A stretch of DNA of 64,000 bases from Hymenobacter piscis (GTDB lineage Bacteria > Bacteroidota > Bacteroidia > Cytophagales > Hymenobacteraceae). Positions within the stretch are counted from its first letter, which is position 1. Every line of letters begins with the position of its first letter. The stretch lies in contig NZ_JAHHZN010000015.1 in the NCBI RefSeq assembly GCF_018760735.1, positions 1 through 64,000 of the forward strand. Reading direction: 5' to 3'. The translations under genes and the position numbers were made by a program. Below the pieces are notes generated by a model that had not been told where the DNA came from, searched no databases, and was given only the letters and a program-made list of their open reading frames with translations. Shown one piece after another: positions 1 to 64,000 of the stretch.

Positions 1-123
1 ATTCTTAATTCTTAATTCTTAATTCTTAATTCTTAATTCTTAATTCTTAATTCTTAATTCTTAATTCTTAATTCTTAATTCTTAATTCTTAATTCTTAAT
101 TCTTAATTCTTAATTCTTAATTC
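1..123. repeat. heptanucleotide tandem repeat ATTCTTA
   Basis: About 17 uninterrupted copies of the 7-mer ATTCTTA run from the window edge to about base 123. The array may continue to the left of the window. On the minus strand it reads TAAGAAT, so a ribosome entering in any frame meets a TAA within three units. The glycosyltransferase at 103-1227 ends inside it. A shorter copy lies at 40769-40789 and ends the amino-acid permease in the same way. Confidence 0.97.
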
Positions 124-1227
124 TTTATACATCCGCAGCAGCTCCTGCTCTTCGTGCTGCCAGCTGAGCAACGGGCGGGCGCGGCGGGCGTTGAGGGCCA
201 ACTGGTGGTAGCGGGCCGCGTCGCCGCCCGGCAGCAGGCGGTTGAGGGCGGCGGCCAGGGTGGCGGGCTCCAGGTCGGGCACGAGGTCGGCCACGTCGTA
301 CCGGGCGTTGAGGGCGCGGTACTCGGGGAAATCAGTGACAACCTGAGGCACGCCGGCGTGGAGGTAGTCGAAGAACTTGTTGGCCAGCGAGTAATAGTAG
401 CTCAGGCCCATATTGCGCAGCAGGTTTACGCCCACCGTGGCCTGGCGGGTGAGCTCGGCCAGCTCCCGGGGCAGCACGAAGCCCCGGAACTCCACCTGCC
501 CCGACGCCAGCAGCCCCAGCACCTGCGCCTGCCGGCGCAGACTTTCCGACAGGTCGCCTTCGCCGCAGAGCACCAGCCGGCCGTTGACGTGGGGCATGGC
601 CGCCAGCAGCTCCTCCAGGCCCCGGCCCGTATTCAAAGCGCCCTGGTACAGAATAAAGCCGTTTGCTGGCGCTGCCAACGGAGCCGGGGGCAGCGCCGCC
701 GGGCTCAGGCGGCTGATGTTGCGCACCACGGCGAAGGGCCGGCCGTGGCGCTGCTCGAACAGCCCGGCCAGGGCCGGACCCACGGTATAGGCCAGCGTGG
801 CCCGGGGCACGATGAAATCTTCTACCCGCCGCCACAGGCGTTGTACCCGGGGCCGGGCTACCACCTCGGGCACCTCCGTGAACAGCTCGTGGGCGTCATA
901 CACGAAGGGCTGACCGCCCAGGCGGGCCCGCAGCCACACCGGCAGGGCCGTATCCAGGTCGATGGCGCACCAGGCCGTGGCGCGGCGGGCCAGCAGAAAC
1001 AGCAGCAGGCGCAGGTTGAACTCGAAGTAGAACAGCTTACCCCGGTTAAAGCGGCAACGTAGCCGGTGCTGGCGGTAGGGCTGGGGCGTGAGGGGCCGCG
1101 AGCCGGGCCACTGCCGGCCCACCAGCAGCACCTCGTACCCGGCCGCGGCCAGGGAGCCGCAGATGCGCTGCATGCGCTGGTCGTAGTTGAGGTCGGTGGT
1201 GACGGTAAAAACCAGGCGGGACGACAC
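103..1227 (-). CDS. glycosyltransferase family 4 protein
   Basis: A 374-residue GT-B type glycosyltransferase, expected to be cytosolic and to act on a surface glycan or glycolipid. The N-terminal half has the Rossmann-like opening with TTDLNYDQRM and a YDAHELF segment near residue 112. The C-terminal half holds the nucleotide-sugar-binding region, with GEGDL near 222 and KFFDYLHAGVP near 287, as in GT4 enzymes. The last residues, ELRIKN, are encoded by the ATTCTTA repeat, so the original C-terminus may have been replaced. The gene is divergent from the hybrid kinase, with a 124-bp shared upstream region. The donor and acceptor cannot be told from sequence. Confidence 0.85.
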   Translation of the reverse strand: MSSRLVFTVTTDLNYDQRMQRICGSLAAAGYEVLLVGRQWPGSRPLTPQPYRQHRLRCRFNRGKLFYFEFNLRLLLFLLARRATAWCAIDLDTALPVWLRARLGGQPFVYDAHELFTEVPEVVARPRVQRLWRRVEDFIVPRATLAYTVGPALAGLFEQRHGRPFAVVRNISRLSPAALPPAPLAAPANGFILYQGALNTGRGLEELLAAMPHVNGRLVLCGEGDLSESLRRQAQVLGLLASGQVEFRGFVLPRELAELTRQATVGVNLLRNMGLSYYYSLANKFFDYLHAGVPQVVTDFPEYRALNARYDVADLVPDLEPATLAAALNRLLPGGDAARYHQLALNARRARPLLSWQHEEQELLRMYKELRIKN

Positions 1228-1333
1228 GGGGGGGCGGAAGATTTCCCAAGGCGGGAAAAGGCGGTAAATTCAGGAATTGTCGCCAATTTAAGAACTTCAT
1301 TCCGGGTGCGGCCCTTTCCCGCTTCGTTCCGCG

Positions 1334-1341
1334 TACTTCTG
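1334..1341 (+). promoter_or_regulatory. -7 element of the hybrid kinase
   Basis: TACTTCTG matches the Bacteroidota -7 consensus TAnnTTTG with one mismatch. It ends 10 nt before the ATG at 1352, so the transcript would have a 5' leader of only a few bases. Confidence 0.45.
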
Positions 1342-1351
1342 CCCTCCTTCC

Positions 1352-5455
<4,104 letters not shown>

Positions 5456-5536
5456 CCTTTTCCACCCTGCGCCGGCGGGCTGAATCCTGTCCGCTGTTCC
5501 TCACAACCTCCTTCCTCCTTTTACTCTCTCTCCCTC

Positions 5537-5914
5537 ATGGCCGACTCTAAAACCATCCTGATTGCCGAGGACAGTTCCGTTATTCTGAACCTGACCAAAA
5601 AAATACTGGAACTTCAGCAGTACCGCATCGTTTCGGCCAAAAACGGCGGCGAGGTCATCAAGCAGATTGAAAGCCAGCCCATCGACTGCGTGCTGATGGA
5701 TATTAATATTCCTGTGAAAGACGGCATGGAATGCACCCGCGAAATCCGCCGCAACCCCGACCCGCGCATCGCCAAGATTCCGGTAATTGCCATCACCGGC
5801 AACGCCAACAACTACTCCATGGAGCAGTTCCGCGACGCCGGCGTAACCGATTACCTGCCCAAGCCCCTCGACTTTGATGCCCTGGTGCGGGTAGTAAAAC
5901 AGTACGTAGGCTAG
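5537..5914 (+). CDS. single-domain response regulator (REC only)
   Basis: A 125-residue CheY-like receiver without an output domain. The acidic pair is in IAEDSS near residue 11, the phospho-acceptor Asp55 is in VLMDINIP, a Thr sits in AITGNANN near 85, and the conserved Lys is in LPKPLD near 110. It follows the hybrid kinase in the same direction, so it probably receives phosphate from that kinase's HPt domain. Output would be by protein-protein contact. Confident as a receiver; its partner is inferred from position. Confidence 0.93.
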   Translation: MADSKTILIAEDSSVILNLTKKILELQQYRIVSAKNGGEVIKQIESQPIDCVLMDINIPVKDGMECTREIRRNPDPRIAKIPVIAITGNANNYSMEQFRDAGVTDYLPKPLDFDALVRVVKQYVG

Positions 5915-5920
5915 TTTAGA

Positions 5921-6017
5921 GGGGAGACTATGAGAGGTGAGCAGTGAGACTATGTTCTGACGTCCGCGCCGCATGAACATGGTCTCAGCTCTCAACTCCC
6001 ATAGTCTCACTTCTCTC
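5921..6017. repeat. intergenic inverted repeat, GAGACTATG family
   Basis: The left arm (about 5921-5956) and right arm (about 5977-6017) are imperfect inverted copies built on AGTGAGACTATG and CATAGTCTCACT. They fill the gap between the response regulator and the MBL gene, and the right arm ends 2 nt before that gene's ATG. Confidence 0.85.
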
Positions 6018-6019
6018 GT

Positions 6020-6787
6020 ATGGAAATAACTTTCCTGGGTACGGGCACGTCGCAGGGAGTGCCCGTTATTGGGTGCCGCTGTGCCGTGTGCCGCTCCGTG
6101 GACTACCGCGACAAGCGCCTGCGGGTGTCGGTGCACGTGCAGGTGCAGGGCAAGAGCATTGTCATCGACTCGGGTCCCGATTTCCGGCAGCAGGCCCTGC
6201 GCGAGCAGATCGACCACCTTGATGCCCTCGTCTTCACCCACGAGCACAAGGACCATACCGGCGGGCTCGACGACATCCGGGCCTACAACTTCCGCCAGCA
6301 GCAGGATATGCCCCTGCACGCCGAGCCCCGGGTGCTGGCTCAGCTGAAGCAGGAGTACGCGTACATCTTTGCCGAACACAAGTACCCGGGCATTCCGCAG
6401 GTCCAGCTCCACCCCATTCTCAGCGACCAGGACGTTTTTCAGGTGGAAGGCATCGACTTCCAGCCCATCCGGGCCCTGCACTACAAGCTGCCGGTGCTGG
6501 GCTTTCGGGTGGGTAATTTCACTTACGTTACTGACGCCAACTACCTTGGCCCCGAGGCCCTGGAGCAGATGCGCGGCTCGGAGGTCATCGTGCTTAACGC
6601 CCTGCGCCACGAAAAGCATATTTCCCACTTCACGCTCCAGGAAGCCGTGGCCATTCTCGAAGATCTGGCCCCCGCGCGCGCCTACCTTACCCACATCAGC
6701 CACCAGCTCGGCCGCCACCGCGACGTGGAAGCCCAGCTTCCCGCTTTCATCCGGCTGGCCTACGACGGCCTGCGGGTGACGGTGTGA
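6020..6787 (+). CDS. MBL-fold metallo-hydrolase, PhnP-like
   Basis: A 255-residue cytosolic metallo-beta-lactamase-fold hydrolase. The metal motif is THEHKDH with His74, His76, Asp78 and His79. Further metal ligands are likely in SGPD near 51 and TDANYLG near 170. An N-terminal Cys cluster (GCRCAVC, residues 18-24) resembles the structural zinc site of PhnP and of related cyclic phosphodiesterases. The family cleaves small phosphodiesters or similar esters; the substrate here is unknown. Start ATG directly follows the repeat. Confidence 0.88.
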   Translation: MEITFLGTGTSQGVPVIGCRCAVCRSVDYRDKRLRVSVHVQVQGKSIVIDSGPDFRQQALREQIDHLDALVFTHEHKDHTGGLDDIRAYNFRQQQDMPLHAEPRVLAQLKQEYAYIFAEHKYPGIPQVQLHPILSDQDVFQVEGIDFQPIRALHYKLPVLGFRVGNFTYVTDANYLGPEALEQMRGSEVIVLNALRHEKHISHFTLQEAVAILEDLAPARAYLTHISHQLGRHRDVEAQLPAFIRLAYDGLRVTV

Positions 6788-6896
6788 GTTACCGGTTGTC
6801 AGTTGTCAGTAAAGGAAACGTACTACGGAGCACAATGCTGCTTTTGCAGGCTGGCACTTCTACTTTTCAAGCCCCCGAGACCCTAAGCCCCCATCT

Positions 6897-7259
6897 ATGA
6901 ACGTTATCCGGCTCGAGGACAAGTTTGCCCAGTTTACCGACCACTGGAACCCGCGCATCATCGGGGAGCTCAACGACCAGCACATCAAAATTGCCCGCGT
7001 GCAGGGCGAATTCATCTGGCACAACCACGCCCGGGAAGACGAGCTGTTTATGGTGGTGAAGGGCCAACTGCTGATTGACTTCCGCGACGGCACGACGGCT
7101 GAAATTAACCCTGGCGAGCTGCTGGTAGTGCCTCGCGGCACCGACCACCGCCCCCACAGCACGGACGAAACCTGGATTATGATGCTGGAGCCCCAAACCA
7201 CGGTAAACACCGGAAACGTGCAGAACGAGCGCACCCGCACCAACCTGGAGCAGATGTAG
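6897..7259 (+). CDS. cupin domain protein
   Basis: A 120-residue single-cupin protein. The first cupin motif is visible as WHNHAREDELFMVVKG (about residues 41-56), with two His and a Glu as likely metal ligands. The second motif, PGELLVVPRGTDHRP, lies near 82-96. Small cupins of this kind are metal-binding and often annotated as mannose-6-phosphate-isomerase-like; no specific activity can be given. It is co-directional with the MBL gene. A short heptamer piece (GTTGTCA twice) lies in the gap at about 6796. Confidence 0.85.
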   Translation: MNVIRLEDKFAQFTDHWNPRIIGELNDQHIKIARVQGEFIWHNHAREDELFMVVKGQLLIDFRDGTTAEINPGELLVVPRGTDHRPHSTDETWIMMLEPQTTVNTGNVQNERTRTNLEQM

Positions 7260-7279
7260 TGCGGGCGCGTTGCGCCGGT

Positions 7280-7747
7280 TTATTGGGGCTTTTCGACCCG
7301 GAAATTGAGCGTAAAATCCTGTTTTCGGGGGCTGTCCTGGCGGCCGGCATCCAGGGCCCAGCTCTTGTAATACACTACGTAGCGCCGGCCATTGGCCCGT
7401 ATGCTGGCCGTGTCAATCCAGTTGGGGGAACTGGGCGAAGCTATATTCCGGGCTAGTTGGAGCTGCTGGGTACTACCGTCGGCGGCGGCGATGGCCAGCG
7501 TGGGGTTCGCAAAATCGGGCAGGAAACAATTGACGTTTTTTGGGCAGATGCTAAACTGCAGGTCTTCCACCAGCAGCGTCAATTCTGGCGTCTGCGCTGT
7601 GGGCAACGTGGCCGACTGGCGGTAGCGGAGGGCGAAATCCTGGTTGAATTCGGCGGCAACGGGTGCGGGAGCAGCGTCGTCGTTATCGGATTTGTGGCAG
7701 GCGGCCAGGGCGGGGAGCAGCGCGGCGGCTAACAGATAATGCTTCAT
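7280..7747 (-). CDS. lipoprotein of unknown function
   Basis: A 155-residue protein with a signal peptide and lipobox (LPALAAC, Cys16). It should be exported and lipid-anchored. The mature part begins with an Asp/Ala-rich linker and then a beta-rich domain with no motif I recognise. It contains two Cys close together (ICPKNVNC) that may form a disulfide. It converges on the cupin gene with a 20-nt gap. Confidence 0.8.
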   Translation of the reverse strand: MKHYLLAAALLPALAACHKSDNDDAAPAPVAAEFNQDFALRYRQSATLPTAQTPELTLLVEDLQFSICPKNVNCFLPDFANPTLAIAAADGSTQQLQLARNIASPSSPNWIDTASIRANGRRYVVYYKSWALDAGRQDSPRKQDFTLNFRVEKPQ

Positions 7748-7926
7748 AAAGATCCGGGGGGCAGGTGATGGAAAATAAGCCGGTCGGTTCCGGCAGCTAC
7801 TCCCGTAGAGCCCCGCGTCGGCGCCAGGGTTGCACGCCCGCTGCCCAATCCGGCTGAATTCCGCGTTCTTTGTGGCCTTGCGCCCTTACCGGGCCTGCTT
7901 TTTTGCCGCTTTCTGCTCTTCCGCCC

Positions 7927-9498
7927 ATGCCCGCCAACTATTATTTTCTGCGCCAGCTGGCCCCGGCCCTCACCCGCCGCCTGGCCGGCTACCGGGTGGC
8001 CACCTGCTTCACCCAGGACAAGGACGAGCTGGTTATCGGGCTGACCAACGAAGCGGCCGAAGAGTTCTGGCTGAAATTCACGCTGGCGGCGGCCGGCACC
8101 CTGCTGGCCCTGCCCGAAACCTTTCACCGGGCCCGCCAGAACTCGGTGGACCTGCTGCCCGGACTGCTGGGCCAGGAAGTGACGCTGGTAAAGGCCTGGC
8201 CCCAGGATCGGGTGCTGCACTTCTGCTTCCGTAGCGGGGCCTCGCTGGTGTTCAAGCTCTACAGTACCCGGCCCAACGCCATCTTCCGGCCCTGGCCCAC
8301 GGCCCTGCCCGAGCTGTTTCACCAGCGCTACCTCCCCGACGCCGACCTGCAACCCGTCCCGCCCCCGGACCCGGCCGCCGCGGCCGGCCTGGCGCCCTCC
8401 AAAGCCTACCCCGGCCTCGGCGACCTGGGCCTGGCTTACCTGCGCGCCCAGGGCTACGAGGCGGCACCCCGGCAGCGGCAGGAGCAGCTGGTGCGCCAAA
8501 CCGTGGCGGAACTGGAGCAGCCGGCTGCTTTTTACATTACCCGGCTCGGTGGCCGCACCCGCCTGAGTCTGCTGCCCGTGGGCGAGGTGGAGGAAACCCT
8601 GCCCGCCGACGACCCCATCGGGGCGCTGCGCCGCTTTACGCCCCTGCTGCTCAACCGCCAGACCTACGAAACCGAGCTGCGCCAGGTACGCCAGCAGCTG
8701 GAGAAGCGCGCCGATGAAGCCGCCACTGCCGCCCAGCACGTGCGCCGCCGCCTCCACACCCTGGAAAATACCGCCGGCTACCGCCAGACGGCCGACCTGA
8801 TTATGGCCCACCTGACCCAGATTGCCCCCGGCGCGGCGGAGGTGGAGGTGGTTGATTTCTACCAGAACAACCAGCCCCGCCTCATCCGGCTCAAGCCCCC
8901 CGAAACACCCCAGCGCACGGCCCAGAACCTCTACCGCAAGGCCAAAAACCAGCAGCGCGAAACCCAGGAGCTGGCCGCCCGCGCCGACCGCCGCGAAACG
9001 GAAGCCTTCCGCGCCCTCGAGCAGCTGGAGGAGCTGGCCGCCCTGCCGCCCGGCGAGCTGCGCACCCTGCGCCAGTGGCGCAAGCAGCACGGGCTCGATG
9101 CGGCCACCGCCGCCCGTGCCGCCGCCGCGGAACTGCCCTTCAAGGTGTTCGAGGACAGCGGCTTCACGATTCTGGTGGGCCGCAACGCCCAGAACAACGA
9201 CCTGCTGACCCAGCGCTACGCCCACAAAGACGACCTGTGGCTGCACGCCAAGGACGTGACGGGCTCCCACGTGGTCATCCGGCAGCGGCCGGGCCAGCCG
9301 GTGCCGGCGCCGGTGCTGGAGCGGGCCGCCCAGCTGGCGGCCTGGTACTCGCGCCGCAAAAACGACTCCCTCTGCCCCGTTACCTACACGCCCAAGAAGT
9401 TTGTGCGCAAGCCCCGGGGCGCCAAACCCGGCCAGGTAGCCGTGGAGCGCGAAAACGTGCTGCTGGTAGTACCCGCCAACCCCTTCGAGCGGGAGTAG
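7927..9498 (+). CDS. NFACT-family ribosome quality-control protein (RqcH/Rqc2-like)
   Basis: A 523-residue protein of the NFACT/FpbA family. Members bind 60S/50S subunits carrying stalled chains and, in Bacillus, add alanine tails (RqcH). N-terminal NFACT-N domain (about 1-200), a coiled-coil middle rich in Glu, Arg and Ala (about 250-390), and a C-terminal NFACT-R domain with GRNAQNNDLLT and WLHAKDVTGSHVVIR (about 415-455). I chose ATG 7927, because the longer reading from 7870 adds residues unlike the family. A strong bidirectional hairpin separates it from ffh. Confidence 0.9.
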   Translation: MPANYYFLRQLAPALTRRLAGYRVATCFTQDKDELVIGLTNEAAEEFWLKFTLAAAGTLLALPETFHRARQNSVDLLPGLLGQEVTLVKAWPQDRVLHFCFRSGASLVFKLYSTRPNAIFRPWPTALPELFHQRYLPDADLQPVPPPDPAAAAGLAPSKAYPGLGDLGLAYLRAQGYEAAPRQRQEQLVRQTVAELEQPAAFYITRLGGRTRLSLLPVGEVEETLPADDPIGALRRFTPLLLNRQTYETELRQVRQQLEKRADEAATAAQHVRRRLHTLENTAGYRQTADLIMAHLTQIAPGAAEVEVVDFYQNNQPRLIRLKPPETPQRTAQNLYRKAKNQQRETQELAARADRRETEAFRALEQLEELAALPPGELRTLRQWRKQHGLDAATAARAAAAELPFKVFEDSGFTILVGRNAQNNDLLTQRYAHKDDLWLHAKDVTGSHVVIRQRPGQPVPAPVLERAAQLAAWYSRRKNDSLCPVTYTPKKFVRKPRGAKPGQVAVERENVLLVVPANPFERE

Positions 9499-9549
9499 TC
9501 CGGCTGGCTTCTTGCGGCCTTAGCCACTAAATCGGCCGGCATAACGGCT

Positions 9550-9593
9550 ACGGCCCGGATTCCGCAGAGGCGCACCTCTGGAAATCCGGGCCG
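9550..9593. terminator. bidirectional terminator hairpin
   Basis: Stem ACGGCCCGGATT pairs with AATCCGGGCCGT, with an inner stem CAGAGG/CCTCTG. It sits between two convergent genes, NFACT and ffh. Confidence 0.8.
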
Positions 9594-9624
9594 TGGTTGT
9601 GGCACGCGCGTTTAGCGGATGCGC

Positions 9625-10974
9625 TTAGCGCAGCGGGCCTTTCATGCCCATCATGCGGGCCATCTGCTGCATACCGCCCTTGGTCTGGCTCATTTTATTC
9701 ATGGTTCGCATCACTTTGCGCATGTCTTCGAACTGCTTCATCAGGTTGTTGACCTGCTGGATGTCGGTGCCGGAGCCCAGGGCCAGGCGGCGGCGGCGGG
9801 AGCCGTTGAGCAGCTCGGGCTGAGCGCGCTCCTGGGGCGTCATGCTCTTGATGATGGCCTCAATCGGCTTGAAGGCGTTGTCGTCGATTTCCACGTCCTT
9901 CATGGCCTTGCCCATGCCCGGAATCATGCCCACCAGGTCCTTCAGGTTGCCCATCTTCTTGATCTGGTCCAGCTGGGAGAGGAAGTCGTCGAAGTTGAAC
10001 TGGTTTTTGCGGATCTTCTGGTTGATGCGCTTGGCCTCCTCCTCATCGAACTGCTGCTGGGCCCGCTCCACCAGCGAAATCACGTCGCCCATGCCCAGGA
10101 TGCGCTGGGCCATGCGGTCGGGATAGAACAGGTCGAGGGCTTCCATTTTCTCGCCCGTCGAGATGAACTTGATGGGTTTCTCCACCACGGCCCGGATGCT
10201 CAGAGCTGCCCCGCCGCGGGAGTCGCCATCGAGCTTGGTGAGCACCACGCCGTCGAAGTTGAGGCGGTCGTTGAAGGTTTTAGCCGTGTTCACGGCGTCC
10301 TGGCCGGTCATGGAGTCCACCACGAACAGGGTTTCGGCGGGGTTGATGGCCCGCTTCACCTGCTCGATTTCGGCCATCATCTGCTCATCCACGGCCAGGC
10401 GCCCGGCGGTATCGATGATGACGACCTTCTTGTTGTTTTTGCGGGCAAACTCAATGGCGTTGCGCGAAATGTCCACCGGGTTCTTGTTCTCCGGCTCCGA
10501 GTACACGTCCACGCCCACCTGCTCGCCGAGCACCTTGAGCTGGTCGATGGCGGCGGGGCGGTACACGTCGCAGGCCACCAGCAGCACCTGGCGGCCCTGC
10601 TTTTTGAGGTGGGCGGCCAGCTTGCCGGCGAAGGTGGTTTTGCCCGAGCCCTGGAGGCCGGAGAGCAGAATCACGGCCGGCTCGCCTTTCACCTGAATGT
10701 CCTGCTTTTCGCCGCCCATGAGCTGGGTGAGCTCATCGTAGACGATTTTGGTCATCAGCTGGCCCGGCGACACGGCCACCAGCACGTCGCGGCCCATGGC
10801 CTCGTCCTTGATTTTATCGGTGACTTCCTTGGCCACCTTGTAGTTCACGTCGGCATCCACCAGGGCGCGGCGGATTTCCTTCACCGTGGCGGCGACGTTG
10901 ATTTCGGTGATGGAGCCCTGGCCCTTGAGGGTTTTAAAGGCTTTGTCGAGCTTGGTAGAGAGGTTATCGAACAT
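9625..10974 (-). CDS. ffh: signal recognition particle protein Ffh (SRP54)
   Basis: A 449-residue SRP54 GTPase that targets nascent membrane and secreted proteins by binding SRP RNA and the receptor FtsY. N domain (about 1-90), G domain with P-loop GLQGSGKTT near 109, DTAGR near 192 and TKLDGD near 249, then a Met-rich M domain ending with MARMMGMKGPL. Length and motifs are complete. Its RNA partner is encoded at 52528-52616. Confidence 0.97.
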   Translation of the reverse strand: MFDNLSTKLDKAFKTLKGQGSITEINVAATVKEIRRALVDADVNYKVAKEVTDKIKDEAMGRDVLVAVSPGQLMTKIVYDELTQLMGGEKQDIQVKGEPAVILLSGLQGSGKTTFAGKLAAHLKKQGRQVLLVACDVYRPAAIDQLKVLGEQVGVDVYSEPENKNPVDISRNAIEFARKNNKKVVIIDTAGRLAVDEQMMAEIEQVKRAINPAETLFVVDSMTGQDAVNTAKTFNDRLNFDGVVLTKLDGDSRGGAALSIRAVVEKPIKFISTGEKMEALDLFYPDRMAQRILGMGDVISLVERAQQQFDEEEAKRINQKIRKNQFNFDDFLSQLDQIKKMGNLKDLVGMIPGMGKAMKDVEIDDNAFKPIEAIIKSMTPQERAQPELLNGSRRRRLALGSGTDIQQVNNLMKQFEDMRKVMRTMNKMSQTKGGMQQMARMMGMKGPLR

Positions 10975-11183
10975 TGAAGACGCTGATTTTGCGCTATTTT
11001 ACTTGTTTGGCGGCTGTTGGACAGCGGGTCGCAGAAACTCCTGAGTCGGCCCGCAAGGGCCATTTGAACGGTTGACTGGTGCGGGAAACTTCGTTGCCCT
11101 GGTTCAGCCTCCAAAAGTAACCAGAAAACCCCGAAAGGCCGCGGGTGCGTACCTTCGCGGCTTCACTCTTGCCCTTGCTGCCC

Positions 11184-12518
11184 GTGCCCGAGTCTGCCGC
11201 CCGCCCGCTGCGTTTGCTGGTGATTACCTATTACTGGCCGCCTTCGGGCGGAGCCGGGGTGCAGCGCTGCCTGAAATGGGTGAAGCACCTGCCGACGCTG
11301 GGCGTGGAGCCCACCGTCATCACCGTGGACCCCGCCCAAGCGGCCTATCCGGTGTTGGATACCTCGCTGGAAGCCGACGTGCCGCCGGGCGTGCGGGTGC
11401 TGCGCACGGGCACCCGGGAGCCTTTCGGCGCTTACCAGAAACTCACCAACCGCCCCATTCCGCACGGCGGCTTTGCCAACGAAGGCCGGGTATCGGTGGC
11501 CCAGCGGGTGGCCCGCTTCGTGCGCGGCAACGTGTTTCTGCCCGATCCGCGCCGGGGCTGGAACGGCTTTGCCCTCCGGCAGGTGGAGGCGCTGGTGGCG
11601 GCGGGCGAGCAGTTCGATGCGGTGCTCACGTCCTCGCCCCCCCACTCTACGCAGCTGATCGGGCTGGAGCTGAAGCGCCGCTACGGCTGGCGCTGGCTGG
11701 CCGATCTGCGCGACCCGTGGACCGACATCTACTACACCCAGACGCTGATGCGCACCGCCGTGGCCCGCTGGCTCGATGCGCGCTACGAGCGGCAGGTGCT
11801 GGAAGCTGCCGACGTGGTCATCACCACCAGCCCCGACACCGGCCGGCTGCTGCAGAGCAAAGTACCCCGGCTGCCCGCCGACAAGTTTGCGGTACTGCCC
11901 AACGGCTACGATGAGTCTGATTTTCAGCAGGTGGAGGCCGCTCCCGCCGACCAGCTGCTGCTCACCTACGTGGGCACCATCACGGGGCAGTACCACGTGG
12001 GGCCGTTTTTTGAGGAAGTGGCCGCCTGCGCGGCCCGGAACCCGCAGGTGCCGCTGCGCCTGCGCTTTGTGGGGCGGATAGCCAAGGAAGTAGAGCAGCA
12101 ACTGGCCGCGGCGGGCCTCACGGCGCGCACGGAGCTGGTGGAGTTTGTGCCCCACGACGAGGCCGTGGGGTACATGCAGCGCTGCACCGCTTTGCTGATG
12201 GGCATTCCTGATGTAGCTCACAACCGGGGCATTTTGCCGGGCAAAGTATTCGAGTACCTGGCTGCCGGCCGCCCCGTTATCTGCATCGGCCCCGCCGGCT
12301 CCGACGCGGCCCGCGTGCTGGAAGACTGCCAGGCCGGCCGCAGCTTCGAGTACGAGGACCGCGCCGCCATGCGGGTGTATCTCGATGAGCTGGTAACCAC
12401 CTGGCAGCAGAGCAGTACCATCCCGGTGCCCGCCACCGGCCGCAGCCGCTACTCCCGCCGCAGCCTGACGGAGCAGCTGGTAAAGCTGATTTCGGCTGGG
12501 GCGTCGGCCGCATTGTAG
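11184..12518 (+). CDS. glycosyltransferase family 4-like protein
   Basis: A GT-B glycosyltransferase of about 444 residues. It opens with LLVITYYWPPSGGAGVQR, typical of GT4 proteins in polysaccharide clusters. The N-terminal domain contains LADLRDPW near 174, and the C-terminal domain has VFEYLAAGRPVI near 356. No in-frame ATG lies near the N-terminus. GTG 11184 keeps the usual start just before the first beta strand. A GTG at 11145 overlaps the -7-like element TACCTTCG (11150-11157), so it is unlikely. The TAG stop at 12516-12518 lies inside a TAGCGCGAA repeat. Confidence 0.85.
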   Translation: MPESAARPLRLLVITYYWPPSGGAGVQRCLKWVKHLPTLGVEPTVITVDPAQAAYPVLDTSLEADVPPGVRVLRTGTREPFGAYQKLTNRPIPHGGFANEGRVSVAQRVARFVRGNVFLPDPRRGWNGFALRQVEALVAAGEQFDAVLTSSPPHSTQLIGLELKRRYGWRWLADLRDPWTDIYYTQTLMRTAVARWLDARYERQVLEAADVVITTSPDTGRLLQSKVPRLPADKFAVLPNGYDESDFQQVEAAPADQLLLTYVGTITGQYHVGPFFEEVAACAARNPQVPLRLRFVGRIAKEVEQQLAAAGLTARTELVEFVPHDEAVGYMQRCTALLMGIPDVAHNRGILPGKVFEYLAAGRPVICIGPAGSDAARVLEDCQAGRSFEYEDRAAMRVYLDELVTTWQQSSTIPVPATGRSRYSRRSLTEQLVKLISAGASAAL

Positions 12519-12620
12519 CGCGAACTTGGTAGTTCGCGTCCCGGACAGCAGTTCCAACTATCCGTCCAGTTTCGTGCTCCGACAACCGTGCAAGGCCGCA
12601 AACCACCAAGCTCGCGCTAC
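12515..12620. repeat. intergenic inverted repeat, TAGCGCGAA family
   Basis: The left arm (12515-12539) contains a hairpin, CGCGAAC/GTTCGCG. A short inverted partner, CTCGCGCTAC, lies at 12611-12620. The repeat carries the stop codon of the preceding glycosyltransferase. A better-preserved member lies at 21416-21533. Confidence 0.7.
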
Positions 12621-12681
12621 CATACAAATTACTCGCAACCAACTTGTTGCCACGGTTACTATCATCTGCATGATTTCTCCT

Positions 12682-13617
12682 ATGCGCCTATTCATCCTGC
12701 TCGCCGGCCTGCTCCTCAGCACCACCCTTCACGCTCAAACGGCCCCCGCGCCGCCTTTGCAGAAACCCGTGGCGGGCCGCATTGAGCGGCTCGACAACGT
12801 GGCGTCCCAGCTGGTGGAACCCCGCCTCGTGGACGTGTGGCTACCGGCCAACTACGATGGCAAGCGCCGCTTCGCGGTGCTCTACATGCACGACGGGCAG
12901 ATGCTCTTTGACAGCACCACCACCTGGAACCACCAGGCCTGGAACGTGGACGACGTGGTGACGCGGCTGCGGCAGGCCGGCCAACTGCAGGACGTCATCG
13001 TGGTGGGCGTGTGGAACGCCGGGGCGCGCCGCCACCCCAACTACTTTCCCCAGAAGCCCTTCGAGCAGCTCACCAAAGCCCAGCGCGACACCGTGCAGCA
13101 GCAGCTCCGCCAGGCCGGCCGCAGCCCCGAGGCATTCCAGCCCAACTCCGACGCCTACCTGCGCTACCTCGTGACGGAACTCAAGCCGCTGATTGACCGC
13201 AAGTACCGCGTGTATCCCGACCAGGTGCACACCTTCGTGGCCGGCAGCAGTATGGGCGGATTGATTTCGATGTATGCTTTGTGCGAGTATCCGCAGGTGT
13301 TTGGCGGGGCGGCCTGCCTGTCCACGCACTGGCCCGGCACCTTCACGCTGCGCAACAACCCCATGCCCGAAGCCTTCCTCAGCTACCTGCGCACCCACCT
13401 GCCCGACCCGCGCACCCACCGCCTGTACTTCGACTGCGGCGACCAGACCCTCGACGCGCTGTACCCGGCCATTCAGCGCCGGGTAGATGCCGTGGTGCAG
13501 GAGCGCGGCTACACCCCGCGCTCCTGGCAGACGCGCTACGTGCCCGGGGCCAACCACAGCGAGCAGGCCTGGAACCGCCGCCTCGCCGACCCACTGGGCT
13601 TTTTATTGGGGAAATAA
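12682..13617 (+). CDS. secreted esterase, enterochelin-esterase-like alpha/beta hydrolase
   Basis: A 311-residue exported hydrolase of the putative-esterase family (IroE/Fes/S-formylglutathione-hydrolase-like). A signal peptide MRLFILLAGLLLSTTLHAQ covers residues 1-19. Motifs are MHDGQMLFD near 72 and the nucleophile elbow GSSMGG near 189, with a His in GANHSEQAW near 292 as the probable catalytic base. ATG 12682 gives a clean signal peptide; the in-frame ATG at 12670 is possible. It ends 11 nt from the convergent FkbH-like gene. The substrate is unknown. Confidence 0.88.
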   Translation: MRLFILLAGLLLSTTLHAQTAPAPPLQKPVAGRIERLDNVASQLVEPRLVDVWLPANYDGKRRFAVLYMHDGQMLFDSTTTWNHQAWNVDDVVTRLRQAGQLQDVIVVGVWNAGARRHPNYFPQKPFEQLTKAQRDTVQQQLRQAGRSPEAFQPNSDAYLRYLVTELKPLIDRKYRVYPDQVHTFVAGSSMGGLISMYALCEYPQVFGGAACLSTHWPGTFTLRNNPMPEAFLSYLRTHLPDPRTHRLYFDCGDQTLDALYPAIQRRVDAVVQERGYTPRSWQTRYVPGANHSEQAWNRRLADPLGFLLGK

Positions 13618-13628
13618 TATGGGGTGCG

Positions 13629-15476
13629 CTATTGCCGGAGCCGGTCCCACACTTTGCGCACGGGCGTGGGCAGCGCATCCAGGAAGGCGGCCCGCATTTG
13701 GCCGACAACCGAGCGTTTCAATTTCCCACCTTGGTGGCAGGCCAGCTCGGCGGCCAGCTGGTCGGCCAGCTGTTTGTAGAGGGGGCGCTGGTAGTGGCGC
13801 AGGTTGTTGGTCACGTCGGCGCGGGTGCGCACGATGGGGCGCACATCCACCACCTGCACGTTGGGGGTGCGGGCGGCGAAATCGAGCAAGGCGGCGTTCA
13901 TCTGCTGATGGCGCTGCACCGCGCCTGCCTCTGCCGAGCCGGGCACTTCCACCTCGGCCCCGGTGAGCAGGATGAGCGGCACGGCAGCCGGCAGCTGCTC
14001 CCGCAGCCACGCCAGGTTTTCCTGAAACCGAGCGGGCGTGAGCGGACCGGCATACGTAAACTCCCCCCGAAAGCGGCGCAGAAAGGCCTCATCCAGGCCC
14101 CGAAATTTGCGCTGGGCGTAGCGCTGGGCCTGCGCGGCGGGGTCCAGTTGGGTCAGGTCCTGGTAGGCCCCGAAGGGAATGAGCAGGCCGGTGGCCTTTT
14201 CGCGGTACAGGTCCTGGGTGTAGTCCATCAGGGGGCTGTACACCAGGGCATCGAAGCCGAGGCCCGGCTCCCAGAGGCGGGGCCGGAAGGCTTCCCGATC
14301 AAGGAAGGGCAGACTATCCGCCAGGCGCTGCTGCTCGGCGGGCGGCAGGGTACGGCTCAGGCGCAGTAGCTCGGTGTGCTCGGTGTGCACCGGTACCTGA
14401 TGGTCGTTCACGTAGTTGAAATCCTCCGTCACGTCCACCTGGTAGGTCTGCAGGTAAGGCGTGAGCTGGCCCAGGTCGCAGCCGCCTTTCAGCAGTACCC
14501 GCAGCCGGTTGGCCGCCACCGTTGGGCTTGGGAGCGGGCTGACGGCAGCCTGAGGGGTGGACTGCTGCACCGTTATCCAGGTGGGCTGGTCGGTGCCGTT
14601 GAGGGTGGTGGCCACATCGCCCTGCACTTCCAGGGCCGGGAAACCAAGGTGGGCATAGGTGAACTGCTCCACCCCCAGGTGCAGAATGCGGCAGGAAAAC
14701 ACCAGCTGCTCCAGGCGGTTTTCGGGCCGGTTCAGGCAGTAGATACCCACCAGGCCGTAGTCGCCGAAACGGTCCTGCACGCGCACGGTGCCCCAGCGGC
14801 GGCTTGGGTCGGTCAGGCTGGCTGCCAGGCCGGCTTTCGTGACGCGGTGCTTGGTAAAGTTGAGCTGGTTGGAGCGGTTGATGAGCTCCTCCAGCCGGTC
14901 GAGGTCGGGTAGCACGGCCGCACCTTCCCGGAACTCCACGCGCACCTGCGCATCCTGCAGAAACGCCAGGTTATCATCGTACTGAGTGCGGGCTTGCTGC
15001 TGGCGTTCCAGCAGCTTGTACTGCTCCAGGCGCGAAAACGTGGGGTCGGGCTTGCCGCTGGCGCGCAGCAACGGGGCCAGTTGGGGCAGCTCCCGGGGGT
15101 CGGCGGTCTGCAGGCCGGGGTTGTAGTACTGCGCCTCCGCCAGGTTGATGGGGTTGTCGTCGAGGAACAGGGCGTTGGGGGCGCGCAGCTGCATCTGTTC
15201 CAGCAGCTGCTTAATAATCGGGCCCTTCGGCTGCCAGCTGATCTGCGGAAACACGAACAGGTCGCGGATGCCCAGCTCCTGCAACCTGGCTTCGGCCAGC
15301 GCGAAATCGTTTTTGCTCACGATGGTGTGCACCAGGCCCCGGGCGGCCGTATCGCGCACCAGCTGCAGGTTTTCGGCCACCGCCTCCACTGCGCCTTCCG
15401 AGAGCGTGCCCCGCCAGAACGTGTCGTCGAGGTCCCAGATCAGGAGTTTGATGGGGGAGTCAGTTGCTAGGGTCAT
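13629..15476 (-). CDS. FkbH-like HAD-IIIC protein with C-terminal SGNH-like domain
   Basis: A 615-residue protein. The N-terminal HAD-IIIC domain has the DxDxT motif (Asp15, Asp17, Thr19) and FLDDNPIN near 98. It is followed by the FkbH-type middle domain with RSNQLNFTKHR near 193, which resembles GNAT folds. The last part (from about 325) looks like an SGNH-type hydrolase fold. FkbH relatives prepare acyl groups from three-carbon units and occur in O-antigen and polyketide clusters. Next to the pseudaminate genes it may help to supply or transfer an acyl group, but this is inferred. It is divergent from pseB. Confidence 0.85.
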   Translation of the reverse strand: MTLATDSPIKLLIWDLDDTFWRGTLSEGAVEAVAENLQLVRDTAARGLVHTIVSKNDFALAEARLQELGIRDLFVFPQISWQPKGPIIKQLLEQMQLRAPNALFLDDNPINLAEAQYYNPGLQTADPRELPQLAPLLRASGKPDPTFSRLEQYKLLERQQQARTQYDDNLAFLQDAQVRVEFREGAAVLPDLDRLEELINRSNQLNFTKHRVTKAGLAASLTDPSRRWGTVRVQDRFGDYGLVGIYCLNRPENRLEQLVFSCRILHLGVEQFTYAHLGFPALEVQGDVATTLNGTDQPTWITVQQSTPQAAVSPLPSPTVAANRLRVLLKGGCDLGQLTPYLQTYQVDVTEDFNYVNDHQVPVHTEHTELLRLSRTLPPAEQQRLADSLPFLDREAFRPRLWEPGLGFDALVYSPLMDYTQDLYREKATGLLIPFGAYQDLTQLDPAAQAQRYAQRKFRGLDEAFLRRFRGEFTYAGPLTPARFQENLAWLREQLPAAVPLILLTGAEVEVPGSAEAGAVQRHQQMNAALLDFAARTPNVQVVDVRPIVRTRADVTNNLRHYQRPLYKQLADQLAAELACHQGGKLKRSVVGQMRAAFLDALPTPVRKVWDRLRQ

Positions 15477-15481
15477 CTAAT

Positions 15482-15712
15482 GAGTTGTCAGTGGCTAGTT
15501 GTCAGTTGCCAGCTATCTGATTCGTCAAAGTTACAACGAAGCAGTCACCGCACTCTTTCCTAAACAACTGGCCACTGACAACTGACAACCGACAACTATC
15601 CACTGACAACTGACAACCGACAACTATCAACTGACAACTATCAACTGACAACTATCAACTGACAACTGGCCACTGACAACCGACAACTATCAACTATCAA
15701 CTGGCAACTGAA
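15482..15712. repeat. heptanucleotide array AACTGAC/AACTATC with inverted left copy
   Basis: From about 15570 to 15712 the sequence is a run of 7-mers, mostly AACTGAC, AACCGAC, AACTATC and AACTGGC. A shorter inverted copy (GTTGTCAGT) lies at 15482-15513. Together they fill most of the 308-bp gap between the FkbH-like gene and pseB. The rest of the gap holds the pseB promoter. Confidence 0.95.
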
Positions 15713-15723
15713 TGCAGAATGCC

Positions 15724-15731
15724 TACTTTTG
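15724..15731 (+). promoter_or_regulatory. -7 element upstream of pseB
   Basis: TACTTTTG is an exact match to TAnnTTTG, 53 nt upstream of the pseB ATG and directly after the heptamer array. It probably drives pseB. Confidence 0.65.
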
Positions 15732-15784
15732 CCCTCCCTGCCCGCGGGGCGCCTTTTCGCCGCCGCACTACCTCACCTTTTCCC

Positions 15785-16804
15785 ATGGCCCTCGACCTCA
15801 ATCATAAATCCATCCTGGTAACCGGCGGCACGGGCTCGTTCGGCAAACAGTTCGTGGAAACGGTTTTCAAGCTCTATCCGCAGGTAAAACGACTGGTGGT
15901 GTACTCCCGCGACGAGCTCAAGCAGTTCGAAATGTCGCAGACGTTTCCCGGCAGCGAGTACCCGGCCATCCGCTACTTCATCGGTGACGTGCGCGACGGG
16001 GAGCGGCTGAAACGGGCCTGCGAGGGCATCGATATTATTGTGCACGCCGCCGCCCTCAAGCAGGTGCCCGCCGCCGAGTACAACCCGATGGAGTGCATCA
16101 AAACCAACATTTTCGGGGCCGAAAACGTGATTAACGCCGCCCTCGACTGCGGCGTGAAGGATGTAGTGGCCCTGAGCACCGACAAGGCCGCCGCCCCCAT
16201 CAACCTCTACGGGGCCACCAAGCTCTGCTCCGATAAGCTGTTCGTGGCCGCCAACAACATGAAAGGCAGCCGGGATTTGCGCTTCTCGGTGGTGCGCTAC
16301 GGCAACGTTATCGGCTCCCGGGGCTCGGTGGTGCCGTTTTTCCTGCAGCGCCGCGAAACCGGCGTGCTACCCATCACCCACCCCGACATGACGCGCTTCC
16401 ACATCTCCCTCGATGAGGGCGTGGACCTAGTGCTGTACGCGCTGGAGCACAGCTGGGGCGGCGAAATCTTCGTGCCCAAGATTCCGAGCTACAAAATCAC
16501 GGAAGTGGCCCGCGCCATCGGCCCCGACTGCCGCCAGGAGATTGTGGGCATCCGGCCGGGCGAGAAGCTGCACGAGGAAATGATTACCGAAACCGACGCG
16601 CTGAGCACCGTGGAGCTGGCTAAGTATTACGTCATCCTGCCCTTCACCCCGCGCTGGGACGTGGACGACTTCATCCGCCACTTTGGGGGCCGCCGCGTGG
16701 AGGCCGGCTTCCACTACGACTCCAGCAACAACACCGACTGGCTCTCGGCCGAGCAGATTCAGCAGGAAATCCGCCAGCACGTGGATGCCGGTTTCGAGGC
16801 CTGA
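15785..16804 (+). CDS. pseB: UDP-N-acetylglucosamine 4,6-dehydratase (inverting), PseB
   Basis: A 339-residue extended short-chain dehydrogenase. It catalyses the first step of pseudaminic acid synthesis: 4,6-dehydration and C5 inversion of UDP-GlcNAc. The NAD(P)-binding TGGTGSFGKQ is near residue 13, the catalytic pair is Tyr142 and Lys146 in YGATK, and DMTRFHISLDEG near 200 is typical of PseB/FlaA1. I chose ATG 15785; the frame stays open upstream to 15719 but overlaps the promoter. pseC follows 1.4 kb later, separated by a gene on the other strand. Confidence 0.95.
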   Translation: MALDLNHKSILVTGGTGSFGKQFVETVFKLYPQVKRLVVYSRDELKQFEMSQTFPGSEYPAIRYFIGDVRDGERLKRACEGIDIIVHAAALKQVPAAEYNPMECIKTNIFGAENVINAALDCGVKDVVALSTDKAAAPINLYGATKLCSDKLFVAANNMKGSRDLRFSVVRYGNVIGSRGSVVPFFLQRRETGVLPITHPDMTRFHISLDEGVDLVLYALEHSWGGEIFVPKIPSYKITEVARAIGPDCRQEIVGIRPGEKLHEEMITETDALSTVELAKYYVILPFTPRWDVDDFIRHFGGRRVEAGFHYDSSNNTDWLSAEQIQQEIRQHVDAGFEA

Positions 16805-16827
16805 GCCTCGGTGGAGCTGTAAGACAG

Positions 16828-16861
16828 CAGGGCCGCTACCCGGATTCGGGTGGCGGCCCTG
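16828..16861 (+). terminator. terminator after pseB
   Basis: Stem CAGGGCCGC-ACCCG pairs with CGGGT-GCGGCCCTG around a 4-nt loop and is followed by TTGTTTT. It suggests that pseB is transcribed separately from pseC. Confidence 0.8.
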
Positions 16862-16895
16862 TTGTTTTACAGCCCTTTATAGCCCCGCCGGGACG

Positions 16896-18017
16896 TTACC
16901 GTTTGCTGATAACCCCGTAATTGGGCAGCCCTACCTGGCAGAGCCGGTCGTTGAGGTGGAGCGCGTCGAGCTGAAAGCCGCAGGCGGCGCCCAGGGCGTT
17001 GGGGTCGGTAATTACGCTCAGGTAGATGCGGTTGTACTGGGCCACGTAGATTTTGCCGTCGGGGGCCAGCTGCAGGGCGCCGGCGTAGCCGGAGGTATTG
17101 CCCACCTCCACCCGGCTGGCCGCAATGGCTGCCGCCGAACCGGCGCGCAGGTTGAACTGGTACACCCGGAAGCCGTCCAGATCGGTGCCGTAGAGGCGGG
17201 AGCCGTCGGGCGAAAAGGCCACGCCGTAGCTGCGGTAAATGCTGGGCAGCCGCACAAAGTGGCTGAGCCGGCCGGTGGCGTTATCGAAGTCGAAGAGCTC
17301 AAAATCCTCGTCGCGCACGCCCAGGGCCAGTTGCCGGCCGTTGGGGGAGGCTTTCAGGTAGCCCACGGCGTTGGCGTTGCGCAGGGCGCCCCCCCCCCCG
17401 GCGTGCACCGAGCCCAGGGCCGAGGTCACGGGCGCGGGCGCGATGCCCGCGCCCGTGACGAGGTAGGCCAGAAACCGGTCCGACTGCCAGGCGTGCACCA
17501 CCACCCAGCTGTCGAGGCCGTTGGCGTGGGGCACCACGGTCAGCTTTTCCGTCACGCGACCGGTATCCAGGGGCTGGGCCCGGGTGATGACGGCGCCCCG
17601 GCCGGCGTCGGCGGTCAGGTCGACAAGAGAATAGCGCAGGCCGCCGGCCAGGTTGGTGTCGCAGCCATCCACCGTGAACACGTAGTACTGCGTTGCACTG
17701 CCCGGCCGGCGCAGAATCACGGCGCCCTGGGTGGCCGAAGAGTGCCCGCCCAGACCGCTGCCGTCAGGCATCAGCTGGTGGTGGCGGTTCCAGACCACCT
17801 CGCTGTTGGTGTAGAAGAGCAGCTGGCCGGCGCTATCCGACACCGCGGCGCAGGCCTCGTAGGTGTTCATGGCGCTGTACAGCAGCGGCGTGGGGGCTCC
17901 CCCAACGAAGGACAACCCCACGTTCTTCCCGAAGTACCAGTTCTGCGCCTCGTGCTGGGCCCTGGCTCCACCCGCCGACAACAGCAGGGCAAGCAGCAGG
18001 AAAATTCGGGTAGGCAT
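16896..18017 (-). CDS. secreted beta-propeller-like protein with a C11 tract
   Basis: A 373-residue exported protein with a signal peptide ending near ARAQ (residue 20). The opening, NWYFGKN followed by a YEACAAVSDSAGQLLFYTN-type repeat, matches the propeller region that precedes PKD and gliding-motility C-terminal domains in Bacteroidota T9SS cargo. Here the protein stops just after the propeller (LPNYGVISKR), so no sorting domain is present. A homopolymer of eleven C (17389-17399) encodes a Gly run in HAGGGGA and could make the frame slip. Start at 18017 gives the signal peptide; a longer frame to 18122 is less likely. It interrupts the pse cluster on the opposite strand. Confidence 0.8.
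   Translation of the reverse strand: MPTRIFLLLALLLSAGGARAQHEAQNWYFGKNVGLSFVGGAPTPLLYSAMNTYEACAAVSDSAGQLLFYTNSEVVWNRHHQLMPDGSGLGGHSSATQGAVILRRPGSATQYYVFTVDGCDTNLAGGLRYSLVDLTADAGRGAVITRAQPLDTGRVTEKLTVVPHANGLDSWVVVHAWQSDRFLAYLVTGAGIAPAPVTSALGSVHAGGGGALRNANAVGYLKASPNGRQLALGVRDEDFELFDFDNATGRLSHFVRLPSIYRSYGVAFSPDGSRLYGTDLDGFRVYQFNLRAGSAAAIAASRVEVGNTSGYAGALQLAPDGKIYVAQYNRIYLSVITDPNALGAACGFQLDALHLNDRLCQVGLPNYGVISKR
17389..17399. repeat. C11 homopolymer inside a coding sequence
   Basis: Eleven consecutive C on the plus strand (G on the coding strand), about 210 codons into the gene. The frame is open in this copy. Confidence 0.95.
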
Positions 18018-18188
18018 TGGCAGCGGCAACAGGCGAACAGAGAGGACCGGTAAGCAGCACGAGCGGGGAGGCCCCGGCTGCTTACCGGTAAAATAACACG
18101 AAACCCCGCAGACTTCCGTCATCCGCGTCGGTCAAACGAACTGCGGCCGGACGGGGTTATAGCAGGCCGGGCAACCGAAATGCGCCTC

Positions 18189-18196
18189 GTATCTTT
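18189..18196 (+). promoter_or_regulatory. -7-like element upstream of pseC
   Basis: A near-match to TAnnTTTG (TATCTTTA), 26 nt upstream of the pseC ATG. It may start the pseC-flippase transcript. Confidence 0.45.
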
Positions 18197-18221
18197 ACCC
18201 CACCTTACGCTGATCACCCCG

Positions 18222-19376
18222 ATGTCCTTTTCCCAGCCCATTCCCTACGGCCGCCAACAGATTACGGAAGCCGATATTGCCGCCGTGACGGACGCCCTGC
18301 GGGCCGACTACCTCACCCAGGGCCCCAAGGTGGCCGAGTTCGAGCAGAAGTTTGCCGAGTACGTGGGCGCGCAGTACGCCGTAGCCGTGAGCAACGGCAC
18401 GGCCGCCCTGCACCTGTGCGCGCTGGCCCTGCACGTGCAGCCGGGCCAGCGGGTCATCACCACGCCCATCACCTTCGTGGCCTCGGCCAACTGCGTGCGC
18501 TACTGCGGGGGCGAAGTGCATTTCGCCGACATCGACCCCGCTACGGCCCTCATCGACCTGCAGGCCGTGCGCCGCCTGCTGGAAAGCCACCCGGCGGGCC
18601 ACTTCCACGGCCTGATTCCGGTAGATTTCGGGGGGCTGGCCGTGGACCTGGAAGCCGCCCGCCAGCTCTGCGATGAGTTCGGGCTCTGGCTGCTGGAAGA
18701 CAGCTGCCACGCGCCCGGGGGCTCATTCCGGGACAGCGCGGGCCGGGAGCAGCGCTGTGGCAACGGGCAGTTTGCCGATCTGGCCATCTTCAGCTTCCAC
18801 CCCGTCAAGCACATTGCTACCGGCGAAGGCGGCATGATTACCACCAACCGCCTCGACCTCTACCAGGAGCTGCTGCTGCTGCGCACCCACGGCATCACCC
18901 GCGACCCGGACCTGATGGAACGCCATGACGGCGGCTGGTACATGGAAATGCAGGAGCTGGGCTACAACTACCGGATGCCCGACATCCTCTGCGCCCTCGG
19001 CGTGAGTCAGCTGGCCCAGGCCCCCGCCGGCCTGGCGCGCCGCCGCGCCCTGGCCGCCCGCTACGATGCTGCCTTCGCCGAGCTGCCCGCCGTGCGGCCC
19101 CTGGCCGGCTCCCCCGGCCACGCCTACCACCTCTACGTGGTGCGCGTAGCCGACCGCAAGGGCCTCTACGATTTCCTGCGCACCCGGCAGATTTTCGCCC
19201 AGGTGCACTACATTCCGGTCCACACCATGCCCTACTACCAGGGCCTGGGCTGGCAGCCGGGCGACTTCCCCCAGGCCGAAGCCTACTACGCCGAGTGCCT
19301 GAGCCTGCCCCTGTTCCCGAGCCTGACCGACGCCGAGCAGGACTACGTGGTGGCCAGCGTCCGGGAGTTCGTATAA
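18222..19376 (+). CDS. pseC: UDP-4-keto-6-deoxy-AltNAc aminotransferase, PseC
   Basis: A 384-residue DegT/DnrJ/EryC1-family PLP enzyme that converts the PseB product to UDP-4-amino-4,6-dideoxy-N-acetyl-L-altrosamine. The PLP lysine is Lys196 in FHPVKHIATGEGG, and SNGTAALHLC lies near 64. The length is normal. ATG 18222 matches the usual IPYGRQQI opening of PseC. It begins a run of co-directional pse genes. Confidence 0.93.
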   Translation: MSFSQPIPYGRQQITEADIAAVTDALRADYLTQGPKVAEFEQKFAEYVGAQYAVAVSNGTAALHLCALALHVQPGQRVITTPITFVASANCVRYCGGEVHFADIDPATALIDLQAVRRLLESHPAGHFHGLIPVDFGGLAVDLEAARQLCDEFGLWLLEDSCHAPGGSFRDSAGREQRCGNGQFADLAIFSFHPVKHIATGEGGMITTNRLDLYQELLLLRTHGITRDPDLMERHDGGWYMEMQELGYNYRMPDILCALGVSQLAQAPAGLARRRALAARYDAAFAELPAVRPLAGSPGHAYHLYVVRVADRKGLYDFLRTRQIFAQVHYIPVHTMPYYQGLGWQPGDFPQAEAYYAECLSLPLFPSLTDAEQDYVVASVREFV

Positions 19377-19560
19377 AATGTGGTTTGAATGTGAGCTGAA
19401 TGTGGTGATAATGTGCTGATTGTGTCGCAAATAGTCCCCCAGTAGACCTTTTTCCGAGCACATTCAAATTACATTACCGACACATTCCCCACATTCAAAT
19501 CACATTCTCCACATTACCGACACATTCAACTCACATTATCACCACATTCAACTCACATTT
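19377..19560. repeat. intergenic inverted repeat, AATGTG family
   Basis: The left arm (19377-19425) has several AATGTG units. The right arm (19458-19560) has the inverted CACATT units, and part is an exact inverse of the left arm (AATGTGGTGATAATGTG). The element starts right after the pseC stop and its last bases include the TT of the next gene's TTG start. Other members: 23629-23893, 30747-30904, 51478-51680. Confidence 0.93.
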
Positions 19561-20296
19561 GAAAAAGGTCGGCATCATTACCCAGGCCCGCATGGGCAGC
19601 ACCCGGCTGCCGGGCAAGGTCCTGCTGACGGCCGGCGGGCAGGCAATACTTGACTACCACGTGCGGCGCCTGCGCGCCAGCGGCCTGCCGTTGTACCTGG
19701 CCACCACCACCCTGCCCGAGGACGACGTGCTGGCCGACTACGCCCTGCGTCACGGCCTGCCCTGCTTCCGAGGCAGCTCCGACGACGTGCTGAGCCGCTA
19801 CGCCGCCACCGCCCTTCACTATGGCCTGACGACCATCGTGCGCGTCACCTCCGACTGCCCGCTCATTGACGGGGAGCTGATTGGCCGGGCCGTGGCCGAC
19901 TACGAGCGGGCCGCCAACCCCCGCCTCTATCTCTCCAACGGGCTGGTGCGCACCTACCCCCGGGGCCTCGATTTTGAAGTATTTTCGGGGGAGTTGCTGG
20001 CCGAGGCCCAGGCCCACGCCACCAGCACCTCCGACCGGGAGCACGTGACGCCCTATATCCACCAGAACCGCTCGGGCCGGGTGGAATTCGGCCACGTAAC
20101 CCGCCCCACCGACGCCAGCCGCTTCCGCGTTACCCTCGACACGCCCCCCGACCTGGAGCTGCTGCGGCGGCTGCTGGAGGAACACCGGGCGGCCGACTTC
20201 TCGGCGGAGCAGCTGATTGTCCTGCTCGAAGCCCATCCCGAGCTGGTGGCCATCAACGCCGAAATTGAGCAGCAGAAGTACGATTTCACCCGCTAA
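19559..20296 (+). CDS. SpsF-type cytidylyltransferase, likely PseF equivalent
   Basis: A 245-residue nucleotidyltransferase with the opening ITQARMGSTRLPGKVL (about residues 6-21), as in SpsF and CMP-acylneuraminate cytidylyltransferases. RVTSDCPLID near 97 carries likely metal-binding Asp residues. Between pseC and pseG its expected role is activation of pseudaminic acid with CTP (the PseF step). The start is TTG 19559, because no ATG or GTG precedes the family's conserved first strand. The start lies at the edge of the AATGTG repeat. The specific product is inferred from context. Confidence 0.85.
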   Translation: MKKVGIITQARMGSTRLPGKVLLTAGGQAILDYHVRRLRASGLPLYLATTTLPEDDVLADYALRHGLPCFRGSSDDVLSRYAATALHYGLTTIVRVTSDCPLIDGELIGRAVADYERAANPRLYLSNGLVRTYPRGLDFEVFSGELLAEAQAHATSTSDREHVTPYIHQNRSGRVEFGHVTRPTDASRFRVTLDTPPDLELLRRLLEEHRAADFSAEQLIVLLEAHPELVAINAEIEQQKYDFTR

Positions 20297-20303
20297 ACCT
20301 GCC

Positions 20304-21356
20304 GTGAATTCTGCCCCGAACTCCGCCGTTAACTCCGCCGGGCGTCTGCTCTTCCGGGCCGATGGCAACGCCACCATCGGGCTGGGCCACGTGGTCCGCT
20401 CCCTGGCCCTGGCCGATATGGTGGGGGCCGTGGCCCCGGCCCTGGTGCTGGCCCGCCCCGCCCCCGCCGTGGTGCGCCAGCTGGTGGAGCAGGCCGGTCT
20501 GCCCCTGCACGAACTGCCGGACCTCCCCCCCGCCCAGGAGGCCGACTACCTCGTGGAGCAGGTGCTGCGCCCCGCCGACGTGCTGGTACTCGACGGCTAC
20601 GGCTTCGATGCCGAGTACCGCCGCCGGGTGCGGGCCAGCGGCTGCCGGCTGGTGTGCATTGATGATCTGCACGAGGGTTTTTTTCCGGCCGAACTGATCA
20701 TCAACCACTCCCCGGGCGTTACGGCGGCCGACTACGCGGCCGAATCCGCCACCCGGTTTTGCCTGGGGCCGGCGTTTTCGTTGCTGCGGAAGCCGTTCCG
20801 GCGCCACGCGGCCCCGCCCCGGCCCGCCGCGCCGGTGGCCTCGGTGCTGGTCTGCTTCGGCGGGGCCGACCCCTTGCAGCTCACGGCCCGCACCCTGGCG
20901 GCCCTGCTGGCCCTAGGCGGACTGGCGCGCATCGGGCTGCTGCTGGGCGGGGCGGCCGAGGCCCCCACGGCCCTTGAGGAGCTGCTGCGGGCCCACCCCG
21001 CGCAGGACGTGACGCTGTACCGCAGCCTGTCGGCCGCGGAGCTGGTGCCGGTGCTGCTCGAATATGACGCCGTAATCTGCCCGGCTAGCACCATCCTGAT
21101 TGAGTCCCTGGTGCTGGGCCGGCCGGTGCTTACGGGCTACTACGCCGACAACCAGCGCGCCCTGGCCGCCTCCGTGCACGCCCACCAGCAGGCCTATTCC
21201 ATCGGCGACTTCGCGGCCCACTCCGCCCCGGCCCTGACCGCCGCCCTGCGCGCCGGCCTCGCCTGGCTGGCCACCCACCACCGCCCGCCCTACGCCGCCC
21301 ACCTCGCCCCCCAGGAGCTGCGGGCCCGGTTCCGGGAGCTGCTGCCGGGGGCGTAG
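20304..21356 (+). CDS. pseG: UDP-2,4-diacetamido-2,4,6-trideoxy-L-altrose hydrolase, PseG
   Basis: A 350-residue GT-B-fold hydrolase that removes UDP from the pathway intermediate. The family opening FRADGNATIGLGHVVRSLALA is near residue 17, VLDGYGFD near 95 and SVLVCFGGADP near 178. The start is GTG 20304, 7 nt after the preceding TAA, since there is no in-frame ATG near. A short Asn/Ser/Ala-rich head precedes the domain. The tight spacing shows co-transcription with the cytidylyltransferase. Confidence 0.92.
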   Translation: MNSAPNSAVNSAGRLLFRADGNATIGLGHVVRSLALADMVGAVAPALVLARPAPAVVRQLVEQAGLPLHELPDLPPAQEADYLVEQVLRPADVLVLDGYGFDAEYRRRVRASGCRLVCIDDLHEGFFPAELIINHSPGVTAADYAAESATRFCLGPAFSLLRKPFRRHAAPPRPAAPVASVLVCFGGADPLQLTARTLAALLALGGLARIGLLLGGAAEAPTALEELLRAHPAQDVTLYRSLSAAELVPVLLEYDAVICPASTILIESLVLGRPVLTGYYADNQRALAASVHAHQQAYSIGDFAAHSAPALTAALRAGLAWLATHHRPPYAAHLAPQELRARFRELLPGA

Positions 21357-21415
21357 CCGTACTGGGTAAGGACTTTCGCGGTACTTCTGCGTTACTTTGC
21401 GTTTACATTTCAAAG

Positions 21416-21533
21416 CTCACACAAAGAGGCTGTAGCGCGAAGCCTTTGCTTCGCGTATTGTTGCTGACTGGCAAACGACGATGTGCACCGATACGCGAAG
21501 CAAAGGCTTCGCGCTACAGCCTCTTTGTGTGAG
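21416..21533. repeat. 43-bp perfect inverted repeat, TAGCGCGAAG family
   Basis: Arms 21416-21458 and 21491-21533 are perfect inverse copies (43 of 43 by eye), separated by 32 nt. Each arm also holds its own hairpin, GCGAAGC/GCTTCGC. The element lies between pseG and pseH, in a gap that also has a TTACTTTGC promoter-like sequence at 21392. Confidence 0.97.
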
Positions 21534-21563
21534 TCCTACCTTTTCGAACCTACTCCTCCGCCC

Positions 21564-22124
21564 ATGCTTACCGCCCCCGACCTTCTGCGCCCCCTAGTAG
21601 CCGCCGACCTGGAAATGGTGCGGGAGTGGCGCAATTCCGAGGCCGTGGCCCAGTACATGTACAGCGCGGAGCCGATTTCGGCCGAGCAGCAGCAGGCCTG
21701 GTTTGCGCGGCTGCAGCACGACGACACCAGGCAGTACTGGATTATTCTGCACCAGGGCCAGCCGGTGGGCGTGGCCAACCTGTATGCCATTCACCGGGGC
21801 TTCCGGACCTGCTACTGGGCCTTTTACCTGGCCGAGCAGCAGACCCGGGGCAGCGGCCTGGGGGCGAAAGTGGAGCTGGCCGTGCTGGACTATGTGTTCG
21901 AGGAGCTCAAGCTCAACAAGCTGCTGTGCGAGGTTTTCGTGGATAACGCCAAGGTCATTGCCATGCACGAGAAGTTCGGGTTCCGCCGCGAATCCTACTT
22001 CCGGGAGCACATCTACAAGGACGGCAGCTACCGCGACGTGGTGGGTTTGGCTTTGCTCCGCCGCGAGTGGCAGGCCCTGCAGCCGGCCCTGCGCGCCAAG
22101 CTCTACCGCACCCCCGCCGCCTAG
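21564..22124 (+). CDS. pseH: UDP-4-amino-sugar N-acetyltransferase, PseH
   Basis: A 186-residue GNAT acetyltransferase that N-acetylates the 4-amino group before PseG. It has LLRPLVAADLEMVREWRN near the start, acetyl-CoA-loop residues TRGSGLGAK near 95, and NAKVIAMHEKFGFRRE near 130, all usual for PseH. ATG 21564 is the first start after the inverted repeat. It ends 3 nt before the MaoC-like gene. Confidence 0.9.
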   Translation: MLTAPDLLRPLVAADLEMVREWRNSEAVAQYMYSAEPISAEQQQAWFARLQHDDTRQYWIILHQGQPVGVANLYAIHRGFRTCYWAFYLAEQQTRGSGLGAKVELAVLDYVFEELKLNKLLCEVFVDNAKVIAMHEKFGFRRESYFREHIYKDGSYRDVVGLALLRREWQALQPALRAKLYRTPAA

Positions 22125-22127
22125 CCC

Positions 22128-22535
22128 ATGTCCGCCCCGTTGCCCGCCCTGGGGGCCAGCGCCCGACTTCGCAAAACCATCCGGGAGGAAGATGTACGCC
22201 TGTTTGCCCAGCTTTCCCTCGACACCAACCCCGTCCACCTCGACCCCGAGTTTGCCGCCGCCACCCGCTTCGAGTCGCGCATCTGCCACGGCCTGCTCTA
22301 CGCCTCGCTGGTGAGTGCCGTCATCGGGACCCAACTGCCGGGGCCGGGCAGCATCTACCTCGATCAGTCCCTGCGGTTTCACAAGCCCGTGTTCTGGAAC
22401 GATGAGGTGGAAGCCATTGTCACGGTGACGCGGGTGCTGGCCGAGCGCCGGATTGTGCTCCTCGCCACCCGCTGCCTCAACCAGCACGGGGTGCTGGTGC
22501 TTAGTGGCGAGGCCAAAATTCTGGTACCCGCCTAG
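22128..22535 (+). CDS. MaoC-like (hotdog) dehydratase
   Basis: A 135-residue hotdog-fold protein. The hydratase-2 motif is present: FAQLSLDTNPVHLDPEFAA (about residues 26-44) and the ICHGLL region near 52. MaoC proteins hydrate enoyl thioesters. In a pseudaminate cluster it might help make a hydroxyacyl group such as 3-hydroxybutyryl for N-acylation, together with the FkbH-like protein; this is an inference. The start is 3 nt after pseH. Confidence 0.85.
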   Translation: MSAPLPALGASARLRKTIREEDVRLFAQLSLDTNPVHLDPEFAAATRFESRICHGLLYASLVSAVIGTQLPGPGSIYLDQSLRFHKPVFWNDEVEAIVTVTRVLAERRIVLLATRCLNQHGVLVLSGEAKILVPA

Positions 22536-22583
22536 CGCGGCCGGTTGCCGGCCGCCTGTTTTCGCCTTTGACTTCTGCTTCCC

Positions 22584-23624
22584 ATGACCATTTCCTTTGG
22601 CTCCCGCCTCGTGGGCCCCGACCAGCCCCCGCTCATCATTGCCGAGCTTAGCGGCAACCACAACCAGGACCTCAACCGGGGGCTGGCCATTGTGGATGCC
22701 ATGGCCGCGGCCGGGGCCCACGCCATCAAGCTCCAGACCTACACGGCCGATACCATGACCCTGCCCGGGGCCCACCGCATCGAGGACACCAACTCGCTCT
22801 GGTTCGGGCGGGAGCTGCACGAGCTCTATCAGGAGGCCCACACGCCCTGGGAGTGGCACAAGCCCCTCTTCGACCGGGCCCGGGAACACGGCATGCTGGC
22901 CTTCAGCTCGCCGTTTGATGAAACCGCCGTCGATTTCCTGGAAACCCTCGACGTGCCGGCCTACAAGATTGCCTCCTTCGAAAATACCGACTGGCCCCTG
23001 CTGCGCCGGGTGGCCGCCACCGGCAAGCCCGTGATTATGAGCACCGGGGCCAGCACCCTGGCCGAGGTGGCCGAGGCCGTGCAGGTGCTGCGCGCGGCCG
23101 GCTGCCGGGAGCTGGTGCTGCTCAAGTGCACCAGCACCTACCCCGCCACGCCCCAGAACACCAACCTGCGCACCCTGCCCCACTTCCAGCAGCTCTTCCC
23201 CGACGCCCTGGTGGGCCTCTCCGACCACACCATGGGCGTGGGTGCCGCCGTGGCCGCCGTAGCCCTGGGCGCCTGCGTCATCGAAAAGCACGTAACCCTG
23301 CGCCGCGCCGACGGCGGCGTGGACTCGGCCTTCTCCCTGGAGCCCGAGGAGGTGGCCCAGCTAGTGACGGAAACCGAGCGGGCCTGGCAGGCCCTGGGCC
23401 AGGTACAGTACGGCGTGCAGCGGGCCGAAGAAAAGAGCCGCCTCTACAAACGCAGCCTCTACGTGGCCCAAAACGTGAAAGCCGGCGAGGTTTTCACGAA
23501 GGAAAACCTGCGCGTGGTGCGCCCCGGCGACGGCCTGCCCCCCCGCTACTACGACCAGATTCTGGGCAAACCCAGCCGCCAGGACCTGCCCGCCGGCACC
23601 CCCCTCACCTGGGAAGCGCTGTAG
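22584..23624 (+). CDS. pseI: pseudaminic acid synthase, PseI
   Basis: A 346-residue NeuB-family synthase that condenses 6-deoxy-AltdiNAc with phosphoenolpyruvate. A TIM barrel (about 1-280) contains IAELSGNHNQDL near 16, CTSTYPATP near 179 and GLSDHTMGVG near 210. A C-terminal SAF antifreeze-like domain (about 288-346) starts at RSLYVAQNVKAG. Full length. Its stop is followed within 5 nt by the nested repeat. Confidence 0.94.
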   Translation: MTISFGSRLVGPDQPPLIIAELSGNHNQDLNRGLAIVDAMAAAGAHAIKLQTYTADTMTLPGAHRIEDTNSLWFGRELHELYQEAHTPWEWHKPLFDRAREHGMLAFSSPFDETAVDFLETLDVPAYKIASFENTDWPLLRRVAATGKPVIMSTGASTLAEVAEAVQVLRAAGCRELVLLKCTSTYPATPQNTNLRTLPHFQQLFPDALVGLSDHTMGVGAAVAAVALGACVIEKHVTLRRADGGVDSAFSLEPEEVAQLVTETERAWQALGQVQYGVQRAEEKSRLYKRSLYVAQNVKAGEVFTKENLRVVRPGDGLPPRYYDQILGKPSRQDLPAGTPLTWEAL

Positions 23625-23628
23625 CTTT

Positions 23629-23893
23629 TAATGTGTTTTTGAATGTGGAGAATGTGGATGGAATGTGAAAATGCGCTCGTTATAGCTGTTTCGTGAACAG
23701 TGCAACCCGGCTGATGTAGAGACGCATAGTTGCGTCTCAGTATTGAACGACGCCATAACAACGGCACGGACAAGGAGACGCAACTATGCGTCTCTACAAC
23801 TGGGCATACCGTTCGCGAAACCACTATAAGAATCCGCTTAGCAACGGCTCCTGAACAACCACATTTTCCACATTTCACCCACATTTTTCACAT
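23629..23893. repeat. three-layer nested inverted repeat
   Basis: Outer layer: AATGTG-family arms at 23629-23670 and 23858-23893. Middle layer: a diverged inverted pair, 23681-23698 with 23811-23828, differing at about 3 of 18 positions. Inner layer: a perfect 24-bp inverted pair of the TGTAGAGACGC family, 23715-23738 with 23775-23798. The whole lies between pseI and the next gene. Confidence 0.93.
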
Positions 23894-23903
23894 TGATAAA
23901 AAC

Positions 23904-25268
23904 ATGCCCCAGCCCGCCCCCCCACCAGAATCGTCAGGCTCCCCCCTCTCCGGCGGAGAGGGGGGCCGGGGGGGTGAGGCAGCCCGCCTGCGCGACATCC
24001 TGCAGCTGCGCTTCACCGATCTGTTTGCCGGTCTGCCCGCCCACACGCTGGAGCCCATTTCGCCGGCCAGTCCCGGCAAGCGGCTGCTGAAGGTGGCCGG
24101 TTACGCGGGACTGCGACTGGTGGGCAACCTATTCCGGAAGGTGCGCAACCCCGAAAACCTGCACGGCCAGGTGTGGCTGTACGTGGTGAGCCAGAACAAC
24201 TACGACTCCCTGCACTTCCTGCGTGAAGCCCTGCCCGATACCGTGCTGGTGGCTGGCCAGAGCAAGCAGATCGGGCGCTACAACGGGCGGGTGAACCGGC
24301 TTTCCCTGCGCCGCAAATTGCTCTACTACGGCCAGTTGCCGGGCGTGTACCGGGCGCTGCGGCGCACGGAGGGCGCGCGGGCCGGGCGGTTTTTCGATTT
24401 GATTTTCCAGGCCATCGGCTACTACGAGGTGTACCGGCGGGCCCTGCGCCACTACCGCCCCCGGGCCGTGGTCTTCGCCAACGACCACAACGACGACGCC
24501 CGGGCCCTGCTGCTGGCCTGCCGGGCCGAGGGCGTGCCCACGGCCTACGTGCAGCACGCCAGCGTGAGCACCAACTTCCCGCCCCTGGGCTTCGATTTAA
24601 GTTTGCTCGAAGGCCAGGACGCCCTGGACAAGTACCGGCAGTGCGGCCCCGTAGCGGGACGGGTAGAACTGGTGGGCATGCCCAAGGCCGATGCCTTCCT
24701 GGCCCGCCGCAACCTCGCGCCCGCCGTGCGCCGCGTGGCTCTGGCCTGCAACACCCTCGACGACACGGCGGCCCTCACCGCCACCCTCGACTACCTGCTG
24801 GCCGAATTTCCGGCCCTCACGTTCACCTTCCGCGCCCACCCCGGCGACACCCGCGACTTTTCCTTCCTGGCTGCCCGCCACCCCGCGCTGCGGTTCTCCG
24901 ATGCCCGCCAGGAAACGGTGTTCGAGTTCCTGCTGGGCCAGGACGCGCTGCTGGCCGCCGATACCAGCACCCACCTCGAAGCCACCCTGCTCAACGTAGC
25001 CAGCCTCTACTACCGCTTCGGCTCCCACGCCGGCCCCGACGACTACTACGGCTACGTGGCCCACGGCCTGGTGGCGCGGGCCGATTCACTGCCGGAGCTG
25101 GGCGCCTGGCTGCGCGAGTACGCCGCCACCAAGCCCCTCAATTTGTACCAGCGCGCCGCTTACTACAATGCCACCCTGGGCACGCTCGAGGAAGGCCACA
25201 GCCGGGAGCGGGCAGCGCGGGTGCTGCGGGAGTGGCTGGCGGAGATGGGTCCAACGGGGCGGGCGTAG
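23904..25268 (+). CDS. probable surface-glycan glycosyltransferase (GT-B-like)
   Basis: A 454-residue protein I do not recognise firmly. The features (FANDHNDDARALLLAC near 192, VQHASVSTN near 214, FRAHPGD near 310, AADTSTHLEA near 351) resemble GT-B proteins of capsule or polysialyl-type synthesis, with a central helix-turn and a C-terminal nucleotide-sugar site. Next to pseI it is a candidate pseudaminyltransferase. Residues 10-27 (SSGSPLSGGEGGRGGEAA) are encoded by an interspersed palindrome (23933-23981). No other good start lies downstream, so the repeat seems to be truly coding. Confidence 0.7.
   Translation: MPQPAPPPESSGSPLSGGEGGRGGEAARLRDILQLRFTDLFAGLPAHTLEPISPASPGKRLLKVAGYAGLRLVGNLFRKVRNPENLHGQVWLYVVSQNNYDSLHFLREALPDTVLVAGQSKQIGRYNGRVNRLSLRRKLLYYGQLPGVYRALRRTEGARAGRFFDLIFQAIGYYEVYRRALRHYRPRAVVFANDHNDDARALLLACRAEGVPTAYVQHASVSTNFPPLGFDLSLLEGQDALDKYRQCGPVAGRVELVGMPKADAFLARRNLAPAVRRVALACNTLDDTAALTATLDYLLAEFPALTFTFRAHPGDTRDFSFLAARHPALRFSDARQETVFEFLLGQDALLAADTSTHLEATLLNVASLYYRFGSHAGPDDYYGYVAHGLVARADSLPELGAWLREYAATKPLNLYQRAAYYNATLGTLEEGHSRERAARVLREWLAEMGPTGRA
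23933..23981. repeat. palindromic element inside the glycosyltransferase coding sequence
   Basis: A hairpin built on CCCCCTCTCC and GGAGAGGGGG, flanked by CGTCAGG and TGAGGC. It is almost the same as the intergenic copy at 35455-35502, but here it is translated in frame. Confidence 0.9.
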
Positions 25269-25337
25269 CTTCCCGCCGCGGAGGTGCGCGCAAGGGTGCG
25301 TGGTGGTGCGCTGAGCTGTTCTGCTTTACTTTGCGGG

Positions 25338-26714
25338 ATGCCTGCTCCGCCCCTGCCCGCTACTGCGCCCGTTACCGCCGAAATCCGCTTGGCTTACGTG
25401 CTGCGGCATTTCCGGGAGGCGTACGAGGCGGTGCCGGAGGTGAGTATCGGCTACGCTAGTACGCTGCCGCAGGTGGAAATCAGAGAAGTCGACCACGACT
25501 TTTTCGCCGGTACCAATCCCTACCCGGCCGCACCGGGCTGGCGTGAGTGGGGCGGGCAGCAGCCGCCGTTTTTCTTTGCGGCGGACCCGGCCTTGCCCCT
25601 GCTGGAACTGCGGCCGGCCGGCCGGGCGCGCATCAACTTCGATTTGATTTCGGCGGCGTTCTACCTGCTTAGCGGCTGGCAGGAGTTTTTCTCAGCGGAG
25701 CGCGACCAGCACGGGCGCTTCCCGTACGCGGCCAGCGTGCAATGCCGCTACGGCTTCGTGGCGGTGCCGGTGGTGAACCACTACTTCGAGGTGCTGCGGG
25801 CGGCCGTGGAGCACGCAAGCGGCCAGGCCCTGCGCCCGCGCCGCTGGGCCGGTGGGGCCACCTGGGCCGCCTGCATCACCCACGACATCGACAACCTCTA
25901 CAGCGCCTGGAAAGAGCCCGCCAAAGCCGCCCTGCGCCGGGGCCGGCTCCTTGGTTTCGGCCGGCAGCTCTGGCGGCACTTCACCCAAAAAGACGCCTGG
26001 GACAACCTGGAGCTGGTGCAGCAAACCGTGGCCGAATACGGCGCCAAAAGCACGTTCTTCTTCCTGCCCGAGCACCGCCAAGCCCCCAACGGTACGCCCA
26101 ACGCGGATTATCAAATTCAAGCCATCAGCTCCCGGGTAGAGGCGCTGGAAGCTGCGGGCAGCGAAGTCCGATTGCACGCCAGCATCGGCACGGCCACTGA
26201 TCTGGACCACCTGACCCGGGAAGCAATGGTAACGCTGGGCACGCCTACTAATGTGCCCGGCATCCGCTTTCACTACCTCCAATGGGAGCCGCGCGTAACG
26301 CCTGCGTTGTTGGATGACTTGGCTTTCGAATACGATTCCACCCTGGGCTTTGCCGAGCACTACGGCTTTCGGAACTCGTATTGCCTGCCGTTTCAGCCGT
26401 TCGATTTCCGCACCGGGCGGGCCCACGACTTCCTCGAAATCCCGCTCAACGTGATGGACGCCACGCTCCACCACCCGCGCTACCTGCTGTTGACTCCCGA
26501 GGAAATTTTGCCGGCCCTGCGGCCCATGTTCCGGGAAATCGAGCGGTTCGGGGGCGTGTGCACGGTGCTCTGGCACAACGAAAACTTCGACCCCGCCAAC
26601 CAGCGCAACGGCCCCCGGGAGTTCCAGAAACTGATGGAGTATCTTCGCAGCCGCAACGTGGCCTTCGGCACCTGCGGGGATATCTGGAGGCAGGTGTACT
26701 ACGATTTCTCCTGA
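25338..26714 (+). CDS. polysaccharide-deacetylase-like protein (DUF7033 type)
   Basis: A 458-residue protein. The N-terminal half matches the domain that precedes NodB-like deacetylase domains in Bacteroidota. The C-terminal half has the first metal motif as CITHDIDN near 179, then FFFLPEHRQ near 240, RLHASIGT near 276 and a terminal WHNENFD near 412. Likely role is removal of acyl groups from a glycan, cytosolic since no signal peptide is seen. A TACTTTGC promoter-like element ends 3 nt before the ATG. Confidence 0.78.
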   Translation: MPAPPLPATAPVTAEIRLAYVLRHFREAYEAVPEVSIGYASTLPQVEIREVDHDFFAGTNPYPAAPGWREWGGQQPPFFFAADPALPLLELRPAGRARINFDLISAAFYLLSGWQEFFSAERDQHGRFPYAASVQCRYGFVAVPVVNHYFEVLRAAVEHASGQALRPRRWAGGATWAACITHDIDNLYSAWKEPAKAALRRGRLLGFGRQLWRHFTQKDAWDNLELVQQTVAEYGAKSTFFFLPEHRQAPNGTPNADYQIQAISSRVEALEAAGSEVRLHASIGTATDLDHLTREAMVTLGTPTNVPGIRFHYLQWEPRVTPALLDDLAFEYDSTLGFAEHYGFRNSYCLPFQPFDFRTGRAHDFLEIPLNVMDATLHHPRYLLLTPEEILPALRPMFREIERFGGVCTVLWHNENFDPANQRNGPREFQKLMEYLRSRNVAFGTCGDIWRQVYYDFS

Positions 26715-26751
26715 GCCGGGGCAGCCCTACCATTGTATTGCAGTTGCTAGG

Positions 26752-26817
26752 ATCAGCATGACGTTCTGGTCCGCCCCGAAGGTCAACTCACCATTTCACC
26801 ATATCACCATTTCACCG
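26752..26817. repeat. half-repeats: CATGACGTTCTG piece and TCACCATT array
   Basis: A single arm of the CAGAACGTCATGCTGAG family lies at 26752-26769. A run of TCACCATT-like 8-mers lies at 26787-26817 and ends against the TTG start of the flippase. No inverted partner is present. Confidence 0.75.
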
Positions 26818-26818
26818 T

Positions 26819-28297
26819 TTGGGTATCGTTCAGCGGCAGGGGCTGCGTAACACCGTTATTTCTTACTTGGGGCTGGCGCTGGGGTTTGTGAGCACCACGC
26901 TGGTGCTGCCCCGGTTTTTCGCGCCCTCGCAGCTGGGACTTACGCTCACGCTGTCGGCCATTGCCACCCTGTTTGCCCAACTGGCTGCCTTCGGGTTTGC
27001 CAGCGTCGGGATTCGGTTTTTCCCCTACTTCCGCAACCGCGAAAACGGCCACCACGGCTTTCTGCCCTTTCTGCTGGGCGTTCCCCTGCTGGGCTTCGGG
27101 GTGATGACGGCCCTTTACCTGTGGGGGCGGCCGGTGGTGCTGGGGCTGTACGAGCACGATGCCGCCCTGCTGGGCCCGTACTACGTCTGGGGCGTGGTTT
27201 TCGCGCTCTTTACCCTGCTCTACTCCCTGCTCGATGCCTATCTGAAGGCGCTGTATCACACCGCGTTTTCGTCGTTTTTGCAGGACATTCTGCTGCGGCT
27301 GCTTATTCTGGGCGGGGCCGTGCTGTTTGCCCAGGGGTGGTTGTCGTTTCACGGCTACGTGCTTTGGTACGTGGGCGCCAACGGGCTCCTGGTGCTGCTG
27401 CTGACGGCGTATCTGCTGCGCATCGGGGAGCTGCACTGGCGGCCCCGGCGGGCGGTGCTGGCGGTGCGGCCGGTGGGCGAGCTGCTGAGCGTGGGCGCCT
27501 TTACCCTGCTCAGCTCCCTGGCCGGCTCCATCATCATGTACATCGACAACCTGATGGTGGGCTCCCAGGTGAACCTGGCGGCGGCCGGCATCTACGGCAT
27601 TGCCTTCAACATCAGCACGGCCCTGGCCATTCCGGCCCGCTCGCTCAACAAGATTGCCTTCCCCCTGCTGGCCGACTACTGGCAGCAGCAGAACCTGACC
27701 GGCATGGCCGATTTCTACCGCCGTACCACCCGCCTCAACACCCTCATCGGGTGCTTCCTGGCCCTGGGCATCGGCCTGAACCTGGACTTCATCTACTCCC
27801 TGATGCGGGCCGACTACGCCCAGGGCACCCTGGTGGTGCTGCTGCTGCTGGGCAGCCGCCTCTTCGACGGTATCACGGGCGTCAACGGACTCATTCTGGT
27901 CACCTCGCCCCGCTACCGCTTCGATCTGGTGTTCAACGTGTCGCTGTCGGTGCTCATTGTGGTGCTTAACCTGCTCCTGATTCCGCGCCTGGGCATGGTG
28001 GGGGCGGCCGTGGCGGCGGTGGCGGCCCAGGTCAGCATCAACCTGGCCCGCACCTGGTTTGTGTGGCGCGCCTTCCGGATGCAGCCCTTCACCTGGCGTA
28101 TCCCGCTGATTCTGGGCATTGCAGCCGTAGCGTGTACAGCCGCCTGGCTGGTGCCGGCAGTCGGCTCGCCTTTCCTCACCATGCTGGTCCGCTCCACGGT
28201 GCTCACGGCCGTGTACGGCGGGCTGGTGCTGGCTACCGGAAGCGCTCCGGAAGCCGGGCCGCTGCTGGCCGCCGCGCGCCGGCGCCTGGGCCGGTAG
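26819..28297 (+). CDS. Wzx-like oligosaccharide flippase
   Basis: A 492-residue membrane protein of the MOP superfamily with about 12-14 hydrophobic segments. It should move the lipid-linked, pseudaminate-containing unit across the inner membrane. MATE/Wzx-like features include the N-terminal LRNTVISYLGLALGF and a mid-protein IDNLMVG loop. The start is TTG 26819, directly at the end of the TCACCATT array, as no other start fits the first membrane segment. It is the last gene of the pse-side cluster. Confidence 0.87.
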   Translation: MGIVQRQGLRNTVISYLGLALGFVSTTLVLPRFFAPSQLGLTLTLSAIATLFAQLAAFGFASVGIRFFPYFRNRENGHHGFLPFLLGVPLLGFGVMTALYLWGRPVVLGLYEHDAALLGPYYVWGVVFALFTLLYSLLDAYLKALYHTAFSSFLQDILLRLLILGGAVLFAQGWLSFHGYVLWYVGANGLLVLLLTAYLLRIGELHWRPRRAVLAVRPVGELLSVGAFTLLSSLAGSIIMYIDNLMVGSQVNLAAAGIYGIAFNISTALAIPARSLNKIAFPLLADYWQQQNLTGMADFYRRTTRLNTLIGCFLALGIGLNLDFIYSLMRADYAQGTLVVLLLLGSRLFDGITGVNGLILVTSPRYRFDLVFNVSLSVLIVVLNLLLIPRLGMVGAAVAAVAAQVSINLARTWFVWRAFRMQPFTWRIPLILGIAAVACTAAWLVPAVGSPFLTMLVRSTVLTAVYGGLVLATGSAPEAGPLLAAARRRLGR

Positions 28298-28381
28298 CCG
28301 ACCAGCGCACCGAAAAAAAACCCTTTAGGCCTCTGCCATGATGGTTTTAAGACTTCCGGGGACGAAATGAAAAATAAATAG

Positions 28382-28413
28382 TTGCAAGTGTAAAATTCTG
28401 TCACTTACCTTTG
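28382..28413 (+). promoter_or_regulatory. promoter of the sulfur operon
   Basis: A TTG at 28382-28384 and TACCTTTG at 28406-28413, 21 nt apart, fit the Bacteroidota -33/-7 pattern. Transcription would start near 28420, 24 nt before the SAM-I aptamer. The sequence from the -7 element to the aptamer is shared with the permease locus at 42603-42640. Confidence 0.75.
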
Positions 28414-28443
28414 GGGTACCAATTCTTTTACCCACAAAGGATT

Positions 28444-28537
28444 GTTTTTATACAGAGGCGCGGAGAGACAGGCTCGACGAAACGCCGGCAACCAGCGGAA
28501 AATCCGCAACGGTGCCAAGTCCTGACCATATAAAAAC
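28444..28537 (+). promoter_or_regulatory. SAM-I (S-box) riboswitch
   Basis: The P1 helix is a perfect 9-bp pair, GTTTTTATA (28444-28452) with TATAAAAAC (28529-28537). Inside lie the S-box consensus blocks: CAGAGGCGCGGAGAGAC, the GCCGGCAACC block near 28485, and CAACGGTGCCAAGTCCTGA near 28508. The aptamer binds S-adenosylmethionine and normally switches genes off. It precedes cysH by about 320 nt. The 3' strand of P1 lies only 7 nt from the GTG of the leader mini-ORF. Confidence 0.95.
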
Positions 28538-28544
28538 AACAACC

Positions 28545-28643
28545 GTGAACCACTTCCTCAACTTCGCCGCCGATTCCGCTACCCTCTGTGCTCTACAGCA
28601 TGGGTGTTGTGGTATGCTGGGCATGGCCTGTTGTTGCAAGTAA
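28545..28643 (+). CDS. cysteine-codon leader peptide of the sulfur operon
   Basis: A 32-codon ORF that starts with GTG 28545 and ends with TAA 28641-28643. It has six Cys: residues 15, 21, 22, 29, 30 and 31, with the end reading MACCCK. It is placed like an attenuation leader: right after the aptamer, with three tandem Cys codons next to the stop and hairpins downstream. An ORF of similar size and architecture but different sequence follows the second SAM-I aptamer (42396-42500), which argues against chance. Translation is not proven. If real, ribosome pausing at the Cys codons would report on Cys-tRNA supply. Confidence 0.65.
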   Translation: MNHFLNFAADSATLCALQHGCCGMLGMACCCK

Positions 28644-28647
28644 ACAC

Positions 28648-28734
28648 GAACCTTTTTCCGTACTGGTTCGGGTGCTGACCCCGGCCGACTGCCGCCCTGC
28701 GGGGCCGCTCGTCGGATAGGCACCTTCGGGTTTT
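28648..28734 (+). terminator. candidate attenuator hairpins before cysH
   Basis: A first hairpin, CGAACC (28648-28653) with GGTTCG (28665-28670), begins 5 nt after the leader stop. A larger one is closed by GGTGC (28671-28675) and GCACC (28720-28724), with an inner pair CCGAC/GTCGG, and is followed by TTCGGGTTTT. These could be the expression platform. Pairing was judged by eye only. Confidence 0.45.
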
Positions 28735-28858
28735 CCTGTTCCGCTCCGGGATGTCGGTGGCTGTCTGCCCGCCGCCGGTCCTGACCTGCGCAACCATCTT
28801 CCGGCCGGAATGCCGCGCCCCTCGGGCGGGCCGCTTCCTCCTCCCCTCTTTCCTGCTC

Positions 28859-29635
28859 ATGTCCGTAGCTTCTGCTGCGCCGGCCGCCCACGCCTTGCTG
28901 GACCGCCTGCGCCCTCACTTGGTGGCCGCCTCCGCCCTGGAGCGGCTGCGTCTGGTAGCCGACACCTTCCCCGGTCAGGCCGTTTTTTCCACCTCTTTCG
29001 GGCTGGAAGACCAGATACTCAGCCACCTGATTTTCGCCCACGACCTGCCCATTGAGGTGTTCACCCTCGATACCGGCCGCAACTTCCAGGAAACCTATTC
29101 CACCTGGAACAAGACGCTGATCCGGTACCAGAAGCCCATTGCGGTGTACGCCCCGCAGCGCGAAGACCTGGAAAATCTGCTCCTGCAGAAAGGCCCTAAC
29201 TCCTTCTACGAGAGCGTGGACAACCGCAAGGAGTGCTGCCACATCCGCAAGGTGGAGCCCCTGAACCGGGCCCTGGCCGGCCGCGGGGCCTGGGTGACCG
29301 GCATCCGGGCCGAACAATCCCAGAACCGGCAGACGATGGACCCGGTGGAGTGGGACGCGGCACACCAGCTCGTGAAAATCCACCCGCTGTTCGACTGGAC
29401 TTGGGAGCAGGCTTTAGCCTTCGTGCAGCAGGAGGGCATTCCGGTGAACCCGCTGCACCAGCAGGGCTTCGTGAGCATTGGCTGCGCCCCCTGCACCCGC
29501 GCCATCAAGCCCGGCGAGGATTTCCGGGCCGGCCGCTGGTGGTGGGAAGACCTCTCGGCCAAGGAGTGCGGCCTCCACGCCACCGCCCCCCACGACGGCC
29601 CCGACCCGGTGGTGGAGCCGGTTCCAGCCGGATAG
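28859..29635 (+). CDS. cysH: assimilatory APS (adenylyl-sulfate) reductase, CysH
   Basis: A 258-residue CysH-family reductase that makes sulfite. Cys126-Cys127 and Cys209/Cys212 (CAPC) form the ligand set of a [4Fe-4S] cluster, which marks the type that uses adenylyl-sulfate directly. The catalytic Cys237 is in KECGLH, and STSFGLEDQ near 44 binds the nucleotide. No APS kinase gene is present in the operon, which fits. Start ATG 28859 follows the family opening better than the in-frame ATG at 28751. It is the first gene behind the riboswitch and leader. Confidence 0.94.
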   Translation: MSVASAAPAAHALLDRLRPHLVAASALERLRLVADTFPGQAVFSTSFGLEDQILSHLIFAHDLPIEVFTLDTGRNFQETYSTWNKTLIRYQKPIAVYAPQREDLENLLLQKGPNSFYESVDNRKECCHIRKVEPLNRALAGRGAWVTGIRAEQSQNRQTMDPVEWDAAHQLVKIHPLFDWTWEQALAFVQQEGIPVNPLHQQGFVSIGCAPCTRAIKPGEDFRAGRWWWEDLSAKECGLHATAPHDGPDPVVEPVPAG

Positions 29636-29647
29636 CACGGCAAAAAA

Positions 29648-29807
29648 GAACGTCATGCTGAGCGAAGCGGGAGGCGAAGTCGAAGCATCTCTACCGCTGG
29701 CTATCAACCTGATTCCAACGACAACCGCTCCATAGCCCAGGGTTTAAACCCTGGGCTATGGAACCACACGAAGCGGTAGAGATGCTTCGGCTGCGCTCAG
29801 CATGACG
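29648..29807. repeat. composite inverted repeat, CGTCATGCTGAGC family with inner palindrome
   Basis: The outer arms, 29648-29698 and 29771-29807, are inverted copies that share ATGCTGAGC and GAAGCATCTCTACCGCT. Between them lies a perfect 32-bp palindrome (29730-29761) built on CCATAGCCCAGGG. A second copy of the same composite lies at 32213-32363. Confidence 0.95.
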
Positions 29808-29837
29808 GACAACAACAGAACTGAAATCCAGACAACT

Positions 29838-30746
29838 ATGAGTACCACTTTCGATTACCTCGACCGGCTGGAAGCCGAAGCCATCCACATCCTGCGGGAG
29901 GTGGCGGGGCAGTTTGAGCGGCCGGCCCTGCTGTTCTCGGGCGGCAAGGATTCCATTGTGCTCACGCGCCTGGCCGAAAAGGCCTTCCGCCCCGGCCGCT
30001 TCCCCTTCCCGCTGGTACACGTGGATACCGGCCACAACTTCCCCGAGGTGCTGCAGTACCGCGACGAGCTGGCCGCCCGCCTGGGGGAAAAGCTGGTGGT
30101 GCGCAAGGTGGAGGATACCATTAAGCGGCAGCGCCTGCGTGAGCCGGGCGGCAAGTACCCCAGCCGCAACCCCCTGCAAACCTACACCCTGCTGGAGGTG
30201 ATTGAGGAGTTCGAGTTCGACGCCTGCATCGGTGGGGCCCGCCGCGACGAGGAAAAGGCCCGGGCCAAGGAGCGCATCTTCTCGGTGCGCGACGAGTTTG
30301 GCCAGTGGGACCCCAAGCGCCAGCGCCCCGAGCTCTGGAACATCTACAACGGCCGCATCCAGAAGGGCGAAAACGTGCGCGTGTTCCCCATTTCCAACTG
30401 GACGGAGCTGGACGTGTGGCGCTACATCCAGCGCGAAAACATTCCGCTGCCCGACATCTACTTCGGCCACGAGCGCACCTGCGTGGTGCTGCCCTCGGGC
30501 CAGCTCCTGGGCCTCACCGAGCATTTGCAATTGGATGAGGAGGACGAAATCGTGACCCGGCAGGTGCGCTTCCGTACCGTGGGCGACTCCACCTGCACCG
30601 CCGCCGTGGAAAGCGACGCCCGCACCGTGGAAGACATCATCCAGGACCTGCTGCTGGCCAAAGTAAGCGAGCGGGGCGCCACCCGCCTCGACGACAACAT
30701 ATCCGAAGCCGGCATGGAAGACCGCAAGCGGAACGGATATTTCTAA
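29838..30746 (+). CDS. cysD: sulfate adenylyltransferase subunit 2, CysD
   Basis: A 302-residue PP-loop subunit of ATP sulfurylase, which makes adenylyl-sulfate from sulfate and ATP. The PP-loop SGGKDS covers residues 34-39, and GGARRDEEKARAKERIFS near 134 and RKRNGYF at the C-terminus are typical. It works with CysN, encoded next. ATG 29838 gives the usual MxxFDYLDRLEAEAIHI opening; ATG 29802 lies inside the repeat. Confidence 0.97.
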   Translation: MSTTFDYLDRLEAEAIHILREVAGQFERPALLFSGGKDSIVLTRLAEKAFRPGRFPFPLVHVDTGHNFPEVLQYRDELAARLGEKLVVRKVEDTIKRQRLREPGGKYPSRNPLQTYTLLEVIEEFEFDACIGGARRDEEKARAKERIFSVRDEFGQWDPKRQRPELWNIYNGRIQKGENVRVFPISNWTELDVWRYIQRENIPLPDIYFGHERTCVVLPSGQLLGLTEHLQLDEEDEIVTRQVRFRTVGDSTCTAAVESDARTVEDIIQDLLLAKVSERGATRLDDNISEAGMEDRKRNGYF

Positions 30747-30904
30747 ATGTGTGAAATGTGACGAATGTGGGTGAATGTGAGAAATAAAGGGTGCACCGTC
30801 CGACACAATGACGCGCCGCTCTGCTGCTCTTTCTCACCACTCATTCCACTTCGCTGAACAGTCATTTTTCACATTTCTCACATTCACCCACATTCTTCAC
30901 ATTA
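30747..30904. repeat. intergenic inverted repeat, AATGTG family
   Basis: The left arm (30747-30786) begins directly after the cysD stop. The right arm (30863-30904) ends 5 nt before the GTG of cysN. They are inverse copies built on AATGTG/CACATT. Confidence 0.92.
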
Positions 30905-30909
30905 CAACC

Positions 30910-32199
30910 GTGGACTTACTTCGATTTATCACCTGCGGGAGCGTGGATGACGGCAAGAGCACCCTGATTGGGCGGCTGCTGTACGACTCCGAATCGGTGT
31001 CGCTGGACGTGCTGGCGGCGCTGGAGAAGCGGCAGGCTTCTAATGGCACCGTGGATCTGGCCTTGCTGACCGATGGCCTGCGGGCCGAGCGGGAACAGGG
31101 CATCACCATCGATGTGGCCTACAAGTACTTCACCACGCCCCGCCGCAAGTTCATCATCACCGATGCGCCCGGCCATGTGCAGTACACCCGCAACATGGTA
31201 ACCGGGGCCAGCAACGCCGATCTGGCCATTGTGCTGGTGGATGCCCGCCAGGGCGTGATTGAGCAAACCCGCCGCCACACCCTCATTGCCGCGCTGCTGG
31301 GCATCCGGCACTTTGTGCTGGCTGTGAACAAGATGGACCTGGTGAACTACGACGAGGCCGTATTTGCCCGCATTGCCACCGACTACGCCGAGCTGACCAA
31401 CCACTTCAACCTGCCCGCCGCCACGGCCATTCCGCTGAGTGCCTTGCAGGGCGACAACGTGGTGAAGCCCAGCCAGCACCTGCCCTGGTACACCGGCCCC
31501 AGCCTGCTCCAGCACCTGGAAAGCGTGCCCGGCGCCCAGGAAACCGAGGCCGCGCCCCGCTTCCAGGTACAGTACGTCATCCGGCCCCAGACGCCCGAGC
31601 TGCCCGACTACCGTGGCTACGCCGGCCAGATTCTGAGCGGTCAGTACCGCCGCGGCCAGCGCGTGCGGGTGCTGCCCTCGGGTCTGGAATCAGAAATTGA
31701 AGCCATTGAGGTAAACCAGCAGGAAGTGGAAACCGCCGCGGCCCCGCAGGCCGTGGTAATCCGTCTGCGTGACGACGTGGACGTGAGCCGCGGCGACGCC
31801 CTGGTGCCCGCCGGCCCCGAGGAGCCCACCCTCACCCGCGAGCTGGAAGCCACCCTGTGCTGGATGAGCGAGCAGCCTCTGTGGCCCGGGCGCAAGCTGC
31901 TGGTGCAGCACCACTCGGCCCTCTCGAAAGCAGCCGTATCGGCCATCCTTTACAAGGTGAACGTGCAGACCTTCGCCCGGGTGCACACCGAGCAGGCCCA
32001 GCTCAACGACATCGTGCGGGTGCGCCTCAAAACCGCCCTGCCCCTGGCCGTGGACCTCTACGCCGACAACCGCACCACCGGCTCCTTCATCTTGGTAGAC
32101 GAGCTGACCGGCGACACCCTGGCCGCCGGCCTGGTAGAAGCCGCCAACTCCGAGTACTTCACCGCCCCCGTAGCACCACCGGTAGCGTTTTCAATTTAG
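30910..32199 (+). CDS. cysN: sulfate adenylyltransferase subunit 1 (GTPase), CysN
   Basis: A 429-residue EF-Tu-like GTPase that drives ATP sulfurylase. The P-loop is GSVDDGKST (10-18), switch II DAPGHVQYTRNM near 86, and NKMDLVNYD near 140. There is no C-terminal APS-kinase domain, as expected with an APS-type CysH. GTG 30910 is chosen because the next residues, DLLRFITCGSVDDGKS, match the family start; the upstream ATG at 30808 lies in the repeat. Confidence 0.96.
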   Translation: MDLLRFITCGSVDDGKSTLIGRLLYDSESVSLDVLAALEKRQASNGTVDLALLTDGLRAEREQGITIDVAYKYFTTPRRKFIITDAPGHVQYTRNMVTGASNADLAIVLVDARQGVIEQTRRHTLIAALLGIRHFVLAVNKMDLVNYDEAVFARIATDYAELTNHFNLPAATAIPLSALQGDNVVKPSQHLPWYTGPSLLQHLESVPGAQETEAAPRFQVQYVIRPQTPELPDYRGYAGQILSGQYRRGQRVRVLPSGLESEIEAIEVNQQEVETAAAPQAVVIRLRDDVDVSRGDALVPAGPEEPTLTRELEATLCWMSEQPLWPGRKLLVQHHSALSKAAVSAILYKVNVQTFARVHTEQAQLNDIVRVRLKTALPLAVDLYADNRTTGSFILVDELTGDTLAAGLVEAANSEYFTAPVAPPVAFSI

Positions 32200-32212
32200 G
32201 CTGCTGACGAAC

Positions 32213-32363
32213 AGAACGTCATGCTGAGCGCAGCCGAAGCATCTCTACCTCTGGCTAATCAGATGGCAGCACCGATAACCGCTCCATAGCCCAGGGTTTA
32301 AACCCTGGGCTACTGAACCGCCACAACGAAGCGGTAGAGATGCTTCGGCAAGCTCAGCATGAC
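32213..32363. repeat. composite inverted repeat, second copy
   Basis: Outer arms 32213-32249 and 32331-32363 with an inner AGCCCAGGG palindrome (32284-32312), in the same layout as 29648-29807. The inner palindrome differs by one or two bases at its right end. A short TCACCATT-like tail (32378-32400) abuts the cobA ATG. Confidence 0.93.
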
Positions 32364-32400
32364 CGACAATTTACTCATTCACCACTTCACCATTTCACTG

Positions 32401-33162
32401 ATGCAAACGCCCCGCCTTACGGTACTGGGTGCCGGCCCCGGCGACCCGGAGCTGCTCACGCTCAAAGGGGCGCGGGTGCTGTCGGAAGCCGATGTGATTT
32501 TGTACGACGCGCTGGCCAACCGCGCCCTGCTCGGGCACGCTCGCCCCGAGACCGTGCTGGTGCCCGTGGGCAAGCGGCGCGGCATGCGCAGCCACTCGCA
32601 GGACGATATCAACGCCCTGATTGTGGACCACGCCCGCCGCTACGGCCACGTGGTGCGCCTCAAGGGCGGCGACCCGTTTGTGTTCGGGCGCGGCCGGGAG
32701 GAAATGCTCTACGCCGAAGCTCACGGCCTGCTCACGGACTACGTGCCCGGCATCAGCAGCGCAGTGGCTGCCGCCGGGACAGCGGGTATTCCGGTCACGC
32801 ACCGGGGCCTGAGCGAAGGGTTCCGGGTGATTACGGCCACCACCGCCACCGGCGAGCTGGCCGGCAGCATCCGGGAAGCCGCCCAGGACGCCCGCGGCAC
32901 CACCGTCATTCTGATGGGCCTGGGCGAGCTGCCGCGCATTGTGCAGGCCTTCTGCGAGCAGGGCCACGCCGACACCCCGGCCGCCATCATCCAGAACGGC
33001 ACCCTACCCCACGCCCGGCTGGTAACTGGCCCCGTAGCCGAGCTGCCCGCCCGCGCCGCCGCCGCCGAAATAGGTGCGCCGGCCATCATCATCATTGGCG
33101 AAGTAACCCGCCTGGCTACTCCGGAGAAACTAGCGCTGCTGCCGGAACTGTACGCGGCGTAG
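32401..33162 (+). CDS. cobA: uroporphyrinogen-III C-methyltransferase, CobA
   Basis: A 253-residue SAM-dependent methyltransferase that makes precorrin-2, the precursor of the siroheme in sulfite reductase. Motifs are LGAGPGDPELLTLKG (about residues 8-22), VRLKGGDPFVFGRG near 84, and PGISSAVAAAGTAGIPVTHR near 116. This is the stand-alone form without the CysG N-terminal domain, which here is fused to a permease (38263). The stop TAG forms the first bases of the following inverted repeat. Confidence 0.95.
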   Translation: MQTPRLTVLGAGPGDPELLTLKGARVLSEADVILYDALANRALLGHARPETVLVPVGKRRGMRSHSQDDINALIVDHARRYGHVVRLKGGDPFVFGRGREEMLYAEAHGLLTDYVPGISSAVAAAGTAGIPVTHRGLSEGFRVITATTATGELAGSIREAAQDARGTTVILMGLGELPRIVQAFCEQGHADTPAAIIQNGTLPHARLVTGPVAELPARAAAAEIGAPAIIIIGEVTRLATPEKLALLPELYAA

Positions 33163-33344
33163 TCGCCTCACCCCCAACCCCCTCTCCGAAACAGGAGAGG
33201 GGGCTCTAACTCTAGCTTTAGCAACTGTTCAGCCATACTCTCCGCCCCGCTCTTTCTTCCTGAACAGGAAGTAACACTAGATCTAAAAACTAGTGCTAGA
33301 GCCCCCTCTCCTTTTCGGAGAGGGGGTTGGGGGTGAGGCGACTA
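33160..33344. repeat. intergenic inverted repeat, TCACCCCCAACCCC family
   Basis: Arms 33160-33191 and 33313-33344 are perfect inverses over 32 bp, and the similarity extends inward. The left arm starts with the TAG stop codon of cobA. Each arm also holds a CCCTCTCC/GGAGAGGG hairpin. Confidence 0.95.
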
Positions 33345-33374
33345 CGACTAGAGCAGCCCCAACCACTACGTCCT

Positions 33375-35231
33375 ATGTCTCTTCTTTCAGCTTCCCCCAC
33401 GCTTCCCATTGGCCTCGACGACCAGGCGCTGCAGCAGCTGGCGGCAGGCCTCACCTCCCAGCAACTGGTGTGGCTGAGCGGCTACCTCTACGGCCGCGCC
33501 GGCGCGGCAGCGGCTACCGTTGCGGCCGTAGCCCCGGCTCCGGCGGTGGCGGAAGCCGCCGCGGCTAGTCGGCTTACCATCCTGTTCGGCTCTCAGACCG
33601 GCAACAGCAAGAAAGCCGCCGGCCTGGTGGCCGAGGCGGCCCGCCGCCGGGGCCTGCAGCCGCAGGTGCGCGACATGAACGACTACCCCACCAAAGACCT
33701 CAAAACCGAGCAGCAGTTGCTGGTGGTGGTGAGCACCCAGGGGGAAGGCGACCCGCCCATTGCGGCCGAGGAGCTGCACCAGTTCCTGCTCAGCAGCCGC
33801 GCCCCCAAGCTGCCCGACCTGCAGTACGCCGTGCTGGCCCTGGGCGACAAAAGCTACCTGCAGTTCTGCCAGACCGGCTTCGAGTTCGACCAGCGCCTGG
33901 CCGAGCTGGGTGGCCGCCGCCTCGTGGAGCGGCTGGACTGCGACGTGACCTTCGAGGACGAAACCCGCCAGTGGGCCGAGCAGGTGCTCAGTCGCATTGC
34001 CGAGCTGCAGCCCGCCCCGGCTCCCGTAACGGCTGGTACCGCCGTGGCCGCGCCGGTGGCGGCCTCGGTAGGTGCGGGCTACGCGCCGGAAGTGGCCCCG
34101 CTGCCCGCCGCCGTGGAGTACAACGCCCGCAACCCCTTCGGGGCGGAGCTGCTGGAAAAGATTCAGCTCAACGGCCGGGGCTCCACCAAGGAAACCTACC
34201 ACCTGGAGTTCTCCCTAACTGATTCGGGCCTGACTTACGAGCCCGGCGACGCCCTGATGGTGCAGCCCCGCAACCGCCCCGCGCTGGTGCAAGAGGTGCT
34301 GCAGGCTGCCCGCCTAGCCGAAGCTACCCCGGTGCGCCTCGAAGCCGAGGAACTGGACCTGACCACCGTCCTCACCGAGCGGCTGGAGCTGTCGGTTATC
34401 ACCCGCGACGTGCTGGAGCGCTACGCCGCCGTGGCCCCGCAGTACCCGCGCCTCCGCGAAATTCTGGCTGATACGGCCGGGCTGGGCACCTACCTGTACG
34501 GCCGCGACGTGGCCGATTTGCTGACCGAGTTTCCGGTGGAGCTGTCGGGGCAGCAGCTGGCGGCGGTGCTGCGGCCGTTGCCGGCCCGGGCGTATTCCAT
34601 TGCCTCGTCGCTGCTGGCCCACCCCGAGGAAGTGCACCTGACGGTGGGGGCCGTGCGCTACGAAACCCACGGCCGCGCCAAGCACGGGGCCTGCTCCGGC
34701 TACCAGGCCGACCACCTCAGCCTCGGCGACACGGCCCGGGTGTGGGTGGACCGCAACGAGTACTTCAAGCTACCGCAGGACGCCGCCACCGACATCATCA
34801 TGGTGGGCCCCGGCACCGGGGTAGCGCCCTTCCGGGCCTTCGTGGAGGAGCGGGCCGAAACCGGCGCTACCGGCCGCAACTGGCTGCTGTTCGGTAACCC
34901 CCACTTCACCACCGACTTCCTGTACCAGACCGAGTGGCAGCAGCACCTCAAGCGCGGCACCCTCGACCGCCTCGACGTGGCCTTCTCCCGCGACCAGGCC
35001 CAGAAGCGCTACGTGCAGCACCGCCTGCTGGAACAGAGCCGCCGCGTGTACGAGCAGCTCGAAAACGGGGCCTACTTCTATGTGTGCGGCGACAAGTCCC
35101 GCATGGCCCACGACGTGCAGCAGGCTCTGCGCCAGATCATCCAGCAGGAAAGCGGCCATGACGCCGATTACGCCGCTGAGTACCTGCGCCAGCTCAAAAA
35201 GTCGCGCCGGTTTTTGGAGGATGTGTATTAG
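33375..35231 (+). CDS. cysJ: sulfite reductase flavoprotein subunit, CysJ
   Basis: A 618-residue diflavin reductase. An N-terminal helix segment (LTSQQLVWLSGYLYGR, like CysJ) leads to an Ala-rich linker (about 40-65), then flavodoxin FMN domain with FGSQTGNSKKA near 74, another Ala/Pro linker, then FAD-binding (RAYSIASSLL near 403) and NADPH domains (GPGTGVAPFRAF near 478). The C-terminus, ending YLRQLKKSRRFLEDVY, is the usual one. It passes electrons from NADPH to CysI, encoded two genes later. Start ATG 33375. Confidence 0.94.
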   Translation: MSLLSASPTLPIGLDDQALQQLAAGLTSQQLVWLSGYLYGRAGAAAATVAAVAPAPAVAEAAAASRLTILFGSQTGNSKKAAGLVAEAARRRGLQPQVRDMNDYPTKDLKTEQQLLVVVSTQGEGDPPIAAEELHQFLLSSRAPKLPDLQYAVLALGDKSYLQFCQTGFEFDQRLAELGGRRLVERLDCDVTFEDETRQWAEQVLSRIAELQPAPAPVTAGTAVAAPVAASVGAGYAPEVAPLPAAVEYNARNPFGAELLEKIQLNGRGSTKETYHLEFSLTDSGLTYEPGDALMVQPRNRPALVQEVLQAARLAEATPVRLEAEELDLTTVLTERLELSVITRDVLERYAAVAPQYPRLREILADTAGLGTYLYGRDVADLLTEFPVELSGQQLAAVLRPLPARAYSIASSLLAHPEEVHLTVGAVRYETHGRAKHGACSGYQADHLSLGDTARVWVDRNEYFKLPQDAATDIIMVGPGTGVAPFRAFVEERAETGATGRNWLLFGNPHFTTDFLYQTEWQQHLKRGTLDRLDVAFSRDQAQKRYVQHRLLEQSRRVYEQLENGAYFYVCGDKSRMAHDVQQALRQIIQQESGHDADYAAEYLRQLKKSRRFLEDVY

Positions 35232-35273
35232 TAGTGAGACGTGAGTAGTGAGATGGTAATCATCTGCCACCGA

Positions 35274-35444
35274 TGTAGAGACGCAACATCTTGCGTCTCC
35301 CGTCAGAACAGCCGGAACTACACGAACCGCCGCCCCATGTAGAGACGCGACACTTCGCGTCTCCCGCCAGAACGACCAGCACCGTTTACCGCTTCAACGA
35401 AACAACATCAGCAACGACGAGACGCAAAATATTGCGTCTCTACA
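35274..35444. repeat. three copies of the GAGACGC hairpin family
   Basis: Two direct copies (35274-35299 and 35339-35364) and one inverted copy (35419-35444) of TGTAGAGACGC followed by its complement. The same family forms the inner layer at 23715-23798. Confidence 0.92.
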
Positions 35445-35454
35445 ACCGCCCAGC

Positions 35455-35502
35455 CCGTCAGGCTCCCCCTCTCCCCCTGGAGAGGGGGCCGGGGGGTGAG
35501 GC
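35455..35502. repeat. palindromic element, CCCCCTCTCC family
   Basis: A hairpin of CCCCTCTCC and GGAGAGGGG flanked by CGTCAGG and TGAGGC, ending 7 nt before the ATG at 35510. It matches the coding copy at 23933-23981. Confidence 0.92.
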
Positions 35503-35509
35503 CCACATT

Positions 35510-36220
35510 ATGACCAAGACCCGCTCAATTCTGTTGCTGATCCTGCTGCCCCTGGCCCATCTGGCCAGCGGCCAGACCACGCATGAGCGCGGCTATTGGC
35601 TGCGGGCTTACCTGCGGGTGCAGCTCTCGGAGCGCTGGGCCTGGCACAGCGAGCTAGATGAGCGGCGGCTGCTCAGCCCCGGCCGGCAGTGGCAGCTCAT
35701 CACCCACCAGCACCTGCACTACCGGCTTGCCCGGCCGCTGGATGTGGCCCTGGGCCTGAGCTACCCCCGCCAGCCGCCCGCCTCGGGCGGCCGGGCGCTG
35801 CAGGAGTGGCGCGGCTTTGGGGAGGCCACCCTCACCACCCCGCTCAGCTCGCGGGTGCGCCTGCAGAACCGGCTGCGCCTGGAGCAACGCTGGCTGGAGC
35901 CCGCCGCTGCCGAGCAGCCCGGTCCCTGGGAAAGTCGGGGCCGCCTGCGGTACCGCGTGCAGGCCGACTGGCAGCTCACCCCCGCCTGGAAGCTGCGCGC
36001 TTCCGATGAAGTGCTGTTTCATCCCGACCAGTTCGACCAGAACCGCGTGTACGCCGGCGTGGAGCGGCAGCTGAGGGCTGGTTTCGCCGCCGAGCTGGGT
36101 TACCTCTGGTTCTACCAGCACCGCTACCACCGCCCCGATTACTTCAGCCGCGACGTGCTACGCCTCACCTTGTTCAAAGACCTGCGCCTGCATCGTCCGC
36201 CGCCCACGCCCCAGGGCTGA
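35510..36220 (+). CDS. DUF2490-family outer-membrane-like protein
   Basis: A 236-residue exported protein with a signal peptide (MTKTRSILLLILLPLAHLASG). The rest is a series of amphipathic beta strands with many aromatic and Arg residues (RVQLSERWAWHSELDERRL, RLQNRLRLEQRWLE), as in DUF2490 proteins, which are predicted beta-barrels. The function is unknown. It lies between cysJ and cysI, so it is probably expressed with sulfite reductase. Its TGA stop lies inside the CAGGGCTGAAGCCCTGG palindrome. Confidence 0.82.
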   Translation: MTKTRSILLLILLPLAHLASGQTTHERGYWLRAYLRVQLSERWAWHSELDERRLLSPGRQWQLITHQHLHYRLARPLDVALGLSYPRQPPASGGRALQEWRGFGEATLTTPLSSRVRLQNRLRLEQRWLEPAAAEQPGPWESRGRLRYRVQADWQLTPAWKLRASDEVLFHPDQFDQNRVYAGVERQLRAGFAAELGYLWFYQHRYHRPDYFSRDVLRLTLFKDLRLHRPPPTPQG

Positions 36221-36331
36221 AGCCCTGGGCTACGCAGCGCCCTGACAGCCTTGAATACGGAAGCCTGTTGCTCCAATAGCACTCCGTAACCCGCTACCTA
36301 GCCCAGGGCTTTAGCCCTAGGACCACCGAAA
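36209..36331. repeat. intergenic inverted repeat, AGCCCAGGG family
   Basis: A left palindrome (36209-36232) contains the stop of the DUF2490 gene. A right palindrome (36299-36322) lies shortly before the cysI ATG. The two are related to the inner palindromes at 29730 and 32284. Confidence 0.88.
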
Positions 36332-36346
36332 CCCAGAACCACCACC

Positions 36347-38062
36347 ATGTCCAACGCCCCCAAACTTTCCGAAGTCGAGCACGTCAAGGAAGCCAGCAAC
36401 TACCTGCGCGGCACCCTGGCCGAAAGCCTCGTGAACCCGCTCACCGGTGCCCTCTACCCCGACGATACCCACCTGATCAAGTTCCACGGCTCCTACCAGC
36501 AGACCGACCGGGACCTGGACTCGGAGCGCAAGCGCCAGAAGCTGGAGCCGCTCTACTCGCTCATGATTCGGGTGCGGGTGCCGGGCGGCATTGCCTCGCC
36601 GGCCCAGTGGTTGTGCATGGATGAGCTGGCCGACCAGTACGGCAACCACACGCTCAAGCTCACCACCCGCCAGGCCTTTCAGCTGCACGGCGTGCTCAAG
36701 CGCGACCTGAAAAAGACCATCCAGGGCTTCAATGAGGCCCTGCTGGACAGCATTGCGGGCTGCGGCGACGTGAACCGTAACGTGATGTGCAACCCCAACC
36801 CGCACGAGAGCCCCCTGCACGCGGCCGTGTACGAGGTGTCGAAGCAGATCAGCACCCACCTCACGCCCCGCACCTCGGCCTACTGGGACTTATGGCTGAA
36901 CGGGGAGCCGCAGTTCACCAGCGCCCCCAATGAGGGCGAGGAGGACGCCGAGCCCATCTACGGCAAAACCTACCTGCCCCGCAAGTTCAAGATTGCCCTG
37001 GCCATTCCGCCCTACAACGACACCGACATCTTCGCCAACGACCTGGGCCTGATTGCCATTGAGGAACGGGGCCAGCTGGTGGGCTTTAACGTGGCCGTGG
37101 GCGGCGGCATGGGCATGACCTTCGGCATGCCCGACACCTACCCGCGCCTGGCCGACATCATCGGCTTCGTACCCGCCGATAAAGTGGTGGACGCCTGCGA
37201 GAAAATCGTGACGATTCAGCGCGACTGGGGCAACCGGGAAAACCGCAAGTTCTCCCGCCTCAAGTACACCGTAGACCGCGTGGGCCTCGACGTGTTCAAA
37301 CAGGAGCTGGACCAGCGCCTGGGCTTCCCGGTGGAGCCCGCCCGCCCCTACCAGTTCCGCAGCTCCGGCGACGCCTACGGCTGGTCCATCCAAGCCAATG
37401 GCCGGGCCCACCTCACGCTGTTCGTGGAAGGCGGCCGCATCCTTGACCGGGACGGCTACGCGCTCAAAACCGCCCTGCGCGAAATTGCCGCCTTCCACAC
37501 CGGCGACTTCCGCCTCACCGGCAACCAGAACCTCATCATCGCCAACGTGGCCCCCGAGCACCGGCTGAGCGTGCAGGCGGTGTTGCAGCAGCACGGCGTG
37601 GCCGTGGAAGCGGGTAAGGAGCTGACCGGGCTGCGGCGCGGGGCGCTGGCCTGCGTGGCCCTGCCCACCTGCACGCTGGCCTTCGCGGAGGCCGAGCGGT
37701 ATCTTCCGGAATTATTGGATAGATTGGACCAGATCATTCGCCAACAGGGTCTGGCTCAGGACGATATTCTGCTGCGGATGACGGGCTGCCCCAACGGCTG
37801 CGCCCGCCCCTACCTCGGCGAAATCGGGCTGGTGGGCCGGGCCGTGGGCCGCTACAACCTGTACCTCGGTGCCGCTTTCAACGGGGAGCGGATGAACAAG
37901 CTCTACAAGGAAATGCTGGACGAAGACGGCATCGTGCAGGAACTCACGCCCCTGCTTGCCGACTACGCCCAGAACCGCCAGCCCCAGGAGCGGTTTGGTG
38001 ATTTCGTCATCCGCCAGGGCTACGTGCAGCCCACCGCAAGCGGCCTGACGTTTCACGAGTAA
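36347..38062 (+). CDS. cysI: sulfite reductase hemoprotein subunit, CysI
   Basis: A 571-residue siroheme- and [4Fe-4S]-containing enzyme that reduces sulfite to sulfide with six electrons. The cluster/siroheme Cys are 436, 442, 481 and 485, in ACVALPTC and TGCPNGCARP; they align with the E. coli CysI ligands. The substrate-binding basic residues lie in KLTTRQAFQLHG near 106. Full length. The close CysI similarity together with CysJ supports an NADPH-dependent enzyme. Confidence 0.96.
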   Translation: MSNAPKLSEVEHVKEASNYLRGTLAESLVNPLTGALYPDDTHLIKFHGSYQQTDRDLDSERKRQKLEPLYSLMIRVRVPGGIASPAQWLCMDELADQYGNHTLKLTTRQAFQLHGVLKRDLKKTIQGFNEALLDSIAGCGDVNRNVMCNPNPHESPLHAAVYEVSKQISTHLTPRTSAYWDLWLNGEPQFTSAPNEGEEDAEPIYGKTYLPRKFKIALAIPPYNDTDIFANDLGLIAIEERGQLVGFNVAVGGGMGMTFGMPDTYPRLADIIGFVPADKVVDACEKIVTIQRDWGNRENRKFSRLKYTVDRVGLDVFKQELDQRLGFPVEPARPYQFRSSGDAYGWSIQANGRAHLTLFVEGGRILDRDGYALKTALREIAAFHTGDFRLTGNQNLIIANVAPEHRLSVQAVLQQHGVAVEAGKELTGLRRGALACVALPTCTLAFAEAERYLPELLDRLDQIIRQQGLAQDDILLRMTGCPNGCARPYLGEIGLVGRAVGRYNLYLGAAFNGERMNKLYKEMLDEDGIVQELTPLLADYAQNRQPQERFGDFVIRQGYVQPTASGLTFHE

Positions 38063-38086
38063 CCGGTAGAACGAACAACATTAGTA

Positions 38087-38205
38087 CGTCATTCCGAGCA
38101 GCGCGAGGAATCTCGCGTGCTGACGTTGTAGCAGCTAATCCTAACAACAGGATTACCATTGCACGCAAGATTCCTCGACTTCGCTCCGCTGCGCTCGGAA
38201 TGACG
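38087..38205. repeat. intergenic inverted repeat, CGTCATTCCGAG family
   Basis: Arms 38087-38120 and 38161-38205 are inverted copies that share CGTCATTCCGAGC and GAGGAATC, with extra bases in the right arm. A small inner hairpin, TAATCCT/AGGATTA, lies at 38137-38156. Confidence 0.92.
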
Positions 38206-38262
38206 TTCTGTTAGTGCTGTTCTGCCTTCCTTTCCATCCGACCCCAACCATCGCCAACCACC

Positions 38263-39777
38263 ATGTCCCTTTCCTCCAACAACGCCCTGCCCCAGCCCGA
38301 GCCGCCGCCCGCGGTGCCCGATGGCAACCGGCTTTTTCCGGTGTTTCTGAAGCTGGAACAGCTGCACGTGCTGCTGGTGGGCGGCGGGGCCGTGGGCCAT
38401 GAGAAGCTCTCGGCCATGCTGGCCAACAGCCCCAACGCGGCCATTACGGTGGTGGCTACCTGGTTTGGGCCCGAGCTGCGGGTGCTGGCCGGCCAGCACC
38501 CTGCCGTGCAGCTGCGCGAGCAGCCCTACGACCCCACCCACCTCGTCGGCCACGACCTGGTGATTGTGGCCACCGACGACAAAGCCCTTAACCTGCAGAT
38601 CAAGGCCGACGCTACGCGCCAGCGCCTGCTCTGCAACGTGGCCGATACGCCCGCCGCCTGCGACTTCTACCTGGGCTCCATCGTGCAGAAAGGCGACCTG
38701 AAAATTGCCATCAGCACCAACGGCAAGTCGCCCACCATTGCCAAGCGCCTGCGCGAAATGCTCACCCACACCCTCCCCGACGAGCTGCACGACGTGCTCC
38801 AGCGCATGGCGCAGATCCGGGAGAAGGTAGGCGGCGACTTCGCCCACAAGGTAAAATCCCTGAACGCCGTCACGGCCGAGCTGACCGGCGGGCCGGCTTA
38901 CGAATCACCCGCGGCGGCGCGGTGGCGCAAGATTGCCACCGGGGCCCTGCTGGCTTTTGCGGCCATGCTGGTGTTCAACATTCTGAGCTACTATTTTACC
39001 TGGACGCAGGTGTGGTCGGCGGCCACCCACGCCGAAACGTTCTGGCTGTTCGTGGCCATCGGCTTCGGCGCGCAACTCATCGACGGGCTGCTGGGCATGG
39101 GCTACGGCGTAGTCACGGCCATCAGCCTGATGAGCCTGAACATTGCCCCGGCGGCCGTGAGTGCCAGCATCCACACCGCCGAAATGTTTGCCAGCGGGGC
39201 CTCGGGTTACCACCACTACCGCTTCGGCAACGTGAACAAGCGCCTGTTCAAAGCCCTGCTGATTCCGGGCGTGCTGGGCGCCATTGCGGGGGCCTACCTG
39301 CTCTCGAAGTTCGGCGAAACCTACGCTGGCTACGTGAAGCCCTTTCTGGCGGCCTACCTGTTGCTGCTGGGCGTCCGCATCATCAGCAAGGCCTTCAGCA
39401 AGCCCGGCCCGCGCAAGAAACACAAGAAGCTGGGGTTGCTGGCCGCGGCCGGCGGCTTCCTCGATTCGTTTGGCGGGGGCGGCTGGGGGCCGCTGGTGAC
39501 CAGTACGCTCATTGCCGGGGGCCGCACGCCGCAGTACGTGATTGGCTCGGTGAGCGTCACGGAGTTCTTCGTCACGTTTGCCAGCGCCGTTACGTTCTTC
39601 GCCACGCTGGGCATCTCGCACTGGCAGATTATCCTGGGCCTCATCATCGGGGGCGTGGCCGCCGCGCCGCTGGCCGCCCGCCTGGCCGGCCGCCTGCCCG
39701 TGCGCTGGATGTTTGTGGGCGTGGGCCTGATGGTGATTGTGTGGAGTTTGTGGGCGCTGCGAAAAGTCTTTTTTTAA
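38263..39777 (+). CDS. fusion of precorrin-2 dehydrogenase/ferrochelatase (Met8-like) and TauE/SafE permease
   Basis: A 504-residue two-part protein. Residues about 25-215 match the Met8/CysG-N domain, with LHVLLVGGGAVGHEKL near 34, VIVATDD near 105 and ISTNGKSPTIAKRLRE near 150. It oxidises precorrin-2 and inserts iron to give siroheme. Residues about 225-504 form a TauE/SafE permease with about eight membrane segments (LIDGLLGMGYGVV near 267, GGFLDSFGGGGWGPL near 398), expected to move sulfite or another sulfur anion. Both jobs fit the operon. One ORF with no frame break. Confidence 0.9.
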   Translation: MSLSSNNALPQPEPPPAVPDGNRLFPVFLKLEQLHVLLVGGGAVGHEKLSAMLANSPNAAITVVATWFGPELRVLAGQHPAVQLREQPYDPTHLVGHDLVIVATDDKALNLQIKADATRQRLLCNVADTPAACDFYLGSIVQKGDLKIAISTNGKSPTIAKRLREMLTHTLPDELHDVLQRMAQIREKVGGDFAHKVKSLNAVTAELTGGPAYESPAAARWRKIATGALLAFAAMLVFNILSYYFTWTQVWSAATHAETFWLFVAIGFGAQLIDGLLGMGYGVVTAISLMSLNIAPAAVSASIHTAEMFASGASGYHHYRFGNVNKRLFKALLIPGVLGAIAGAYLLSKFGETYAGYVKPFLAAYLLLLGVRIISKAFSKPGPRKKHKKLGLLAAAGGFLDSFGGGGWGPLVTSTLIAGGRTPQYVIGSVSVTEFFVTFASAVTFFATLGISHWQIILGLIIGGVAAAPLAARLAGRLPVRWMFVGVGLMVIVWSLWALRKVFF

Positions 39778-39801
39778 CACCTTTCTTCAAGACATAGGCT
39801 T

Positions 39802-39845
39802 AAGCCGAAAGCGCCACCAACGGCCGTTGGTGGCGCTTTCGGCTT
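39802..39845. terminator. perfect 44-bp palindrome ending the sulfur operon
   Basis: AAGCCGAAAGCGCCACCAAC is followed at once by its complement, so there are 22 bp per arm with no spacer. A TTT follows. It is the likely terminator of the cys operon. Confidence 0.85.
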
Positions 39846-39965
39846 TAAATGGCGTATATGTTTACCCCGCCTGTTTAGTAACGGAAAGTCTGATACGGTG
39901 ATATCCTGGCAGCTTAAAAATCTGCCGCGCGCTTACTTTCGGCAGACGATCTATTTTATATCCCG

Positions 39966-40691
39966 ATGCGCTCTTTACTCCTTCATTTTCTGGTTAGTGG
40001 CTTACTACTGGCTGGCACATCCTGTTCGCAGGAGCCGGTGCCAACGCCCGGTCTACGCACTGTCAATGGCGTGCCTTACTATTTTTTCACGGAAGCCGAT
40101 GCGCCCTGGCTGCAACTCGCAATGGGCACAGTAGTATGGCAGTTTGAAAACGCGCGCGGCCAACAGCGCACCTACGAGCTTTACCAACGGCTGGAAAAAC
40201 AACAGATGGAAGAGCGCACCGTGGTTCCGGTGGGCTCGTTCATCGGTAAATCGGACTTGATCAAGTATTACGACGACGTATTAGTACGCGTCCGGCGTAC
40301 CGACAGCCTCGGCGGTGGCGGCGAGTTTCACATGTACCGGGGCCCGGCACTGCTCGCATCCTACCCATCCCAGGGGACCAATCCTGGCACCAGCCAGCTG
40401 TATGTAGAAGGGACCTGGACCGAATTCATCGGTAGCACCGACCCACAGAGCGACTACAACCGCTGCCGGGGAATAAAATTTCCGATGGGCGACGCCCTGG
40501 CAGGGCCTTTTCAGCAACTCACTGTCAAGGGTCTAACCTATCCGGAAGTAGTAGAATTGGTGGCTACCAACCGCGGGCCGGACTGTGCCCCCGTTCCAGC
40601 TTCCTATATGCGCGTGCTCTACTATGACCGCCATGCTGGTATCGTTCGGATGGTTTCTGACTCCGGTGAAGTATGGGACCGGCTACCCTAG
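39966..40691 (+). CDS. lipoprotein of unknown function
   Basis: A 241-residue protein with signal peptide and lipobox (LLLAGTSC, Cys20), so an exported lipoprotein. The mature part is mixed alpha/beta and shows no motif I know. Base composition is lower in GC than that of the neighbours and codons are less biased, so it may have been acquired recently. It lies after the sulfur operon terminator and is not part of that operon. Confidence 0.75.
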   Translation: MRSLLLHFLVSGLLLAGTSCSQEPVPTPGLRTVNGVPYYFFTEADAPWLQLAMGTVVWQFENARGQQRTYELYQRLEKQQMEERTVVPVGSFIGKSDLIKYYDDVLVRVRRTDSLGGGGEFHMYRGPALLASYPSQGTNPGTSQLYVEGTWTEFIGSTDPQSDYNRCRGIKFPMGDALAGPFQQLTVKGLTYPEVVELVATNRGPDCAPVPASYMRVLYYDRHAGIVRMVSDSGEVWDRLP

Positions 40692-40768
40692 CCTTTCTCC
40701 CCCCCGTAACGCAAACAGCCGGAACCTCCCGGCCCCGGCTGCTACAGTGGGCCATAACGCCCCAATTT

Positions 40769-40789
40769 TTAATTCTTAATTCTTAATTC
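40769..40789. repeat. ATTCTTA heptamer, short copy
   Basis: About three units of the heptamer at the 3' end of the permease gene. They encode ELRIKN and the TAA stop on the minus strand. Confidence 0.92.
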
Positions 40790-42220
40790 ATTCCCCAGCT
40801 TGCTGTGCTTGCGGCCGTAGCCGAAGTAGATGGCCAGGCCGATGGCCAGCCACACGGCCAGCCGCAGCCAGGTTTCCCAGGGCAGGGCCAGCATCATCAC
40901 CACGCAGGTCAGGATGCCGAGGATGGGCACCAGCGGCACCCAGGGCGTACGGAAACCGCGCGGCGCGTCGGGCTCGCGCTTGCGCATGATGAGGATGCCC
41001 ACGCACACCATCACGAAGGCCAGCAGCGTGCCGATGCTCGTCATCTCGCCCACCACCGAAATCGGCACGAAGCCCGCGAACAGCGCAATGAACAGGCCCA
41101 GCAGCAAGTTCGACTGCAGCGGCGTGCGGAACCGCTCGTGAATCCGGGCGAAAACCGGGGGCAGCAAACCGTCCTTGGCCATGCTGAAAAACACCCGGCT
41201 CTGGCCCAGCAGATCCACCAGAATCACGGACGTATAGCCCACGATGATGGCCAGAATCACGGCCGACGACAGCCAGGCGTAGGGCGTTTTCTCGATGGCA
41301 ATGGCTACCGGCGCGGCGCTGTTCTTGAACTCGGTGTAGTTGGCCAAACCGGTCATGACGTGCCCGAACAGCACGAACAGCACGGTGCAGATCAGCAGGG
41401 AGCCGATGATGCCGATGGGCATGTTGCGCTGCGGGTTCTTGGTTTCCTGGGCCATGGTGGCCACAATATCAAACCCGATAAACACGAAAAACACCACGCC
41501 CGCCCCGCGCAGAATGCCGCTCCAGCCAAATTCCCCAAACACGCCGGTATTCTCCGGAATGTAGGGCTGGTAATTGGTAGGGTCGATGTACTGCCAGCCC
41601 AGACCGATGAACACCAGCACCACGGCCACCTTCAGCGTGACCACCAGCGCGTTAAACCACGCCGAGCCCGAGGTGCCGCGAATGATAATCATCGTAATGG
41701 CCAGCACGATAAGCATGGCCGGAATATTGACGAAGCCGTGCACCACGCTGCCGTCGGCCAGCGTGGCCGTTTCAAACGGCGACATCACCAGCTGCGGCGG
41801 CACGATAATGCCGTATTTCTCTAAAAACTTGAGCAGGTACTGCGACCAGCTGATGGCCACCGTGGCCGCGCCCACCGAGTATTCGAGCACCAAATCCCAG
41901 CCGATAATCCAGGCAAACAGCTCGCCCATGGTGGCGTAGGCGTAGGTGTAGGCCGAGCCAGCCACGGGCACCATGGAGGCAAACTCGGCGTAGCACAGCG
42001 CCGAGAAGGCGCAGCCCACGGCCGCCACCACAAACGAGAGCGTGACGGCCGGGCCGGCATTGTTGGCGGCGGCAATGCCGGTGAGCGAGAACAGGCCTGC
42101 CCCAATAATCACCCCAATGCCGATGGCAATGAGGTTGAAGCCGTTCAGGCTTCGTTTCAGCGTTCCGGCGCCGGTTTCGGCGGCCTCCTGCCGCAGCAGT
42201 TCCAGTGATTTTCTGAGCAT
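40769..42220 (-). CDS. APC-superfamily amino-acid permease, CAT-like
   Basis: A 483-residue transporter with about 12 membrane segments. The N-terminal GIGVIIGAGLFSLTGIAA (about 35-52) is the substrate-binding unwound helix of the cationic-amino-acid-transporter group. A SAM-I riboswitch and a Cys-rich leader mini-ORF lie upstream on the same strand. So the likely cargo is methionine, cysteine or a related sulfur amino acid rather than Lys or Arg; this is an inference. The last residues, ELRIKN, and the stop come from the ATTCTTA repeat, as in the gene at 103. Confidence 0.9.
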   Translation of the reverse strand: MLRKSLELLRQEAAETGAGTLKRSLNGFNLIAIGIGVIIGAGLFSLTGIAAANNAGPAVTLSFVVAAVGCAFSALCYAEFASMVPVAGSAYTYAYATMGELFAWIIGWDLVLEYSVGAATVAISWSQYLLKFLEKYGIIVPPQLVMSPFETATLADGSVVHGFVNIPAMLIVLAITMIIIRGTSGSAWFNALVVTLKVAVVLVFIGLGWQYIDPTNYQPYIPENTGVFGEFGWSGILRGAGVVFFVFIGFDIVATMAQETKNPQRNMPIGIIGSLLICTVLFVLFGHVMTGLANYTEFKNSAAPVAIAIEKTPYAWLSSAVILAIIVGYTSVILVDLLGQSRVFFSMAKDGLLPPVFARIHERFRTPLQSNLLLGLFIALFAGFVPISVVGEMTSIGTLLAFVMVCVGILIMRKREPDAPRGFRTPWVPLVPILGILTCVVMMLALPWETWLRLAVWLAIGLAIYFGYGRKHSKLGNELRIKN

Positions 42221-42230
42221 AAAAAGGTAC

Positions 42231-42249
42231 GCCCGGCAACTGCCCGGGC
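42231..42249 (-). terminator. hairpin just upstream of the permease start
   Basis: Read on the minus strand, GCCCGG pairs with CCGGGC around a 7-nt loop and is followed by GTACCTTTTT and then the ATG. It could be an intrinsic terminator or a translation-blocking hairpin at the end of the leader. Confidence 0.5.
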
Positions 42250-42395
42250 AAGCGTGAACGAAAAAAACAGCGTGAGGTCAAGCCGGCCGGCGCAGGCGCC
42301 CCGACGGACAGATGCGCCCGCCAACCAGGCCGGCCGCGTCAAGAAAAGGCAGAAATCAGCAGCGCCGCAGCGGGCTGCTCAGGCGCACCGGCCGC

Positions 42396-42500
42396 TCAGC
42401 AACAACAACCCCGGCGCCAACACGCTACCAGCGGCCCGAACGGGCACACAGCGGCAGCAGAAACGACAACACGGGCAGTAAGGCGGGGCAGCACAGGCAC
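42396..42500 (-). CDS. cysteine-codon leader peptide of the permease gene
   Basis: A 34-codon ORF from GTG 42500 to TGA 42396. Cys residues are 19, 27, 32, 33 and 34, so the peptide ends in CCC directly before the stop (GCCC then TGA). The GTG lies 8 nt after the aptamer P1 helix; in the cysH leader the distance is 7 nt. The sequence between the start and the Cys cluster is unlike the first leader, so only the architecture is kept. It is unannotated by length-based gene finders. Expression is not proven. Confidence 0.6.
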   Translation of the reverse strand: MPVLPRLTARVVVSAAAVCPFGPLVACWRRGCCC

Positions 42501-42508
42501 GGCAACTT

Positions 42509-42603
42509 GTTTTTATATGGTCAGGAATTGGCACCGTTCCGCAGCTTGCGGGTGGTTGCCGACGCATCAGTGAGCCTGTCTCTCCGCGCCTCTGTATAAA
42601 AAC
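42509..42603 (-). promoter_or_regulatory. SAM-I (S-box) riboswitch, second copy
   Basis: On the minus strand P1 is the same perfect 9-bp pair, GTTTTTATA (42603-42595) with TATAAAAAC (42517-42509). The blocks CAGAGGCGCGGAGAGAC, GTCGGCAACC and GGAACGGTGCCAATTCCTGA are present. It is about 290 nt upstream of the permease ATG. Confidence 0.94.
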
Positions 42604-42632
42604 AATCCTTCGGCTAGAAAGAATTGATGGCA

Positions 42633-42640
42633 CAAAGGTA
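42633..42640 (-). promoter_or_regulatory. -7 element of the permease leader
   Basis: TACCTTTG on the minus strand, 29 nt before the aptamer. It is identical to the -7 element of the sulfur operon at 28406, and the following CCAATTCTTT-like stretch is also shared. Confidence 0.75.
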
Positions 42641-42972
42641 AAGCCGGATTGGTGCCCGGGCAACCCGGCCAAGGCAGCCGCGTCCGGGCAGCCCCCCAAT
42701 GACTACCTGCCCCGCCCAATTCCGCCCCCCGGCCGCCGCTGCGCCACCCGATTGCCAATCGTAAAAAACTGGCAGACAGCAAATTACTCAAACCGACACC
42801 TGAAAGCGCGCAAGGTTTAACGACAAAATTTAAATTTTTTAAGCTGCTTAATATTGGGGGGAGCGGCCAAAACTGGCACCGGAGTTGCCAATACCCCATC
42901 AGCAACCCCAGTGCCAGTCCGGACGGCCGGTGGGCCTGCTTTCATCGAACATAAACATTCTCATAAAGCACC
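42641..42972. other. intergenic region upstream of two divergent transcripts
   Basis: Between the permease leader and the gene at 42973. The first half is GC-rich without a recognisable signal. From about 42770 it becomes AT-rich (for example AAATTTAAATTTTTTAAG near 42828), which probably holds the promoter of the 42973 gene. No RNA gene or repeat was recognised. Confidence 0.5.
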
Positions 42973-43437
42973 ATGAAAAAGTTTCTCGTCATCCTCGCCG
43001 CCTTCTCGTTCTCCGCCGCCGCCGCTTCGGCCCAGACGGCAGCTCCCGCCACAGCCGCCCACGGTCAGCATCGTCAGGGCGGGCACAAGGGCGAGCACAA
43101 AGGCCCCCACGCCAACCTCACCCCCGAGCAGCGCGCCGACCGTTCGTCTCAGCACCTGAGCAAGCAGCTCAACCTCTCGGCCGCCCAGACCCAGCAGGTT
43201 CGCCAGCTCCAGCTGAGCCGTGCCCAGGCCATGCAGGCCCACAAAGCCCAGGCTGGCACCGTGGCCAAAGCGGACCGCAAGCAGCACCAGGCCACCAGGA
43301 AGGCCGAAAAGGACCGTTACAACGCCCAGCTCAAGCAAATCCTGAGCGCCGACCAGTACGCCAAGTACACCCAGCTGCAGGCCGATAAAATGGCCAAGCG
43401 CAAAGCCCATCAGGGCCCCAAGCAAGCCAAAGGCTAA
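42973..43437 (+). CDS. small exported His/Gln/Lys-rich protein (Spy/DUF4890-like)
   Basis: A 154-residue protein with a signal peptide ending near ASAQ (residue 21), then a His/Gly-rich segment (HGQHRQGGHKGEHKG) and a helical part with LTPEQRADRSSQHLSKQL and a C-terminal LSADQYAKYTQLQADK. The pattern is that of small periplasmic helical proteins related to Spy/CpxP and DUF4890, which bind unfolded protein or metal. The function is not certain. A strong terminator follows 19 nt after the stop. Confidence 0.78.
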   Translation: MKKFLVILAAFSFSAAAASAQTAAPATAAHGQHRQGGHKGEHKGPHANLTPEQRADRSSQHLSKQLNLSAAQTQQVRQLQLSRAQAMQAHKAQAGTVAKADRKQHQATRKAEKDRYNAQLKQILSADQYAKYTQLQADKMAKRKAHQGPKQAKG

Positions 43438-43456
43438 ACTTTTCAGCCACCAAAAA

Positions 43457-43493
43457 AACAGCCCTGACATTTCCGTCAGGGCTGTTTTTTTTT
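43457..43493 (+). terminator. intrinsic terminator
   Basis: Stem AACAGCCCTGAC/GTCAGGGCTGTT with a 6-nt loop followed by a run of nine T. Confidence 0.95.
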
Positions 43494-43502
43494 GATGTGT
43501 AC

Positions 43503-43598
43503 TGTAGAAACGCGGCCCTTCGCGGCGGATGCCGGAAACTGTAGGGCGGCCACAACATCAGCACGCGCCAGACGCGAAGGGCCGCGTCTGGCTCTACA
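43503..43598. repeat. intergenic inverted repeat, TGTAGAAACGCGG family
   Basis: Arms 43503-43524 and 43573-43598 are inverted copies that share CGCGGCCCTTCGCG. The right arm includes the TAG stop codon of the EcsC-like gene on the minus strand. Confidence 0.88.
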
Positions 43599-44328
43599 CC
43601 TGTTCTGGTAGTCGGCTGTTCTCGGCAAACCAGCGCAGGCGGTAGCACATGATGGCTGTTTCGCCGAGCTGGGCCAGCAGGCGGTAGTTGGCCACGGCCC
43701 CCACCGCCGCCCCAATCACGGGTACCAGCTGGGCAAGCTTGGCCAGGTCGATATAGTCGCGGTACTCCTGCTGGAACGTGCGCCAGTCGAAGGTATCGGC
43801 CGTAACGGTTTGCTGCGTTTCGGGCCAGTCGGCGAGTTGGTGGTAGGTTTCGCGGCGGGTGTGCTGGCTGCTGAAGGCCAGCTGGAAAATGTGCAGCAGG
43901 TAGAGCCGCTCCGGGAAGCTGCGCACATCGTGGCCGTAGAGGGCGGCAATGTCAAACAGCAGCTTGAGCTTGATGCCCAGCAGCAGCGGAAAATCGGCCA
44001 GGCCCAGCAGGAAGCCGCCGGCTCCGGTGACACCGCCTTCTACCGCCGCCGTGTTGCGGTACGCCCGGATGCGGGCCCGCACCCGCGCCTCCCGCTCCTG
44101 CAGCGTACCCTCCGAAACCGGCTTTTGCGTGGTATGCGTGGAGCCAAACAGCACGCCCTGCACCATCTTTTGAATGGCCGCGGTAATAGCCACATGCACC
44201 TTCTCGGGCAGCAGGGCATTCAGACGGGCCTGCACCCGGCGCGTCACGCGGTTCAGCAGCGTGGGCTGCTGCTGCATCCGGCGCTGCCAGGCCTGCAGGT
44301 CGTGGAGGGCTTGTTGGTCGGTGTTCAT
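43594..44328 (-). CDS. EcsC-family protein
   Basis: A 244-residue EcsC-like protein with a Gly-rich hydrophobic segment (VEGGVTGAGGFLLGLADFPLLLG, split here by residues about 94-116) and a second one (VPVIGAAVGAVANY near 204). The family is membrane-associated and of uncertain function. The start ATG overlaps the stop of the upstream gene (TAATG), so the two are translationally coupled. The stop TAG lies in a repeat. Confidence 0.83.
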   Translation of the reverse strand: MNTDQQALHDLQAWQRRMQQQPTLLNRVTRRVQARLNALLPEKVHVAITAAIQKMVQGVLFGSTHTTQKPVSEGTLQEREARVRARIRAYRNTAAVEGGVTGAGGFLLGLADFPLLLGIKLKLLFDIAALYGHDVRSFPERLYLLHIFQLAFSSQHTRRETYHQLADWPETQQTVTADTFDWRTFQQEYRDYIDLAKLAQLVPVIGAAVGAVANYRLLAQLGETAIMCYRLRWFAENSRLPEQV

Positions 44329-44870
44329 TATTGCCCTAAAATCAACATGGTGGTGTATAGCACGAATGACAACATGCCTCCATAAAAGAGCCACGCCATA
44401 TACCGCACGTCTTCAGCATTGATATGGGCCGATGAGGAAGAACGAACAACTCCGTACTTAGCCATAGTACAGGGAACAAATTCCCGCGAATATTTACGCC
44501 AAAACAACAGCCGGACGATGTGATAAAGAACAAGAGCCAACAACGGAAAAACAGCCGCAACAGGATTCAACAGGCCTAATACAATCGTTATCAGAAGCCA
44601 ACCTACAGTAACCGGAATATTGCGCAGACGACCCACAATATCGGAGGAGACTGTAACCTGTGCGACTAGGTACGCTACTGCGTAGTAATACGCAACTCCT
44701 ACTCTTGAAAATGCTGTGTCGCTGTGCCCCGGCATGTAGTTTGAGAAGTTGAGTATAAAACCACCTAAAACGAATAGCAGGTAACTACCCAGCAATATCC
44801 CGTCATATCGATTCAATTCTCTAATAATCAGACCGCCACGACATAGTCTCTCCGGCATTTTCTTCCTCAC
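44328..44870 (-). CDS. membrane protein of unknown function
   Basis: A 180-residue protein with about four membrane segments, for example LLGSYLLFVLGGFILNF near 26 and VGWLLITIVLGLLNPVAAVF near 88. I recognise no family. GTG 44870 lies directly after the TAA of the upstream oxidoreductase; ATG 44858 is an alternative. The gene is clearly poorer in GC than its neighbours. The overlaps at both ends show it is part of a three-gene operon with the oxidoreductase and the EcsC-like gene. Confidence 0.7.
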   Translation of the reverse strand: MRKKMPERLCRGGLIIRELNRYDGILLGSYLLFVLGGFILNFSNYMPGHSDTAFSRVGVAYYYAVAYLVAQVTVSSDIVGRLRNIPVTVGWLLITIVLGLLNPVAAVFPLLALVLYHIVRLLFWRKYSREFVPCTMAKYGVVRSSSSAHINAEDVRYMAWLFYGGMLSFVLYTTMLILGQ

Positions 44871-45905
44871 TTAGCTCTGATTTTTCAGCGCATAAATCCG
44901 CTCAATCATCTCCACCACTTTCAAGCCTTCCAGAGCGTTGGTGGTGGCTACGCCGCGCCTTTGAATGGTGTCGACTACGTTGTCGATGACGTGGACGTGG
45001 TTGGCGGCGGAGCCCTGGTAGGGGCCGTACTGGTTGGCGGGGTTAGTGGGCGCGAGTTCGGGCATCTGGTAGTCGCGCAGGTGGCAGTAGTCAACTTTGT
45101 CCATGTACTGGCCGCCGAGGCGCAGGCTGCCGTGCTCGGCCACCACGGTGAGGGAGCTTTCCAGATTCCGGTCCCAGACGGCGGTGCTGTACTGCAGGGT
45201 GCCGCTGCCGCCGCGCAGCAGGTCGAACGTGACGAGGCCACTGTCCTCGAACTCGGTGAGGCCGGCGTGGTTGAAGTCGCGGAAGCGGGCCGAGATATTG
45301 GTGATGTCGCCGAACACCCAATACAGCAAATCCACGAAATGGCTGAACTGGGTGAAGAGTGTGCCGCCGTCGAGGGCCCGGGTGCCGTGCCAGCTGCCGG
45401 GCGTGTAGTACCGTTCGTCGCGGTTCCAGAAGCAGTTGAGCTGCACCAGAAACACTTGGCCCAGGCGACCTTCGTCCATCACCTGCCTGAGCCAGGCGGC
45501 CGGCGGCGAGTAGCGGTTCTGCATCACCCCAAACACAAACCGGCCGGTTTGCAGCGCCGTGTGCACGATTTGCTCAGCATCGGCTTTGCTCAGGGCCAGG
45601 GGCTTTTCCACCACCACGTGCAGGCCGGCGCGCAGGCCGCGCACTGCCTGCGGGGCGTGCAGACCGTTGGGCGTGGCAATGGTTAGCACGTCGGCGGCGG
45701 GGCCGTGGGCGAGGTACTCGTCGAGGGACGCGAAGAACGGAACGCCGGGAAACTCGGCGGCCAGTGCCGACTCCCGGTCGGGTCGGGTATCGATGAGGGC
45801 CACGAGGTGGGCGCCGGGGTGGCGGGCCACCAGGGCCGCGTGCCGGCGGCCGATATGGCCCACGCCGCAGATGGCAAAGCGAACCGCCGAAAGAGAATCA
45901 GCCAC
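44871..45905 (-). CDS. Gfo/Idh/MocA-family oxidoreductase
   Basis: A 344-residue NAD(P)-dependent sugar oxidoreductase. The Rossmann motif is GVGHIGRRHAALV (about residues 13-25), and VVEKPLALSKADAE near 97 is the family's EKP motif. A C-terminal alpha/beta domain follows with FTQFSHFVDLLYWVFGD. Members oxidise sugars or UDP-sugars, often in surface-glycan pathways. GTG 45905 places the start just before the first beta strand; the upstream frame has no family residues. The substrate is unknown. Confidence 0.88.
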   Translation of the reverse strand: MADSLSAVRFAICGVGHIGRRHAALVARHPGAHLVALIDTRPDRESALAAEFPGVPFFASLDEYLAHGPAADVLTIATPNGLHAPQAVRGLRAGLHVVVEKPLALSKADAEQIVHTALQTGRFVFGVMQNRYSPPAAWLRQVMDEGRLGQVFLVQLNCFWNRDERYYTPGSWHGTRALDGGTLFTQFSHFVDLLYWVFGDITNISARFRDFNHAGLTEFEDSGLVTFDLLRGGSGTLQYSTAVWDRNLESSLTVVAEHGSLRLGGQYMDKVDYCHLRDYQMPELAPTNPANQYGPYQGSAANHVHVIDNVVDTIQRRGVATTNALEGLKVVEMIERIYALKNQS

Positions 45906-46056
45906 GGGAGCCGGAAGGGAAGGAGAAAAGACTACGAATGCCTCGCAAGCTGCGAAAAAACGGGCATTTCCGCATTCTTCTGATTTATTTGCCGGCTGCC
46001 ATGCGGCGCAAACGGGCGCGCAGCCCCACCTTTGCACTTTTCCTGCCGCCTCCCCC

Positions 46057-46782
46057 ATGCCCTTCGTTCAGATTGCCGGCCTGCCCATTGAGCTTGTGCG
46101 TAAGCGCATGCGCAGCCTGCGCCTGACGGTGTACGCCGGGGGCCGCATCCGGGTCTCGGTGCCGCTGCAAACGCCCGGCGCCGCCATTGAGGCGTTTGTG
46201 GAGGCCCGGCGCGCCTGGATTGAGAAGCACCAGCAGCGCTTCGCCACCCGCGAGCCGGTCCCGGCCCCGCTCCGCTACGAAACGGGCGAAACGGTGCCCT
46301 ACCTCGGCGAAGCCTACGAATTGCAGGTATGTCCGACTCCCGGCCGGGCTCACGTGGACTTCCGGCCCGAAGCCCGCCAACTGCACCTGCATGTACCGGC
46401 CGGCAGCACCGCCGCCCAGCGCGAGGCCGTACTCGGGGCCTGGTACCGCCAGCAGCTCAAGCGCCTGCTGCCCGGGTTGCTCACCAAGTGGGAGCCGGTG
46501 GTGGGCCGGGCGGCGGCGGCCTGGGGCGTGAAGCAGATGCGCACCCGCTGGGGCACCTGCAACATCGGGGCCCGCCGCATCTGGCTGAATCTGGAGCTCA
46601 TCAAGCGCCCCCTGCCCTGCCTGGAATACGTGCTGGTGCACGAGCTGACCCACCTGCATGAGCGCCTCCACAACGCCCGGTTCTGGGGCCTCATGGACCA
46701 GTTTCTGCCCGACTGGCGCACCTCCCGTACCGAGCTCAACCGCATCCAGCTAACTCCCAACGCCTCACCCGACGCGGACTGA
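46057..46782 (+). CDS. YgjP-like (DUF45/M48-type) metallopeptidase
   Basis: A 241-residue protein of the YgjP/SprT-like group. The zinc motif HELTHLHERLHN (about residues 197-208) contains HExxH, with a third ligand His further on. TRWGTCN near 164 is the conserved WG motif. Its activity has been little studied. It starts at ATG 46057 after a CACCTTTGCAC promoter-like stretch and is divergent from the oxidoreductase. Confidence 0.86.
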   Translation: MPFVQIAGLPIELVRKRMRSLRLTVYAGGRIRVSVPLQTPGAAIEAFVEARRAWIEKHQQRFATREPVPAPLRYETGETVPYLGEAYELQVCPTPGRAHVDFRPEARQLHLHVPAGSTAAQREAVLGAWYRQQLKRLLPGLLTKWEPVVGRAAAAWGVKQMRTRWGTCNIGARRIWLNLELIKRPLPCLEYVLVHELTHLHERLHNARFWGLMDQFLPDWRTSRTELNRIQLTPNASPDAD

Positions 46783-46901
46783 GCAAACCACCGGCCAAAG
46801 CACAGCGGAAACACGCGGCTCCTTCCCGTTGGTTGCTGCCGCGCCGCCACCGGACTGCCCCGTACCCCAGGCTCGGTGCCGGAGCACTTCCGGCCTCGCG
46901 G

Positions 46902-48092
46902 CTAGGCAGTTGTCTGCTTCGGCATGAGGTCCAGAGCCGATTCGCCCACGGCGGCCTTCACTACGGCGGCCACGTACCGGATCTGCTCCTCGGCAAGGGT
47001 AGGGTGCACGGGCAACGAAAGCACCGTGCGGCACAGCTGCTCGGCCACCGGAAACTGGCCGGGCCGATAGCCGAGGTGGGCGTAGGCGGGCTGCAGGTGG
47101 TTGGGCAGCGGATAGTACACGGCACTGGGCACGCCTCGCACCCGCAAAAACTCCTGCACCGCGGCCCGGTGGCCGGGCGCATCAGCCAGGGTGAGGGTGT
47201 ACTGGTGAAATACGTGGGTGCTGCGCGGGTCCCGGGCCGGAACATGGAGGCCCGGCAGTTCCCCGAGCAGCTCGTCGTAGCGGGCGGCTACGTGCTGGCG
47301 GGCCGCCGTCCAGGCGGGCAGGTGGGGCAGTTTCACGCGTAGCAGGGCCGCCTGCAGGGTATCGAGGCGGGAATTGAGGCCCACGTGCTCGTGGTGGTAC
47401 TTGCGGCTCTGGCCGTGGTTGGCCAGCTGGCGCAGGTAGGCGGCCCGCTCCGCGTCGCGGGTGAACAGGGCGCCCCCGTCGCCGAAGCCGCCCAGGTTTT
47501 TGCTGGGAAAAAACGAGGTAGTACCCACTTCCCCTACCGTACCCGCCACCCAGGTTTCGCCCCCGGCCGTCCGGAACGTGGCTCCGAGGGCCTGGGCGTT
47601 GTCTTCAATCAGGGCCACGCCGTGCTGGTCGGCCAGCTGGCGCAGGGCCCATAAATCGGCGCACTGCCCGAACAGGTGGACCGCCACGATGGCCCGGGTG
47701 CGGGGTGTGAGGGCGGCGGCCACGGCCCGGGGGTCGAGGTTGAAGGTACCGGGCAGCACGTCGGCCGGCACCGGGCGCAGGCCCAGTACGGCGGCCGCCT
47801 CCAGCGTAGCCACGTAGGTGAAGGCCGGCACAATAACCTCGGCCCCGGCGGGCAGGCGCAGGCTCATCAGGGCCAGCTGCAGGGCATCGGTGCCATTGGC
47901 GCAGGGCACTACGTGGGGGCCGCCCAGGTACCGGGCCAGCTCCCGGGCAAACGCCGCCACGGCCGGCCCCTGCACAAACGCCGCCTCCTCGAAACAGGCC
48001 TGCACGGCCGCTTCCAGCTCCGCCCGCAACGGAGCGTGCTGGGCGGGTAAGTCCAGCAAATGAATGGGCGTGGGCGGGGCAGGAATCGACAC
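46902..48092 (-). CDS. DegT/DnrJ/EryC1/StrS-family aminotransferase
   Basis: A 396-residue PLP-dependent sugar aminotransferase. ANGTDALQLALMSL is near 64, the conserved His-Asp region is VALIEDNAQALGA near 158, and the PLP lysine lies in FFPSKNLGGFGDGG near 190. It should aminate a nucleotide-linked keto-sugar such as UDP-3-keto or 4-keto sugar. GTG 48092 fits the family start (HLLDLPAQ). A perfect TATCTTTG lies 30 nt upstream. Its sugar and partner enzymes are not in this neighbourhood, apart from the oxidoreductase at 44871. Confidence 0.9.
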   Translation of the reverse strand: MSIPAPPTPIHLLDLPAQHAPLRAELEAAVQACFEEAAFVQGPAVAAFARELARYLGGPHVVPCANGTDALQLALMSLRLPAGAEVIVPAFTYVATLEAAAVLGLRPVPADVLPGTFNLDPRAVAAALTPRTRAIVAVHLFGQCADLWALRQLADQHGVALIEDNAQALGATFRTAGGETWVAGTVGEVGTTSFFPSKNLGGFGDGGALFTRDAERAAYLRQLANHGQSRKYHHEHVGLNSRLDTLQAALLRVKLPHLPAWTAARQHVAARYDELLGELPGLHVPARDPRSTHVFHQYTLTLADAPGHRAAVQEFLRVRGVPSAVYYPLPNHLQPAYAHLGYRPGQFPVAEQLCRTVLSLPVHPTLAEEQIRYVAAVVKAAVGESALDLMPKQTTA

Positions 48093-48122
48093 GGCAGAAG
48101 CAGAACTACGCGGGAAAAGCCC

Positions 48123-48130
48123 CAAAGATA
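48123..48130 (-). promoter_or_regulatory. -7 element of the sugar aminotransferase
   Basis: TATCTTTG on the minus strand, an exact TAnnTTTG match, 30 nt before the GTG start. Confidence 0.7.
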
Positions 48131-48262
48131 GGCGGCCGTCACTACCTCGCCCGTACCCGGCCCGGCGTAACCACAAAGCGCCCCCCTGCGTTAACTCCCC
48201 CAAACGGCAGCGGCCACCCGCAGCTAATACATTGTTCTCTCTCCCTCCATACCTTCCCCGCC

Positions 48263-49168
48263 ATGATCCGGAAAATGCTCACCGTAAACGCCCTGTTGGC
48301 TATCCTGCTGATGGGCGGTACCGCCCTTACCCAAACCAGCTGCACCAACGCCCAGCAAAACGAAGTGGGGGCAGAAAGTGACCAGGCTTACAACGACTTC
48401 AAGACCTTCGTTTCGGAAACCGAGATGAAAGCCGACGCCGTAGCCAATGAGGCACAGGCCGATTACGACCGCGAAACGACCCAGCTCAAGTCCGACTTCG
48501 ATGCCAAAGTAGCTTCGGTTGACCGGTACGCCGACCAGTACGACGACGCACGTCGCCAGGAAATCGAACAGCTCCGCACCCGCTATACCACCGCGTACGA
48601 CAAGCGCGAAATGGCCTGGAACAACCGTCCCGGCGCCACTGATGCCATGTCGTCGGGCACCATGACGATGGGTAAGTACTACAAGCCCAGCTCCCCGGCC
48701 AGCCGCGTGACGGCCGCCAACGCCCGCCAGGTGTACGAGTCATTCGTGAACGACATCAAGCGCAACGAAGACCAGTACGATATCAACGACTGGCGCAACA
48801 TCAATGCCGAATGGCGTGCGCTGGACGAAGCCTACGACAAAATCAAGGGTGATATTCCGGCCAGCGACCTGGCTGAAATCCAGAAGGAAAAGCTCAAGTA
48901 CGCCGCCTTCAAATCTTACGACAAAGCCGAGGCCCGCGCGGCCCAGGGCGCTGACGCTGTCAGCGGCACGGCTCAGGACGTCGCCAACGGTACTCAGGAC
49001 GAGCGTTCGGCCGTGGGCCAAGCCGTCAGCAACACCGCTTCCGACGTGAAGGAGGTTGGTAAGAACGTGGGCCAGGGAGCTGCCAAGGTGGGCAGCAAAG
49101 TGGGCAGCGCCGTAAAAGGGGCCTACAAGGAAGTGAAGTCGGAAGTAAAGAACACCGACAACGACTAG
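48263..49168 (+). CDS. helical lipoprotein-like protein (DUF6565-like)
   Basis: A 301-residue protein with a signal peptide and possible lipobox (LTQTSC, Cys27). The mature part is almost all charged helix, with many Asp, Lys, Glu and Tyr (SETEMKADAVANEAQADYDR) and a glycine-rich tail of repeated GKNVGQGAAKVGSKVGSAV-like units. Such tails resemble LEA or YtxH-type stress proteins. The exact role is unknown. A strong terminator follows. Confidence 0.8.
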   Translation: MIRKMLTVNALLAILLMGGTALTQTSCTNAQQNEVGAESDQAYNDFKTFVSETEMKADAVANEAQADYDRETTQLKSDFDAKVASVDRYADQYDDARRQEIEQLRTRYTTAYDKREMAWNNRPGATDAMSSGTMTMGKYYKPSSPASRVTAANARQVYESFVNDIKRNEDQYDINDWRNINAEWRALDEAYDKIKGDIPASDLAEIQKEKLKYAAFKSYDKAEARAAQGADAVSGTAQDVANGTQDERSAVGQAVSNTASDVKEVGKNVGQGAAKVGSKVGSAVKGAYKEVKSEVKNTDND

Positions 49169-49187
49169 TTTCCTCCTCAGATTATTA

Positions 49188-49229
49188 AAGCGCCGGTTCT
49201 TCCTCTGGGGAGGAACCGGCGCTTTTTTT
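49188..49229 (+). terminator. intrinsic terminator
   Basis: Stem AAGCGCCGGTTC/GAACCGGCGCTT and a run of seven T. Confidence 0.95.
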
Positions 49230-49363
49230 ATTGGGCGTGCTGTGCCGTTATGGTTATCATTCCCCCGCATGATGCCGGCGCGGCCCGGACCTTGCACGCA
49301 CGGGCACCAACGTTTACTACGGCCAGGTACCGCCCGACGCTGTTTACCAATCGGCAGCCGGAG

Positions 49364-50254
49364 CTAGCGTAGTTCCGTCAGAAGCCAATAGAGCTTCAGG
49401 GCATCGAGCTGGCGGAGGCTGGGGCGGCCGGAAAGCAGATTGCGGCGCACCTGCTCGCGGCCCAGGCCGAAAGCGGCCCGCACGGCGTGGCTCAACCCCC
49501 AGCGCTGCAGGCGCAGGGCCGCCCGGAGCAGGCGGGTGTCGGCCCCCAGTCCTTCGGCCCGGTAGAGTTGCACGAGGTTGCGTACCGCGTCGTGGGTTTT
49601 CTGCAGGAAAATGGGCGCCGGTTCCAGCCCGTCGTGCAGTACGGGGTTATCGAGGTGGTGAACGTCAATGGCCGCCCGGCGCAGCAGCCACCCGAACTTG
49701 GTGTCCTCGTGGCCGTAGCGGGTCAGGTTTTCATCCAGGCCCAACTGGCAGAATACTTTCCGCTCGATGAGCAGGTTGTTGAGCGTGAGCTGGCCGTGGG
49801 GGGCGCGCTGACGTACGGCGGCCGGCCGGGCCTCGCGGTGCCGACCATAGAGCCAGCGCAGCCGCAGGGCCGCCTCCGGGGGGGGCGCCGCCTCGTAGGC
49901 GGTGCCCCCGGACAGCACCGCGCCCCGATGGCGGGCGGCGGCGTAGCGGGCCAAAAACTGCGCGTCGGGCAGGCGGCTGTCGTTGTCGAGCAGCAGCAGC
50001 CAGGTGTAGCGGGCGGCGGTGGCCAGTTGGTTGCGAATGGCGGACCGGCCCACGTTGCAGTCCAGCTCGCGGTAGTGCACGCCGGGCAGGTGAGCCAGCT
50101 CCCGGTTCAGTTGCCGGAAGGCGTCCGCCGAGCCGTCGTCGAGGCAGTGCACCTCCACGGGGCCGGGCCAGTCGGCTACCTGCGCCCGCAGGCCGCGCAC
50201 CAGCGGGCGTACATCGTAGTTGAATACCGGAATCAGGATGGAAAGCCCAGTCAT
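49364..50254 (-). CDS. glycosyltransferase family 2 protein
   Basis: A 296-residue GT-A enzyme. The N-terminal SILIPVFNYDVRPLV (about 5-19) and CLDDGSAD near 37 bind the nucleotide sugar. LLDNDSRLP near 88 is the DxD-type metal site, and GHEDTKFG near 180 holds the likely catalytic ED. It should work on a surface glycan, cytosolic face of the membrane. It stands alone on the minus strand. Confidence 0.9.
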   Translation of the reverse strand: MTGLSILIPVFNYDVRPLVRGLRAQVADWPGPVEVHCLDDGSADAFRQLNRELAHLPGVHYRELDCNVGRSAIRNQLATAARYTWLLLLDNDSRLPDAQFLARYAAARHRGAVLSGGTAYEAAPPPEAALRLRWLYGRHREARPAAVRQRAPHGQLTLNNLLIERKVFCQLGLDENLTRYGHEDTKFGWLLRRAAIDVHHLDNPVLHDGLEPAPIFLQKTHDAVRNLVQLYRAEGLGADTRLLRAALRLQRWGLSHAVRAAFGLGREQVRRNLLSGRPSLRQLDALKLYWLLTELR

Positions 50255-50421
50255 TCTCTGATAAAAAGAGCAGACGCGTGCAGCAAACAGCGCCGGCCGC
50301 CGGCCGGACTTCGGACGAAGAGTACGCTGGAACCCGGATTGGTTGTCAGCCAGCTCGATTTTAATTAGGATTGTCTGCCCGGTTGGTCTTTTTCACGGCG
50401 ACCAGGGAGGTCAAAACCGGG

Positions 50422-51111
50422 TCAGCTCAACTCAAAAGGCGTCCGGGCGGAGTCAATGAGCTGCCCCTGCTCGCACTTGAGCACCCGGCGCGGGTACTGC
50501 TGAATGAGCTGGTAGTTGTGGGTGGCCATGAGCACGGCCGTCCCGGCGTTGTTGATTTCCACGAACAGCTTCATGATGCTATCGGCCACATCGGGGTCGA
50601 GGTTGCCGGTGGGCTCGTCGGCCAGCAGCAGCAACGGCTCGTTGAGCAGGGCGCGGGCAATGACCACGCGCTGCTGCTCGCCGCCGGAGAGCTGGTGGGG
50701 CATTTTGCCGGCCACGCTGGCCAGCCCCACGCGCATGAGCACCTCAGAAATGCGCTGCTGCTTGCGGGCCTTGCCCTTCCAGCCGGTGGCATTGAGCACA
50801 AACAGCAGGTTGTCGGCCACCGAGCGGTCGAAGAGCAGCTGGAAATCCTGGAAAATGATGCCCAGCTTGCGGCGCAGGTACGGCACCTTGTCGGTGCTGC
50901 CGGTGCGGGGCAAGCTGAAGCCCACCACCGAGCCGGTGCCCGCGGGCAGGGGCAGGTCGGCGTAGAGCGTTTTGAGCAGGGAGCTTTTACCCGAGCCGGT
51001 GCGGCCCACCAGATAGGCAAACTCGCCCTTTTCCAGCGCAAACGACACCTTTTGCAGCACCGTGTTCACGTCCTGCATAATGTAGGCGTCGTGCAGCTCA
51101 ATTACGGTCAT
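50422..51111 (-). CDS. ABC transporter ATP-binding protein, FtsE-like
   Basis: A 229-residue ABC ATPase. Walker [10 protein letters not shown] (36-44), Q-loop in [11 protein letters not shown] near 88, signature LSGGEQQRV near 141, Walker [11 protein letters not shown] near 160, and switch His in ATHNYQ near 196. The FQDFQLL region and short length are as in FtsE, which couples with FtsX in cell division, but related LolD-type ATPases are similar. No partner permease is encoded nearby. Confidence 0.9.
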
Positions 51112-51261
51112 AAGGAGGATGTGAGGGTCTGGGGGACTAGGGGGCTGAGGGGCGGGGTGCTCGGGAAGGGGGGCGCTGGCTGTTAAACGGAACTTCGCTG
51201 GCTGAGTTTTGAACGCAAACCCGGTCCCGCCGTCCTTCCATCAACCCGGTCCCTGATCCAC

Positions 51262-51471
51262 TCAGGCCCCTACTTCCAGCTTTTGCAGCTTCCCGAATTC
51301 CAGCCCCGAAATAACGTCGGCCAGCTCAGTTTCCTTGCCAGCCAGCCCGTAGCGGTGCAGGTCCTTCAGGGGCCGGTCGGCACGGAAGTAGGCAATGAGC
51401 ACGAATTCCTCGTCCCGCAGCTGAATATAGTCCGGAATCTTGGCCTTGCCCTTTACTTTGATGATGTACAT
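51262..51471 (-). CDS. small conserved-looking protein of unknown function
   Basis: A 69-residue protein with a clear start and no signal peptide. It begins with a basic strand (MYIIKVKGKAKIPDYIQLRDEEFVLIAYF, shown only as its first 20 residues: MYIIKVKGKAKIPDYIQLRD). The charge pattern and the clean intergenic borders suggest a real gene. It shares the minus strand with the aldolase upstream and is separated from it by the duplicated AATGTG element. I do not recognise a family. Confidence 0.6.
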   Translation of the reverse strand: MYIIKVKGKAKIPDYIQLRDEEFVLIAYFRADRPLKDLHRYGLAGKETELADVISGLEFGKLQKLEVGA

Positions 51472-51477
51472 GGAGTT

Positions 51478-51680
51478 AATGTGGGAAATGTGAAAATGTG
51501 AAAAATGTGAAAATAGCTAGTCAGCACATCCACCACATTCTTCACATCTCACACATTAAAAGTTAACCATTTACCTTTTAATGTGTGAGATGTGGAAAAT
51601 GTGAAAAATGTGAAAATGGCTAGTCAGCACATTCACCACATTTTCCACATCTCACACATTAAAAGTTAACCATTCACCTT
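51478..51680. repeat. AATGTG-family element, tandemly duplicated (103-bp unit)
   Basis: Two copies of about 103 bp: GCTAGTCAGCACAT occurs at 51516 and 51619, and TTAACCAT at 51563 and 51666. Each copy has left AATGTG and right CACATT arms. The unit also carries the last codons and stop of the aldolase gene (Lys-Val-Asn-Gly-stop), with one synonymous change. Confidence 0.93.
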
Positions 51681-52322
51681 TTTGTGGTCGGCCAGGAAAG
51701 TGGCCAGGCCTTTGTCGGTGAGGGGGTGGTTGAGCAGGCCGGTGATGACGTTCAGCGGGCAGGTCACCACATCGGCACCCAGCTCAGCGCACTGCAACAG
51801 GTGGGGTACGTGGCGCACGGAGGCGGCCAGCACCTGGGTGGGGTAACCGTAGTTGCTGAAGATGTCCACAATCTGCTGCACCAGCTGCAGGCCATCGTGC
51901 CCGATATCATCCAGGCGGCCCACGAAGGGCGACACGTAGGTAGCGCCGGCTTTGGCGGCCAGCAAGGCCTGCCCGGCCGAGAAAATCAGCGTGCAGTTGG
52001 TTTTGATGCCCTTGTCGGAGAAGTAGCGGATGGCTTTCACGCCGTCGCGGATCATGGGAATCTTCACCACAATGTTCGGGTGTAGCTCGGCCAGGGCCTC
52101 CCCTTCCCGGATCATGCCGTCGTAGTCGGTGGCAATTACTTCCGCCGACACGTCGCCGTCCACGATATCGCAGATCTGCTTATAGTGGGCCATCACGGCA
52201 TCGGTGCCCTTGATGCCTTCCTTGGCCATCAGCGAGGGGTTGGTAGTCACGCCGTCGAGCACACCGAGCTCCACGGCTTCCTGAATCTCCTTCAGGTTGG
52301 CGGTATCAATGAAAAATTTCAT
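51666..52322 (-). CDS. fsa: fructose-6-phosphate aldolase / transaldolase-like (FSA/TalC)
   Basis: A 218-residue small transaldolase-family protein. The family opening [14 protein letters not shown] is present, with [11 protein letters not shown] near 26, the Schiff-base Lys87 in VVKIPM, and [14 protein letters not shown] near 108. This short class includes both F6P aldolases and true transaldolases; they differ in a few residues and cannot be told apart safely here. The promoter is TAGCTTTG at 52351-52358. Confidence 0.9.
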
Positions 52323-52350
52323 GCGGGTAGGTTGGGAAACAACAATGCCC

Positions 52351-52358
52351 CAAAGCTA
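52351..52358 (-). promoter_or_regulatory. -7 element of the aldolase gene
   Basis: TAGCTTTG on the minus strand, an exact TAnnTTTG match, 28 nt before the ATG. Confidence 0.65.
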
Positions 52359-52445
52359 CTCACTGATTACGCGGATTCGGTGGATTGGCCGGATTTTGTG
52401 TCGCACCTGCGCCGGTTAGCCTGCTCCAACAGGTCCGAAAACAGG

Positions 52446-52471
52446 AAAAGCGCCCGGTGGGGGCGCTTTTC
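52446..52471. terminator. bidirectional terminator hairpin
   Basis: AAAAGCGCCC pairs with GGGCGCTTTT around a 5-nt loop. It lies downstream of the SRP RNA and upstream of the aldolase promoter, both on the minus strand. Confidence 0.8.
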
Positions 52472-52527
52472 ACAAAAGTCAGGTGATTTTGGCGAGAAAC
52501 GTCAGCCGCAAAAAACCCGTGATAAAA

Positions 52528-52616
52528 AAGCGAGCCAAAATCGCACCGCTCAACCACCTACCCTTGCTACCTTCCGGTCCTGGGGGAATTCAGCAGGAGC
52601 TGGTCGTTCTGACTCG
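52528..52616 (-). ncRNA. ffs: small signal recognition particle RNA (4.5S type)
   Basis: The conserved SRP domain IV loop is visible on the minus strand as CAGGACCGGAAGGTAGCAAG (around 52563-52582); GGAAGGTAGCA is the hallmark that binds the M domain of Ffh. The ends pair as GCGAG with CTCGC, followed by TTTTTT. TACCTTTG (52630-52623) gives a start near 52616. The length (about 90 nt) suits the short bacterial form. Both ends are estimates. Confidence 0.88.
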
Positions 52617-52622
52617 CCGTGA

Positions 52623-52630
52623 CAAAGGTA
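52623..52630 (-). promoter_or_regulatory. -7 element of the SRP RNA gene
   Basis: TACCTTTG on the minus strand, an exact match, 7 nt before the predicted RNA start. Confidence 0.75.
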
Positions 52631-52733
52631 CGCAGCAATTCAACGGATTTGGTAGCAGGGCCGGCTTTTTTTGCCTGGCAGAGCGGTATCATCAAGGGAA
52701 TCAGCCGGTTTTTTTTCGGGCGGAGCCCCGGCG

Positions 52734-53138
52734 CTAGTTTTTCCAGGCCTTGTTAGCGGCTTTGTACTTCTTTTTAAGAGTACGCTTATACCGGTCAACG
52801 GTGCGCAGCTGCACCAGTTGGGCTTTGTCAGTGGCCGTCACGACCAGCAGCGTATCGTAATAGCCGGCCGAACTGATGCGCAGGCGGGGCTCGGCCACGG
52901 CACTTTTCATCAGAAATTTCCCGTCGGAATTAGTTGTGACGGCCGTTTTCCGATCATCGGCCAATGCGACGGTGGCGCCGGCCACGGGTTTGCCGGCAAA
53001 ATCGGTTACGTTGCCGAACACCTCCCGGGGCAGGGCCTCCTGCATCGGCGCGGGGGCGGCGGAAGGCGGAGCCGGCGCACACGCAAGACCAGCCGGGAAA
53101 AACGGCAGAGAGCAGAACAAGAGCAAAAACAGCACCAT
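52734..53138 (-). CDS. secreted carboxypeptidase-regulatory-like protein (first of a pair)
   Basis: A 134-residue exported protein. The signal peptide ends near PAGLACA (residue 20). A beta-sandwich follows with GNVTDFAGKPVAGATVAL near 42 and TNSDGKFLMKS near 69, as in the CarboxypepD_reg-like domain of TonB-linked systems. A basic tail (KRTLKKKYKAANKAWKN) ends it. It is a paralogue of the next gene (53274) in domain and tail. Its role is unknown. Confidence 0.78.
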   Translation of the reverse strand: MVLFLLLFCSLPFFPAGLACAPAPPSAAPAPMQEALPREVFGNVTDFAGKPVAGATVALADDRKTAVTTNSDGKFLMKSAVAEPRLRISSAGYYDTLLVVTATDKAQLVQLRTVDRYKRTLKKKYKAANKAWKN

Positions 53139-53273
53139 GGAAAAAAAAGAAAAGCGAAGTTCCGGCCGCCGGCGTGGCGGCTTTTCAACTGCTCCTTCAA
53201 CGCCGGGCCGGCCGCTTTGTTCTGCTTCCTCTTCGTCCCGGCGCAGCTTTTTTTCACCCCGATTCCCGGCCGG

Positions 53274-53747
53274 CTACTGCATCTGGCGCCGGGCTTCTTT
53301 GGTGCGCTTCTTCAGGTCGCGGCGGTAGTCGCGGATGGGGTCAAGCTTGAACAGCAGGTCGGCCGGCCCCCGGGCCACGCGCTCAGCATCCTCGTAGCCG
53401 GCAAAACTTACCCGCAACAGGGGCGCCGAGCTGCCGAGAGACACCAGAAAGTCGCCGTTGGCATTGGTGGTTACCGAGTGCAACTGGTGGCCGACGACGG
53501 CCACGGTAGCGCCCGCCAGCGGATTTCCCCACTCATCTACCACGTTGCCGGCCAGCGTCCGGCCCGCCGGTTGGGATGCCGCCGCCGCTGGCCCCGGCAC
53601 CGATACGGCCAGCATATCGGGGGAGGTTGCGGGGTTCAGGGAGTCGACGGGAGCCGCTTCGGGAGCTGCCTGCTGGGCCGTAACCGGAGCGGGCAACACC
53701 AGGGCGCCCAGCAACGACAAAGCCAAAAGGGGTAACGCTGAATGCAT
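53274..53747 (-). CDS. secreted carboxypeptidase-regulatory-like protein (second of a pair)
   Basis: A 157-residue exported protein. The signal peptide ends near PVTAQQ (residue 26), followed by a Pro/Ala-rich linker. The same domain follows with GNVVDEWGNPLAGATVAV near 67 and TNANGDFLVSL near 94, and a basic C-terminus (DYRRDLKKRTKEARRQ). It is upstream of the first paralogue on the same strand; the pair probably arose by tandem duplication. Confidence 0.8.
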   Translation of the reverse strand: MHSALPLLALSLLGALVLPAPVTAQQAAPEAAPVDSLNPATSPDMLAVSVPGPAAAASQPAGRTLAGNVVDEWGNPLAGATVAVVGHQLHSVTTNANGDFLVSLGSSAPLLRVSFAGYEDAERVARGPADLLFKLDPIRDYRRDLKKRTKEARRQMQ

Positions 53748-54068
53748 AGAGTATTCTTTGAGCAGGCGAAAACCATCACCTTTTCAAAGGTGCCGGGATT
53801 TAGAAGCCCAGGAAAGGCAGGCACCACCCGGTTCGTGACTAGCATTTCCTCCTGAAACGAATAGCAGTATACCCGCTAAAAGAGCTTTCAGCAGGCCAGC
53901 AAGCGCATTAGGCTGGTCTGGGTGGGTACCGTGAACGGGCCTTGTGTGACCTTACTTCCGTGGGATGCGCCCTCCGGGTTTCCAGCCCTGAGGGGGCCGC
54001 CGGGCGGGTAGGCCAAGAAAAAACGAGCTGGGTGGCGCAGGTCTGAAATCTGCGCGCTAATTTTGCCC
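53748..54068. other. intergenic region upstream of guaA
   Basis: No gene seen. It contains a small hairpin, CACCTTTTCAAAGGTG (53778-53793), and at its right end the guaA promoter. The rest shows nothing I can name. Confidence 0.5.
54058..54065 (+). promoter_or_regulatory. -7 element of guaA
   Basis: TAATTTTG, an exact TAnnTTTG match, ends 3 nt before the guaA ATG. If it is used, the mRNA would start at or next to the start codon. Confidence 0.5.
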
Positions 54069-55601
54069 ATGCCTCAACAGATTCTGATTCTCGATTTTGG
54101 GTCGCAGTACACCCAGCTCATTGCCCGGCGCATCCGGGAGTTGAACGTTTACTGCGAAATTCACCCGTATACGCACGCCCCGGACCTCACTGAGGACATC
54201 CGGGGCGTGGTGCTTTCGGGCTCCCCGTGTTCCGTGCGCGATGCCAATTCGCCCAACCCCGACCTGAGCCGCTACCTGGGCCGGGTGCCGGTGCTGGGCG
54301 TGTGCTACGGCGCCCAGCTGCTGGCCCACCAGCAGGGCGGCGAGGTGCTGCCGGCCACCATCCGCGAGTACGGCCGTGCCCGCCTCACCCATCTCAACCA
54401 GCACCACCCGCTGCTGCGCGGCCTGGCGCCCGGTTCCCAGGTCTGGATGTCGCACGGCGACACCATCAAGGAGCTGCCGGCCGGCTTCCTGACTATTGCC
54501 GGTACGCCCGACGTGGCCGTGGCGGCCTACGAAATCGAGGGCCAGCAGACCTACGGCATCCAGTTTCACCCCGAAGTAACCCACTCCACCGACGGCAAGC
54601 AGCTCATGCGCAACTTCGTGGTGGACGTGTGCGGCTGCCTCCAGGACTGGACGCCCGAGCACTTCGTGGACAGCATGGTGACGACCCTGCAAACCACCAT
54701 CGGCGAGCAGGACCAGGTGATTCTGGGCCTCTCGGGCGGGGTGGACAGCAGCGTGGCGGCCCTGCTGCTGCACCGCGCCATCGGCCAGCGCCTGCACGGC
54801 ATTTTCGTCAACAACGGGCTGCTGCGCAAGGACGAGTTCGAGGATGTGCTCCACTCCTACCGCGACCTGGGCCTGAACGTGCGCGGCGTGGACGCCAGCG
54901 CCGAGTTCTACCAGGCCCTCGAAGGCCTCACCGACCCGGAGCTCAAGCGCAAAGCCATCGGACGTACCTTCATTGAGGTCTTCGACCGCGAAGCCCAGAA
55001 AGTGGACGGGGCCCGCTGGCTGGCCCAGGGCACTATCTACCCCGACGTGATTGAGTCGGTGTCGGTGAACGGCCCGGCCGTGACCATCAAGAGCCACCAC
55101 AACGTGGGCGGCCTGCCCGAGAAGATGAACCTGAAGATTGTGGAGCCCCTGCGCACCCTCTTCAAGGACGAAGTGCGGGAAGTAGGCGCGGCCCTGGAGC
55201 TGCCCCTCAACATTCTGCACCGCCACCCCTTCCCCGGCCCCGGCCTGGGCATCCGCATCCTCGGCGACATCACGCCCCACAAAGTAGATCTGCTCCAGCG
55301 GGCCGACGCCATCTTCATCAACGGCCTCAAGGAGCACGGCCTCTACGACCAGGTGTGGCAGGCCGGCGTGATGCTGCTGCCCATTCAGAGCGTGGGCGTG
55401 ATGGGCGATGAGCGCACCTACGAGCAGGTAGTGGCCCTGCGCGCCGTGACCAGCGTGGATGGCATGACCGCCGACTGGGCCCACCTGCCCTACGATTTCC
55501 TGGCCGAAGTGAGCAACCGCATCATCAACCAGGTGCGCGGCATCAACCGCGTGGTGTACGATATCAGCTCCAAGCCCCCCGCCACTATCGAATGGGAGTA
55601 G
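54069..55601 (+). CDS. guaA: GMP synthase (glutamine-hydrolysing)
   Basis: A 510-residue enzyme that makes GMP from XMP. N-terminal glutamine amidotransferase domain with Cys79 in GVCYGAQ and FHPEVTHS near 170, ATP-pyrophosphatase domain with [12 protein letters not shown] near 220, and a C-terminal dimer domain ending [12 protein letters not shown] 54069 is preferred over the in-frame TTG at 54063, which is part of the -7 element. Confidence 0.97.
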
Positions 55602-55722
55602 AAGGTGAGGTGGTGAAATAGTGAGATGGTGAGTTTGGCGTTCCGTGGTCCTGTTTGCGCAAGCAGCGCAGCCTTTACCGACTAAACATCAAACTCACTA
55701 TTTCACCACCTCACCATTTCAC
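55602..55722. repeat. intergenic inverted repeat, TGGTGAAATAGTGAG family
   Basis: Arms 55602-55636 and 55690-55722 are inverted copies that share GGTGGTGAAATAGTGAG. The left arm begins directly after the guaA stop. Related single-arm pieces lie at 26787 and 32378. Confidence 0.92.
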
Positions 55723-55732
55723 CGAATAAAAA

Positions 55733-55767
55733 AACCCGCTCCGGCGCAAGCCGAAGCGGGTTTTTTT
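55733..55767. terminator. bidirectional terminator between guaA and tRNA-Leu
   Basis: AACCCGCT pairs with AGCGGGTT, with an inner CGG/CCG pair, and there are T-runs on both strands. On the minus strand it ends the tRNA transcript. Confidence 0.9.
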
Positions 55768-55774
55768 ATTGAAG

Positions 55775-55856
55775 TGCGCGCGGGGAGATTCGAACTCCCA
55801 CACCCGAAGGCACCACCCCCTCAAGATGGCGTGTCTACCAGTTTCACCACGTGCGC
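55775..55856 (-). tRNA. tRNA-Leu (GAG)
   Basis: On the minus strand the acceptor stem starts with GCGCACG. The D-arm with GGTAGACACG, the anticodon stem CCATC/GGTGG with loop TTGAGGG (anticodon GAG), a long variable arm (GCCTTCGGGT) and the T-arm GGGAGTTCGAATCTCCC follow. The long variable arm is typical of leucine tRNA. The acceptor stem has one A-C mismatch by eye. CCA is not encoded. Confidence 0.95.
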
Positions 55857-56113
55857 TGATGACGGCTAGCACTCCTTTTACTAAGCGAAGGCCGAAGCTT
55901 TCGGATTCACTGAGGCGGCGAATCGATGACAAAAGTAGAGGGTTGCCGGCAAGGGTGCAAGTAGGACGCTGCTTTTTCCGCGTTTATCGGCCGCACATTT
56001 CGGTTTCGCACTCATTGTCAGCGGTAAAAATTTCATCTTTCATTCACACAGGCAGCCGGATCTTGCCGGCAAGTGCACTCCCGTCCCTCTTTTTCCCCCT
56101 TGCCCGTTGTTCC

Positions 56114-56590
56114 ATGACACCTCCCCTCGCTCCTACCTCGCGGCCCGCCAAGTCCGCTAACTTCTTTGCCCGCTTTGCCGGTGTGGTTACCACCTGGTCG
56201 GGCTCCACGGCAGCCTTCTGCCTGGCAGCGGGCGTAGTGGGCGTCTGGGCCCTTACCGGGCCGCTGTTCGGGTATTCTGAAACCTGGCAGCTGGTCATCA
56301 ACACGGGCACCACCATCGTCACGTTTCTGATGGTATTCCTGATTCAGCGGGCCCAGAACAAGGATTCTTTGGTACTGCACCTCAAGCTCAACGAGCTGCT
56401 GGCGGCCCACAAGGGGGCCAGCAACCGGCTCATCAACGCCCAGGACTTCTCGGAGGAGGAAATCAACCTGCTCCACGGCTACTTTTGCCTGCTCGCGGCC
56501 AAGGCCAAGCAGGACCACGACCTGGGCCGCACCCACTCAGTGGAAGAAGCCGAAGTAAACCACCAGGAAAAGAAACGCGCCCACCGCTAG
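56114..56590 (+). CDS. low-affinity iron permease family protein (Fet4-like)
   Basis: A 158-residue membrane protein. Two hydrophobic segments (AAFCLAAGVVGVWALTGPLF near 35 and TWQLVINTGTTIVTFLMVFL near 60) and LIQRAQNKDS near 80 match the small bacterial proteins grouped with low-affinity iron permease. Only the group is clear; transport has not been shown for this form. ATG 56114 gives a normal N-terminus. It lies next to dps and a VIT-family gene. Confidence 0.83.
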   Translation: MTPPLAPTSRPAKSANFFARFAGVVTTWSGSTAAFCLAAGVVGVWALTGPLFGYSETWQLVINTGTTIVTFLMVFLIQRAQNKDSLVLHLKLNELLAAHKGASNRLINAQDFSEEEINLLHGYFCLLAAKAKQDHDLGRTHSVEEAEVNHQEKKRAHR

Positions 56591-56608
56591 CAGGCGGGAC
56601 TACAAAAA

Positions 56609-56641
56609 AGCCGGCCCTTTCCCGTAGGGAAGAGGCCGGCT
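56609..56641 (-). terminator. terminator of the Dps gene
   Basis: AGCCGGCC pairs with GGCCGGCT, with an inner CTTTCCC/GGGAAG pair. On the minus strand it is followed by TTTTTT. Confidence 0.85.
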
Positions 56642-56662
56642 GTAACGCATAGAGGGGGCCAA

Positions 56663-57316
56663 CTACTCGGCGCGGGCCAGCGGGGTGTTCACCACGTGCT
56701 CCGACACGAACCACACCTGCAGTTCGTTGGTGCGCATCACGTCGCTTACCACCACGTCGTTGGTACCGTCGTCACCGGCCTCGTCGGCGGCTTTGGCGTA
56801 CTCGTGGCAGTTTTTTAGGATGATCTGGTGGGCTTCCAGCAGGCGCGAAACCTGTACGGGGGCTTCTTCCCGGTCGCGGGGCGGGCGCGGGATGCTGGTC
56901 ATCTCGGCCACGTCGGCGGCCATGGCCACGGCTACCCCACCCAGAATCTGGATGCGTTCCGCAATGGTATCGACCAGGGCGCTCTGCTCCTCGTAGTGCT
57001 TATCGTAGAGCAGGTGAAGCTGGTAAAACGTAGGGCCCACTACCTGCCAGTGATGCTTCTTGTAGAGGTCGCGCAGGCTGATGGTATCGGCCAGCAACTG
57101 GTTGAGCTGACCCACGCTCTGCTGACGGGTTTTTTCGTCGAGGCCAATGGGCAGGCGCTGCGACACGGTGCCGAACTTCTGGAGCGGGGCGGGCGCGTTG
57201 AACTGCTGGTTCAGGATGGGCTGCACGCTGGGCGCGGGCCGGCCGGCAGCGGCAGTGGATTTCTTGGGAGCGGCTTTTTCAGCAGCCGGCGCTGATTTGG
57301 CGGTGGTTTTGGCCAT
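56663..57316 (-). CDS. dps: Dps-family ferritin with lysine/alanine-rich N-terminal tail
   Basis: A 217-residue Dps-like protein that stores iron and protects DNA. The ferroxidase-site residues lie in KKHHWQVVGPTFYQLHLLYDKHYEEQ (described by position, about residues 85-110, with His and Asp/Glu ligands). The first 30 residues are rich in Lys, Ala and Pro (KTTAKSAPAAEKAAPKKS), a histone-like tail that could bind DNA. It is divergent from the VIT-family gene, with an inverted repeat between them. Confidence 0.92.
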   Translation of the reverse strand: MAKTTAKSAPAAEKAAPKKSTAAAGRPAPSVQPILNQQFNAPAPLQKFGTVSQRLPIGLDEKTRQQSVGQLNQLLADTISLRDLYKKHHWQVVGPTFYQLHLLYDKHYEEQSALVDTIAERIQILGGVAVAMAADVAEMTSIPRPPRDREEAPVQVSRLLEAHQIILKNCHEYAKAADEAGDDGTNDVVVSDVMRTNELQVWFVSEHVVNTPLARAE

Positions 57317-57390
57317 GATTGCGAAAGGAACAGAAATGTCAGAAAGGAATTCAGTAGGCAGCCAGCTGAGCGGTGCCCGCTGGTGTTGCT

Positions 57391-57416
57391 ACCTTACGCA
57401 GAAAAGGTGCGTAGGT
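57391..57416. promoter_or_regulatory. possible operator between dps and VIT gene
   Basis: ACCTTACGCA (57391-57400) and TGCGTAGGT (57408-57416) form an inverted repeat with one bulged base, centred about 50 nt upstream of the VIT-family ATG. It has the size of a dimeric repressor site. Confidence 0.35.
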
Positions 57417-57454
57417 TAACCGTACCACCTGCCTTTTGGCCCTCCGCCTCCCGT

Positions 57455-58159
57455 ATGCAGCACGTTCATCCGCACCCCGAAGACCACCTGACCAGCTCGG
57501 CCATGCTACAGGATATCGTCATTGGCCTCTCCGACGGGCTGACCGTGCCCTTCGCCCTGGCCGCCGGCCTGAGTGGGGCCGTCGCCTCCTCGGCCCTCGT
57601 GATTACGGCCGGACTGGCCGAAATCGTCGCCGGCTCCATTGCCATGGGCTTGGGCGGCTACCTGGCCGGCCGCACCGAAGTGGAGCACTACGAGGCCGAA
57701 CTGCAGCGCGAGTACCAGGAAGTGCACGACGTGCCCCACGTAGAGCGGGCCGAGGTAGATGAATTGCTGGCCGAAATGGGCCTCTCGGAAGCTACCCGCG
57801 CCCAAGCCGTGCGGGAACTCACCGCCGACCCCGACCAGTGGGTGCGCTTTATGATGAAGTACGAGTTGGGCCTGGAAAAACCCGACCCGCGCCAGGCCCC
57901 CAAAAGTGCGGCTACCATCAGCGCGGCCTACGCCGTGGGCGGCCTGATTCCGCTCAGCGCCTACTTTCTGACCAGCACGCCCACCGAAGGCCTGGCCCTC
58001 TCGGCCGTAATTACGCTGGTGTGCCTGCTGATTTTCGGCTACCTGAAAAGCCGCCTGACCGGGCAGCCGCCCGTGCGCGGGGCGCTTAAAATGGCCGGTG
58101 TCGGGGCCCTGGCGGCCGGGGCGGCATTTGTGGTGGCCCGGCAGTTTACCGCCGACTAG
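57455..58159 (+). CDS. VIT1/CCC1-family iron/manganese transporter
   Basis: A 234-residue membrane protein. The family's first helix, LSDGLTVPFALAAGLSG (about residues 26-42), carries the acidic metal residue, and GSIAMGLGGYLAGRTEVEHYEAEL near 61-84 is the second conserved block. A cytosolic acidic region (about 85-140) may bind metal. Five membrane segments in total. It probably moves Fe2+ or Mn2+. ATG 57455 is the start that gives the HPHPEDH N-terminus. Confidence 0.88.
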   Translation: MQHVHPHPEDHLTSSAMLQDIVIGLSDGLTVPFALAAGLSGAVASSALVITAGLAEIVAGSIAMGLGGYLAGRTEVEHYEAELQREYQEVHDVPHVERAEVDELLAEMGLSEATRAQAVRELTADPDQWVRFMMKYELGLEKPDPRQAPKSAATISAAYAVGGLIPLSAYFLTSTPTEGLALSAVITLVCLLIFGYLKSRLTGQPPVRGALKMAGVGALAAGAAFVVARQFTAD

Positions 58160-58177
58160 CCGCTCCGGCCGGCGCGC

Positions 58178-58185
58178 TATCTTTG
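58178..58185 (+). promoter_or_regulatory. -7 element of the 58215 gene
   Basis: TATCTTTG, an exact TAnnTTTG match, 29 nt before the ATG. Confidence 0.65.
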
Positions 58186-58214
58186 CCGGCCCACCATTTA
58201 CTTTGCCTGGCCCC

Positions 58215-58643
58215 ATGAACGAAGCCCACCTCCACCTGCTGCTCAACCACACTCCCATTCTGGGCTGCCTGTTCGGGCTGCTGGTACTGGGGGCGGGCCT
58301 GGTGAAGGCCAGCCCCCCGGTTATCCGTACCGGCCTGATTACGGTGCTGGGCGCCGCCCTGCTCTGCCTGCCCACCCAGCTGACGGGTAAGGGTGCCGAG
58401 GAAGTAGTGGAAAAGCTGCCCGGCATCTCTCATCAGCTGATTGAAGCGCACGAAGAAGCCGCCGAACTGGGATTCTGGGCCCTGGAGCTGACCGGGGCGC
58501 TGGCGCTGCTGGCCCTGCTGCAAACCGGCCGGCAGCGGCTCTTCATCCGGCTGGCGCTGGCCGGCGCCCTGCTCAGTTTCGGGCTGCTGGCCCGCACCGG
58601 CCACCTCGGCGGCCAGATCCGCCACCCGGAAATCGGGAAGTAG
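58215..58643 (+). CDS. small membrane protein, DUF2231-like
   Basis: A 142-residue protein with about four membrane segments and an N-terminal HLHLLLNHTPILGCLFG that resembles the His-containing start of DUF2231 proteins, suggesting a heme or metal site. A conserved LIEAHEEAAELGFWALE lies in the middle. No function is known. It has its own promoter. Confidence 0.75.
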   Translation: MNEAHLHLLLNHTPILGCLFGLLVLGAGLVKASPPVIRTGLITVLGAALLCLPTQLTGKGAEEVVEKLPGISHQLIEAHEEAAELGFWALELTGALALLALLQTGRQRLFIRLALAGALLSFGLLARTGHLGGQIRHPEIGK

Positions 58644-58771
58644 CCCCGACGGCTTAGGGGATGGCGCCATCTCATCTGTCTTGCTGAGTAGAACCCACCA
58701 GTGGGTTTTACCACCGCCCGCCCGGTCGGCTTCTTGTCCTACCTAGTCACCACCACACGCATTGCCAGCTC

Positions 58772-59305
58772 ATGCCCTTTCCCTTTTTTGGTGATGATAA
58801 GTCCACGGTGGCCCGTTTGCTTTCAACCTTACCCCAGCAGGGCCGGGTAGAATGGATCGGCCTGCGACCAGCCCGGCGCGAGCCCGTGCGGGTAGTAGCG
58901 GAGGCCGAAGCCGAAACCGACCGCCATTTGCTGGGCGACCACGCCCGCCCGCGGCCCGGCGGCAAACGCCAGCTTACCCTCATCCAGCACGAGCACCTGG
59001 CGGCCGTGGCGGGCTTCCTGGGCCTGCCCGAGCCCCTGGATCCGGCCCGCCTGCGCCGCAACCTAGTCGTGAGCGGCCTGAACCTGCTGGCCCTCAAGAG
59101 CCGGCACATTCAGATTGGCGAGGAAGTGCTGCTGGAGATTACGGGCGAGTGCCACCCCTGCTCCCGCATGGAAGAGGAACTGGGCCCCGGCGGCTACAAT
59201 GCCATGCGCGGGCACGGGGGGCTCACCGCCCGCATCGTGCGCGGGGGAGTTATCCGTACTGGCGACGTGGTAAGCGTGGTCTCTCCACCAGCTGCTTCGC
59301 CTTAA
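58772..59305 (+). CDS. MOSC-domain protein
   Basis: A 177-residue MOSC protein. The core has LRRNLVVSGLNLLAL near 91, IGEEVLLEITGECHPC near 112 with the conserved Cys, and GHGGLTARIVRGG near 147. MOSC domains bind sulfur or molybdenum cofactor and carry out sulfur transfer; here only the single domain is present. The substrate is unknown. Confidence 0.87.
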   Translation: MPFPFFGDDKSTVARLLSTLPQQGRVEWIGLRPARREPVRVVAEAEAETDRHLLGDHARPRPGGKRQLTLIQHEHLAAVAGFLGLPEPLDPARLRRNLVVSGLNLLALKSRHIQIGEEVLLEITGECHPCSRMEEELGPGGYNAMRGHGGLTARIVRGGVIRTGDVVSVVSPPAASP

Positions 59306-59405
59306 TAGAAAAAAATCAATATTCTATAAACAATTAAGGAAAAGGCACTGATTATGAATCCATTCCCCGGCTTTATGCCGTAGGTATTCTCACTTGCCGC
59401 CAGCC

Positions 59406-59681
59406 ATGTTCCGTTGTTTGGCGGGTCTGCTACCGCTACTGCTCCTACTTCTTTATTGCCTCCCGCCCACACACCGGCCCGAGGTTTTGATCAGTTCTTG
59501 TGATGATAAACCCGCTCCGCACATGGATCCTGCTACCTGCACCCCCAATCTGGCGGCCACTGCCCTGGCTCTCCTGATTTTATCAGAATTACTGCCCTCC
59601 GCCGGCGTTTCCGTCTCGTGTCCTACTACCCCGGCTGCAGGCACCGATACTACGCCCGAGGCCTGGCATCGGCGCCCCTGA
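59406..59681 (+). CDS. small hypothetical exported protein
   Basis: A 91-residue ORF with a hydrophobic N-terminus (LAGLLPLLLLLLYCLPP, about 5-21), several Cys and a Pro/Thr-rich tail. No family is recognised. The codon pattern is not clearly coding, so it may be spurious. A stem-loop follows at 59728. Confidence 0.35.
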   Translation: MFRCLAGLLPLLLLLLYCLPPTHRPEVLISSCDDKPAPHMDPATCTPNLAATALALLILSELLPSAGVSVSCPTTPAAGTDTTPEAWHRRP

Positions 59682-59727
59682 GTTAAACCCAGCTTCTGCG
59701 GGCAGAACACCTTCTACCCAGCACCAC

Positions 59728-59769
59728 AAGCCCTCCGACCCGGATGAACGCATCAGGGCCGGAGGGCTT
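59728..59769. terminator. hairpin between the small ORF and rtcB
   Basis: AAGCCCTCCG pairs with CGGAGGGCTT around a 22-nt loop region. The T-run is short on both strands. Confidence 0.6.
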
Positions 59770-59811
59770 CTTTGGGGGGATTAAGGTAGTTGGGGGCGGC
59801 TTGCCAGGAGC

Positions 59812-61215
59812 CTACACGGCCCCTTCCATGCGCACAATGCGGGGCGTGAAGGAGCCCAGCACGTCTACCAGGCTCGTCTGACTCTGCATTACGGCCCGGA
59901 TGTCCTTGTAGGCCTGGGGCGCTTCGTCGAGGCCGCCGCCGAGTAGTTCCACCTGGTGCTGGCGCAGGAACCGGCGCAGGTCGGCCTCGCCCAGTTCCGT
60001 TTTGGCCCGGGTGCGCGACATCGCCCGGCCGGCTCCGTGGGAGGCCGAGCTCAGCGAGCTGGCCTCGCCCCGCCCCCGCACGATAAACCCGGGAGCCGTC
60101 ATCGAGCCGGGAATGATGCCCAGCACGCCCGCCCCGGCCGGCGTAGCGCCCTTGCGGTGCACCACCACCTCCCGGCCGTCGGCCAGGTGCTCCTTCCAGG
60201 CGAAGTTGTGGTGGTTCTCGACTTTGGCCAGAGGTTTTTCGCCCAACGCCCTGGCCAGCCGGTGATGAATCTGGTGGTGGCAGGCCGAGGCGTAGTCGCC
60301 GGCCAGGTTCATGGCGGCCCAGTACTCCTGGCCGGCTTCGGTTTCGAGGCCGAGCCAGGCCAGGTGCTGGGCTTCGGCGGGCAGCTGGCAAACGTCTTTA
60401 GCCAGCTTGGTATAATGATTGGCGACGCTGGCCCCCAGCCCCCGGGAACCGGAGTGTGAGAGCAGGCCCAGGTACTGGCCCGGGGCCACGCCCAGCTCAT
60501 TGGCGGGGTCGGTGATGTCGACCACGCCCCACTCCACGAAGTGGTTGCCCCCGCCCGAGGAGCCGATTTGCGCGGCCGCCGTATCCAGCTTGTTGCGCAG
60601 GAAGGGAATATCCTGAAACTCGCTGCGGCTCAGCACCGCGTGGTCGAGGTGCTGGCCGTGGCGGAACACGTCGCGCCCCCCGAACCGGGTGTTGTCGAGC
60701 AGCAGCTTACGCAGCTCCGGCACCCGCTGCTCCAGATGCTTGGGCGGCAGCGCAAACACCGACAGGGCCATCCGGCAGCCGATGTCCACGCCTACGGCGT
60801 AAGGAATTACGGCGTTATCGGTGGCCAGTACGCCCCCGATGGGCAGGCCGTAGCCGTGGTGGGCATCGGGCATGAGGGCCCCGGCCACGGTGACGGGCAG
60901 CTTCATGGCCGTTTCCATCTGATGAATAGCCCCCGGCTCGATGTGCTCGGCCCCGAATACGGCGTAGTCCTTGCGCTCGGACAAGGCGATGTGGCGGCTG
61001 GGAGCGGGCAGCAGCGCGGCAGCCGTATGGCTCCAGTCGAGGTGGGTGAGGAAGTTGGCGGGGGCGTCGAGCAGGGCCCGCAGCAGCCCCAGCTGGTCGG
61101 TTTGGGAGAGACGCCTGAGGTGTTTGCGCTGCAATTGGGCCAGCGCCAGCCCAATGGCCCGACCTTCCGGGAAGCCCAGTTGGCGAAGGTCGTTGCCACG
61201 TAGTTGAGAAGCCAT
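59812..61215 (-). CDS. rtcB: RtcB-family RNA ligase
   Basis: A 467-residue GTP- and Mn-dependent ligase that joins 2',3'-cyclic phosphate or 3'-phosphate ends to 5'-OH ends. Metal ligands and catalytic residues are in place: Cys147 in VDIGCRM, GSSGGGNHF (218-226), HSGSRGLG (253-261), HRKGATPA (353-360), and the guanylylated His393 in SHGAGRAMSR. An arginine replaces the glycine that follows the Cys in E. coli. It shares the minus strand with a PARG gene upstream (155 bp apart). Confidence 0.94.
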   Translation of the reverse strand: MASQLRGNDLRQLGFPEGRAIGLALAQLQRKHLRRLSQTDQLGLLRALLDAPANFLTHLDWSHTAAALLPAPSRHIALSERKDYAVFGAEHIEPGAIHQMETAMKLPVTVAGALMPDAHHGYGLPIGGVLATDNAVIPYAVGVDIGCRMALSVFALPPKHLEQRVPELRKLLLDNTRFGGRDVFRHGQHLDHAVLSRSEFQDIPFLRNKLDTAAAQIGSSGGGNHFVEWGVVDITDPANELGVAPGQYLGLLSHSGSRGLGASVANHYTKLAKDVCQLPAEAQHLAWLGLETEAGQEYWAAMNLAGDYASACHHQIHHRLARALGEKPLAKVENHHNFAWKEHLADGREVVVHRKGATPAGAGVLGIIPGSMTAPGFIVRGRGEASSLSSASHGAGRAMSRTRAKTELGEADLRRFLRQHQVELLGGGLDEAPQAYKDIRAVMQSQTSLVDVLGSFTPRIVRMEGAV

Positions 61216-61370
61216 GTTTTGTTGGTTAGTAGTGGAGGGTGGAATCTGGCAACTGGCGCCGGCAGCCGGGAGTCGCGCAGACTACTGCCGCCGGACATCA
61301 CCGGGCACTTGCCGGCCATCATCGAACGCCCGTTATGCATTGAAAATCAGCAAACGGAAGCTCTCGTCTC

Positions 61371-62246
61371 TCAGACCGAAGCGGCCGTCAGGGGTTGTAA
61401 CGCCTGTTCGAAGGCCTGTAGAGTGTGGTGGGGCGGCTTGGGGTCGAAAATGGCGAAGTCGAGGCGGCGGAAGCGGGTGCGGATGCCCGGCTCGGCGAGA
61501 ACTTCGGCAAAGAGCCGGGCCACCTGGGCGGGGTCGTTGCCGAACACGCCGCAGCCCCAGGCCCCCAACACCAGCGCTTCCGTACCGTGGCGGGCCGCCG
61601 CCGCCAGCACCAGGCGCAGGCGCTGGCGCATAAACGGCTCCAGCTGCGGCAGCAGCTCCGGCGAGTTGCGGCGCAGGGCTCCGGCATTAACGGCCGGAGC
61701 CGTAATGATATCGAGCGGAAACGGCCGGGGCAGCCACTCGCCGGCCTCGCCCCGAAATACGGGCACGGCGGGAGAGTACACCAGATAGTCGCTGTACAGC
61801 CCCGTACTGCCGGGGCGGCTGTTGTGGGCATAAAGCTGGGGAAACTGCGTCAGGCAGGGATAAAGACCCGAGGAGCGGGCCAGACTTTCTTCCTGGGCCT
61901 GACTGCCCCCCCGAAATCCGCCCCCGGGGTTTCGGGCCGAGGCGAAGTTGAGGCAGCCCACCCGCCCGAATTGCTGCCGGAGGCGGGCGGCGGCTTCGAG
62001 AGTAGTGGCCGGGTACACCCGCAGCTCGGCCGCCGTGGTGCCCGGGGCACTCAGCTCGGTCAGCAGTTCCGCGCCTTCATCGGGCGGGTAGAGGCGGCTG
62101 CCGGCTTCGGCGGCGCGCTGCCAACCGGTGAGCTCGACGTACACGCCCAGGGCCGACTCGTAGCCGCCCTGGCTGAGCGCGTCGAGCGTAGTGGAAGCAA
62201 TGGCTTGGCGGATTTCGCGGTTCATTTCGCGGTTCATGGGATTCAT
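61371..62246 (-). CDS. bacterial-type poly(ADP-ribose) glycohydrolase (TIGR02452 family)
   Basis: A 291-residue macrodomain-like PARG. The signature is GGG at 108-110 and QEE at 118-120, with the catalytic Glu inside. Further features are SDYLVYSPAVPVF near 151 and LVLGAWGCGVFGNDP near 225. The family removes ADP-ribose polymers or ADP-ribose from targets. Three in-frame ATGs (62246, 62237, 62225) stand in a 12-nt direct repeat (ATGAACCGCGAA twice), so the true start is uncertain. It lies upstream of rtcB on the same strand. Confidence 0.9.
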   Translation of the reverse strand: MNPMNREMNREIRQAIASTTLDALSQGGYESALGVYVELTGWQRAAEAGSRLYPPDEGAELLTELSAPGTTAAELRVYPATTLEAAARLRQQFGRVGCLNFASARNPGGGFRGGSQAQEESLARSSGLYPCLTQFPQLYAHNSRPGSTGLYSDYLVYSPAVPVFRGEAGEWLPRPFPLDIITAPAVNAGALRRNSPELLPQLEPFMRQRLRLVLAAAARHGTEALVLGAWGCGVFGNDPAQVARLFAEVLAEPGIRTRFRRLDFAIFDPKPPHHTLQAFEQALQPLTAASV

Positions 62247-62749
62247 GGGAATAGAGTAAGTTGATCAGGAAATTATCGGGCCTGAACCCGGGAGTGACGC
62301 CGCTTTTCTGGTTTCAAAAGTCACTCCCGGGGCCGCCGTCTGGTCACGTAGGATAGCGCAGTAAAGAGAATAAAACACCTGTTGACTGAGACGCTACGCT
62401 GGCATTATCAGCCTTCCATCCCACGTCGTCTTTCAATAAAAAAATACCTCACATATTCCTTCAGGAGAGCTATTTGTTTTTAATATAAATAAAAATGGCG
62501 ACGTATTTTTTTGGGTAATAGTTTCCCTTATTCGTATTTTCCAACGAACAATTTCAGCAGCAGAAAAACAACCGGGGCACCGTCAGCTGCCGTGCTTCTG
62601 CAGCAGACGAAAGAAGGCCACGTTACCCCTGAAGGCGCTGGCGGAGCGGAATACCAGGCAGACTGCGCCCGGAACGGGGCCGCGCCCGCAAGGGTAGAAG
62701 CAAGGAGGAGAACAGCATAGCGGGAAAATATTCAGCGGATAGACCAACA
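62247..62749. other. gene-poor region downstream of the small RNA
   Basis: AT-richer than the rest, with an AT-rich stretch at about 62435-62520. Short ORFs are present (for example 62511-62720) but none has a family, a good start or sensible codon use. No repeat or RNA signature was recognised. Confidence 0.5.
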
Positions 62750-62944
62750 AGAAAAACGCCCGAATCTGGCTGGATTCGGGCGTTAGCGGAAGCGAATAAC
62801 AGGTTTAAACCCTCATCTGCAAGCTGGCGCGCCGGACCCTGGCTGGATCTTTTGATCCAGTGAGCTGAGCATTGGCTGATAATCGTTGGCGTGGCGGCGC
62901 ATGGCGGAGAGGCGTTGTTGATTCGGGGCAGTTGTTGCGCTCGA
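62750..62944 (-). ncRNA. candidate small RNA or small-protein transcript
   Basis: A transcript of about 195 nt framed by an exact -7 element (TATCTTTG, 62958-62951) and a strong terminator (62755-62784 plus T-run). Inside is a perfect hairpin, CTGGATC/GATCCAG with an AAAA loop (62844-62861). An internal 29-codon ORF starts with ATG CGC CGC. The length suits a regulatory RNA such as 6S, but I see no family signature. The promoter region also has a TTG 21 nt upstream of the -7 box. Confidence 0.5.
62755..62784 (-). terminator. terminator of the candidate small RNA
   Basis: AACGCCCGAATC pairs with GATTCGGGCGTT around a 6-nt loop, with TTTTT following on the minus strand. Confidence 0.9.
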
Positions 62945-62950
62945 ACGGGA

Positions 62951-62958
62951 CAAAGATA
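62951..62958 (-). promoter_or_regulatory. -7 element of the candidate small RNA
   Basis: TATCTTTG on the minus strand, exact TAnnTTTG, about 7 nt before the predicted RNA start. Confidence 0.7.
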
Positions 62959-63267
62959 GCGGAGTTTATTTTTCAATTGCAATACAAAATCTTAATAATT
63001 TTTAAATTATTTTTTTTCATTCGCTTTAAATCCGATTTATAATCATAAACCACCCCGCTATTTACATCACGAAGCATTCCCGTCTTTTTATTCCCAATGC
63101 AGCCTGGCGGTAAACCACGCAGCAGTTGCTGCGCGGCAGCGTTGCCGGGCTGAGTTGCGCCACTACGGACTCCGGCCCGGCCGTCGCTTCAGGTGGGCGG
63201 GCCAGTGCTACCGGGCCAAGACCCGACGAAAACTTCCGGCCCCGGGGGCGCGTTCTGCCCTTGTTCT
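62959..63267. other. AT-rich intergenic region before the deacetylase-family gene
   Basis: Contains an AT-rich stretch (62970-63060) between the candidate RNA promoter and the next gene. It may hold promoters for both directions. No gene recognised. Confidence 0.5.
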
Positions 63268-64000
63268 ATGCCCCGTCTCGCCACTTCCGACCGTTACGCG
63301 CTGCCCCTGCCCACCGGCCACCGTTTCCCCATCGCCAAATACGCCCTCATCCGCGAGCAGCTGCTCTGGCAGGGAGTAGCCACGCCCGAGCACTTTTACG
63401 ACCCGGGCTTTTGCCCGGAGCAAGACCTGCTGCGGGTGCATACCGCGGCGTACTGGCACAAAATCCGCGACCAGCAGTTGAGCCCGGCCGAGGTGCGGCG
63501 CCTGGGGCTGCCGCAAAGCCCGGAGCTCACGCGCCGCTCCCTGAGCAGCGCGGCCGGCACCCTCGAATCGGCTAAGCGGGCCCTGCTCGACGGCATTGGG
63601 CTGAACCTGGCCGGGGGCACCCACCACGCCTTCCGCGACCGGGGCGAGGGGTTCTGCGTGCTCAACGACATTGCCATTGCCGCCACCCACCTGCTCCACC
63701 ACCGCCTGGCCCGGCAGGTGCTGGTCGTCGACCTCGACGTGCACCAGGGCGACGGGACGGCCAGTATTTTCCGCGAGGACCCCCGGGTGTTCACCTTCTC
63801 CATGCACGCCGGGGCCAATTACCCGCTGCGCAAGGAGCAGTCGGACCTGGATGTGGCCCTGGACCTGGGCACCGGCGACGCGGAGTACCTGCGCCGCCTG
63901 CGCGACACCCTGCCCCACCTGCTGGCCCAGGTGCAGCCCGACTTCGTTTTCTACCTGGCCGGCGTAGACGTGCTGGCCACCGACAAGCTGGGCAAGCTCG
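63268..64000 (+). CDS. histone-deacetylase-family hydrolase (partial, runs off the window)
   Basis: The first 244 residues of a class II-like HDAC/AcuC/acetylpolyamine-amidohydrolase family protein; the stop is beyond base 64000. Metal ligands Asp155 and His159 are in VVDLDVHQGDGT, the active-site GGTHHAF is at 116-122, and EGFCVLNDIAIA near 127 is conserved. It should remove acetyl groups from lysine or small amines. ATG 63268 fits the family opening (ALPLPTGHRFPIAKY). Only the C-terminus is missing. Confidence 0.92.
   Translation, partial: MPRLATSDRYALPLPTGHRFPIAKYALIREQLLWQGVATPEHFYDPGFCPEQDLLRVHTAAYWHKIRDQQLSPAEVRRLGLPQSPELTRRSLSSAAGTLESAKRALLDGIGLNLAGGTHHAFRDRGEGFCVLNDIAIAATHLLHHRLARQVLVVDLDVHQGDGTASIFREDPRVFTFSMHAGANYPLRKEQSDLDVALDLGTGDAEYLRRLRDTLPHLLAQVQPDFVFYLAGVDVLATDKLGKL

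Follow-up and report, generated by a model that had tools for sequence, protein, structure and literature searches.

A SAM-I riboswitch joined to a short open reading frame (ORF) with a run of cysteine codons at its end stands in front of an amino-acid permease gene of Hymenobacter piscis, and this composite element, both halves of which are known, is widespread in the lineage of this bacterium. We consider it likely that aptamer and ORF together form a two-input leader, with the cell probably checking both SAM and cysteine before the genes are switched on. With somewhat less confidence we favour the wider reading that the gene under riboswitch control is itself a tRNA-reading leader, and that the pair is an AND gate for sulfur starvation which is old in the order and has been reused across the regulon. 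The features concerned are collected in Table 1, where the window is the whole stretch of 64,000 nucleotides that was analysed (contig NZ_JAHHZN010000015.1, positions 1 to 64,000).

Table 1. Features of the two SAM-I/polycysteine leader loci of the window.
Feature	Position	Strand	Basis
-7 element TACCTTTG, first copy	28406..28413	+	sequence match
SAM-I aptamer, first copy, sulfate-assimilation genes	28445..28536	+	RF00162, 73.4 bits
Polycysteine leader ORF, first copy, 32 codons, CCCK-TAA end	28545..28643	+	sequence
cysH, cysD, cysN, familyless ORF (32340-33209), flavodoxin/FAD/NAD reductase, DUF2490 ORF, cysI	28751..38062	+	family profiles
-7 promoter element TACCTTTG, Bacteroidota TAnnTTTG type, permease locus	42633..42640	-	sequence match
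SAM-I aptamer, class with P1 3' strand AUAUAAAAA, permease locus	42510..42602	-	RF00162, 70.7 bits
Polycysteine leader ORF, GTG start, 34 codons, Cys-Cys-Cys-TGA end	42396..42500	-	ORF, conserved arrangement, coding selection
Terminal Cys codons TGT TGT TGC, TGA adjoining	42399..42407	-	sequence
Post-leader region, 175 nt, leader stop to permease start	42221..42395	-	sequence
Hairpin GCCCGGGCAGTTGCCGGGC, 10 nt upstream of permease ATG	42231..42249	-	folding
APC-family amino-acid permease, 483 aa, ATG at 42220	40769..42220	-	PF13520/PF13906

An earlier note on this DNA had described a minus-strand -7 element and a SAM-I aptamer before the permease, and both are present, the aptamer matching positions 1-108 of the RF00162 covariance model with 70.7 bits against a gathering score of 44.4. 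Since the motif TANNTTTG occurs in the window at chance frequency (15 times against 12.1 expected, neither rarer nor commoner), the weight of the -7 element is positional; at the permease locus 132 nt separate it from the leader, with the aptamer inside that interval. The 34-codon ORF running into Cys-Cys-Cys and TGA was likewise found as described, with its GTG at 42500-42498 and the peptide VPVLPRLTARVVVSAAAVCPFGPLVACWRRGCCC, followed by the stop; the gap between P1 and this GTG was measured as 9 nt, not the 8 nt given before. The two leaders of the window had been presented as copies of one arrangement with the same length and ending. Both indeed consist of a SAM-I aptamer and a polycysteine ORF; in length (34 against 32 codons) and ending (CCC-TGA against CCCK-TAA) they differ, the Cys run of the first-copy peptide, VNHFLNFAADSATLCALQHGCCGMLGMACCCK, closing one codon short of the stop. 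The genes behind the first copy are assumed, from their order and strand, to form one operon; the nearest named relatives of its CysH belong to Hymenobacter (89% identity).

Cys-ended ORFs were sought behind every SAM-I aptamer of the genome, as the earlier note had suggested. The RF00162 search found four aptamers, three of them with a polycysteine leader. The fourth aptamer lies before the genes for O-acetylhomoserine sulfhydrylase, MetX and homoserine dehydrogenase, where the leader ends in CCGACCCCC before the stop, and the aptamer before the MetH-type gene of this genome was examined for a Cys leader and has none.

Beyond this genome, SAM-I was searched in 120 genomes of the genus, in 204 of the family (those 120 included), and in drawn samples of 59 genomes of the order and 99 of the class. 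The loci analysed are a part of the matches, namely the best-scoring of each search and further picks from the match lists; the further loci of the genus, picked among the matches listed, were mainly short aptamers (<= 95 nt) and were not chosen for leaders, and the family sample includes 30 of the 42 matches from 12 genomes. The count comprises 288 loci, after removal of six duplicates, with L194 skipped and with five loci left out that could not be placed in orientation or P1 (L266, L288, L311, L372 and L004, the last of which holds the third leader of this genome). By the sequence of the P1 3' strand, taken at covariance-model coordinates, 168 of these loci belong to class B and 120 to class A: TATAA lies in the last 12 bases of P1 in 164 of the class-B loci, and 109 of the class-A loci have a P1 strand with GATAAG or GATGAG.

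A leader was counted where an ORF starts 2-19 nt after P1, with Cys counted in its last 12 codons. Of the 168 class-B loci, 145 have such an ORF with at least two Cys, 135 one with at least three and 115 one with at least four, where shuffled sequences give 7.8, 2.1 and 0.1. For the 120 class-A loci the corresponding numbers are 5, 0 and 0, and those of shuffled sequences 1.5, 0.2 and 0.0; as the loci share descent, these counts are not independent events. Within the window alone, it could have been argued that the SAM-I riboswitch is an ordinary one and the ORF after it a product of chance, two copies in 64 kb being thin evidence in a GC-rich region where short ORFs are common. The excess over shuffles (145 of 168 loci against 7.8), the coding selection described below and the spread of the arrangement rule this explanation out, and we give it practically no weight; the view of the earlier note that chance was unlikely gains in force from the 135 loci with at least three Cys, where 2.1 would be expected. 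The 23 class-B loci that fail the leader criterion include three that are Cys-rich with the run lying earlier (L117, L145 and L167), three with two scattered Cys (L212, L280 and L340), and two in which a PF01053 gene, for a Cys/Met-metabolism PLP enzyme, itself occupies the place of the leader (L234 and L244); in the other 15 nothing recognisable was found behind P1.

The leader accompanies class B in the genus (75 of 78 loci) and the other genera of the family (42 of 45), and it is found in 25 of 41 class-B loci from other families of the order, representing 8 of 11 families, and in 3 of 4 from outside the order. At permease loci it is kept in all 15 examined from the genus and in 6 more from another genus of the family, so that the ORF has persisted in orthologous loci, whose lack of it the earlier note had named as evidence against its proposal. 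The genes behind leaders are the cysH operon (45 entries, in which some genomes are included twice via two collections), O-acetylhomoserine sulfhydrylase with metX and hom, the APC permease and a RimK-like ATP-grasp gene, and, at single loci, a SusC-type receptor, NhaC-like antiporters and an M14 peptidase; in most groups the downstream gene is a sulfur gene.

Among 80 CysH loci, the 13 from Hymenobacter all have the Cys leader and 12 of them the aptamer. The exception, L043, gave no RF00162 match at E <= 1, and its Cys leader is kept, starting directly downstream of the promoter. In the other 67 CysH loci no SAM-I was found by a plus-strand regular expression, which also missed the aptamer of L041. 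In a Chitinophagaceae metagenome-assembled genome (L099), cysH follows a leader of 12 codons with five Cys at its end, and no SAM-I was found on the cysH strand there. The leaders of L043 and L099 thus indicate that aptamer and leader are separable modules.

Leader starts were sought 2-21 nt after P1. In the 145 loci they lie exactly 9 nt behind it in 96 cases and 7-14 nt behind it in every case; a TTG within CAAGTTGCCGTG was rejected as a start, since it gives wrong peptides. In 28 independent close pairs the dN/dS-like ratio is 0.35 in the leader frame, against 1.00 and 0.87 in the shifted frames. By this measure purifying selection is acting in the leader frame only, which indirectly argues that the leader is translated. 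Cys codons were lost or gained 16 times and changed synonymously 8 times in the same pairs (ungapped comparison), so that single Cys positions move and the run persists. The make-up of the ORF was described on 156 leaders that had been selected for at least two Cys, for which reason their frame and codon counts are descriptive only: Cys is the last codon in 108 of them, and their length is about 29 to 50 codons (5-95% range). The distance from leader stop to downstream gene ranges from 77 to 456 nt across loci. What characterises a Cys attenuator, a short ORF with Cys regulatory codons, is therefore present, with coding selection and predicted translation.

The in-frame selection, which is real, would also suit a nascent-chain arrest peptide, or a functional Cys-rich peptide that binds metal or takes part in redox chemistry, in place of a reader of Cys-tRNA, and within a gene group residues other than Cys are kept as well, for example QHGCC before cysH. 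Between gene groups, however, only place, start and Cys run are common, the remainder seeming unrelated by eye; the length varies over the range just given, and the genes downstream are mostly sulfur genes, which a Cys reader would be expected to control. We regard an arrest or functional peptide as improbable and retain the reading of the ORF as a sensor of Cys-tRNA.

The two-input leader is proposed to work as follows. The P1 3' strand AUAUAAAAA would double as the A-rich region at which translation of the leader ORF is initiated, so that SAM binding, in closing P1, would stop leader translation. At low SAM the leader would be translated and its terminal Cys codons would gauge how much Cys-tRNA is at hand. 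If Cys is available, the ribosome would leave at the stop, the C-rich, G-poor RNA behind it would lie open to Rho, and transcription would end before the permease; with Cys-tRNA short, the ribosome would stay on the last codons and shield the RNA, and the permease would be made. Expression should then be highest with SAM and Cys-tRNA both low, and the permease would belong to a regulon of sulfur-amino-acid supply that also takes in sulfate reduction, the synthesis of homocysteine and further genes that perhaps serve scavenging.

For the first input, passages of PMC2258182 describe that the ribosome-binding site of SAM-I genes can sit in the 3' side of P1. The hallmark of such direct initiation control is found here, the P1 3' strand adjoining the controlled start codon. 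The structural PF01053 genes of L234 and L244, which start 10 and 7 nt after a P1 of class-B type, further support class B as initiation control.

For the second input, the Cys codons lie at the end of the ORF, so that a stalled and a terminating ribosome would differ little in position; judged by this terminal place, shielding would fit better than a classical hairpin race. Behind the leader, C exceeds G in 96% of 144 class-B loci, against 48% of 110 class-A control loci and 30% of 23 class-A loci of the same genus; the class-A control of the family sample is skewed too (78% of 9 loci), and the skew speaks only weakly for Rho. Taken together, the skew, the small number of terminators, the absence of pairing by the Cys run (both given below) and the presence of a Rho gene in the genome favour Rho-dependent attenuation, to which, as a part of the model, we assign about an even chance.

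The same two inputs could be served by a leader that acts through RNA folding, by attenuation with terminator hairpins or with a hairpin over the start. Structure that such a leader could use is seen near the end of the leader (mean z -0.65 against shuffles in 135 loci). In AT-rich loci, folding exceeds that of shuffles over the 60 nt directly behind the stop (mean z -1.06), and terminator-like hairpins occur in 9 of 51 loci where 2.2 would be expected. Over all 135 loci, terminator-like sites number 48 against 37.1 in shuffled sequences, and in the 84 GC-rich loci they are hardly enriched (39 against 34.9). Such near-shuffled counts rule out an intrinsic terminator as the general mechanism, and a minority of AT-rich loci may have one. 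An antiterminator role of the Cys codons, apparent by eye in single loci, was rejected as well, the Cys run pairing with downstream RNA no more than shuffles do.

Folding is most evident before the gene starts of two groups. In the 45 nt before the permease ATG the mean z over 21 loci is -1.52, and segments lying further upstream give -0.26, -0.28 and -0.63; in 16 of these 21 loci 10-12 nt separate the last stem from the ATG, with differing stem letters, and at the permease locus of our window a T run follows the stem. The starts of cysH are folded too (mean z -1.03 in 38 loci), and M. smegmatis cysteine genes are said to be under translation attenuation in passages of PMC13236596, where mycobacterial cysteine-gene attenuation is cited. 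Against a shared folding mechanism, the RNA is open over the 45 nt ahead of MetY-type genes (mean z +0.33) and of RimK-type genes (+0.37), no consensus fold was obtained in the permease group (21 loci) or in a one-genus MetY-type group (18), and that of the cysH group (25) is only a minor hairpin, placed at the first pair of Cys, to whose score covariation contributes next to nothing. The stem before the permease ATG may be a local expression platform; as an account of the whole class we consider folding unlikely, and ribosome shielding remains our preferred reading.

The earlier note had further inferred that the permease is a sulfur-amino-acid importer, probably of methionine or cysteine, and not a generic cationic amino-acid carrier. 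Its tie to sulfur amino acids stands, since its leader belongs to a regulon with sulfate assimilation and homocysteine synthesis; the proposed substrate fared less well. The best solved relatives of the permease are GkApcT (5oqt, 6f34) and then cationic carriers of CAT type, and the BcaP profile NF053761 scores 557.7 on it, below the cut-off of 690. GkApcT is described in passages of PMC5803215 as a neutral amino-acid carrier of the CAT branch that recognises Arg and Lys poorly and admits both when Met321 is changed to Ser. In the comparison of binding residues that the note had recommended, the alignment places Asp336 of our permease opposite the specificity residue Met321, and all 21 leader-bearing permeases examined, ours included, have Asp there, neither Met nor Ser, which if anything would suit a positive side chain. 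A paralog in the genome with 58% identity has Met at this place; it has no SAM-I, and no Cys-ended short ORF was found in the 470 bases upstream. The Asp change goes with the regulation and probably marks a different substrate.

Taken by themselves, the sulfur control would favour a sulfur compound and the acid a positive charge. S-methylmethionine is a candidate that would satisfy both, and a carrier of cationic amino acids or sulfonium compounds under sulfur control, with S-methylmethionine, Lys or Arg as examples, is a serious possibility to which we nevertheless assign less than an even chance. It draws on the Asp of all 21 permeases, where the paralog has Met, and on a Gly opposite GkApcT Ala119, as in human CATs. 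That Gly is present in the paralog too, however, and control through SAM and Cys speaks for a substrate that contains sulfur; the S-methylmethionine version is weakened in addition by the sole PF02574 protein of the genome, which is of MetH type and lies behind the metH aptamer.

If the two halves work together as proposed, their union is a natural two-input RNA logic gate for sulfur in which a riboswitch acts on a sensor ORF and not on the gene of an enzyme. By the rule of TATAA in P1 plus terminal Cys codons, SAM-I riboswitches in this lineage divide into two classes, and further genes of the sulfur regulon can be predicted, among them transporters to which no substrate is assigned. Natural variants, in which the aptamer is lost and the leader kept or a gene follows P1 directly, separate the two inputs for testing.

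Each half has known counterparts. SAM-I with the ribosome-binding site in P1, as passages of PMC2258182 present it, resembles our class B in its RF00162 aptamer, in P1 preceding a start and in being presumably OFF with SAM; the start codon concerned is here that of the polycysteine leader and not that of a metabolic gene. In Actinobacteria, mycobacteria included, short ORFs with a Cys run near the stop precede cys genes, and, in the passages of PMC1262725 that deal with them, no clear terminator is noted and Rho is proposed. They belong to another phylum, and here a SAM-I aptamer precedes the ORF. The mycobacterial polycysteine ORFs are reportedly called leaderless in the title of Canestrari 2020; a leaderless ORF is unlike ours, with 132 nt and an aptamer upstream, and the aptamer-free L043 comes close to it. 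The uORFC-8-2 before cysS of Rhodobacterales is alike in its tandem Cys codons, usually at positions 14-15, and differs in its intrinsic terminator, and the relevant passages of PMC8632094 mention no riboswitch. Parts of PMC9723704 and PMC7366714 speak in a general way of leader peptides in Flavobacterium and Bacteroides. In the literature searched, which held few subscription papers and no preprints, no description of SAM-I joined to a polycysteine leader was found.

The mgtA leader of enterobacteria combines a Mg2+-responsive leader with the proline-codon ORF mgtL. Sensing and a codon-reading ORF are thus combined there as here; the signals differ, and in our element it is apparently the start of ORF translation that the aptamer controls. 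In tnaC of E. coli a ribosome parked at the end of the leader ORF shields a Rho site. The arrest in tnaC is brought about by the nascent chain and tryptophan, whereas the one proposed here would be due to a shortage of charged tRNA.

The cysH element and the permease element, each a SAM-I aptamer (RF00162) followed by a short ORF ending in Cys codons (Cys leader), form a convergent pair with about 14-16 kb between them. Among the matches listed, the same pair is also found in other genomes of the genus (contigs G050:C7, G111:C1 and G112:C11). For cysH, the true start is probably 28859 rather than the listed one, because relatives open with an MSVAxAAPAVHALLD-like sequence, which is present there.

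Coordinates of the features (L-numbers, loci from sampled genomes; other positions, window)
Feature	Position	Strand	Remark
cysH element	28445-28536 (aptamer)	+	
cysH ORF, 5' region	28751-28861	+	listed start 28751
Single ORF, siroheme-synthase-type NAD-binding part and TauE/SafE sulfite-exporter part	38263-39777	+	
Permease, Asp at residue 336	40769-42220	-	opposite GkApcT Met321; see also L381
Hairpin	42231-42249	-	10 nt upstream of permease ATG
Permease element	42510-42602 (aptamer)	-	
Bacteroidales small SRP RNA	52524-52626	-	73.4 bits
Cys leader, SAM-I aptamer absent	L043:2672-2788		immediately downstream of promoter
12-codon leader MVKIDIYCCCCC-stop	L099:2823-2861		upstream of cysH; Chitinophagaceae MAG
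RimK-like ATP-grasp gene, then gene beginning MRYGYWMPVFGGWLRN	L118:1091-2494		and similar loci

The composite leader also precedes other genes, and the RimK-like gene with its MRYGYWMPVFGGWLRN partner is a frequent target. At L116, L219, L224 and L323, the genes downstream of it encode a TonB receptor of the SusC type, a carboxypeptidase of the M14 family and two NhaC-like antiporters, all candidates for sulfur scavenging. L043 is a natural loss of the aptamer with the Cys leader retained; at L099, no SAM-I was found on the strand of its Cys leader.

At the permease loci, the last stem ends 10-12 nt upstream of the ATG in 16 of 21, and the stem letters differ between loci. When compared with GkApcT, the nearest solved relative, all 21 leader-bearing permeases examined carry Asp opposite the specificity residue Met321, while the paralog, a second permease of the same genome without SAM-I, has Met.
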